From Nitrososphaeraceae archaeon (GTDB taxonomy: Archaea > Thermoproteota > Nitrososphaeria > Nitrososphaerales > Nitrososphaeraceae), in assembly GCA_021325295.1 (NCBI GenBank), contig JAJPHM010000068.1, positions 1 through 34,564 on the forward strand: a stretch of 34,564 bases of DNA. Reading direction: 5' to 3'. Positions 1-34,564 of the stretch are shown here, one piece after another. How positions within the stretch are numbered: the stretch's first letter is position 1; each line of letters starts with the position of its first letter. The notes below the pieces were generated by a model. That model worked only from the letters and a program-made list of their open reading frames with translations, had not been told where the DNA came from and searched no databases. Both the position numbers and the translations under genes were made by a program.

Positions 1-333
1 AGGCTTGCGAACAAAGCAATTTACTCTAATCTTTGGGAACATCTTTTTGAATTCATCGTAATAGATTTCAAATGCCGTGATAAAGCATATCTTGGCTTTC
101 TGGTCTAATTTGTGAAGCTCTCTGTAGAGCTGAAAGCCGTTTATTTTAGGCATCCTTATGTTATGTCTGGCAGAAGCGACTAGGTTAGGTCTATCGAGGC
201 TAGTGTAGTGCAGGCAAGACGTACAATGAGAGCCTCGGTCGCAGGCAATCAAGTGACTGCAGCATCGATCCCGATGATGTTGGCAGTAGTAGTTATCTGG
301 ATCCGTTGCAACCAAGACTTTAGGCAAAACCAT
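1..333 (-). pseudogene. Response regulator receiver domain, degraded and cut by the window edge
   Basis: Reading leftwards from ATG at 331-333 the frame stays open for 111 codons to the window edge. The start (MVLPKVLVATDPD) and the last part (NIRMPKINGFQLYREL, then ICFITAFEIYYDEF and NCFVRKP) match the CheY-like receivers common in Nitrososphaera-type genomes. The middle, about residues 14-60, does not: it reads as Cys/His-rich nonsense. In a neighbouring frame the same DNA gives ITTT followed later by DAAV, which looks like the receiver helix 1 shifted by a small deletion. The phosphoacceptor Asp expected in DIRMP is Asn, and extra bases sit just before it. I infer a receiver gene damaged by several small indels whose net effect leaves the frame open. 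A divergent but living gene cannot be excluded because the 3' end is outside the window. Confidence 0.6.
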
Positions 334-430
334 ATCCAAGAACAGGAAAAAAGTGACTTGTTCTAATCACCAACCGCGAGGTGAAAAATGGAAAAAATTA
401 ATGGTTTTTCCTATCCAGTCCAACCAAGTT

Positions 431-616
431 CTAATTGACCCGCGTGACTACAAATGCCACCCCAAATGACACAAGTCCACCAAATACTATCCCCCATCCA
501 AGCAGTGGGCTCACAGCCGGCAGCTGGATGACAGGAAGGTGTGCCTGGCTCAAAGCATAGATCCCGATTGCTGTAAGAAATATTCCAGCAACAATCAATG
601 CCATTACTTTGAACAT
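431..616 (-). CDS. Small two-helix membrane protein, unknown function
   Basis: A 61-residue protein, if begun at the ATG at 614-616. Two hydrophobic stretches, about residues 4-22 and 38-57, are separated by a short loop rich in Pro, Leu and Ser, and the protein ends in TRVN. A GTG two codons upstream (620-622) is an alternative start. The ATG is favoured because a TATA-like TCTTATCC on the minus strand (plus 638-645) is centred about 26 bp from it, which fits a leaderless transcript. I recognise no family. A longer open frame overlaps it on the same strand but has no membrane or domain logic. Likely an inner-membrane hypothetical protein; reality is moderately supported by promoter spacing and composition. 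Confidence 0.5.
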   Translation of the reverse strand: MFKVMALIVAGIFLTAIGIYALSQAHLPVIQLPAVSPLLGWGIVFGGLVSFGVAFVVTRVN

Positions 617-773
617 TGGCACAGATTTTGCGGCTACGGATAAGAGGCGCCCAGCTTGAAAGTTTTGATTCTGTAGCTAATGCTTCTTGTATGCAGCAAG
701 TCATCTGTCGTGCCCGACAAAAAGGCACAATAGAAAGGTAAAATAGTGCCCTGAATCGAACCTAATCCAAACT

Positions 774-941
774 ATGCCGATAACAGATGCAACAAAAAAG
801 CATATTGCACAGCAAAGAAGGCTTTTCTTCAAGATTTGCTTCAAGTGCGGAGGAAAGAATCCGATCTCTGCTCTCAGATGTCGCAAGTGCCACGGAAGCC
901 AGATGAGGCTAAAGAACAGGACACTGGGTGCCAAGAAGTAG
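774..941 (+). CDS. rpl40e: 50S ribosomal protein L40e
   Basis: A 55-residue basic protein beginning MPITDATKKHIAQQRRL, followed by FFKICFKCGGKNPISALRCR and ending RLKNRTLGAKK. The two CxxC pairs (CFKC and CRKC) are the zinc-binding site of the archaeal/eukaryotic L40e family, and both length and sequence fit archaeal L40e closely. It is a large-subunit protein of the ribosome. The gene is short enough to be missed by length cut-offs, and longer open frames on both strands overlap it; these are shadows. A TATA-like GTAAAATA at 739-746 lies about 31 bp upstream (box centre to ATG), consistent with a very short leader. It stands alone between the small membrane protein and tRNA-Val. Confidence 0.93.
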   Translation: MPITDATKKHIAQQRRLFFKICFKCGGKNPISALRCRKCHGSQMRLKNRTLGAKK

Positions 942-1109
942 CAGTAGCAGTAGCATCGAGTATCTTTCAAACCCAAGCGAGTTCCTCCACGAGCGGCAGC
1001 CCAGTTAAAGACTGTCATTGCGAATGGTTTAGTGCGATCGCATTCACTTCACCGCATCGGGGTAGGGCGGGGCCGGGCATATTATGTGCAGAGTGGATAT
1101 GCATAGAAG
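942..1109. other. Spacer between rpl40e and tRNA-Val
   Basis: No gene recognised. It begins with a short GCAGTA repeat just after the rpl40e stop and has a G-rich patch near 1060-1078. No second cloverleaf could be folded here by eye. Confidence 0.4.
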
Positions 1110-1184
1110 TGGTTCGCGCCAGATTCGAACTGGCGATTTTCGCTGTGTGAGAGCGACGTCTTAACCAGGCTAGACCAGCGAACC
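1110..1184 (-). tRNA. tRNA-Val (anticodon CAC)
   Basis: On the minus strand the 7-bp acceptor stem GGTTCGC pairs with GCGAACC. The D arm is GTC/GAC around TAGCCTGGTTAA. The anticodon stem TCGCT/AGCGA encloses the loop CTCACAC, giving anticodon CAC (Val, GTG codons). The variable loop has 5 bases, and the T arm GCCAG/CTGGC encloses TTCGAAT. The discriminator base is A (complement of 1110). The CCA end is not encoded and no intron is present. Clear cloverleaf, 75 bases with the discriminator. Confidence 0.96.
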
Positions 1185-1211
1185 TATACAGTTAGGCTGT
1201 TGCCAGAGGGG

Positions 1212-1219
1212 TTTTTAAA
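1212..1219 (-). promoter_or_regulatory. TATA-like box of tRNA-Val
   Basis: Minus-strand TTTAAAAA, centred about 31 bp upstream of the mature 5' end of the tRNA. This fits an archaeal TATA box with a transcript start a few bases before the tRNA. Confidence 0.6.
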
Positions 1220-1433
1220 GTTAATTCGCCTTTGGCTGTTTGTATTTGTATGCAGACAGACAGAGAGATATACATCCATACATGCATCTTCTTCTTACCT
1301 TCAATTGGCTGGTCTGCCGGATTATGTGCTATGACAGGTTTCCCATGATATAGCCAGCATTGGAATGCAGCTTGGCTTAAAGAAAGTTATGCTGTCAGAT
1401 ACAGGCCAGATTCAATAAGGTTCAGGTTAATGT

Positions 1434-2753
1434 TCACGTTCCTTCACTGAACCCTTCAAGGTATGCCTGCTGCGCAGGCGAGAGGCTATCGATAGAGACC
1501 CCCATTGATTCAAGCTTGCCAGAAGCTATCTCCCTGTCCTGAGCAGCATCAATATTGTAGACACCCGGCTTCATCGTGCCGCCTGACTTGGCAAGCCGGA
1601 TTACAGACAGGAGCTGATTGGCAAAGCTCATATCCATCACTTCTGATGGATGGCCTTCTGCTGCTGCAAGATTCACAAGCCTTCCTTCGCCAACAAGGTA
1701 GACCCTGTTCCCGCTCTTGAGTTTGTACTGCTCTACAGAATCGTTTATCCTCTTCTTGCTCCCCTGCCTTTCAAGCGCATCAATAGAGATCTCGACATTA
1801 AAGTGACCGGCATTTGCCAGTATGGCACCGTCTTTCATTTTTTCTATATCCTTTCCTACGATAACATCTTTGCATCCTGTTGCAGTTATGAATACGTCTC
1901 CTATCTCGGCTGCCTTTACCATCTGCATGACAGAGTATCCATCCATCTTTGCTTTCAGGGCAGCAATGGAATCAACTTCAGTTACAATGACATTGGCACC
2001 CATACCTGATGCGCGCCTTGCTACACCCTTGCCAACATGACCGTATCCGGCGACTACAACATTTTTCCCTGCAAGAAGCACATTGGTCGCCCTTATGATT
2101 CCATCAAGTGCAGACTGACCGGTGCCATAAACGTTATCAAAATCATGCTTTGTCTCGGCATCGTTGACTGCGATAATCGGGTAGAGAAGTTTGCCTGCCT
2201 TGTTCAGGGCCTTTAGCCTGATAACACCTGTAGTAGTCTCTTCAGTTCCGCCGTAGACAGGATTTGCATTGCCGCTGTTGTTGTAGCCTCTTTCTTTTTC
2301 TATTTCTCTTTCTCGTTTCTTGGCCTGCTGCTCTGACATGGCCTTGTGCATCTCGACTGTCAGGTCGGCCCCGTCGTCTATTGTTACGTGGGGGCCAAGC
2401 TTCATGGCGGAGTGGATGTCGTCATAGTACTCTTTTGCAGTGACACCTCTGCTTGCATAGACCATTATTCCTTCATTTGCAGCCAGCGAAGCCGCAACGT
2501 CATCTTGGGTACTCAGGGGGTTGCATCCGCACCAGGATATCCGGTCTGCCCCTGCTGCCTTTATTGCCCTGACAAGGACGCCCGTTTCCTTTGTAACGTG
2601 CAGGCAGCCTGTAACCTTGATACCAGCAAGCGGCCTGGTTTTTTCATATTTTCTCATTAACGATACAAGGACCGGCATGTGAGCTTCGGCCCAGTCAATC
2701 TTTTTTTTGCCGCTTTCTGCCAGCGAGACATCTTTTACTCGATAATCAACCAT
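1434..2753 (-). CDS. ahcY: S-adenosylhomocysteine hydrolase
   Basis: Reversibly splits S-adenosyl-L-homocysteine into adenosine and homocysteine in the cytoplasm, removing the inhibitory product of SAM-dependent methyltransferases. The 439 residues show the family layout: substrate-domain segments around 48-56 and 75-86, D128, TEETTTGV at 170-177, the NAD-binding GYGHVGKG at 236-243, NAGHF at 314-318, and the conserved AEGHPSEVMDMSFANQ at 365-380. Near residues 143-160 there is a highly charged insert rich in Lys, Arg and Glu, ahead of the conserved ETTTG segment. A TATA-like AATATATT on the minus strand lies about 40 bp upstream, so a short leader is likely. Monocistronic; the gene behind it on the same strand starts from its own promoter. 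Confidence 0.96.
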   Translation of the reverse strand: MVDYRVKDVSLAESGKKKIDWAEAHMPVLVSLMRKYEKTRPLAGIKVTGCLHVTKETGVLVRAIKAAGADRISWCGCNPLSTQDDVAASLAANEGIMVYASRGVTAKEYYDDIHSAMKLGPHVTIDDGADLTVEMHKAMSEQQAKKREREIEKERGYNNSGNANPVYGGTEETTTGVIRLKALNKAGKLLYPIIAVNDAETKHDFDNVYGTGQSALDGIIRATNVLLAGKNVVVAGYGHVGKGVARRASGMGANVIVTEVDSIAALKAKMDGYSVMQMVKAAEIGDVFITATGCKDVIVGKDIEKMKDGAILANAGHFNVEISIDALERQGSKKRINDSVEQYKLKSGNRVYLVGEGRLVNLAAAEGHPSEVMDMSFANQLLSVIRLAKSGGTMKPGVYNIDAAQDREIASGKLESMGVSIDSLSPAQQAYLEGFSEGT

Positions 2754-2889
2754 ACAGATTCAGATCTGGAAGAAACGTGGCTTCAATATATTGCATTAGT
2801 TGCTGGTTGATCTGCTGGAAACTTGTGGAAGGCTGCATTCGCAGCAGGTATCTTATCTTGTAGCCACCCAACCATCTTCCTTTATCCAA

Positions 2890-3552
2890 TCAGAGGTTTC
2901 TGGTCCTCATAACCTCTATTACCTGTTCGTCTGTTACTGTCTCGAACAGATCGTAAAACTGGCCCACCGCGCCGAAATCTCCAGGTGCCTCAAGAACTTC
3001 GACATGGTCTGCCTCCTGCCGTAACAGCTCGATAGTCTTGGCAGGTCCCACGGGCACTGCAATTACCAGCTTGCTGGGCTTTTGCTTTCTGAGCCACCTT
3101 GCAGAGGCAATTACAGTCGCGCCTGTTGCAATTCCATCGTCTACCAGTATTGCAATCTTGCTTTCTATTCTGGCGCGATAATCATTTGATGTCTTGCGGT
3201 AGACCGACAATCTCCTAATAATCTCATCTGCCTGCCTTTTCTTTTCCTCCTCAAGGTAGTTTGGCGGCACGTGCAGGGCACTGACGATGTAGTCGTTGAT
3301 ATAGGATGTACCATCTGCCATTACTGCTCCTATGGCAAGCTCTTCGTTTGCCGGAGCACCCATTTTTCTTGGTACAACAATGTCAAAATCAGCCGAGAGT
3401 TTTTTTGCAATAATATCTGCAAGGATTACGCCACCTCTGGGGATACCGAGGACTATAATGCCCTGGTCCTTCTGCCTTTCCATTTCTAGGCTTGACACCA
3501 GCTTTTCGGCAAGTTGCTGGCCTGCGTCAACCCTATCATGGAATCGCCTCAT
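2890..3552 (-). CDS. Phosphoribosyltransferase-fold protein (PRTase type I)
   Basis: A 220-residue cytoplasmic protein of the type I phosphoribosyltransferase fold. The PRPP-binding loop is VDDGIATGAT at 137-146, with the two acidic residues and the Gly/Thr-rich turn of the family. Upstream it has GIPRGGV at 36-42 and PRKMGAPANEELAIGAV at 61-77, typical of the broad 'predicted phosphoribosyltransferase' group (COG1926-like) found widely in bacteria and archaea. Its substrate base is unknown; this group is distinct from the named purine and pyrimidine salvage enzymes. A TATA-like ATTAATAG lies about 30 bp upstream. Neighbours do not suggest a pathway. Confidence 0.85.
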   Translation of the reverse strand: MRRFHDRVDAGQQLAEKLVSSLEMERQKDQGIIVLGIPRGGVILADIIAKKLSADFDIVVPRKMGAPANEELAIGAVMADGTSYINDYIVSALHVPPNYLEEEKKRQADEIIRRLSVYRKTSNDYRARIESKIAILVDDGIATGATVIASARWLRKQKPSKLVIAVPVGPAKTIELLRQEADHVEVLEAPGDFGAVGQFYDLFETVTDEQVIEVMRTRNL

Positions 3553-3842
3553 ATCCCTGTCATCTATTGTTTACATTCTATCTATTAATGAACTTGCAGG
3601 TATTTGACAAGAAGGCTCTCTACTCTGAATCAATTAATGCACAAATGGCCAGACCTGTCCTCTGACCCAGCATCTACTCAGGCAAGAAATAAAGCTGCCT
3701 GATTCCTTACCGAGCCTGCCTGCCAGTCAATCAGTGAGCCCTATCCTATCCGCCTATACCGTGCTTTTCATACACCTAATTCAATCCCTCATCAACTGGT
3801 TTAGGTCAGCATGTCAAAATAGCAGGCATGCAGCAAAAACCC
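3553..3842. other. Divergent spacer between phosphoribosyltransferase and hydroxyacyl-CoA dehydrogenase
   Basis: No gene or structured RNA recognised. It contains the promoter of the leftward gene near its left end and a 5-base-period repeat CTATCCTATCC at 3741-3751. The dehydrogenase promoter starts right after it. Confidence 0.5.
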
Positions 3843-3850
3843 TTTTAAAA
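3843..3850 (+). promoter_or_regulatory. TATA box of the hydroxyacyl-CoA dehydrogenase gene
   Basis: TTTTAAAA centred 67 bp from the ATG. It predicts a transcript start near 3873 and a leader of about 40 bases, unlike most genes in the window. Confidence 0.55.
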
Positions 3851-3898
3851 GCCAAGTAGACCTAGGTAATTAATCAACAAACAAATACAAAGGCAACA

Positions 3899-3906
3899 GA
3901 GGGGAT
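3899..3906 (+). promoter_or_regulatory. Shine-Dalgarno-like site
   Basis: GAGGGGAT lies 7 bases before the ATG at 3914, one mismatch from GAGGTGAT. Together with the distant TATA box this makes the dehydrogenase one of the few clearly leadered messages here. Confidence 0.5.
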
Positions 3907-3913
3907 TGTTCAC

Positions 3914-5068
3914 ATGTCTTTAGAAATCAAAAACATAACTGTCCTAGGTTCTGGGATAATGGGCCACGGCATTGCCCAGGTATCTGCTACTGCCGGCTAC
4001 AATGTCAAGCTGCGTGACATAGAAAAGTCCTTCCTTGACAAGGCGATGGACAAGATCAAGTGGTCGCTTGACAAGATGGTCGAAAAACAAAAGATTTCCC
4101 AGCAAGAGGCAGCAAATATACTTTCAAGAATTACCCCCATCGTAGACCTGAAAGAGGCCCTAAAAGGCGCTGACATGCTTATCGAGGCGGTGCCGGAGGA
4201 CATGAACCTGAAAAGAAAAGTCTACGCCGAAGTCGATGCTCTTGCAGATCAAAAAACGCTTTTTGCTTCAAACACAAGCACATTGCCGATAACCGAGATT
4301 TCATCCCTGACAAGTCGGCCTGACAGGTTTGTAGGCCTGCACTTTTTCAACCCGCCACAGCTCATGCCGCTGGTTGAAGTGATACCAGGTAACAGAACTG
4401 CAGGCAATACAGTCAACTTGGCGATAGACTATGTAAGCAAGGTAGGCAAGCAGCCAGTGCTATGCAAAAAGGACGTTGCCGGCTTTATCGTCAACCGCAT
4501 CTTTATCCCCTTGGTGCATGAAGCCGCATACTGTCAGGAAAGGGACCATGCCAGCATGACAGAGATCGACTCTGCTGTAAAATTCAAGATGGCATTTCCC
4601 ATGGGAATATTTGAGCTTGCAGACTATACAGGGCTTGACGTAATTTACAAAGCTACTGTGGAGATGCATTCAAGGGATACCAAAGTCATAAGGCCACATC
4701 CAAAGATAAAGCAGCTTTATGATGAGAAAAACCTAGGCCAGAAATCAGGCAGGGGTTTCTATGAATACGGAGGAGGAAAATACGAGCGGGTAGCGCTGAC
4801 TGAGCAAGAGGCAGAAAAATATGATCCTGTAGCGCTTGTCGCGGTTGCTGCAAACAATGGAGCCTGGCTTGTTTCAAACGGCGTCTGCAGCCTGCAGGAT
4901 CTTGAGAAGGCGCTGAAGCTTGGCATGGGCCTCAAGAAAGAGCTATTCTCCACGGTGAAGGAGTTTGGCCCGGCAAGAATAGTCAGCTGCCTGCTGGACC
5001 TTGCAGCAAAGCATGGATCGTTTTACGAGCCTGACAGGTTCCTTTTACAGCTATCAGAGCAGAAATAA
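3914..5068 (+). CDS. 3-hydroxyacyl-CoA (3-hydroxybutyryl-CoA) dehydrogenase
   Basis: NAD(P)-dependent oxidation of 3-hydroxyacyl-CoA to 3-oxoacyl-CoA. In ammonia-oxidising archaea this step, 3-hydroxybutyryl-CoA to acetoacetyl-CoA, belongs to the hydroxypropionate/hydroxybutyrate carbon-fixation cycle. The 384-residue protein has the Rossmann GSGIMGHG at 12-19, SNTST at 119-123, GLHFFNP at 141-147 with catalytic H143, and FIVNR at 191-195 opening the helical C-terminal domain. The C-terminal half is longer than the roughly 280-residue bacterial Hbd: after the first helical domain (to about 290) a second, partial helical repeat runs to the end. No enoyl-CoA hydratase domain is fused. It has its own TATA box and SD-like site. 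Pathway assignment rests on known thaumarchaeal metabolism, not on the neighbours. Confidence 0.93.
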   Translation: MSLEIKNITVLGSGIMGHGIAQVSATAGYNVKLRDIEKSFLDKAMDKIKWSLDKMVEKQKISQQEAANILSRITPIVDLKEALKGADMLIEAVPEDMNLKRKVYAEVDALADQKTLFASNTSTLPITEISSLTSRPDRFVGLHFFNPPQLMPLVEVIPGNRTAGNTVNLAIDYVSKVGKQPVLCKKDVAGFIVNRIFIPLVHEAAYCQERDHASMTEIDSAVKFKMAFPMGIFELADYTGLDVIYKATVEMHSRDTKVIRPHPKIKQLYDEKNLGQKSGRGFYEYGGGKYERVALTEQEAEKYDPVALVAVAANNGAWLVSNGVCSLQDLEKALKLGMGLKKELFSTVKEFGPARIVSCLLDLAAKHGSFYEPDRFLLQLSEQK

Positions 5069-5197
5069 TAATGGCTGCTTGAAGCCCATGGCGGGTATGA
5101 CCTATTAATTATCTGCCGCCTTGCCTTCTTTTCCTTTTTTCAATCCTGCAGTTTTCTTTTCTGTCTATTTTGCCCAGCGCGATAAAGAATTGGTAAA

Positions 5198-5734
5198 TCA
5201 ACTTGTTTTTACGCCGGTCTTTTCTTGAGATTTCTGCAACGCGCTCATGACAAGTGCCACAGCTGAGTGAGCATCATTTGCCACTACAATAGGAACCCTG
5301 CTGCGCTCGTCAAGATATTTGCCGCCGTACTGTTCTGCAACGCCTCCGCTGCCTGCGACTGCTACCAGCACTTTTTTTGCCATATATCCTACTCCAAGCT
5401 CTATCAGTGTACCGACTCCGCCACCAACCGCAATAATACCATCGGCAGAAGAAGAGACAATAAAATCCCTGGCAAACCCTATACCAGTGCAAATGACAAC
5501 GTCACAGAATCTGTTTGCATAGGCAAACTCCTCCTGCGGTATTATTCCTACAGTGAGCCCTCCGTTTTCCTTTGCACCCTTGCAGGCAGACTCCATAACA
5601 CCACCAAGCCCGCCGCAGACAAGTGTTGCGCCAGAGAGTGCAATTTCTTTTCCCACTTCATAGGCAATCTTTTCTGCAGCTTCAGAGCACCTATCAACAT
5701 TGTAGCCAATCACTGCAATCTGCGTCTTTCGCAT
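5198..5734 (-). CDS. LOG/TIGR00725-like nucleotide-binding protein
   Basis: A 178-residue Rossmann-like protein. GGLGGVME at 41-48 and GGGVGTLIE at 104-112 correspond to the GGGxxGLMG and PGGxGTxxE elements of the LOG ('lysine decarboxylase-like') superfamily. Overall sequence and length fit the TIGR00725 subgroup, related to Moco carrier proteins and cytokinin-activating LOG enzymes. The true substrate is unknown; a nucleotide or nucleotide-containing cofactor is likely from the fold. The minus-strand TATA GTTTATTATCG is centred near 5764, about 30 bp before the ATG, implying leaderless or near-leaderless transcription. It is divergent from the nuclease-like gene to its right. Confidence 0.85.
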   Translation of the reverse strand: MRKTQIAVIGYNVDRCSEAAEKIAYEVGKEIALSGATLVCGGLGGVMESACKGAKENGGLTVGIIPQEEFAYANRFCDVVICTGIGFARDFIVSSSADGIIAVGGGVGTLIELGVGYMAKKVLVAVAGSGGVAEQYGGKYLDERSRVPIVVANDAHSAVALVMSALQKSQEKTGVKTS

Positions 5735-5875
5735 TTCATACTAGACCAGAGGCCATGCGATAATAAACAATTCTTCTTCCTTCCTTCAGGTCGGACCAGT
5801 CAGCCACTCTTGCTTGCAGAACAAGCGAAGCAAAAGCATCGGATCAGTGGCAATTTATCTGCATGCATAACTAAC

Positions 5876-6628
5876 GTGCTGGATGCAGGTTTTGTTGCTG
5901 CCGAAGATGGCCCTTCCAAAACATTAGACACTTTTAAAGAGGAGTATTCTGATATTTATCAGGATCAGTTGGATCTCGAGAGTTTCACGGCAGACGTTGC
6001 GGCGCTTTCTGATAAAATGGTCGCAGGCGAGTCTGATGAAATAGTTCAAAGGATGAATTTTGTAAAGTACCGGCTCATAGAGCTGTACAAGAGAAACCTT
6101 GTCAAGATAAACCACTCTGCAATGGAACTTGTGTGTGCAAAACACCTCATCCGCTATGGATACATGGTTGATGTCGAAAAACAGCTCACAGACATCCTTG
6201 TCTGTGACGTCCATGCAACGAAAGGAGACGGCGTGGCAATAGTGGAGATAGAAACGGGATTTATACCACCAGAACATGCTCTGGATCCACTTGCATACTA
6301 CGCTGCAAGGATTGCAAGCAAGATCGCCAGATACAGCAAGTATGCAAACCAGTTTGTCCTCGCAACTCCTCCGGTGAGCATTCTTCCGATACCAGAACTA
6401 TTCAGGCGACCTCCGAGGGACAGGGATGTACAGTCAATAGGCAGGGTGAAACTGCTCTGCGATAGATATTACAAGAACCCACCAGTATCTGAAGATGAAA
6501 TAATAAATGGCAGACTCCACATGGTGTACATCATAAATATAGACGATGGCAGGGTTATTGAAATGGACGTCGACAGTTACCTTGACCAAGTGGGGCAGAT
6601 GCTTGATAGCACAAATAGACTGCTTTAG
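5876..6628 (+). CDS. Unrecognised protein with a PD-(D/E)xK-nuclease-like motif
   Basis: The open frame extends far upstream, but its first 200 codons lie opposite the LOG-like gene and read as noise. I start at GTG 5876, giving 250 residues; the start is uncertain. The N-terminal third is acidic and helical. The core around 84-165 has E84, then LTDILVCDV (104-112, D106 and D111), GVAIVEIETGF (119-129, E124 and E126), a Tyr/Arg/Lys-rich helix (YYAARIASKIARYSKYA) and the strand QFVLATPP. Acidic strand, then an E-x-E strand, then a basic helix is the pattern of PD-(D/E)xK nuclease-like folds, with ExE in place of ExK. That is inference from motif order. No helicase, methylase or other partner lies beside it. 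A TATA-like CAATTTATCT sits at 5851-5860. Confidence 0.7.
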   Translation: MLDAGFVAAEDGPSKTLDTFKEEYSDIYQDQLDLESFTADVAALSDKMVAGESDEIVQRMNFVKYRLIELYKRNLVKINHSAMELVCAKHLIRYGYMVDVEKQLTDILVCDVHATKGDGVAIVEIETGFIPPEHALDPLAYYAARIASKIARYSKYANQFVLATPPVSILPIPELFRRPPRDRDVQSIGRVKLLCDRYYKNPPVSEDEIINGRLHMVYIINIDDGRVIEMDVDSYLDQVGQMLDSTNRLL

Positions 6629-6790
6629 AATACAGTATGTATTTTCAGCAGGTTTGTCTTGACTGCAGTCGCTGCTGATCAGGCTGATGCTTTCTTGCCT
6701 CTCTTTCCTTCTTTATTTCTTTATTTTAACCTAAAACTGATTGCAGCTTTTCTTGATCACTGCAACAGAAAATCAAAATCTATCAAACTT

Positions 6791-6798
6791 AATATAAG
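6791..6798 (+). promoter_or_regulatory. TATA box of the FKBP gene
   Basis: AATATAAG centred 24-25 bp before the ATG at 6819, so the message is predicted to be leaderless. Confidence 0.6.
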
Positions 6799-6818
6799 GT
6801 AAAACATTAGCGCATTTT

Positions 6819-7637
6819 ATGCCACTGGAAAAGGGTTCTCTCATATTAGTAGATTATACTGCTAAAGTTAAGGATACTAACGAAGTTTTTGATACTACGG
6901 TAGAAGAAGAAGCCAAGAAAGCAAATCTGGATCTCGCCAGAAAATATGAACCCCGGCTTGTCTCTGTAGGCGAAGGATGGGTGCTGAGGGGGCTGGACGA
7001 AGCACTGGCAAATTCAGACGCTGGACAGAAGATAAATGTTGAAATCTCTCCTGACAAGGGTTTTGGAGAGAGGGACCCAAGCAAGGTCAGGATGATACCT
7101 CAGCGCAAGCTGGGCGAAAAGGCAGACGAGGTAGGCGTCGGAGATACTGTTGAACTTGAAGGCAGGGAAGGAACTGTAAAATATGTAGGCTCCGGCAGGG
7201 TTCAGGTTGATTTTAACCACAGGCTGGCAGGACGGACTCTGATTTATGATGCCAACATTATAAAAAAGCTGGAAACAGACGATGAAAAGATAAAGGCGCT
7301 CGTCAGAAGAAGGCTTCCACTTGACGACGGAAAAATAAAAACATCCACATCTGGCCCGACTCTGGAAGTTGAGCTGCCAGAAGAAGTCTACCTAGCAGAA
7401 GGGCTTCAGATAATCAAGCGCGCCATTGCAAGCGACATATTCAAGTTTGTAACTGCAATCAAAAATGTCAAGTTTATAGAAAACTATGCTGCTCCTGCTC
7501 AGGCCAGCACACCGCCTGCTGATAAGGATAAGGAGAAGGGGCAAGCACATGATCACGCACACGACAAGCAGGTCCAGCAACAAGAGGCATCACAAGCAGA
7601 AAAGCAGGTAGCGACGAAGAAAAGCACGGCAAAATAG
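6819..7637 (+). CDS. FKBP-type peptidyl-prolyl isomerase (SlyD-like) with long C-terminal extension
   Basis: Peptidyl-prolyl cis-trans isomerase and probable folding chaperone. Residues 1-150 show the archaeal SlyD-like plan: VDYTAKVKDTNEVFDTT near 11-27, GEGWVLRGLDEAL at 51-63, then GFGERDP at 81-87, the inserted IF chaperone domain at about 90-130, and DFNHRLAGRTL at 131-141 returning to the FKBP core. No signal peptide or membrane segment, so cytosolic. The 272 residues exceed the usual short archaeal FKBP. Residues 155-225 form an additional folded-looking segment, and the tail from about 226 is low-complexity (Lys, Gln, Ala) with a His cluster HDHAHDK that could bind metal, as the His-rich tail of SlyD does. 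Transcribed alone, just ahead of the Fe-S carrier gene. Confidence 0.92.
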   Translation: MPLEKGSLILVDYTAKVKDTNEVFDTTVEEEAKKANLDLARKYEPRLVSVGEGWVLRGLDEALANSDAGQKINVEISPDKGFGERDPSKVRMIPQRKLGEKADEVGVGDTVELEGREGTVKYVGSGRVQVDFNHRLAGRTLIYDANIIKKLETDDEKIKALVRRRLPLDDGKIKTSTSGPTLEVELPEEVYLAEGLQIIKRAIASDIFKFVTAIKNVKFIENYAAPAQASTPPADKDKEKGQAHDHAHDKQVQQQEASQAEKQVATKKSTAK

Positions 7638-7691
7638 CACATCCTGAACCTGAAGAAAAACTTATTATAGTAAAAAGTCAACCTAAGTACC

Positions 7692-8039
7692 ATGGAAAGT
7701 ATTCAGACTCAGAGCATAACGATTACTCCAAAGGCAGCCGAGAAAGTTGCCGAGTTCATGAAGCAGGAGGGCAACTCTGGCCTTTACCTGAGAGTATATG
7801 TTTCGGGCGGAGGATGCGCCGGATTGTCATATGGAATGGGATTTGAAGAAAAGCCCGACGAAGATGACAAGGTTATTGAGCAAAATGGAATCAAGCTTAT
7901 TGTTGATAGCTATAGCCAGAGATACCTGAAAGGGGCCAATATCGATTATATCGAAAGCCTCATGGGTTCAGGATTCAAGATCAATAACCCAAATGTAACG
8001 AAGAGCTGCTCTTGCGGGCACTCGTTCAGCACAGAATAA
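7692..8039 (+). CDS. A-type iron-sulfur cluster carrier (HesB/IscA family)
   Basis: A 115-residue scaffold/carrier that receives Fe-S clusters and passes them to apo-enzymes. The three conserved cysteines are present: C42 in GGGCAGLSY, and C106 and C108 in the C-terminal CSCGHSF. Length and the motif VDSYSQRYLKGANIDYIES are standard for the family. A TATA-like TTATTATAG lies about 27 bp before the ATG, so it has its own near-leaderless promoter despite the 54-base gap to the FKBP gene. A pyrimidine-rich run just after the stop (8050-8078) is a likely transcription terminator. No other isc or suf genes are in the window. Confidence 0.95.
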   Translation: MESIQTQSITITPKAAEKVAEFMKQEGNSGLYLRVYVSGGGCAGLSYGMGFEEKPDEDDKVIEQNGIKLIVDSYSQRYLKGANIDYIESLMGSGFKINNPNVTKSCSCGHSFSTE

Positions 8040-8049
8040 GCAAGCAAGA

Positions 8050-8078
8050 AAGACTTTTCTTTCTTTTCCTTTTTCCTT
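8050..8078 (+). terminator. T-rich termination region after the Fe-S carrier gene
   Basis: A run dominated by T with scattered C (CTTTTCTTTCTTTTCC and onward) shortly after the stop codon, as expected for archaeal oligo-T termination. No hairpin is evident. Confidence 0.5.
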
Positions 8079-8217
8079 AGTCGACCCTTATGGACTGGCG
8101 GGCTGCTTTGCAAAGCAGATAAGATAATATAAAGTGGAATGAAATAGAGGTGCAGGTTTACTCAATCTAGTTGGTCGGATAAGTTAGGCTTTTTAGTTCA
8201 GTTTAGTTTAGGTCAGG

Positions 8218-9519
8218 TCAGGGCCACAATCCCCTTATCTTGATTGCCTCTACAACCCTGTTGACTGCAAGAAGCGTACTTGCCTTGCGCATATTCACCC
8301 GGTACTTTTCATGAGTTTCGTAAACATCAGAGAAGGCCTTTGTAATGTTTCTGTCCAGACGCTGATTTACTTCATCTTCGGTCCAGTATTCGCGCCTAAG
8401 ATTCTGGAGCCATTCAAAATAAGATACAGTAACCCCTCCTCCGTTGGCAAGGATATCTGGGATGGTCAGGATGCCATTTTTGTAGAGTATGTCGTCTGCT
8501 TCAGGAGTGGTTGGACCGTTGGCAGCCTCTGCAACTATCTTGGCCTTGATCTTTCCGGCATTCCGGCCCGTGATCTGGTTCTCAAGCGCTGCAGGTATCA
8601 GTATCGTGCACTCTATTTCGAGCAGTTCTTCGTTGCTTATTGACTTTGCGCCGGCAAAGCCCGTAACAGAGCCAGTTTTTTCCTTGTGTTTTCTGAGGGC
8701 ACTGACTGAAATTCCGGCCTTGTTGTATACTCCGCCTTTCGAGTCAGATGCGGCTATCACCTTGGCGCCCTGTTCTTCTACAAGCTGTGAAGCAAACTGT
8801 CCGGCGTTGCCAAAGCCTTGCACTGCAACAGTTGCAGACTTCATGTTCACTTTGAGCCTTTTGGCAGCCTCTCGCACTGTAAATGAAAGCCCTCTGCCGG
8901 TTGCTTCGTTCCTTCCCAGAGAGCCCCCGATTGCAAGCGGCTTTCCAGTTATCACTTCAGGCTGGACATAATTTCCTTTTAGAGCAGAATAGGTGTCCAT
9001 TATCCATGCCATCTCTTTGCCTCCCGTGTATACATCAGGGGCAGGAATGTCGGTCATTGGTCCTATTATATCGGCAATGCCGTAGGCGTATCTTCTTGTC
9101 ATGCGTTCCAGCTCGCCGTCTGACATCTCTTTTGGGTTGCAGATTATGCCACCTTTGCCTCCGCCGTATGGGATGTCGGCAATCGCACACTTCCATGTCA
9201 TCCACATCGATAGTGCTTTTACTTCGTCAACAGTGACCTGCGGGTGATACCTTATCCCTCCTTTGTATGGGCCGCGGGCATCGTTATGCTGTGACCGAAA
9301 GCCTGTGAACACCTTGACCTCGCCATTATCCATTCTGACAGGAATTGAAACAGTAAGAACCCGTTTTGGATGAGCAAGAACCTGATGTAGCCCTGCGTCC
9401 AGGTTTATCAGCTTTGCAGCCTCGTCAAGCTGCTTGAGGGCGACTTCAAAAGGGTTAATAGCGCCAGCGGTAGAAGTAGAAGTAGAAGTAGTTGTAGAAC
9501 CTCTCGATTGTCCTGACAT
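8218..9519 (-). CDS. gdhA: Glutamate dehydrogenase
   Basis: Interconverts glutamate and 2-oxoglutarate plus ammonium with NAD(P)(H); a main ammonium-assimilation step in ammonia oxidisers. The 433 residues show GPYKGGIRYHP (83-93), the catalytic-Lys segment YGGGKGG with K122, DIPAPDVYTG (158-166) with the catalytic Asp, and the dinucleotide-binding GFGNAG at 235-240. The length matches hexameric archaeal enzymes. The N-terminus carries a Ser/Thr-only stretch (residues 8-17) encoded by hexanucleotide repeats. The minus-strand TATA at 9544-9551 is centred about 28 bp before the ATG, so the message is probably leaderless and the repeat is translated. Cofactor preference cannot be judged safely. 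Confidence 0.96.
   Translation of the reverse strand: MSGQSRGSTTTSTSTSTAGAINPFEVALKQLDEAAKLINLDAGLHQVLAHPKRVLTVSIPVRMDNGEVKVFTGFRSQHNDARGPYKGGIRYHPQVTVDEVKALSMWMTWKCAIADIPYGGGKGGIICNPKEMSDGELERMTRRYAYGIADIIGPMTDIPAPDVYTGGKEMAWIMDTYSALKGNYVQPEVITGKPLAIGGSLGRNEATGRGLSFTVREAAKRLKVNMKSATVAVQGFGNAGQFASQLVEEQGAKVIAASDSKGGVYNKAGISVSALRKHKEKTGSVTGFAGAKSISNEELLEIECTILIPAALENQITGRNAGKIKAKIVAEAANGPTTPEADDILYKNGILTIPDILANGGGVTVSYFEWLQNLRREYWTEDEVNQRLDRNITKAFSDVYETHEKYRVNMRKASTLLAVNRVVEAIKIRGLWP
9467..9492. repeat. TAGAAG hexanucleotide microrepeat inside gdhA
   Basis: About three copies of TAGAAG with a degenerate neighbour on each side (plus strand). They encode the Ser-Thr run at the N-terminus of glutamate dehydrogenase. 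Unit length is a multiple of three, so slippage would keep frame. Confidence 0.75.
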
Positions 9520-9593
9520 TACAGCGTTGTAGAAAACTTGATGTTATAAATATTGTGGGAAGTGTCTGGCAGGCAGATTTGCACCCATCGCTG

Positions 9594-9953
9594 CTAAACA
9601 GACGATCCGCTACTCTGCTGCATCCTCTGTGAAATCATCGCCTTGAGCTGATCGTCTGTCAGGCCTGCAGGGGTAATGCCAAGTGACTTTGCTATTGCAT
9701 CAAGCTTCTCCCTCTCCGAGGAAACTGGGCCAGTAATTCTTGGGATTCCGTACTGAGGTCCAAGTGACCCGGCGCTCTGGATCTCGTTTCTGATCATATC
9801 CCGGGCCTTTCCATATTCACCCATCGCCCTCCCCAGAGTTCTTGAAACCTGCGGCAATTTTTTGGTGCCAAATATAAGAACAAGACCAAGCAAGACTATG
9901 ATTATCAGGTTTGATCCACCAATAATCATGATAAGCTGTGAGGCCAAGGGCAA
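9594..9953 (-). CDS. tatA: Sec-independent protein translocase subunit TatA/TatE-like
   Basis: A component of the twin-arginine translocase, which exports folded proteins. The 119-residue protein has a single hydrophobic segment at about residues 7-28, immediately followed by the hinge motif FGTKKLP at 28-34 and an amphipathic helix (VSRTLGRAMGEYGKARDMIRNE). It then has a loose polar tail with a short helical segment ending QRMQQSSGSSV. The start at TTG 9951-9953 is supported by a TATA-like GTTTAATT about 37 bp upstream; an internal ATG at 9927-9929 would leave only two residues before the helix's GGSN turn. The tatC partner is not in the window. Confidence 0.88.
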   Translation of the reverse strand: MPLASQLIMIIGGSNLIIIVLLGLVLIFGTKKLPQVSRTLGRAMGEYGKARDMIRNEIQSAGSLGPQYGIPRITGPVSSEREKLDAIAKSLGITPAGLTDDQLKAMISQRMQQSSGSSV

Positions 9954-10009
9954 GTTGACTTCAGCATATCTTTCAGGTCTTTCCAGAATTAAACTTTCTG
10001 CCGATATCG

Positions 10010-10660
10010 TTATCTACCTTGGTTCCCTTCCTTTCCTTTCAGCTTTTCATCTACGTCATTTAGTGCGTTTATCATGGCCCTTCTTCTGTTTTCTTCGGTT
10101 ACGGTAGCCCTGACATCTTCTATCAGCATCCTCGCAACATCCAGCTTTTTTCTCACGCCGCCGACAAAGTTGTCATAAACAGCAAAGGGGTAAATTTCAT
10201 TATAGATCTCCTCCATAATTGCAAAGAGCTTCTCAGCATCTCTTTCTCTGCCTGACCTCATACGGTCAAGCACCAGCCGTTTGATTTCACCTATGCAGTC
10301 TAGCAGGCCCGTTATGTACGATGGACCGGTTACCCCCAGATCGTCGATGGATGGTATCTGCAGGTCTTCCATTACGGACCGGAGCCCATAGGCTTCTACA
10401 AGTTCCTGCTCTGCAACAACTATGTACCTGTACAGGTCTGCCTTGGCATATCCTCGAAATTCGTCTAGCATATTCCTTGCAGTCTCCATCTTGTCCCTAG
10501 CCTGTTCCATTTCGTTGTGGTGAAGAGAGACTATTGATTTGCTGCAGAGCATAATGATGTCGCGTGTGCCTTTTATCAGCTTCTCGCGCCGTTCCTCTGT
10601 GTCTTTCATGTCCTTGTTGATCGATTCAAGAGATGAGTGAACCTTTGAGAGCATGGTCAT
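10010..10660 (-). CDS. Translin-family protein (archaeal translin homologue)
   Basis: An all-helical 216-residue protein without signal or membrane segments. The C-terminal part, with GVRKKLDVARMLIEDVRATVTEENRR near 167-193, matches the signature region of the translin/TRAX family, and the repeated long helices and length fit too. Eukaryotic translin with TRAX forms an RNA-processing octamer; archaeal homologues bind nucleic acid, and their cellular role is not settled. Whether nuclease acidic residues of the TRAX type are present I cannot judge by eye, so activity is left open. A TATA-like CTTTTTAA on the minus strand lies about 45 bp upstream. TatA follows on the same strand but has its own promoter. 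Confidence 0.82.
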   Translation of the reverse strand: MTMLSKVHSSLESINKDMKDTEERREKLIKGTRDIIMLCSKSIVSLHHNEMEQARDKMETARNMLDEFRGYAKADLYRYIVVAEQELVEAYGLRSVMEDLQIPSIDDLGVTGPSYITGLLDCIGEIKRLVLDRMRSGRERDAEKLFAIMEEIYNEIYPFAVYDNFVGGVRKKLDVARMLIEDVRATVTEENRRRAMINALNDVDEKLKGKEGNQGR

Positions 10661-10819
10661 CTGGTTTCTTCTATCCTATCTTGGCTCACACCAGATTCAT
10701 TAAAAAGACTTGCTCTTTTTTACGATAGAAGGGCCAGTACAGAGCAGAGAGATAGAGGCACACCACTTCAGTTTTTGCACAAAACTTTAAGGTGAGGTTA
10801 TACGGATCGAGTCCAGTCA

Positions 10820-11452
10820 ATGGGCAACATTCGCAGGAGCAGAGGTTACAGCTACGAGCACACGCTTGTCCAGAGGCTCAGCATAGGAGACTGGCAAGCG
10901 CGCAGGCTGGGCGGATCCAGCACAGGCCTTCCTGATATCGTCGCGGTCAACAACTCTTCGCCAACTCTGCTCACAATAGAGGCCAAGTCCGGCACTGGCG
11001 ACCTGCTATATGTTCCCCAGGATCAGATAGAGCGCTGTCTTGTTGTGCAAAAGATGTTCAGCTACTATCCTGAAAGGCATGTAATACTGGCATTCAAGTT
11101 CATGAGCAAGAAAAGATTCAGGCGGAAAAACATGGTGGTATACGAGCAGCGGAGGCTGGTTGAATATTACAAAGTTGCAGATTCACTTGCCGCCAGAGCC
11201 AACAAACTGCCGATAGTAAAATGCACCTATGATGGCAGGACATTTGCACTGTACGGAAAAAGATCAGTCGAGCTCAAGCTGCCTGATTATACGATGCCTT
11301 TCCAGCATCAAAAGTCCGTCTCGGTAAAGAATGGAGAAGCGAATAAGTACAGCAGGCTTGAAATTATCAACAGTGCAGAGCAGATAAGCAGGCGACCCTC
11401 AAAGAGCATGCAGCAGAGGCAGTCACTGCAGTTGACATCCAAGATAATATAG
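10820..11452 (+). CDS. hjc: Holliday junction resolvase Hjc with C-terminal extension
   Basis: Structure-specific endonuclease that cleaves four-way DNA junctions. The N-terminal 120 residues carry the Hjc catalytic set: RGYSYEHTLVQRL with E13, GSSTGLPDIVA with D39, and IEAKSGTGDLLYVPQDQ with E54 and K56. The protein is 210 residues against about 120-145 for typical archaeal Hjc. The extra C-terminal 80-90 residues include a possible strand-rich segment (CTYDGRTFALYGKRSVELKL) and a Gln/Ser/Lys-rich tail. A TATA-like ACTTTAAGG lies about 30 bp before the ATG (near-leaderless). A PINA-like ATPase, whose Sulfolobus homologue acts with Hjc, is encoded at 30316. Confidence 0.93.
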   Translation: MGNIRRSRGYSYEHTLVQRLSIGDWQARRLGGSSTGLPDIVAVNNSSPTLLTIEAKSGTGDLLYVPQDQIERCLVVQKMFSYYPERHVILAFKFMSKKRFRRKNMVVYEQRRLVEYYKVADSLAARANKLPIVKCTYDGRTFALYGKRSVELKLPDYTMPFQHQKSVSVKNGEANKYSRLEIINSAEQISRRPSKSMQQRQSLQLTSKII

Positions 11453-11608
11453 TACATTACATGACATCTTGACCTAAACTAGACAAGATAGAATAGAGTA
11501 GCTATCCAAAGGATTGAGCTGTTGATTAGCAAATTAGTTAATTAGTTAGTTTTTATGTTACCTTGTCCGGACCGATTTCGATATTATACAGAGGTGTACT
11601 GAGTAGAA

Positions 11609-12361
11609 ATGGAAAATTATCGGCCCGACTTCGCTCCAATCACTTCAGATGAGATGTACAGGATTGAAGAGAACGGCGATTCAATTTTTGGAATGCGCAG
11701 AGTAATGATGATGGAAAACGCTGGCCACGGCGTTGCAGATTTTATTGCAGCAAAGTTCAGAGACAGGCTCAAGTCAAGAAGAATAGTTGCTGTCTGTGGG
11801 ACAGGAAATAACGGCGGAGATGCTTTTGTTGCTTCAAGGCATCTGGCAGGCTATGGCGCAAGACCCACTGTAATCCTTCTTGGCAGCCCTTCCTATCTTA
11901 GGTCGGAAGAAGCAAAAACAAACTGGTCCATTATTGAAAAGATGGATTCTATTGAAATCATATTTGGGAGCGAGATCACGCCTGAAGTGAAAAACAGGAT
12001 TCTTTCTGCGTCAATCATTATTGACGGCATTTTCGGAACAGGGATCAAGGGTCAGATCAGAGACCCGCATGGCACTGCGATCGACCTGATAAACCGGTCC
12101 AAGGCATATGTTGTGGCAGTCGATGTTCCTTCGGGCCTTGATCCAAATACAGGACAGGTTCAGGACAGATGTGTGATGGCCGATGCCACTGTGACGTTTC
12201 ATAGAAAAAAGACAGGACTTGTAGATAGAGGCAAGGATAAAGGTAATGGCAGGAAAAAAATTGGTAGCCATTCAAACAGCAAAATCGCCAAATATACAGG
12301 CAGAGTTTATCTGGAGCTGATAGGCATTCCGCCTGAAGCCGAGAAAACAAGACAGGCATAA
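11609..12361 (+). CDS. nnrE: NAD(P)H-hydrate epimerase (YjeF_N domain)
   Basis: Epimerises damaged NADHX and NADPHX so that a dehydratase can repair them. The 250-residue protein is a single YjeF_N domain: nucleotide loop CGTGNNGGDAF at 63-73, D139-GIFGTG at 139-145 and VDVPSGLD at 171-178. No C-terminal ADP/ATP-dependent dehydratase domain is fused, unlike bacterial Nnr, and no separate dehydratase gene is in the window. A Lys/Gly/Ser-rich loop at about 203-226 lies just before the final strand and looks like a lineage insert. A TATA box (ATATTATAC, 11581-11589) is centred about 24 bp before the ATG, so the GAGGTG at 11591 is probably not in the message. Confidence 0.93.
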   Translation: MENYRPDFAPITSDEMYRIEENGDSIFGMRRVMMMENAGHGVADFIAAKFRDRLKSRRIVAVCGTGNNGGDAFVASRHLAGYGARPTVILLGSPSYLRSEEAKTNWSIIEKMDSIEIIFGSEITPEVKNRILSASIIIDGIFGTGIKGQIRDPHGTAIDLINRSKAYVVAVDVPSGLDPNTGQVQDRCVMADATVTFHRKKTGLVDRGKDKGNGRKKIGSHSNSKIAKYTGRVYLELIGIPPEAEKTRQA

Positions 12362-12428
12362 CAGGTGGCAGTGAAGACTAGAATATGAGAGAATAAAATA
12401 GAATAGAGTATGGTGTGCTAGTAGTGCC

Positions 12429-13076
12429 ATGAGTGAAAAGCCAAACAAGCCGGAGCCGAGAATAAAGGTTCTTCAACTTCAGGTAGGCCAGATGGCCAAC
12501 TTTACGTACGTCATAGCCGACGAGCAGACAGGAGATGCAGCAGTCATAGATCCGTCATGGGATCTGGACAAAATTTTTGATGTGCTGAAAAAGAACTCTT
12601 GGAAGGCAAAGTACATAATCAATACGCATACTCACTTTGACCATGTTCTGGGAAACGATCAAGTTGCGGCAGTGACAGGAGCAAAAGTGGTTCAGCATAA
12701 AGCCTCCGATGCAAGAAAAGATATCTCAGTCTCAGACGGCGACACCATTAAGGTGGGCAACATTGCGCTCAAAGTCATCCATACCCCGGGCCATTCAAAG
12801 GACAGCATCTGCCTTTTGACAGGAAATCTCCTGTTTACCGGCGATACACTCTTTGTTGGCAACTGCGGCAGGACCGACCTGCCTGGAAGTGATCCGAAGG
12901 AGATGTACCAAAGCCTTTTTGATAAATTAGCAAAGCTAGACGAGCAACTTGTTGTGTACCCTGGCCACAACTACGGATCCACACCAAAATCCACAATCGG
13001 GCATGAAAAAAGGACAAATTTTGTGCTTCAGCCCAGAGCAGAAAACGACTTTGTTGCTTTTATGACAGGCGAATGA
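12429..13076 (+). CDS. Metallo-beta-lactamase fold hydrolase (glyoxalase II / persulfide dioxygenase-like)
   Basis: A 215-residue cytosolic MBL-fold enzyme with the full metal site: THTHFDH at 66-72, H122 in HTPGHS, D139 in FTGDTLF, and H180 in YPGHNYG. The segment VGNCGRTDLPGSDP (143-156) resembles the ETHE1/persulfide dioxygenase and hydroxyacylglutathione hydrolase group, where GRTD-type residues line the active site. These two activities cannot be told apart by eye, and glutathione is not expected in archaea, so the natural thiol substrate is open. Its TGA overlaps the ATG of cobT by the ATGA arrangement, so the two are probably cotranscribed and translationally coupled. The TATA-like region around 12393 sits about 34 bp upstream. 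Confidence 0.9.
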   Translation: MSEKPNKPEPRIKVLQLQVGQMANFTYVIADEQTGDAAVIDPSWDLDKIFDVLKKNSWKAKYIINTHTHFDHVLGNDQVAAVTGAKVVQHKASDARKDISVSDGDTIKVGNIALKVIHTPGHSKDSICLLTGNLLFTGDTLFVGNCGRTDLPGSDPKEMYQSLFDKLAKLDEQLVVYPGHNYGSTPKSTIGHEKRTNFVLQPRAENDFVAFMTGE

Positions 13077-14281
13077 GCATGAAGAGTGGTGGCTGGCATA
13101 CTAAATTGAAAGTAGCACCAAAAAAAGTACAGAATGGAGGCAGGCATAGATTTCCGGACATTCTGGATATTGCAGGACCCAGTACAGAGAAAGTAAGAGG
13201 ATCTGTTTTGCCGCTATTTTCGTTTTCGTCATCCAGGCCGTTTTTTGTCTGCGTTATCTCACATTCAAAGACAAGTGAAATCCCCGGCATCACTGTCGCA
13301 GGTGCAAATAAGGAACTTGTCAAATATACCTCGGCGGCAGATTCTGAATTTCTGTACTATGGCAGGTGCGAATGCATAGAGGCAATTCCAGCTACGCCAG
13401 ATGGCAAGCCCACTCCAGCAGTAATCACCCGCGCTGTCCTTCAGCTTGCAAGAATTCCGTTTCTTGTCGTAAGGGCAGGAACGCAGATTGAACCTTCAAT
13501 ACCATATGTTTCATTTGGTCTTGGCCCCGGCGAGAACATTTCAACCCATGATGCAATGGATAGATCGAAGGTAAGGGCTGCATTCAGATATGGAAGCGAG
13601 CTTGGACGCCAGCTCGCCTGTTCTTCTGACCTGCTGGTTATTGGTGAGAGCATACCAGCAGGGACAACCACTGCTTTGGCTGTCATGTGCGCTCTTGGAA
13701 TTGATGCCCGGTTCAAAGTAAGTAGCAGTATGCCAGAGAATCCACACCAGCTGAAAAACAAAATTGTTGATATGGCTATGCAGAGGTCTGGTATAGAATT
13801 TGGAGATCTCAAGGACGATCCCTTTGAGGCGATATCGCTCATGGGTGATCCAATGATGCCATCCATCGCAGGAATTGCAGCCGGTGCCACTGCGGCAGGG
13901 GCAAGAGTTATGCTTGCTGGCGGAACCCAGATGGCTGCAATAGTTGCAATCATGGCAGCACTTCATATCCCACTCAAAGGTGTATGCATCGGAACCACCT
14001 CCTATGTTGCAACTGATCATTCGTCAAGCTTGGGTTATCTCCTTAGATCTATATCAGACGAGGTTCCAGCATTTGCCGCAAATATCCACTTGGCAGAATC
14101 AAGCAGACCAGGGCTGCAGGCTTTTGCAAAGGGGTTTGTTAAGGAAGGTGTAGGAGCAGGCGGTGTATCAATTGCAGCAATGCTAAAATCAAAAGGGAAA
14201 ATAGACGGCAAGGCCATCTTGCATGCAGTAGAGGAAGAATATGATCTGCTAATGCAGGCCGGAAGGAACCAAACCCGTTGA
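13073..14281 (+). CDS. cobT: Nicotinate-nucleotide-dependent phosphoribosyltransferase CobT (TIGR00303 family)
   Basis: Transfers phosphoribose from nicotinate mononucleotide to the lower-ligand base in cobalamin nucleotide-loop assembly; ammonia-oxidising archaea are known to make B12. The 402-residue protein matches the archaeal/cyanobacterial TIGR00303 branch of CobT: AGTQIEPSIPYVSFGLGPG in the middle, then VIGESIPAGTTTALAVMCALG, and the Gly/Ala-rich GIAAGATAAGARVMLAGGTQM near residues 265-285. The first about 30 residues are a basic extension before the conserved FVCVISHSKTSEIPG strand. It overlaps the preceding hydrolase by four bases (ATGA), so it lacks its own promoter. Identity of the base activated is not visible from sequence. 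Confidence 0.9.
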   Translation: MSMKSGGWHTKLKVAPKKVQNGGRHRFPDILDIAGPSTEKVRGSVLPLFSFSSSRPFFVCVISHSKTSEIPGITVAGANKELVKYTSAADSEFLYYGRCECIEAIPATPDGKPTPAVITRAVLQLARIPFLVVRAGTQIEPSIPYVSFGLGPGENISTHDAMDRSKVRAAFRYGSELGRQLACSSDLLVIGESIPAGTTTALAVMCALGIDARFKVSSSMPENPHQLKNKIVDMAMQRSGIEFGDLKDDPFEAISLMGDPMMPSIAGIAAGATAAGARVMLAGGTQMAAIVAIMAALHIPLKGVCIGTTSYVATDHSSSLGYLLRSISDEVPAFAANIHLAESSRPGLQAFAKGFVKEGVGAGGVSIAAMLKSKGKIDGKAILHAVEEEYDLLMQAGRNQTR

Positions 14282-14391
14282 TTGTGAAGCAGCAACAGAC
14301 AATCAATGTAACAGCAGGTCTAGGAAGAAAGGAATGGGAAAGAAAGGAAAAGGGAAAGTGAAACTAGCTGGCCTGTTCCATGTAGGCAGTT

Positions 14392-14751
14392 TTACAATTT
14401 GATGTTAAAGGACAGAGGTTCTGGGCCAAACATCTGGGACATCAGCTGTTCCTGAAGCTTCTGGAAATACAGCCCAAAATCCATGCCGGCTTTATGGTCT
14501 ATCTGCTGCTGTATTGCCTGAAGCAGGTGAGGGGCCATTCTGTTGGATACTGTCACATAAAACTTGGTTTTTATTCTGCCATCTTGCACTATCTTGAGTT
14601 CATTTCTGATATTCTCTGGTGCAAGCTGGCGAGCTCTGGCATCTATTGCACTGTACGCCTTGAACAGTACATCAGGTTTTGCCTCAAATTTGCTGTCATC
14701 CATGGTGATATGTAATGTGGAGACAGTTTCTGGCTTGGAGTAGTTTTGCAT
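14392..14751 (-). CDS. Hypothetical protein, 119 residues
   Basis: I do not recognise this family. I start at the ATG at 14749-14751 because a minus-strand TATA (CTTTTTATC, plus 14776-14784) is centred about 29 bp upstream; the longer frame begins inside that promoter. The protein begins MQNYSKPETVSTLHITMDD, has a KPDVLFKAYSAIDARARQLAPENIRNELKIVQDGRIKTKFYVTVS core with alternating helix and strands, and ends LSFNIKL. It has no Cys cluster, signal peptide or membrane segment. The fold looks compact alpha/beta and cytoplasmic. It converges with cobT. Confidence 0.65.
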   Translation of the reverse strand: MQNYSKPETVSTLHITMDDSKFEAKPDVLFKAYSAIDARARQLAPENIRNELKIVQDGRIKTKFYVTVSNRMAPHLLQAIQQQIDHKAGMDFGLYFQKLQEQLMSQMFGPEPLSFNIKL

Positions 14752-15070
14752 CAACTTCAAGTTTCTGTTTTGGATAAAAAGCAGCAATTGAGATCAAGTT
14801 TACTCGATGGTCAAGATGAGCTATCTATCCATCTTTCTGTCAGATTCTTATATCATACAGACTTTCGTTTCCAGTTCTTTTCTTTTCTTTCCTTTCCTTC
14901 ACTTCTCTCATCTTTCTCATACAATTATGTGTATATGGCAAAAAAAAGATAGACAAGGTTTCAACAAAACAACCTTTTGCAGTCCATTGCCTTTCTGGGA
15001 AAATCGATGTCCTAGAGCAGCAAAGGTTTCAGCACAGGACTAGACATCCTTGCCAGCAACCAACATCCGT
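14752..15070. other. Spacer with a pyrimidine tract
   Basis: Apart from the leftward promoter at 14776-14784, no gene is seen. A long CT-rich tract with TTTTC/TTTCC units of period 5 runs from about 14874 to 14920. Short open frames here have no recognisable features. Confidence 0.45.
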
Positions 15071-15268
15071 TCAGTATGAGTGGTATTCAAGCTTGTGCAG
15101 CCTCAGCTCTTTAAATGAGCAGAATGTCTTGTCGCATTTTTCACAACGCCACTGCTGTTCTCTAGCCTTCTGGTAGTCCTGATACTTCTCGGTTCCAACC
15201 CTGTAACTGCCCGATCTAAAGTCGTAAACTACGGGATTGTAGTTTACTTTGTATTTTAACATCCCCAT
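15071..15268 (-). CDS. Small C2H2 zinc-finger protein
   Basis: A 65-residue basic protein with one C-terminal C2H2 finger: C42-x2-C45-x12-H58-x4-H63, in the sequence CEKCDKTFCSFKELRLHKLE. The hydrophobic spacing (F49, L55) agrees with a classical finger. The first 40 residues are Tyr-rich (YKVNYNPVVYDF, SYRVGTEKYQDY) and not a known domain. Likely a nucleic-acid- or protein-binding factor; many archaeal genomes encode such single-finger proteins with unknown roles. A minus-strand TATA TTTTTAAATAC at about 15291-15301 is centred roughly 28 bp before the ATG, so leaderless. Confidence 0.82.
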   Translation of the reverse strand: MGMLKYKVNYNPVVYDFRSGSYRVGTEKYQDYQKAREQQWRCEKCDKTFCSFKELRLHKLEYHSY

Positions 15269-15611
15269 TGCTCAGCATTTGCAGGCTTTGTATTTAAAAA
15301 GTCAGTGATACGTTGATACAGAACAATGCTCAATCGACAGTTGTGTTACCGACTATTTGCTTGCTTGCATAGATAGTTTTGAAGGCCACAGGTTCAGGAA
15401 TCTTCGAGCAGGCTAAGCGGGATGGGGCAGATATTGAAGAACAGGCTCAAGAGGCGACAGGGCAATGCCGCAGTCGTCCTTGGCTGTATTTGCTAGTAGG
15501 TCTCCATGGTTTAAATCGATTGACTATTATTATTCTAATCAACCAACCCCGCGTGTGTTTCCCTAACAAATCTAGATCTGGTTTATTTCCATTGATGCGC
15601 GTCTGCAAGTG
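15269..15611. other. Spacer between zinc-finger gene and the 26-residue protein
   Basis: It contains the leftward TATA at about 15291 and the rightward TATA at 15582. A 77-codon open frame crossing it (from 15379) has no domain, unusual composition or promoter support. No RNA structure recognised. Confidence 0.4.
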
Positions 15612-15692
15612 ATGATATGGTCTATAGTGTGGGCTATCTTGGGCATAATAGTGCTGATAATCCTGCTCAAGGTACTATTCGGGATATTGTAA
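15612..15692 (+). CDS. 26-residue single-helix membrane protein
   Basis: The frame encodes MIWSIVWAILGIIVLIILLK followed by VLFGIL, a nearly continuous hydrophobic helix with one Lys near the C-terminal end. A TATA-like TTTATTT at 15582-15588 is centred 27 bp before the ATG, exactly the spacing seen for leaderless genes elsewhere in the window, and an in-frame stop (TAG) lies not far upstream. A GTG directly before the ATG is an alternative start. It has no recognised family. Short hydrophobic proteins like this often sit in membrane complexes or act as small regulators, but nothing here says which. Confidence 0.5.
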   Translation: MIWSIVWAILGIIVLIILLKVLFGIL

Positions 15693-15786
15693 TGACGACG
15701 ATGTATTGATGTATGTCCCAGCAGGCCTGCCAGGTTGCTCATTTAGCAATATTCCGACGCTGCAGTAATCCATCTGTCCAGATAAT

Positions 15787-17553
15787 CTACCTGACAGTGA
15801 CTGACTTTGCCAGATTGCGTGGGTAGTCTGGGTTGGCGTTTCTTTCAAGTGCCATATAGTATGCCAGAATCTGCAGCGGCATCACTGACTCTATCGGATA
15901 CAGCATCTCTTGCTCAAGTCTTGGTATTTCAATCCAATAGTCATAGATCTCTTCCTTGCTATCAGAAATTCCAATCACAGTGGCGCCTCTTGCCTTTATT
16001 TCGTGAGCATTAGAAATAGTGTCGCCAAAAGTAGAATCGTGTGGATTTATCAGAATCACCACAGTATTCTTTTCCATAAGCGCAAGGGGCCCATGCTTCA
16101 GCTCGCCCGCGGCGATACCCTCAGCATGAACATAGGCCAGCTCTTTTAGCTTCAAAGCGCCCTCAAGTGCAATTGGGTAGTGTATTGACCTGCCGAGAAT
16201 ATAGACATCTGTTGCATCTTTTAATTGAGCAGCTATTTTGGCTATATTTTCCTGCCCCGCAAGAATCTTTTCTGCAGCGGCCGCAAGTTGCGATGCAATA
16301 TCTGCCCCAAGGCAGCCACCACAGAGCCTGTTGATTATGTTATAGATTACTGCAAGCTGGCCTGTAAAGCTCTTTGTTGCCGCCACGCCGATCTCGGGAC
16401 CGCAATTTATCAGGAGAAAATGATCGCTTTGCAGTGCAAGCGATGACGTGGGCACATTTACTATCGAGAGGATCTTGGCTCCCATTCTCTTGACCAGCTT
16501 CGCAGAATTCAGAACGTCGGCAGTCTCGCCGCTCTGCGAAATGGCAATCAACACTGACTTGGAATCCATCGACTCTAGCACATACTGAAACTCACTTGAT
16601 ATTACTGCTTCGACTCTTATCTTGGCAAATTTGGCTAGCACTTGCTTTGCCACCAAGGCTGCGTGGTAGCTAGATCCGCTTCCTGTTATGTAAAGGCTTG
16701 CTGCTGACTTGATGGCGTCGCAGAATTTCTCGACAGTATCGACATTCTGACTCATAGCATCTGCCAAGGTGGACTTTTGCTCGTTTATCTCCTTTAGCGT
16801 ATAGTGAGCATATTTTCCCTTGTCAGCAGCTCCAAGCTCCCAGGCCACCTGCGCGATAGGCCGGGCGACTGCCTCGCCTTCAAAGTTGAACAGCTCAAGT
16901 TTGGTCGAATCCATTATGGCAATATCGCGGTTGTCCAGAAAGATTGCCCTGTCGGTAAACTCGATAAATCCAAGCACATCGCTTGATAGAAAATAACCAC
17001 CGTTTGCCACTCCTATAATTAGCGGCTCCTCATACCTTGCGCCGGCTATGGTTCCATCATTGAACACTGCTACAAATGCAAATGCGCCCCTGAGCTTTTT
17101 GCAGGTTTCTGTCATCGCCTTTTTGACGCTAGAGAATTGAGCATAATAGACCTCGAGCAGATGGGCAATAACTTCGCTATCAGTCTGGCTTGTAAACACA
17201 TGCCCAGAAGAAATCAGACCCTCCTTTAGCTCTTTGTAGTTTTCAATGATTCCGTTATGCACCACAACAATATTGTTATTACATGCCGAGTGTGGATGGG
17301 CATTGCTATCTGTAACGGCTCCATGGGTGGCCCACCTTGTGTGTCCAACTCCTGCATGGCCTGCCATGCTCTCCATCGCAAGGTTGCTGTTCACCTTCTC
17401 AACATTTCCCACGCCCTTTTTAACCAGAATCTTGCCGCCTTCTAAAGTTGCGACCCCTACGCTGTCGTATCCCCTGTACTCCATTCTCTTGAGACTGTTA
17501 ACCAGAATAGGCGCTGCCGGGCTCTTGCCTTTGTATCCGATTATGGAACACAC
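15787..17553 (-). CDS. glmS: Glutamine-fructose-6-phosphate aminotransferase (isomerizing)
   Basis: Makes glucosamine-6-phosphate from fructose-6-phosphate and glutamine, the first step to UDP-GlcNAc and surface glycans. The class II glutamine amidotransferase domain must begin with Cys as residue 2. The GTG at 17551-17553 directly precedes TGT (Cys), giving CSIIGYKG at the mature N-terminus, so I reject the ATG six codons upstream. A TATA-like ATTTAAGT (plus 17574-17581) is centred about 25 bp before the GTG. The domain includes EYRGYDSVGVA, HTRWATHG, HNGIIENY and the TDSE loop. Two SIS domains follow: TGSGSSYHAAL and SQSGETADVL in the first, GRSIHYPIALEGALKLKELAY in the second. The end NPDYPRNLAKSVTV is canonical. 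588 residues. Confidence 0.97.
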   Translation of the reverse strand: MCSIIGYKGKSPAAPILVNSLKRMEYRGYDSVGVATLEGGKILVKKGVGNVEKVNSNLAMESMAGHAGVGHTRWATHGAVTDSNAHPHSACNNNIVVVHNGIIENYKELKEGLISSGHVFTSQTDSEVIAHLLEVYYAQFSSVKKAMTETCKKLRGAFAFVAVFNDGTIAGARYEEPLIIGVANGGYFLSSDVLGFIEFTDRAIFLDNRDIAIMDSTKLELFNFEGEAVARPIAQVAWELGAADKGKYAHYTLKEINEQKSTLADAMSQNVDTVEKFCDAIKSAASLYITGSGSSYHAALVAKQVLAKFAKIRVEAVISSEFQYVLESMDSKSVLIAISQSGETADVLNSAKLVKRMGAKILSIVNVPTSSLALQSDHFLLINCGPEIGVAATKSFTGQLAVIYNIINRLCGGCLGADIASQLAAAAEKILAGQENIAKIAAQLKDATDVYILGRSIHYPIALEGALKLKELAYVHAEGIAAGELKHGPLALMEKNTVVILINPHDSTFGDTISNAHEIKARGATVIGISDSKEEIYDYWIEIPRLEQEMLYPIESVMPLQILAYYMALERNANPDYPRNLAKSVTVR

Positions 17554-17570
17554 AGGATAGCAGTATGCCA

Positions 17571-17586
17571 ATTGACTTAAATCAAT
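17571..17586. promoter_or_regulatory. Imperfect palindrome over the glmS TATA box
   Basis: TTGACTTAAATCAA at 17572-17585 is close to its own reverse complement (two symmetric mismatches) and coincides with the TATA-like element predicted for glmS. It may be an operator or chance in AT-rich DNA. Confidence 0.35.
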
Positions 17587-17710
17587 TATTCAACTTGTCC
17601 TTGGAGCGTTATAATATTTTATATAACCAAATGGCCAAAAACCGGAGCATACAACCAACATCATCAAGTACCGCTCAATAACAATATATAATTGTCAATC
17701 AAGCCTGAAC

Positions 17711-18691
17711 TTGTTGAAGACAAAAGAAAAAAGGCTCGTATATGAGGGGACAAGAGGAATATTTGAAAAAGAGATTACTGTCTTTGATGATGTGGAGAAG
17801 ATCCGGGTGCTTTCAAACCCGGTAGCATGGAAGATTATGCAGATTCTGGCTTCAAAGCCCTCGTACCCTGCTGAAATTGCCAAATCTTTGGGGATATACG
17901 AACAGAGCGCCTACTACTATATCCACAGGCTTGCCAGCATCGGTGCAATACAAGAGTCAGGCAAGACATTGGTAAGGGGCGGGACTGCCCGCCTGTACAG
18001 GCCCTCGACTCCTTCATTTGGCCTTGAAATGGACTGGGGCGAGAAGCAGATTGGGCAGACACAGGACAGCAAGGCCATGCTCAGCAGGCGCTACAGGAAT
18101 GCAACAAGGTTTTTCAAAGAGTACATTTCTGACGAGTCGTTTGGCGGCCTTATCGTGGTAGGGGCGCCCGATCCTCATGGCCCATACAAGTCTTCAGCAC
18201 GTGATGGACATTATGCAACCCACCTTGCGCTGCTGCTTGGCGCAATCACCAAGAGCGTTCCTTCAGAGTTTATTGTAAAACTTGATACAGATGCCAAAGC
18301 GGAAAAGGTCATAGCGGGCAATAACATCATATCCATCGGTGGCCCAGGGACAAATATTGTGACTGCGGAATTTAACAAGTACCTGCCTATCAGATTCAGC
18401 GAGGAGAACTTTTGGGCCGGCCTTGTAGAGGCCAGAACAGGCAACAGATACAACATGGATAACCACGGCCTGATAGCAAAAATAAAAAACCCTTACGATG
18501 GCGGAAGCGTCATTGTGGTGGCAGGTGTCAGGTCTATAGGGACCAAGTCTGCCGTAATTGCACTGGCAAATTATAGCGAGCAAGTACTGGAAACCTATGC
18601 AGAAGGAAAAGATTGGGCACTCGTAGTTCAGGGATTTGATATGAATTCAGATGGCAAGATCGACCACGTAGATATCGTGAGTACCCCGTAA
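17711..18691 (+). CDS. Winged-helix (ArsR-like) protein with a large C-terminal domain and EF-hand-like loop
   Basis: The 326-residue protein starts at TTG 17711 (or 17714). A TATA-like AATATATA at 17683-17690 is centred 24-27 bp upstream, and a stop lies just before the start. Residues 22-100 form a winged helix: VLSNPVAWKIMQILASKPSYPAEIAKSLGI, then EQSAYYYIHRLASIGAI and a wing with VRGGTARLY. The remaining 220 residues are not a known ligand domain. They contain LIVVGAPDPHGPYKSSARDG, NNIISIGGPGTNIVTAEFNKYLPI, a VIVVAGVRSIGTKSAVIALAN strand-helix and FDMNSDGKIDHVDI near the end, which has the DxNxDGxI spacing of a dockerin/EF-hand calcium loop. This second part resembles S-layer-type C-terminal modules of archaea. 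Probably a transcription factor with a sensing domain. It is divergent from glmS. Confidence 0.8.
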   Translation: MLKTKEKRLVYEGTRGIFEKEITVFDDVEKIRVLSNPVAWKIMQILASKPSYPAEIAKSLGIYEQSAYYYIHRLASIGAIQESGKTLVRGGTARLYRPSTPSFGLEMDWGEKQIGQTQDSKAMLSRRYRNATRFFKEYISDESFGGLIVVGAPDPHGPYKSSARDGHYATHLALLLGAITKSVPSEFIVKLDTDAKAEKVIAGNNIISIGGPGTNIVTAEFNKYLPIRFSEENFWAGLVEARTGNRYNMDNHGLIAKIKNPYDGGSVIVVAGVRSIGTKSAVIALANYSEQVLETYAEGKDWALVVQGFDMNSDGKIDHVDIVSTP

Positions 18692-18746
18692 AGTAAATTA
18701 TCCAATCCAATCAGCTATCGGCATGACGCAAAGCAGTGTCAGCGCA

Positions 18747-19271
18747 TCAGGCAGGTGGCGCGGCTTCTGCAGCTTGCGTAGCGGGTCCCTTTGCCCCTGT
18801 ATCTATATGCACAAGGATCTGGGGCTCCTCGTCCTTTTTCACAAGATAGCCGGGGATATTGACTATTCTGTTTCCTATCGAGACATGGCCATGCGAAACT
18901 ATTTGTCTGGCGTAATATGGAGATTTTGAAACCGTCTTTTTCATAACTATGGTCTGTAGCCTTCTTTCAAGCAGGTCCTCGACCTTTAGATTGAGAATAT
19001 CATCCAAGGTCGCTGTTTCGTTGACCAAGCCGTACCTGTTGAGGAACCTGAGAAGCCTTGTCTCCTTTTCATGCCGAATCTCAGTAGGCAATGCAAGTAG
19101 AGCCCTTGCCTGGTTTCTCATTCTTGCAACCTCGGTCTGGGCTTTCCATAGCTCCCGTTTGTTCCTCAGGCCGTACGAGCCTGCGACATATAGCTCGGTA
19201 TTTAGAGATTCAGTAGTCCATATCTGCCTGGGCCTTCTGAATGTTTTCTTTGCTTTACGAGGATCTCCCAT
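18747..19271 (-). CDS. rps4: 30S ribosomal protein S4
   Basis: Primary 16S-rRNA-binding protein of the small subunit. The 174 residues begin MGDPRKAKKTFRRPRQIWTTE, as archaeal S4 does, and contain the S4 RNA-binding domain around 100-150 (LLERRLQTIVMKKTVSKSPYYARQIVSHGHVSIGNRIVNIPGYLV). The C-terminus ends in a short Ala/Pro-rich tail (TQAAEAAPPA) absent from most archaeal S4. It lies 26 bases after rps13 on the same strand, the usual archaeal order S13-S4. The S11 and rpoD genes that follow in many archaea are missing here: S4 is the last gene, converging with the winged-helix gene. Confidence 0.97.
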   Translation of the reverse strand: MGDPRKAKKTFRRPRQIWTTESLNTELYVAGSYGLRNKRELWKAQTEVARMRNQARALLALPTEIRHEKETRLLRFLNRYGLVNETATLDDILNLKVEDLLERRLQTIVMKKTVSKSPYYARQIVSHGHVSIGNRIVNIPGYLVKKDEEPQILVHIDTGAKGPATQAAEAAPPA

Positions 19272-19297
19272 CTATATCACCACAATCTTGCCTTTTG

Positions 19298-19909
19298 TTA
19301 CTTCTTGGCAGGCTCCTTGGCTGCAGGTTTTGCTGCCGGGGCTGCTCCTGCTGCTGGTGCTGCGCCTGAAGCTGGCTTTGCTGCTGCCGGGGCTGCTCCT
19401 GCTGCTGGTGCTGCCGGTGCTGCGGCTCCAGCCTCCTGAGCACCTGGTGCCATCTTTACTTTCTTTACACCTACTGCACCACCTTTTCTTCCGGTGGTTC
19501 TGGTTCTCTGACCTCTGACTCGCAGACCAAACATGTGCCTGTAGCCTCGCCAGCTCATTACATTCTTTTCTCTATCAATATCGTTTGAAATTGAAAAATC
19601 AAGATCAGAACTTATCATGTGCTGGTCTGAGCCAGACTCGATATGCCTTCTTCTGTCAAGGTACCATGCAGGGATTCCCGACCTTGAAGGGTTTTTTATC
19701 GCCTCTTCAATCTCGGCCACTTCACGGTCGGTCAAAAAGCCGACGCGCAGGTTTGGGTTGATATTCAGTGACTGAAGTAAAACCTGTGCAAAATTGTATC
19801 CTATGCCTTTTATTTCGCTGAGAGCAACGGCCATTTTTTTGCTACCCTCAACGTCCTTGCCTGCTATTCGAAGGATGTGCCTATACTCAGACGCCGACAA
19901 ATAATTCAA
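19298..19909 (-). CDS. rps13: 30S ribosomal protein S13 with Ala/Pro-rich tail
   Basis: Small-subunit head protein contacting tRNA and the large subunit. I start at TTG 19907-19909 (or TTG 19898-19900, closest to archaeal homologues). The minus-strand TATA TTTTTATT at 19931-19938 is centred 26 bp from the first. The upstream ATG at 19940-19942 sits beside that box and is unlikely to be transcribed. The core SASEYRHILRIAGKDVEG through GIGYNFAQVLLQSLNINP, the helical middle, RHIESGSDQHMI and SWRGYRHMFGLRVRGQRTRTTGRKG is standard. After it comes a tail of about 50 residues made almost wholly of Ala, Pro, Gly and Lys, encoded by repetitive DNA. It heads the S13-S4 transcription unit. Confidence 0.95.
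   Translation of the reverse strand: MNYLSASEYRHILRIAGKDVEGSKKMAVALSEIKGIGYNFAQVLLQSLNINPNLRVGFLTDREVAEIEEAIKNPSRSGIPAWYLDRRRHIESGSDQHMISSDLDFSISNDIDREKNVMSWRGYRHMFGLRVRGQRTRTTGRKGGAVGVKKVKMAPGAQEAGAAAPAAPAAGAAPAAAKPASGAAPAAGAAPAAKPAAKEPAKK
19331..19413. repeat. Direct repeat (32 bp, two copies) encoding the S13 tail
   Basis: Identical 32-bp copies at 19331-19362 and 19382-19413, offset by 51 bases (17 codons), so the repeat is in frame. They lie within a longer GCT/GCC-rich stretch that encodes the Ala/Pro tail of S13. Confidence 0.9.
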
Positions 19910-19930
19910 CCAAGAGCAAAGAGAATCGGC

Positions 19931-19938
19931 AATAAAAA
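19931..19938 (-). promoter_or_regulatory. TATA box of the rps13-rps4 unit
   Basis: Minus-strand TTTTTATT centred 26 bp before TTG 19909. It decides against the ATG at 19942, which overlaps the promoter. Confidence 0.6.
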
Positions 19939-19942
19939 CCAT

Positions 19943-20207
19943 GCTGGGTCTTTCGGTCTTGTCATGATATGATATGATGTGCTACCATACGATAAATTGC
20001 CAAGAAATAAAATGAGTGGCGTACGAGATAGCCGATTAACTAGCCTGCCAGCAGGCCAGCCAGTCCAAGATGCTGCCGGGGCTGCAAATCAATGCAAGAA
20101 TTTCAATATACGCCGTTCACTGCTCCTCGGTTTGATACAATATTGAATACAAAGCCCGCTTTTATGTAAAATCTTTACACTTCCGTGCGCTTTGAGTCAG
20201 GTAAAAC
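19943..20207. other. Divergent spacer left of the 46-residue protein gene
   Basis: It holds a TGATA repeat of period 5 at 19965-19979 and AT-rich patches. A 43-codon frame starting at 20011 has no promoter or family support. Nothing else seen. Confidence 0.4.
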
Positions 20208-20235
20208 ATTATATTCGCAGGTTTTCATGTTAAAG

Positions 20236-20376
20236 ATGTCGACGATGGTAAAGGATAGAGCTGGAACAGCAGGCCCGCAGCGGCAAAAACTGCTTTCAAA
20301 GCCGGCAAAGACAGAACAGGAAATTGCAGAAGAGGAATACCAGAGACAACTAGAGCTGGCCATAGAGAACCATTAA
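20236..20376 (+). CDS. Small hypothetical protein, 46 residues
   Basis: I start at the ATG at 20236 because a TATA-like CATTATATT at 20208-20216 is centred about 25 bp upstream. The in-frame upstream codons back to 20185 would cross this box. The protein begins MSTMVKDRAGTAGPQRQKLL and continues with a charged helix (KPAKTEQEIAEEEYQRQLELAIENH) that could form a coiled coil. It has no Cys, signal or membrane segment. Unknown family; cytoplasmic, perhaps an adaptor, but that is a guess. The next gene, the AAA+ ATPase, has its own promoter about 50 bp downstream. Confidence 0.55.
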   Translation: MSTMVKDRAGTAGPQRQKLLSKPAKTEQEIAEEEYQRQLELAIENH

Positions 20377-20408
20377 AAATTCTCTTCCTCGACTCTTGTA
20401 ACTAACTG

Positions 20409-20424
20409 GTTAGCAGTTGCTAAC
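20409..20424. promoter_or_regulatory. Perfect inverted repeat upstream of the ATPase promoter
   Basis: GTTAGC-AGTT-GCTAAC: 6-bp arms around 4 bases, directly before the TATA-like CTTTAAATTG at 20428-20437. The position, at and upstream of the BRE, suits an operator for the AAA+/VWA unit; it could also be a short hairpin at the end of the preceding gene. Confidence 0.45.
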
Positions 20425-20473
20425 AATCTTTAAATTGAGTGAGAGGTCCAAAAATTTTACCTGAAAAGATCAA

Positions 20474-22129
20474 ATGAGTTCTAGAACTATTGAAGAACTG
20501 GTTCACCGATCATACAATTCAAAACCAAAATACACCGAGCTAATGCCAGGAGTTCCAGAGGATTACAAGCACCTAAAGACACTCGGCGACCTGCTCAAAA
20601 TAAACTACAGGCATGTTCCAGTCGAGCAACAGATGCGCGGCAGGCTCATCGCAAAGCTGCGAAGCGGAGAAAATCCATATCCGGGAATTATAGGTTATGA
20701 TGAGGATGTGGTGCCTGCCCTCAACAGAGCTATTCTTGCGGGCCATGATATTCTTCTGATTGGTCAGATAGGCCAGGCAAAGACCAAGGTCGCAGAATCG
20801 ATTGCAAAAAATCTGCTCTGCCCTATTCCTGTTGTCAGAGGGACCGTAACAAACGACATACCAACCAGCATACCAGAAGATCAGATGCTGGCGCTTCTTA
20901 CAGATTCTGAACTGAACAGAACCAGCCCGGAATTCAGTGTATCAAAAGAGTGCGAAGAGGCCATACGGAACAATAAACTCGATACCAAAATTGACTGGAT
21001 CGAAGGTCATGATAGATACAAGTACATACTTTCTACGCCCGATATCTCTGTTAAGGATCTTGTAGGACAGATAGACGCCATCAAGATAGCAAAAAAAGGC
21101 GTCGAGCTGTACAGCATTGACTCGTACTCTGCAGGACAGCTGCTCCAGGCCCGCCATGGCATACTGTGCATAGATGAGCTTCCAGTTCTTGACCCAAGAA
21201 AGCAGGTCGCACTTTTGAGCGTCCTCCAGGAAGGCAAATTCACTACAGGAGCATATCCGATAGTATTTCGCCCTGATGTAAGAATAATAGCCACAGCCAA
21301 CCCGATAGATTATACTCATTCAGGCAAGATAGTCGAGCCCCTTCTTGACAGGCTCCGAAGCCACATCGATACCCACTATCCCAAGACTATAGACGACGAG
21401 ATGCTCATAATATTGCAAGAGGCACGGATCATGGATTCTGGAAATGTCTTTCTTCCGTCCTTTATCCTCAAGACGATCGCCAAGATAACCCAGACCGCTA
21501 GAGCTCACCCCGACGTCAATCAGGACAAAGGAGTAAGCGTCAGGATGGCTATCCACTCAATGGAGGTAATGATAGGCGAAGCAGAAAGGACAAGGACTAT
21601 GATCTATGACGTTATGGCAGTCCCGAGATTTTGTGATATCTATAGCATCCACCAGTCGTCCAAGTTTGAACTCTCTGAAATTGAAGACAACCGCCAGAAC
21701 AGGCAGAATCTGCTCAATTCAGCGATTGAAAATGCAATAAAAGAAGTCTCACTTCAGTATGTGCAGAAAATAAGCGAAGATCAGCTGGGCAAGATAAAGA
21801 CAGAATTTGCAAAGAACAAAGCCTTCCAGGTCTCGCAGACAATGCCGGGCAAAAAGGCCGCCGGGCAAGATTATGAATCACAGCTTTCCAAATTTGCCGC
21901 TCTAAAGCAGGCCGTAAACGATGTGGCCATCTCTGTCAAGGAAGAACACAGGCAGCTTGTCGAGAGGGCCAAAAATTATGGCATAAAGGCAGAAAGCATA
22001 TCTTTTACTCAGGACCTTGATGGCGAATTTACCGCATCAGTAGCTGAAGTGGTACTTGAGGGACTCAGGGCGATGCAGCCGCCCCTCCTTGACAAGAAGG
22101 ATAACAGCAGCTATGAACTCAGTCAGTGA
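20474..22129 (+). CDS. AAA+ ATPase of the MoxR/Mg-chelatase ChlI type
   Basis: A 551-residue cytosolic ATPase. The Walker A is GQIGQAKT at 97-104, with Ala before the Lys as in MoxR/RavA proteins. The Walker B is LCIDE at 231-235, followed by LPVLDPRKQVALLSVLQEGKF and the sensor ATANPIDY at 273-280. The segment DLVGQIDAIKIAKKG (195-209) and the YSAGQLLQARHGI lead-in recall the helix-2/pre-sensor inserts of magnesium-chelatase ChlI. About 120 residues lie between Walker A and B. The C-terminal 200 residues are helical. Its end overlaps the VWA gene by 17 bases, so the two form a unit like BchI/BchD, MoxR/VWA or RavA/ViaA. Such pairs insert metals or remodel proteins; the substrate here is unknown. 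Leader about 15 bases. Confidence 0.88.
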   Translation: MSSRTIEELVHRSYNSKPKYTELMPGVPEDYKHLKTLGDLLKINYRHVPVEQQMRGRLIAKLRSGENPYPGIIGYDEDVVPALNRAILAGHDILLIGQIGQAKTKVAESIAKNLLCPIPVVRGTVTNDIPTSIPEDQMLALLTDSELNRTSPEFSVSKECEEAIRNNKLDTKIDWIEGHDRYKYILSTPDISVKDLVGQIDAIKIAKKGVELYSIDSYSAGQLLQARHGILCIDELPVLDPRKQVALLSVLQEGKFTTGAYPIVFRPDVRIIATANPIDYTHSGKIVEPLLDRLRSHIDTHYPKTIDDEMLIILQEARIMDSGNVFLPSFILKTIAKITQTARAHPDVNQDKGVSVRMAIHSMEVMIGEAERTRTMIYDVMAVPRFCDIYSIHQSSKFELSEIEDNRQNRQNLLNSAIENAIKEVSLQYVQKISEDQLGKIKTEFAKNKAFQVSQTMPGKKAAGQDYESQLSKFAALKQAVNDVAISVKEEHRQLVERAKNYGIKAESISFTQDLDGEFTASVAEVVLEGLRAMQPPLLDKKDNSSYELSQ

Positions 22130-23519
22130 TAGCAAAAAATTTGTCTACGTGGCGGCGGAAGATGGCGGACAGGATGGCCAGAATCAAAAGCAGAATCAGG
22201 ACAGAGATATTCCGGACGATATTCTGGATCAGATTCTAAAGGCAGTTGGCAGGGAAGCTCTGAGGGAAAAGACGCCGTCTCTGTACGAGCTTGAACAGAT
22301 CCTGCAAAACGTGGTTGCATCGCAGGGTCGTGGAGAGCCATCCGAAGATGATCAGGCAAAGAGGCGCCGGTCGGGCCCGCAAGAACCAAGTAAGGAACAG
22401 GAAGAGAGGCGCGACCAGGAGGATTCAGGACTTGCGCTTGTCAGGAAACTCATGCAGAAAGGCTACCTCAAAGACTCTCACAAATGGCTCTCCACAAAGG
22501 GCTTTTCAGATATCGGAAGCAGGATCTTGAGCGATGTCATGAAGGCCCTGAAAACGGGAGACTTTGGGCTGCATGAAACCAAAAGTATGGGACAGGGGTC
22601 AGTCATCCTTGACACCACCAGAAGATATGAGCCGGGTGATGACATCAGGCTGCTAAATGTCCCCAGATCATTGCTCAACACAGTGCAGAGAACTGTCAAG
22701 GGCGGCAGGAAGCTGCAGGTTCCGCTTGATATCGACCCTGAAGATTTCGAGGAATACGAAACTATGCAGGATGTGAGGGTCGCAATAGTCTATTGCATTG
22801 ACCTCAGCTCGACCATGCGCTATTCTTCAATGTACGGCGACATGAGCAGAATAGAGGCTGCAAAAAAGGCTCTATGGAGCCTGTATCTTTTGAATCGCAA
22901 GTTCTTCCCCTCAGATTCTATATACATAGTTGGCTTTGGTGCCCTCGCATCGAAGGTTCTGCCATATGACATACCCTATCTGAAGACTTTTGAACCCGGC
23001 TCTGACTTTTTGCACTATACAAATTACCAGGCCGCGTTCAGGCTCGGGAGCAAGATATTGCAAAAAGACGGCGCGATGAACAAAAGGATCGTTCTGGTTA
23101 CAGACGGCCACCCAAGCGCATGCTTTATCGACAGCAAGGGAGAACAGGACAAGATACTTTCGGAGCGACCCTACTCGCATTTCTATACGCCAGACAGAGA
23201 GACCATAAACACTATCAGGGAAAGCCAGAACATGGAGATAGACATTGCATCAGGTGAGCTTGTCTATCTATGCTACAGGTACAGGCAGGTAGATCAGTAT
23301 ATCGGTGAAAAGACCATACTGGAGGCTAAAAAATGCCGCTCCAAGAACATAGCAATAGACACGATAATGATAAGTGAGGAAGACTCGCTTCTTGGCTATA
23401 TCAATGAAATGGAAAGGTACGTCAAAGGCAGGTCGTATTATATCAACCCTGCAGAGATTGACAAAGTGCTTCTCACCGACTATCTCTACAACAAAAAGCA
23501 AACAACTATCAGAGGATAG
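22113..23519 (+). CDS. VWA-domain partner of the MoxR/ChlI-type ATPase
   Basis: The start at ATG 22113 gives 468 residues; the longer frame lies inside the ATPase gene. Residues 17-105 are a Gln/Asp/Glu/Arg-rich low-complexity arm with a helical part. A middle domain (about 105-215) includes YEPGDDIRLLNVPRSLLNT. The von Willebrand A domain begins near 222. Its MIDAS is D230-L-S232-S-T234 in YCIDLSSTMRY, and the later VTDGHPSACF supplies the conserved Asp of the third MIDAS loop. The MIDAS is complete, so a metal-dependent interaction is likely. Both proteins lack membrane segments. By analogy with ChlD and ViaA it should present substrates to the ATPase. No chelatase large subunit (CobN/ChlH) is in the window, and the remote cobT gene is weak evidence for a metal-insertion role. 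Confidence 0.87.
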   Translation: MNSVSDSKKFVYVAAEDGGQDGQNQKQNQDRDIPDDILDQILKAVGREALREKTPSLYELEQILQNVVASQGRGEPSEDDQAKRRRSGPQEPSKEQEERRDQEDSGLALVRKLMQKGYLKDSHKWLSTKGFSDIGSRILSDVMKALKTGDFGLHETKSMGQGSVILDTTRRYEPGDDIRLLNVPRSLLNTVQRTVKGGRKLQVPLDIDPEDFEEYETMQDVRVAIVYCIDLSSTMRYSSMYGDMSRIEAAKKALWSLYLLNRKFFPSDSIYIVGFGALASKVLPYDIPYLKTFEPGSDFLHYTNYQAAFRLGSKILQKDGAMNKRIVLVTDGHPSACFIDSKGEQDKILSERPYSHFYTPDRETINTIRESQNMEIDIASGELVYLCYRYRQVDQYIGEKTILEAKKCRSKNIAIDTIMISEEDSLLGYINEMERYVKGRSYYINPAEIDKVLLTDYLYNKKQTTIRG

Positions 23520-23529
23520 GATAGGATAG
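23513..23529. repeat. AGGAT microrepeat across the VWA stop codon
   Basis: Three copies of AGGAT plus AG. It overlaps the TAG stop at 23517-23519. One of several period-5 repeats in the spacers of this window. Confidence 0.8.
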
Positions 23530-23782
23530 CATGGAATGGTTTTCCTTTTCAGATTATGCAGGAAGAAGGCAGTCAGAGCATGACAAGATAAGATAAGTTA
23601 GGATATTGCCGCACCATCAGGCCGACTTGTACTCTAGGCTAGGGAGGGCAACATTGTTTGCATAAAAGTCTGCAACATCAACACCAGCCAGCATATGCAA
23701 GAAAAAAAGACAAAAAAAGAGATCGTGTCAGGATGACCTGTTCGTTTCTCCGCTCCATTTCGCTTCGTCTTATTTGCTCTTG

Positions 23783-24685
23783 TCAGTTCAGCTCAAGCTG
23801 ACTTTTGAGGTTCTTGTACCTGTTCCTGACTGTTACTTCCGTGACACCTGCAGCGTCTGCAATATCAGTCTGGGTCCGCCCTTCGCCGGTGTTGAGGCAT
23901 GAAAGATACAGCACAGATGCAGCAAGGCCCATCGGGTCTTTTCCTGCAGATATGCCCGAACGAGTCACATCATGCATTATATTCATGGCCTGCCGCTTTG
24001 TTTTTTCGCTGAGATTTGCCTTGTTTGCCACCTTGACTATGCATTTTAGCGGATCGACCATCGGGATCTTGAGGTCAAGTTCCAGCACCAGCAGCCTGTA
24101 GGTCCTGGCAAGATCTTTTCGCTTGATGTTTCCTATCGCTGCAATATCCTTCAGCGTTCTCGACGTACCGCTTTCCCTGCATGCAATATACACGGCCGCC
24201 GCAACCACAGACGATATTGTCCTTCCTCTTACAAGCCCTCTTTCCTGAGCCTTTCTGTATATGTAAGCAGTCTTTTCTATTATTGGGTCTGAAAGACCGA
24301 GCTTGTCCTTTAGCCTGTCAAGCTCGCTGAACGCTTGCCTCAGGTTCCTGTCCGTGGGCGTATGGGCCTGCGTTCTAAAGTCCCATGCCCTGAGCCTGTC
24401 CATAGTTGAGCGCATTGATACATCCAGCCTGCGCCCGCTGGCATCTTTGTCGGTCTTGCCAATGATTGTGGACAGACCCATATCATGTCGCGCAAGTGAC
24501 CGGGGAATTCCAGTCCTGCTGCGGTCATTTACTTCCTCTGTAGTAAATGCCCTCCATTCTGCACGGCTCTCCTGAGCCTTGTCAGATATTACCAGGCCGC
24601 AGTTTCTGCAAATAATCTCTCCAGATTCTGGGTCGGTAACCGTCTGACCTTTTTTACATATAGAACAGACGATTGACGTTTGCAT
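23783..24685 (-). CDS. tfb: Transcription initiation factor TFB
   Basis: Archaeal TFIIB homologue: binds TBP-TATA and BRE and recruits RNA polymerase. The 300-residue protein has the N-terminal zinc ribbon C7-x2-C10 ... C26-x2-C29, the B-finger/linker RAFTTEEVNDRSRTGIP, and two cyclin-fold repeats (about 105-195 and 200-300) with a final helix-turn-helix ending TVRNRYKNLKSQLELN. All four zinc ligands are present. The minus-strand TATA ATAAAAATAA (plus 24701-24710) is centred 20-26 bp before the ATG: leaderless. The genome may encode several TFBs, as related archaea do; this cannot be seen here. Confidence 0.97.
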   Translation of the reverse strand: MQTSIVCSICKKGQTVTDPESGEIICRNCGLVISDKAQESRAEWRAFTTEEVNDRSRTGIPRSLARHDMGLSTIIGKTDKDASGRRLDVSMRSTMDRLRAWDFRTQAHTPTDRNLRQAFSELDRLKDKLGLSDPIIEKTAYIYRKAQERGLVRGRTISSVVAAAVYIACRESGTSRTLKDIAAIGNIKRKDLARTYRLLVLELDLKIPMVDPLKCIVKVANKANLSEKTKRQAMNIMHDVTRSGISAGKDPMGLAASVLYLSCLNTGEGRTQTDIADAAGVTEVTVRNRYKNLKSQLELN

Positions 24686-24731
24686 ATTGTAAGAAAGTTA
24701 TTATTTTTATCGCGTTTTAACCATATAAACA

Positions 24732-25178
24732 CTACTCAGCAGCCTTGCTGCCTCGCTCTTCAAGCACTGCTACAGGCGCCTGGTCAAGTGTATCTATCAG
24801 CCTCGCTATCTTTGACAGCTGGACTGGCTTGACCAATATACCAATCTTTTTGTCTTCAAAAAACTCATTGCTGGCAAGCTCTTCACTGGCCTGCTCATGT
24901 CCTGTCACAATGAGAATTTTGGCATATGGATGCTTGCGAAGAATCTGCTCGGCAGCCTGCAGGCCATTTAGCTTGCCAGGCAGCCTATAATCCATGACTA
25001 CAATATCAGGCAGGGATGCTTCAAAGGCTTCGAGTGCCTCATCGGCCGTAGGCGCGCTATCTGTTACGATAAACCCCTTGCTTCTCATATAGTCTTTGAA
25101 CGTAAACAGTATATCTCCTTCATCTTCAATGATCATGATCCTGCGACCTTTCCCTGGTTGCAAAGCACTGTTGCCCAT
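24732..25178 (-). CDS. Single-domain response regulator (CheY-like receiver)
   Basis: A 148-residue receiver with no output domain. The full phosphorylation set is present: acidic pocket E18/D19 in IIEDE, phosphoacceptor D63 in VVMDYRLPG, T92 in IVTGHE and K117 in LVKPV. A short C-terminal tail (QAPVAVLEERGSKAAE) follows. Thaumarchaeal genomes carry many such stand-alone receivers, most with unknown kinases; no kinase lies nearby. A TATA-like CTTTTTAATAAT on the minus strand is centred about 25 bp before the ATG, so leaderless. In contrast to the degraded receiver at the left edge, this one keeps every key residue. Confidence 0.93.
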   Translation of the reverse strand: MGNSALQPGKGRRIMIIEDEGDILFTFKDYMRSKGFIVTDSAPTADEALEAFEASLPDIVVMDYRLPGKLNGLQAAEQILRKHPYAKILIVTGHEQASEELASNEFFEDKKIGILVKPVQLSKIARLIDTLDQAPVAVLEERGSKAAE

Positions 25179-25299
25179 GGCCTTATGCAGCCAATCATTA
25201 TTAAAAAGCCAACAGTAGAAAATTACAGAAAATTCTAATCGAAGCCAAGTTTCAGATTTTCTCGAATTCTGCTCCAGCTGTTCAGCAGACCTTCAAGGA

Positions 25300-25569
25300 T
25301 TAGGCTTGAGCGAAAGACGAGTGCCTTGCCGCAAAAGGCTTCTCAATTACAATCATCGTAAGAGTCGACTTGACCTTATCCACATTTCTTATATTCCAGC
25401 TGATAATTTCCTTCAGCTTGTCCATTGTTTCGGCAGTAACTTTTACAATAATATCATAGGCACCATATAATGCACTCACTTCTTCTACCTCAGGCAGCCT
25501 CTTCAGCTCCTGCTGTATTTCATCTTCTGATCCAAATTCGCAGTTTATCAGAACATACGCTGTTGCCAT
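25300..25569 (-). CDS. Stand-alone Lrp/AsnC ligand-binding (RAM) domain protein
   Basis: An 89-residue protein that is only the alpha/beta RAM domain of Lrp/AsnC regulators. Its sequence, from AYVLINCEFGSEDEIQQEL through VEEVSALYGAYDIIVKVTAE to TLTMIVIEKPF, is the complete betaalphabetabetaalphabeta fold. No DNA-binding helix-turn-helix is present. Such proteins may sense amino acids and oligomerise with full Lrp proteins. A TATA-like CATTTATACGG lies about 38 bp upstream. A second copy ends the window at 34439, with closely similar sequence (MDRLRETITWHVRRIDKVRS). Confidence 0.88.
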   Translation of the reverse strand: MATAYVLINCEFGSEDEIQQELKRLPEVEEVSALYGAYDIIVKVTAETMDKLKEIISWNIRNVDKVKSTLTMIVIEKPFAARHSSFAQA

Positions 25570-25742
25570 AGGATACTACTCTTCTATTGTATGCACGCAA
25601 CCGTATAAATGGTAGAAGGATAATTTTCTCCTAAGATCGATTCTATCTTGTACCGTACCGTTCTATCATATCTTGTTCTTATCTTTGCCAAACATGCACA
25701 TGAGTACATTTTTGTTAGAGCTATATGCAGTACTAGAGCAAG

Positions 25743-26003
25743 ATGTCTGATAGGCTGCAATACAGTGGCAAGGTATACCTGTATAGTAGTGGAATGCCAC
25801 AAGATATGATAGAGACAGGCAAGCAAAAACTGGTTGAATTTGGCGTCAATATCGACGATATAGTTGTTATAGAGGTGCCGGAGGGCGTGCCCGAGGGCTG
25901 CATAATGGTCACCATATGGCCCCATTACCTTTCAGTAGCAAAAGTCAAGCGCGTAAGGGATGGGTCGATATATGCTCCACAACTGTTCAATATTCAACTC
26001 TAG
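25743..26003 (+). CDS. Hypothetical protein, 86 residues
   Basis: Unrecognised. It begins MSDRLQYSGKVYLYSSGMPQ and continues with strand-rich sequence (VNIDDIVVIEVPEGVPEGCIMVTIW), ending IYAPQLFNIQL. It has one Cys, no signal peptide, no membrane segment and no motif. The composition suggests a small beta-rich soluble protein. A TATA-like GCTATATGC about 20-25 bp upstream is consistent with a leaderless start. Divergent to the RAM-domain gene; no operon partner is evident. Confidence 0.6.
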   Translation: MSDRLQYSGKVYLYSSGMPQDMIETGKQKLVEFGVNIDDIVVIEVPEGVPEGCIMVTIWPHYLSVAKVKRVRDGSIYAPQLFNIQL

Positions 26004-26153
26004 CCTCTCCTATTTTGTTCGTCCTGCTTTATTTCATTTTATTTCGACCTGCTTTGACAGGCTTGATCAGGCTGCTCCAAAAAAAGTCTGTGCTTCTTTT
26101 CCAAAGCATTAAATTAAATTGAATCTGGTCAGATCAAGTAGCAGTGGCCTGGG

Positions 26154-26300
26154 ATGCTTACATTCTTTTGCCGAAGAAACAGGCACGGTGATTGCCCGGG
26201 GGAGTGGCCCATAAACGAGTCATGTGGTCCCAACCATGACTGCTCATTTGACATAAAGATGACGAAGTGCCAGTGCGGCTGTCATGCCAGTTCAAAATGA
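26154..26300 (+). CDS. Cys/His-rich mini-protein, 48 residues
   Basis: The frame reads MLTFFCRRNRHGDCPGEWPI, then NESCGPNHDCSFDIKMTKCQ and CGCHASSK, with seven Cys (6, 14, 24, 30, 39, 41, 43) and three His (11, 28, 44) in 48 residues. That density of spaced Cys with polar residues is a metal-binding or disulfide pattern not expected from a chance frame. An AT-rich TATA-like stretch (ATTAAATTAAATT, 26108-26120) lies about 40 bp before the ATG, giving a predicted leader near 13 bases. No membrane helix or signal peptide, so zinc or cluster binding in the cytoplasm is favoured. No family recognised, and too short for usual gene cut-offs. Confidence 0.62.
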   Translation: MLTFFCRRNRHGDCPGEWPINESCGPNHDCSFDIKMTKCQCGCHASSK

Positions 26301-26423
26301 TTCTAACTTTATGACCAGCCAAGAAATACCCTGCCGGAACGAGCTATGCCATATTACATTAACATTAAAGTAAGATTTAATTGAGCTTCTGATGCCAGTT
26401 CGGTCTGGTATAAAAAGCAGGTT

Positions 26424-27581
26424 ATGTTATTGGGTGGTTTGGGTTTCTATGCTCTTCAGCTTGGTGCCCTGTTTGGCGGTCCTTCAAGCTCTGGTTCTGA
26501 TGCCAACAACCCGTGGATGTACATTGTATGGTTCGCCCCAATTGTTGTCCTTATGCTTTACGGGCAAAAGTTTCAATCATACATGATACTTAGCGACGTG
26601 TCAAAGTCTCTGGCAAAGCTCAAGACAATGAAAGAAGAAGCCAGAGACGAAGCAATCAAGTATGTCAAAGAGTACGTAAAGTTGCCATCTGATCCAACTT
26701 CAAATATAGACAAGTTCCTGGAATACTTTGCAATTATGCCAGTCGATATTGACCCCTCCGGCCTTGTAAGCAAGCTTGACCATGTAATGAGGACCAAAGA
26801 CGAGCGGATCAGGTCTGAAGTAAGAAAGATGGCAAGTGGAATAGACGAATCAGACATATCCAGAATCGAAAATATCCTCGAAGCCGCAACTGCGCTCAAT
26901 TCTATATACAAAGTGGTAAGACACTTTTACCTGATGGGCAAGCGCACAACAAGCATGTTTGTCTTGGTGCAGCTCCAGATGGCAATGCCGATGCTGCTGC
27001 AAGAGGCAGAGGCCCTGAAAAATGCCATAGGTGCATTCAAGAAAGGACAGCCAATTGGCGACAGCATAGGACCAATGGTTGTTGGAAAGATGATGCTTGG
27101 AAAGGAAAAGCAGCTGGTGGCAAGGGAGACTGTTCTCTGTGAACAGGAGTTTATGAAAAGAAAGATCTACCTTATGAAGGCAGAAGGACCGGGTGGCACA
27201 GTTGGCAGGCCCGGAGAAGCCATTGTCCGCCTTGTGCAGGAGCTTGGGACAAAGATTGACACCATCATTATGGTAGACGCCGCGCTAAAGCTTGAGGGAG
27301 AAAAAACAGGAGAAATAGCAGAAGGGGTAGGCGCAGCAATAGGCGGCATAGGTGTAGAAAAGTATCAGATCGAGGAGGTAGCGACCAGGTTCAGCATACC
27401 GGTTTATGCAATAGTGGTGAAGCAATCGATACAGGATGCAATCACCATTATGCGCAAAGAAATAGCAGAGTCTTTTGACAAAGTAACAGAGGAGGTTTAC
27501 TCAACCATACAGGACAAGACCGAAGAAGGTCAGTCTGTGCTTGTAATAGGTGTGGGAAACACAATCGGGGTGGCCCAATGA
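26424..27581 (+). CDS. DUF1512-like archaeal membrane protein
   Basis: A 385-residue protein that I assign to the archaeal DUF1512 family from its length and order of segments. A hydrophobic N-terminus with one helix (about 31-48, WMYIVWFAPIVVLMLYG) is followed by a helical cytoplasmic part. This contains KYVKEYVKLPSDPTSNIDKFLEYFAIMPVDIDPSGL and a C-terminal alpha/beta part with KAEGPGGTVGRPGEAI, DTIIMVDAALKLEGEKTGEIAEG and VLVIGVGNTIGV. The function is unknown. Its start is uncertain: a TATA-like TATAAAAA at 26409-26416 is too close to the ATG, and an upstream GATTTAAT near 26375-26382 would give a 19-base leader. It ends nine bases before the zinc-ribbon gene, so the two are cotranscribed. 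Confidence 0.75.
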   Translation: MLLGGLGFYALQLGALFGGPSSSGSDANNPWMYIVWFAPIVVLMLYGQKFQSYMILSDVSKSLAKLKTMKEEARDEAIKYVKEYVKLPSDPTSNIDKFLEYFAIMPVDIDPSGLVSKLDHVMRTKDERIRSEVRKMASGIDESDISRIENILEAATALNSIYKVVRHFYLMGKRTTSMFVLVQLQMAMPMLLQEAEALKNAIGAFKKGQPIGDSIGPMVVGKMMLGKEKQLVARETVLCEQEFMKRKIYLMKAEGPGGTVGRPGEAIVRLVQELGTKIDTIIMVDAALKLEGEKTGEIAEGVGAAIGGIGVEKYQIEEVATRFSIPVYAIVVKQSIQDAITIMRKEIAESFDKVTEEVYSTIQDKTEEGQSVLVIGVGNTIGVAQ

Positions 27582-27590
27582 TTGTTATTC

Positions 27591-27785
27591 ATGAAAAAAA
27601 AGGACCCCAAGCCTGAAATCTTTAGCGAGGAAACATGCCAGTCTTGTGGCGAGAAAATAAGGAGAAGTTTTGAGGAAGGAGACTATGTTTTCAGGGCTGG
27701 CTCGCCGTGCAAAAAGTGTTCCTCAGACACAATAATAAGCTCAATCTACGGAGAATATCCTCCTGAAAAGCAAGAGAAAAATTGA
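27591..27785 (+). CDS. Small zinc-ribbon protein
   Basis: A 64-residue basic/acidic protein with C-x2-C (CQSCGEK) and, 22 residues on, C-x2-C (CKKCSSD): a four-Cys zinc ribbon. It starts at ATG 27591; a TTG at 27582 directly after the previous stop is an alternative. It is placed immediately behind the DUF1512-like gene on the same strand, so it is likely cotranscribed and functionally linked. No other domain. Likely a structural metal site for protein or RNA binding. It converges with the methionine aminopeptidase gene. Confidence 0.78.
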   Translation: MKKKDPKPEIFSEETCQSCGEKIRRSFEEGDYVFRAGSPCKKCSSDTIISSIYGEYPPEKQEKN

Positions 27786-27868
27786 TACCTTTTCTATGGC
27801 TTTTTTGTGGTAGTGGCATGACAGGTAGTTGCTTAACTGTAACTGTCTGCTGTGGGCACAACGGTGGA

Positions 27869-28765
27869 CTAGAGGGTGATAATATCTGTGCCGGTATCCT
27901 TTGTTATGATAGTATGCTCTGCTTGGCTGACTACTTTTCCGTTTCCTTCAACCAGTATCGGATATGCATGAATGTTTCTTTTCCTGACAAGCAAGTCTGC
28001 TAGCTGGCGCACCTTTTTTTCTTCATAGATATCAGTCATCCACCGCAAGGCAAACGGAAGGGTTCTAAATCGCTCCCAGATCTTTTCGAGGAACTCATCT
28101 GCATCCGGCTCCTTTACCGGCTTGCGCGAGGTTATCCCGTAGATATTTCTGATCCTACCTTCGTATACTACGCCATGCCCATCCTTTGTAGTCACAAATG
28201 GCTCTATGGCATAGGCCTCGTTTGCAGCAAGGGAAAATGACGAGCCAATAGTGCGGATATTTGGTATAGACCTGCCGGCATGTATAGTATACTGCTGCAG
28301 CGAATGGCCGCTGAGGTTCTGGATGGGCCTGTACCCGAACTTGGCAATCGTAGATTCTATTATCTTTCCTATATCACCTGATTTTGTCCCGACCCGGGCA
28401 ATTCGCACCGCCTCGCTCAGGGCTGCTTCTGCTGCCCTGACAAGCCCCTCATGCTTTGGATCGTAGCAGACAGTGACAGCAGTGTCTGCAATGTATCCCT
28501 GGATCTGGACGCCGATATCGATTTTCAGGATGTCTCCATCCTTTACAACAGTCTGGTCGCCCGGCTCCGCAGTATAATGTGCGGCTATTTCGTTGAGGCT
28601 TACATTCACCGGAAATGCGGGCTCTGCGGTTTTGCTTTTAATTTCATGCTCGATCGATTCGCAAATTTGAAGGAGGGTAGAGCCGACATGGTATTTCCTT
28701 CTGGCATTCTCCCTGACTTCAGACGCTATCCTGCCTGCACGCAGGTACGAGTCAAGAGAATCCAT
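27869..28765 (-). CDS. map: Methionine aminopeptidase, type II
   Basis: Removes N-terminal Met cotranslationally; substrates would include GlmS, whose Cys must be exposed. I start at ATG 28763-28765: the minus-strand TATA CTATATATATCG (plus 28785-28796) is centred 26 bp upstream, whereas the longer frame would start inside or upstream of that box. The 298 residues carry the five metal ligands D83, D94, H154, E188 and E283, plus H63 and H162 of the active site, in KIDIGVQIQGYIADTAVTV, NLSGHSL, YAIEPF and AEHTII. The 60-residue helical insert between E188 and E283 is the type II (eukaryotic/archaeal) subdomain. Confidence 0.95.
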   Translation of the reverse strand: MDSLDSYLRAGRIASEVRENARRKYHVGSTLLQICESIEHEIKSKTAEPAFPVNVSLNEIAAHYTAEPGDQTVVKDGDILKIDIGVQIQGYIADTAVTVCYDPKHEGLVRAAEAALSEAVRIARVGTKSGDIGKIIESTIAKFGYRPIQNLSGHSLQQYTIHAGRSIPNIRTIGSSFSLAANEAYAIEPFVTTKDGHGVVYEGRIRNIYGITSRKPVKEPDADEFLEKIWERFRTLPFALRWMTDIYEEKKVRQLADLLVRKRNIHAYPILVEGNGKVVSQAEHTIITKDTGTDIITL

Positions 28766-28784
28766 TTTCTGGAATCTTCTCATA

Positions 28785-28796
28785 CGATATATATAG
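28785..28796 (-). promoter_or_regulatory. TATA box of map
   Basis: Minus-strand CTATATATATCG centred about 26 bp before the ATG at 28765; it fixes the map start. Confidence 0.6.
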
Positions 28797-28930
28797 AGAT
28801 ATCCGGCTGGCAAGTTTGCGGCCCATTTTCCTTTCCGATTTGCCAGCAGTCAGATATCCTGGTTTAGCAGGCAATTGTTTAGTAAGCTTTGTACTGGTAC
28901 GACATCTATAGCCGTTATAAGATAGAAGCA

Positions 28931-29194
28931 ATGATGGCTAATAGACAGAGGAAACAGTCAGGTAGGAGGCAGACAGATAAAAAATTGGATATCGCAAATG
29001 ATCAGCACGAAAACATATTTGAGATGATAGAAGAATGTAAAAACTCCCAAGAGATAGATAAAAAGATTCAGGTCCTGTACAGAATAAATGCAATGCTGCC
29101 AGAAAAGCACCAGCTTAAAATTCCATCGTTGATTACCAACGACTATATCAGCTTGGCGCTGTACAGAATTGAAGAAAAACTGCTCGTGGTCTAG
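28931..29194 (+). CDS. Small hypothetical protein, 87 residues
   Basis: Unrecognised. I start at the ATG pair 28931/28934. Upstream in-frame codons to 28889 are possible but cross TATA-like elements (TCTATA at 28905-28910, GTTATAAG at 28914-28921). The protein has a basic N-terminus (MMANRQRKQSGRRQTDKK), then an acidic-to-helical region (QHENIFEMIEECKNSQEIDKKIQVLYRINAMLP) and ends LYRIEEKLLVV. The basic tail followed by helices suggests nucleic-acid or protein binding. No membrane segment. The gene converges with the matrixin-like gene on the other strand. Confidence 0.55.
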   Translation: MMANRQRKQSGRRQTDKKLDIANDQHENIFEMIEECKNSQEIDKKIQVLYRINAMLPEKHQLKIPSLITNDYISLALYRIEEKLLVV

Positions 29195-29215
29195 ATAATT
29201 CATGGCTGGCTGAGG

Positions 29216-29941
29216 TTAGGCGGTCCAGCCGTCCTTGCCATATATTTTTACAAGCGATGACAGTTCAAGTGTGGTTATCGGAAGCTGGTCTTTTTGTTCC
29301 CAGTAGTCAAATCGGGGAGACATCAAATACCCTTTTTCTGTGAGCATGTGCGCAAGACCAAGTGCATGTCCCACTTCGTGCCTGGCAGAGTTCCTAAATG
29401 CGTAGGGAGGCAGATTTATCACAGTTTTGCCATCTGCGTGCAGCACTACGGGTGCCAAAAAGATAGCTGCACGGAGCACTTTTCCTGTGCCGTCGTATTC
29501 TACAGATGTATATGATCCTGTTTGTTCAGGGTAGCCGGGAAATTCTGTATAAGATTTCAGAATATAGAATTGAAGAGGACACGACTGGGCGTCAGAAACT
29601 GATCTGGAATATCTTGCAGTTATTGTCCATCCATTCTGGTCGCCGGTATATTCACGAAGGGCCTGACGCCAAGCCTGTACCTGGAGCTTTGTCCACACAT
29701 AATACGAGTTCGGGATCCCCGGCTCTTTGTAAATACACCCTTGTATTGTGTTTGTTTTCCAGTGGTAGTTTGCCAGTGGAACTGTTGTCTCGTTGAAATT
29801 TGTTTGTGGAGAGTAGTACAGTGCTGCATCTGCAGTTGTAGTCTGGAATAACGTGGAGGGCAATGTCACCATCATGGCTAAAAAGAATGCTGACATTGAA
29901 GCAGATGGAAGAGGATTGCCTGCCCGATGGCGGGATTTCAT
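29216..29941 (-). CDS. Secreted matrixin-like zinc metalloprotease
   Basis: A 241-residue protein begun at ATG 29939-29941. The minus-strand TATA ATTTTATTTT (plus 29961-29970) is centred 24-26 bp upstream, which rules out the 57-residue-longer frame. Residues 1-39 are a signal peptide: basic MKSRHRAGN, hydrophobic MSAFFLAMMVTLPSTLF and a likely ADA cleavage site. The zinc site HEVGHALGLAH is at 188-198 (HExxHxxGxxH) and the Met-turn is M207 in YLMSPR; both define the metzincin/matrixin class. C69 and C121 could form a disulfide. It should act outside the cell or at the S-layer. Such enzymes are reported in soil ammonia-oxidising archaea, but its substrate is unknown. Confidence 0.85.
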   Translation of the reverse strand: MKSRHRAGNPLPSASMSAFFLAMMVTLPSTLFQTTTADAALYYSPQTNFNETTVPLANYHWKTNTIQGCIYKEPGIPNSYYVWTKLQVQAWRQALREYTGDQNGWTITARYSRSVSDAQSCPLQFYILKSYTEFPGYPEQTGSYTSVEYDGTGKVLRAAIFLAPVVLHADGKTVINLPPYAFRNSARHEVGHALGLAHMLTEKGYLMSPRFDYWEQKDQLPITTLELSSLVKIYGKDGWTA

Positions 29942-30280
29942 TACTGCAAGCAATCTTTTCAAAATAAAATAGCACAGGACATGACATACACGGTAGACCA
30001 GATTTCGCCTTTGAGGCAAAATGCCCACAATATCCACCGTTGCATTATGCTTACTTATGCTTTTGCAGCCGCCACTTTGTAGATTGCTCCTGCATTGTGC
30101 CAAGCTATCCATAGCATCATGTCATTCAATTTCTCTTGCTATCAAATCGATCAACGACATACAAAAACAAGTTATGATAGCATCAAATGGCAGGGTAATG
30201 CTGCTAGCAAAATCCTTGCCCTAGTCAGGAAAGCAGAATAGGATAGAATAAAACAAAAAGGAAATAAAATAAAATAAAAT
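29942..30280. other. Spacer left of the PINA gene
   Basis: It contains the matrixin-like promoter near 29965 and an AAAAT microrepeat at 30262-30282. Small open frames have no recognisable content. No RNA gene seen. Confidence 0.4.
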
Positions 30281-30289
30281 AATTTTTAA
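30281..30289 (+). promoter_or_regulatory. TATA-like box of the PINA gene
   Basis: AATTTTTAA, just after the AAAAT repeat, centred about 31 bp before TTG 30316. The ATG at 30309 is followed by a stop after five codons, so the TTG is the start. Confidence 0.5.
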
Positions 30290-30315
30290 GTGCTTGAAAC
30301 AAAGAAAAATGGAAT

Positions 30316-32157
30316 TTGGACAATAATGATAGCGGCAACGGGACAAAATTTGTCTTGGATACAAGTATTATCATAGATGGAGAAATTACAAAAATGCTTG
30401 AATCAGGCCAGATTGCAGAAGGAAGTGAGATCATAATTCCTCTGGCAGTTCTTGATGAGTTACAATCACAGGCATCTACCAACAAAGAGCATGGGTTTGT
30501 CGGTCTTGGCGAGATCAAAAAGATGCGCGAGATTTGCTCAAGGAAAAACATCAGTATCAGATTCGTTGGCCAAAGACCTGACCTGTCTGATATCCAGCTA
30601 GCAAAGCGGGGCAGAATTGACTCGATAATAAAAGATGTTGCTATACAGGAAGATGCAACTCTGCTTACTGCAGATTATGTCCAGGCACTTGTAGCTGAGG
30701 CTCAAGGGGTATCATCTATCCACATCAGAGCTCCGACCAAGACGACTGGCCTTGAATTTGAAAAGTTTTTTGATGAAGGCACAATGAGTGTTCACCTCAA
30801 AGAGGGTGTGGCACCCATGGCAAAGCGCGGCATGCCTGGAAACTTTGATCTGGTCAAGTTAGGGGATGAAAAGAGCACCTATGCAGAGATAACAAACATT
30901 ATCAAGGAAGTGTCTGAAGCATCACGCATCGCTGGAACAGGCTCTGTAGAGATAAGCAGAAGTGGAGCAACCGTGATACAGTTTGGCAGGTTCAGGATAG
31001 CTATAACAAGGCCCCCATTTTCTGACGGTCTTGAAGTGACAATTGTCAGACCAACTGTCAAGCTCTCACTTGCAGACTATAGCCCAAGCAAGAAACTTAT
31101 GGAGAGACTGGGTGGCAGGGCAGAAGGCATTGTAATATCAGGCCCTCCGGGCTCCGGCAAGAGCACACTTGCAAGCAGCCTTGCAGAGTTTTATGTAGAG
31201 AAGGGAAAAGTGGTCAAGACTTTCGAATCCCCGCGTGACCTCCAGGTGCCAGATGAAGTGACACAATACGGCCCGCTTGAAGGAAGCTTTGAAAAGACCG
31301 CGGATATCCTGCTTCTCGTAAGGCCAGACTATACAATATTTGACGAGGTAAGAAGATCACAGGACTTTGAGGTATTTTCTGATATGAGGCTTGCCGGCGT
31401 AGGAATGGTCGGCGTCGTGCATGCAAGCAGCCCGCTTGATGCCATCCAGAGGTTTATGGGTAAGGTTGAGCTTGGCATGATACCTCACATACTTGACACC
31501 ATAATCTTTGTCAGAGACGGACAGATAAAAAAAGTGTATGACCTTACTTTGACTGTAAGGGTTCCGACGGGAATGACAGAAGCTGACCTGGCAAGGCCCC
31601 TTGTGGAAGTCAGGGATTTTGAGACAGGCAAAACAGAGTACGAGATCTATACCTTTGGTGAAGAGAACGTTGTAGTGCCAGTAGACAGGCTGCCAGTCAG
31701 GCAGGAGAGCGGCGTAAAAAAGCTGGCTGAATCAAAGATAATGGATACAATACGAAGGTTCGATCCAAAAGCGCAGGTAAACATAGTATCGGATGACAGG
31801 ATACAGGTTAAAGTAAGCAAAGACGCTGCGCCCAGGCTTATCGGCAGGGGTGGTTCGACTATTTCAGAGCTTGAAGAGATGCTGGGGGTCAAGATCGACG
31901 TCGAGGTCAAGACGCCCACCCTTGGCAGGGAAGTGGAATTTGAAATCAGCGAAGCAGGCTCTTCAGTTACCGTCCTGCTAGGGGATGAAACCATCGGCAA
32001 GTCTGTTGATGTATACATAGAGGATGAATTCCTGTTCAGCAACCAGGTTGGCAAAAAAGCCAGAATCAAAGTCGACAAGCGGTCAGAGAATGGCAGGAGA
32101 ATTATAAACGCATACCTTGCAGGGCAACAGATAAGGGTGTTTCTCAGTAGGCAATAG
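30316..32157 (+). CDS. PINA-like PIN domain-ATPase-KH protein
   Basis: A 613-residue three-part protein conserved in archaea. The N-terminal PIN domain (about 10-130) has FVLDTSIIIDGE with D15, E49 in LDELQ, and D120 in LLTAD. The VirB11/PilT-type ATPase (about 215-440) has Walker A GPPGSGKST at 276-284 and Walker B YTIFDE at 339-344. The KH domain has the GRGG loop at 510-513 (RLIGRGGSTI), and a short beta-rich C-terminal domain follows. In Sulfolobus the PIN-domain ATPase PINA drives Holliday-junction migration and works with Hjc and Hjm; an hjc gene is present at 10820. The TTG start is 27-30 bp from a TATA-like box. Monocistronic. Confidence 0.92.
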   Translation: MDNNDSGNGTKFVLDTSIIIDGEITKMLESGQIAEGSEIIIPLAVLDELQSQASTNKEHGFVGLGEIKKMREICSRKNISIRFVGQRPDLSDIQLAKRGRIDSIIKDVAIQEDATLLTADYVQALVAEAQGVSSIHIRAPTKTTGLEFEKFFDEGTMSVHLKEGVAPMAKRGMPGNFDLVKLGDEKSTYAEITNIIKEVSEASRIAGTGSVEISRSGATVIQFGRFRIAITRPPFSDGLEVTIVRPTVKLSLADYSPSKKLMERLGGRAEGIVISGPPGSGKSTLASSLAEFYVEKGKVVKTFESPRDLQVPDEVTQYGPLEGSFEKTADILLLVRPDYTIFDEVRRSQDFEVFSDMRLAGVGMVGVVHASSPLDAIQRFMGKVELGMIPHILDTIIFVRDGQIKKVYDLTLTVRVPTGMTEADLARPLVEVRDFETGKTEYEIYTFGEENVVVPVDRLPVRQESGVKKLAESKIMDTIRRFDPKAQVNIVSDDRIQVKVSKDAAPRLIGRGGSTISELEEMLGVKIDVEVKTPTLGREVEFEISEAGSSVTVLLGDETIGKSVDVYIEDEFLFSNQVGKKARIKVDKRSENGRRIINAYLAGQQIRVFLSRQ

Positions 32158-32391
32158 CAAGGTAGAGCAGAAAGGACTGTAGTGCGCCTGATTTGCAGCT
32201 TGTGCAAATATTTCTTTGTTAGTCTGGTAGTTAGTTGATTAGGCAGAAGACCTGCTGTTTGCCTAACCATGCAGCTGGCTGGCAGCTGAAATTGGTTCGA
32301 TCCCGATCCCGGTGCAGATTGCGGCCAGAATATGATATTAGTCAGTCAATCAGTTAATCAATTAATAGGCGAACCTCCGGAAATTCAGTCA

Positions 32392-33189
32392 TTGGAACCC
32401 GTCATAACTGCGCTTGATCTAAAGCCTCTCCTTGAACAAAAGAACCCAAGAACAAGGCCTCTCTTGGTTGATGCAAGACCCTTTCATGATTATGCGGCAG
32501 GCCACATACCCGGCGCTGTCAATATTGACCTTATGCAGTTCCACTGGCTTGATACGTCCAAGAAGGGAATAAAGGATTTTAACCGCCAATCGAGGCTTTT
32601 GCTTTCAAACATCGGTGTTACTGAGGGTAGACCAGTAGTATTTTATGAAAGCATATCTGGCCCATCTGCAGCCAGGGGCGTATGGCTCTTGTCATACTTT
32701 TCTCATCGCAAGGTCGCAATGCTGGACGGGGGCTTTGAAAAATGGAAGTCTTTGAAATTCCCTGTCGAAACAAGGACAAACCAGTTTGTCCACTCTGAAT
32801 TTAAGGGCAGAATTGACCCTCGCGTCCTGGCAACTGTAACAGAGGTTAAATCATTTGTATCGTCCAAGCGCGGGATTCTGATCGACTCCCGCTCGATTGA
32901 AGAATACACAGGCAAAGTAAGCCGTGCTGCCAGGGCGGGCCACATACCCGGCGCAATAAACATAGACTGGAATGACAACATCAGAGACGGCGTTTTCAAG
33001 AGCCGTAAAGAGTTGCAGCAATTGTATCCTTTTCCAAAAGACTCTGAGGTAATCACGTATTGCCAAGGCGGGTACAGGGCTGCAAATAGTTTTGTTGCGC
33101 TAAAGATGATGGGTTTCAGGAGGGTAAAAATGTACCTAGGTTCATGGGGAGAATGGGGAAATAGCGCAAGATTGCCGGTGGATGTTTAA
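32392..33189 (+). CDS. Two-domain rhodanese (thiosulfate sulfurtransferase)
   Basis: Sulfur transfer between a donor such as thiosulfate or mercaptopyruvate and a thiol acceptor. Two rhodanese domains: the first (about 10-120) has the fold (LLVDARPFHDYAAGHIPGAVNID) but no catalytic Cys, since YESISGPSA stands where the loop should be. The second has the active loop ITYCQGGYRAA with the catalytic Cys at residue 224 (244 from the upstream ATG). I start at TTG 32392: a TATA-like AATTAATA at 32357-32364 is about 30 bp upstream, and the homologue-like N-terminus begins there. The ATG at 32332 would add 20 residues coded by repetitive AT-rich spacer DNA, and cannot be excluded. Cytosolic. Confidence 0.9.
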   Translation: MEPVITALDLKPLLEQKNPRTRPLLVDARPFHDYAAGHIPGAVNIDLMQFHWLDTSKKGIKDFNRQSRLLLSNIGVTEGRPVVFYESISGPSAARGVWLLSYFSHRKVAMLDGGFEKWKSLKFPVETRTNQFVHSEFKGRIDPRVLATVTEVKSFVSSKRGILIDSRSIEEYTGKVSRAARAGHIPGAINIDWNDNIRDGVFKSRKELQQLYPFPKDSEVITYCQGGYRAANSFVALKMMGFRRVKMYLGSWGEWGNSARLPVDV

Positions 33190-33364
33190 GTTTAAAGTGC
33201 CAATAGAAAAAAAGACTGCCAGAGTTAATTTTCGACAGGGCTACCGGAAGCCACAGCATAGCATAAAGCCACGACCTCAGTAGAGTTTGCTGTCCTTATT
33301 AGAAAGGCGAATTTGTAGGCAGTTGAATAGGATACTGCTTGCTCAAATCATGATGCTTTGGCGG

Positions 33365-34345
33365 CTAATCATAATAAATTAAATTTGAGCTGGTTCTGAA
33401 CAGAGTTTTGCTGATTGGAGTATTTTGCAGAAAATAGCACTCGTTAAGGCGATATTTCTTTGCGAGACTCAAAATGACAAGTTGCACAGTGAATATGCCA
33501 CTCAGTAATGATTCTAGAGGGTCAGGATTAGGATCAGAACTGGAGCTGCATTCTACAAAATTGCAGCTAAACGTTGATTCAAGCTCTTTTGGGATATTGT
33601 TGGTACTTGTTTTGCTTGTATTGCTGCTTTGGCCTAAAATTATTAGCTGGTCTGACTTTGTAGTCCCAAAGATCGGGGAGTGACAGAATTCGTCTATATC
33701 GTATGCATATGCTCTTGCGCCAAAGACTTCATTGAATTTTAATGCCATATACGACGCTACAGGAAAGAACATACCGCCGGCCAGCACAATACAGGAGCAT
33801 GGTCTTGGCATTGCATCTGCTACTTCCATAGCGTTTCCCAAGGCCTTATTGTAAATGTCGGCAAGTGGTGGCAATCGCGTGGCATAGCCTCCAAGAGACA
33901 GGCAGGCGACAAGACTTGCAGTAAAACTAATAGTCCCTGATGTAGTTATGCCACAGCTTTTGTAGTTCAGTTGTATTGTCTTATCGCATGTTTTTGCAAG
34001 TCTACTTTCAGGCGATGATGTCAAGGCAATCGTAGTTGTATCTGCGCTCCGGGCTGCCTGTGCAGCAAGAATATTGGCTCTTGTCCTGCCTGAAACAGAT
34101 ATCAAAACCACTGCTGAACGATCTTTTGCAAGATCGGGATTTGTAACTATATCCATTGGATGGCAACATACCGAGCGGTATTGTGAAAGATATTGAACCT
34201 CAAGTGCTGCAAGATAAGAATCACCGGATCCTGTAAAGAGACAATTTTCATACTGTTTGTCAAGTATCGATTCGGGCAAGTTGGTAATCTGGTATCCAAT
34301 TTCAGCTTCCATTGCATCTATTGAGTTCATTATACAATCAACCAT
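33365..34345 (-). CDS. SIS-domain protein (sugar isomerase/deaminase-like)
   Basis: A 326-residue protein with two SIS (sugar-phosphate binding) domains and no amidotransferase domain, as in the AgaS/GlmS C-terminal or phosphoglucose/phosphomannose isomerase group. Domain 1 has FTGSGDSYLAALEVQYLSQY (phosphate loop near 37-56) and ISVSGRTRANILAAQ; domain 2 has VLAGGMFFPVASYMALKFNEVFGA and DIDEFCHSPIF. DEFCHSP resembles the E/HGP element of GlmS-type isomerases. Substrate not assignable. The minus-strand TATA AATATATA near 34374-34381 is about 33 bp before the ATG. The Ser/Asn/Asp-rich segment SSSSDPNPDP is a loop. It lies far from glmS and is a separate lineage. Confidence 0.82.
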   Translation of the reverse strand: MVDCIMNSIDAMEAEIGYQITNLPESILDKQYENCLFTGSGDSYLAALEVQYLSQYRSVCCHPMDIVTNPDLAKDRSAVVLISVSGRTRANILAAQAARSADTTTIALTSSPESRLAKTCDKTIQLNYKSCGITTSGTISFTASLVACLSLGGYATRLPPLADIYNKALGNAMEVADAMPRPCSCIVLAGGMFFPVASYMALKFNEVFGARAYAYDIDEFCHSPIFGTTKSDQLIILGQSSNTSKTSTNNIPKELESTFSCNFVECSSSSDPNPDPLESLLSGIFTVQLVILSLAKKYRLNECYFLQNTPISKTLFRTSSNLIYYD

Positions 34346-34438
34346 CCATAGACCGCAAAGACTTACTTAAGGTTCGTATATATTGTCTAGAAAGAAATGG
34401 ATTAAGCGCAGTTTTACTTTATACTTAATACATTCTTG

Positions 34439-34564
34439 CTATTTTCCCTTTGCCTTCTCCTTCTCTCCCTGACCTTCTATAACAATCATAGTCAGAGTTG
34501 ACCTTACCTTGTCAATTCTTCTTACATGCCAGGTTATTGTCTCTCGCAGCCTGTCCATAGTATC
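34439..34564 (-). CDS. Second RAM-only (Lrp/AsnC-like) protein, partial at the window edge
   Basis: Reading leftwards from the edge the frame encodes DTMDRLRETITWHVRRIDKV, then RSTLTMIVIEGQGEKEKAKGK and a TAG at 34439-34441: the last 41 residues of an Lrp/AsnC ligand domain. It matches the C-terminal half of the protein at 25300 almost residue for residue (ETMDKLKEIISWNIRNVDKV and KSTLTMIVIE), so the two are paralogues. The basic-acidic tail GEKEKAKGK differs. Whether an HTH is present upstream is outside the window. Confidence 0.8.
   Translation of the reverse strand, partial: DTMDRLRETITWHVRRIDKVRSTLTMIVIEGQGEKEKAKGK

Follow-up and report, generated by a model that had tools for sequence, protein, structure and literature searches.

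A conserved Cys/His-rich mini-protein gene of mesophilic ammonia-oxidizing archaea with candidate ligands for two zinc ions

Among the closest described systems to the gene reported here are the C(P)XCG micro-proteins of Haloferax volcanii. In the accessible text of the work on these proteins, 9 of the 14 that were purified held zinc and 5 were zinc-free, and the metal geometry predicted by AlphaFold2 was incorrect (PMC11241148). In another archaeon, deletion of small zinc proteins is described, in the accessible part of that report, as giving phenotypes for 12 of 16 (PMC6562870). The small zinc-finger protein Brz is encoded by a gene that adjoins its target (PMC2253796), and the UBR-box and other binuclear treble clefs are small domains that accommodate at least two zinc sites (PMC4506424), as far as the available sections of these two papers go.

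The ammonia-oxidizing archaea belong to Earth's most abundant organisms, and many of their lineage-specific genes are without an assigned function. The gene considered here is in a contig of a Nitrososphaeraceae archaeon, the whole 34,564 nucleotide stretch of which was analysed and is referred to as the window. The features of the region are:

25743-26003, + strand: F0, gene for an 86-aa protein, the conserved upstream neighbour of the mini-protein gene
about 26107-26119, + strand: TATA-like element CATTAAATTAAAT, approximately 35-47 bases before the mini-protein ATG
26154-26300, + strand: mini-protein gene, 48 aa, Cys/His-rich, with ATG at 26154 and stop codon TGA at 26298-26300
26169-26195, + strand: N-terminal basic knuckle C6-x4-H11-x2-C14 (CRRNRHGDC), with C6, H11, and C14 invariant in alignment A2
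26238-26285, + strand: C-terminal motif D29-C30-S-F-D-x5-C39-x-C41-x-C43-H44 (alignments A2 and A6), with C30, F32, D33, C39, C41, and H44 invariant in A2 and C43 invariant in the soil form (A6)
26424-27581: DUF1512 gene, the downstream neighbour of the mini-protein gene

A preliminary description of this DNA placed at 26154-26300 a frame of 48 residues, seven of them Cys and three His, and this proved exact when the window sequence was read again. The protein, MLTFFCRRNRHGDCPGEWPINESCGPNHDCSFDIKMTKCQCGCHASSK (the translation of window positions 26154-26300, + strand), has Cys at positions 6, 14, 24, 30, 39, 41, and 43 and His at positions 11, 28, and 44. The spacer that holds the gene is flanked by F0, ending at 26003, and by the DUF1512 gene, starting at 26424. 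Only one of the 125 open reading frames of 40-60 aa in the window has at least seven Cys and at least three His, and it is this one; 200 mononucleotide-shuffled windows contain 6 such frames among 28,360, or 0.03 per window. Homology is, on the sequences compared, far stronger evidence for the gene than this Cys/His count against chance.

The mini-protein was compared by tblastn with its own genome and 100 relatives (101 genomes), and 67 of these have a match at E <= 1. Conserved homologues in related genomes, which the preliminary description had proposed to look for, are present as an intact copy at E <= 1.3e-14 in 58 of the 61 genomes of the same family, counting its own, the three genomes without a match being G041, G058, and G059. 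Five genomes of other families also match (four of family f9 and one of f3, E 5e-9 to 9e-7), while the four remaining genomes, at E 0.04 to 0.2, were counted as chance matches. A frame broken in close relatives, which had been named as the observation to count against the gene, was not seen; it is intact in all 63 strong loci read. In f1 the likely start falls within 2-5 codons of the conserved block, and in f3 and f9 it precedes the block by 8-14 codons; the relatives are mostly 44-63 aa and up to 76 aa in length.

The synonymous/non-synonymous comparison, also suggested earlier, gave a pooled dN/dS of about 0.21, being 0.214 for 18 independent soil-type pairs and 0.206 for 9 Nitrosopumilaceae-type pairs. 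Single pairs range from 0.02 to 0.5, except for one near-identical marine pair at 0, which has one synonymous change and nothing else. The pairs of high divergence (dS near 1), with dN/dS of 0.3-0.5, are close to saturation and were kept in the pool. Judged by these ratios, this is a real gene under purifying selection; homology and dN/dS together rule out a spurious ORF. An origin from a virus or plasmid was likewise rejected: viral contigs gave 6 pattern matches and no true relatives, and no credible plasmid or phage relative was found, the matches to PHROGs being only weak.

A species-genome collection of 84,980 genomes, by its own description, was scanned with the family profile, giving 232 pattern matches, of which 113 are relatives. 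Of the 113, the 80 best were retained, and by title they belong to Nitrososphaeria, thaumarchaea, or unclassified archaea, except for one bin labelled 'bacterium' (L083), which has a protein nearly identical to those of Nitrososphaeraceae genus g5. The pattern that seeded the scan held part of the knuckle, and therefore the tblastn set is less biased for conservation counts. An alignment of 46 of the 63 tblastn loci (A1) has the same invariant Cys and His as the 65 sequences of A2, in which C6, H11, C14, C30, C39, C41, and H44 are invariant, as are F5, F32, and D33. C24 is not conserved among the relatives and, from the alignments, is unlikely to be a metal ligand.

The protein occurs in two forms. 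The soil form has C43, giving CxCxCH, and lacks an N-terminal Cys; in the Nitrosopumilaceae form the N terminus carries CWFC and the chain ends in CxCxH. Among 75 distinct proteins, a count that leaves out L116 and L123 as their start is unclear, the eighth candidate ligand is C-terminal (C43) in 49 and an N-terminal Cys in 26, with no protein having it at both ends or at neither. By the alignment of the soil-only and Nitrosopumilaceae-type profiles, at E 3.8e-18, the two forms are homologous. With seven invariant Cys/His and one that is relocated, there are eight candidate ligands in each form, as two tetrahedral zinc sites would need. The move of the ligand was perhaps a single evolutionary event, in which case the constant count of eight may be chance.

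Within the order, the family profile matches 191 of 300 genomes (64 of f1, 126 of f9, and 1 of f3), nearly always with one match per genome, and archaeal amoA (PF12942) is found in 190 of the same 300. Both are present in 172 genomes, the mini-protein only in 19, amoA only in 18, and neither in 91. All 19 genomes with the mini-protein only are from f1 and f9, where amoA is present in the majority of genomes, which would suggest incomplete assemblies as the likely cause. The 18 with amoA only are four of f1, six of f9, one of f3, and seven of f2. Indeed all of the amoA-bearing f2 genomes (7 of 7) lack the mini-protein, and no divergent copy is seen in these 7 genomes at E <= 10. In a phylum-wide draw, 48 of 300 genomes match at E <= 0.01, of which 46 are true matches (E <= 6.5e-19) and belong without exception to f1 and f9. 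The remaining two match over only 18-19 residues, one in an alcohol-dehydrogenase-like frame and one with an internal stop.

The f2 genomes are small and carry amoA, and the G+C content of their 16S rRNA is 0.60-0.61 in four genomes versus 0.53-0.58 in two of f1, one of f3, and two of f9, a comparison that leaves out a fifth f2 genome, where the locus is cut by the contig end. No 16S was obtained from f2 genome G110 or from the window's own genome, and only a partial one from f3 genome G078. Small genomes, amoA, and a 16S rRNA of 60-61% G+C suggest that f2 is the thermophilic Nitrosocaldaceae, which is probably the case; this name, as the family names generally, is one that we infer. In the accessible part of a study of these groups, the thermophilic Nitrosocaldales form the sister group of all remaining ammonia oxidizers, and the name CAMA is given to the ancestor that the mesophilic ones share (PMC7554672). 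A single gain of the mini-protein in the ancestor of the mesophilic ammonia oxidizers fits this distribution. With these family names, the gene is confined to mesophilic ammonia oxidizers, being kept in soil and marine forms and absent from amoA-less relatives and from the probable thermophilic sister group. By the genomes searched, nearly all soil and marine ammonia-oxidizing archaea carry it, in one copy.

The TATA-like element upstream of the gene had also been claimed before, and the relatives bear it out, with TATA-like hexamers enriched in those of soil type. CATTAAA is present at -32 to -38 in 14 of these. Of 48 soil-type upstream regions, including that of the window, 33 have a TATA-like hexamer at -45 to -22 versus 11.5 +/- 3.0 in dinucleotide shuffles, and 23 have one at -36 to -26 versus 5.9 +/- 2.3. 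At control positions the enrichment in the soil form is much weaker or absent (10 versus 6.7 and 8 versus 7.4 shuffled). The Nitrosopumilaceae form has no TATA enrichment at -36 to -26 (1 of 27 versus 2.8 shuffled). It is likely that the mini-protein gene has its own promoter in the soil forms. The box in the window, at -47 to -35, is somewhat farther upstream than the soil-form enrichment, which would mean a short leader instead of none, and a putative transcript start near 26141 fits its position.

The reading that we favour, and take to be moderately probable, is that of a single-copy, vertically inherited gene of mesophilic ammonia oxidizers for a two-zinc mini-domain that acts as a small adaptor. 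The knuckle C6-x4-H11-x2-C14, a beta-hairpin, and the CxCxCH tail would hold two zinc ions, coordinated by the eight Cys/His candidate ligands, and the metal would give this very short chain its rigidity. The basic N-terminal knuckle, with K/R at positions 7, 8, and 10, probably makes contact with a partner, either protein or nucleic acid, and the mini-protein would be a small housekeeping adaptor, much like archaeal zinc-finger micro-proteins. AlphaFold2 models of the two forms are moderate, with pLDDT of 77 and 73 and pTM of 0.45 and 0.46, and both have much the same order of a short helix, the helix turn, the beta-hairpin, and the Cys-rich tail. The zinc or cluster binding put forward in the preliminary description is supported by the eight Cys/His columns kept in each form, among which C24 is not counted; the identity and number of the metals, the fold, the adaptor role, and the partner are what we infer from the conserved columns and the models. 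That the Cys instead serve as ligands of an Fe-S cluster or of a metal other than zinc (copper, cobalt, or nickel), with the protein a redox sensor or metal buffer, appears unlikely. The seven to eight conserved Cys/His would suit this as well, a non-zinc metal is present in some of the small zinc-finger-like proteins of archaea (PMC11241148), and ammonia-oxidizing archaea depend heavily on copper (PMC7785015), both as given in the accessible text of these papers. Against it, the invariant His, F32, and D33 suggest a defined fold and surface, not a metal buffer. The Cys content, 7 of 48, is also below that of typical metallothioneins, and no such protein is named in the accessible part of a copper-limitation study.

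The surroundings of the gene bear on whether the mini-protein could regulate the adjoining gene locally, in the way that Brz, a small zinc-finger protein, regulates bop; this we consider quite improbable. The precedent of Brz, encoded beside its target in the available text (PMC2253796), is matched here by F0, which in 44 of the 58 same-family loci immediately precedes the mini-protein gene on the same strand, 7 to 153 bases away. F0 and the mini-protein are also both found in f1, f3, and f9 and neither in f2: F0 is in 61 of the 101 genomes, in f1, both f3, and four f9 (with about 30-33% identity in f9), and in none of the 7 f2 genomes. They have a common family-level distribution and are not always neighbours. 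The 14 other same-family loci are eleven of g5, two of g10, with no F0 in the stretch examined, and one with F0 approximately 1 kb upstream. In g5 the mini-protein gene is apart from F0 and, in the loci with flanks read, has cbiG on one side and a DUF359 gene on the other. In most Nitrosopumilaceae loci it follows a class IV aminotransferase gene at a distance of approximately 32 bases, which suggests co-transcription with that gene, and F0 is elsewhere. The neighbours differ between clades, and therefore the function is not pinned by any operon partner. That the ORF is untranslated, its conservation being due to RNA or chance, is hardly credible: the frame is short, as this would have it, but the synonymous excess (dN/dS about 0.21) strongly contradicts it, and no other frame is open in more than 12 of 49 soil or 12 of 29 Nitrosopumilaceae sequences, in a count where frame +1 is open by construction. 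A noncoding RNA was also rejected, as there is no Rfam match at the place of the gene or elsewhere in the spacer, the only one being a tRNA at 1110-1184.

F0 itself is strongly conserved, with 17 invariant columns in 20 sequences. Neither Pfam nor NCBIfam contains a family that matches it better than chance, and its one PDB profile match, to the ssDNA-binding protein 4psl, is weak and non-significant (E 0.2). A stand-alone Lrp/AsnC ligand-binding-domain gene by Pfam (25300-25569, - strand) adjoins F0 and is divergent from it. In one Nitrosopumilaceae-type genome, a gene that by eye looks similar to this Lrp/AsnC type (L159:1882-2124, - strand) is 15 bases from F0 on the same strand. On the other side, directly behind the DUF1512 gene, 27582-27785 (+ strand) encodes a 67-aa zinc-ribbon-like protein (CQSCG...CKKC), and this pair is kept in several relatives (neighbour families F20 and F26). 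In some Nitrosopumilaceae-type genomes a 57-aa C2H2-finger-like gene is directly upstream of the mini-protein gene (L121:4783-4956, + strand); it is found at 5 loci (family F51), with a match to Pfam zf-C2H2_4 of E 0.00055 that is below the cut-off.

A wider claim can be made, that this is a hallmark gene of the mesophilic ammonia oxidizers, which their common ancestor gained with F0 after the thermophilic split, with a two-zinc mini-domain of a new ligand pattern in which one ligand moved from one chain end to the other and the count stayed at eight, and that it is a lineage-specific component of a core machine such as the ribosome, RNA polymerase, or an ammonia-oxidation assembly; as a whole we hold this to be rather unlikely. 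The mini-protein is of interest to specialists of ammonia-oxidizing archaea. Its small size would permit NMR and metal analysis directly on the protein, and the two natural forms, between which a candidate ligand has changed place, lend themselves to testing how a site can be rewired in a two-metal mini-domain.

The mini-protein has no entry in the family libraries searched, Pfam and NCBIfam, where the window protein matches no family at E <= 10 and other members have only weak matches (best E 0.002), none above the cut-off in the 46 and 28 members scanned against Pfam, in agreement with the earlier remark that this is not a classical finger. A mucin-domain match in Pfam (E 0.002, 2 of 46 members) was taken as Cys composition. 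The best matches in a PDB sequence search are at chance level (NLRP3, E 0.79; desulfoferrodoxin, E 0.99), Foldseek gave no match for the window model and chance-level matches for the Nitrosopumilaceae-form model, and VIA-align gave nothing convincing. The models being only moderate, a fold match could have been missed. No paper on the mini-protein was found in the literature that was accessible, a weak negative, and its homologues may be present in GenBank as hypothetical proteins.

Some of the Nitrosopumilaceae forms have in common with DUF6248 (PF19761) a short stretch around a CxxCxxGxHxxC knuckle. The best match is at E 0.0059, with 11 of 28 members matching, and the two members shown score 13.8 and 14.6 against a cut-off of 26.7 bits; the profile has a length of 155, and the alignment covers only residues 10-38. 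A CxxCx7C spacing, with GRH inside, is shared with the structural-zinc loop of an MDR alcohol dehydrogenase (CFFCRDGRHNLC, genome G362), over 19 residues at E 0.001. This loop (L154) is within a 344-residue frame, which from its sequence we take to be an MDR alcohol dehydrogenase, and it has no CxCxCH tail; as a relative of the N-terminal knuckle it was set aside as convergence on a zinc loop. The UBR-box and other binuclear treble clefs resemble the putative two-zinc mini-domain in combining at least two zinc sites within little sequence, and there is no Pfam or PDB match between them, so that neither sequence nor fold places it there. The N-terminal ligand pattern of the UBR-box is different from that of the mini-protein.

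The general kind, the archaeal zinc micro-protein, is already known. The C(P)XCG proteins of Haloferax volcanii (HVO_2753 and HVO_0758, for example) are, like the mini-protein, archaeal, single-domain, and of fewer than 70 aa, which holds for the 48 aa here, with Cys-based candidate zinc sites. They are defined by two C(P)XCG motifs, whereas the mini-protein has no C(P)XCG pair; a single CQCG occurs in the window protein, with a Gly that is not conserved in relatives. It has instead conserved candidate His residues, the CxCxCH tail, and eight candidate ligands, and is from another lineage. Within this known kind, the mini-protein is real, conserved in its candidate-ligand columns, and lineage-restricted.
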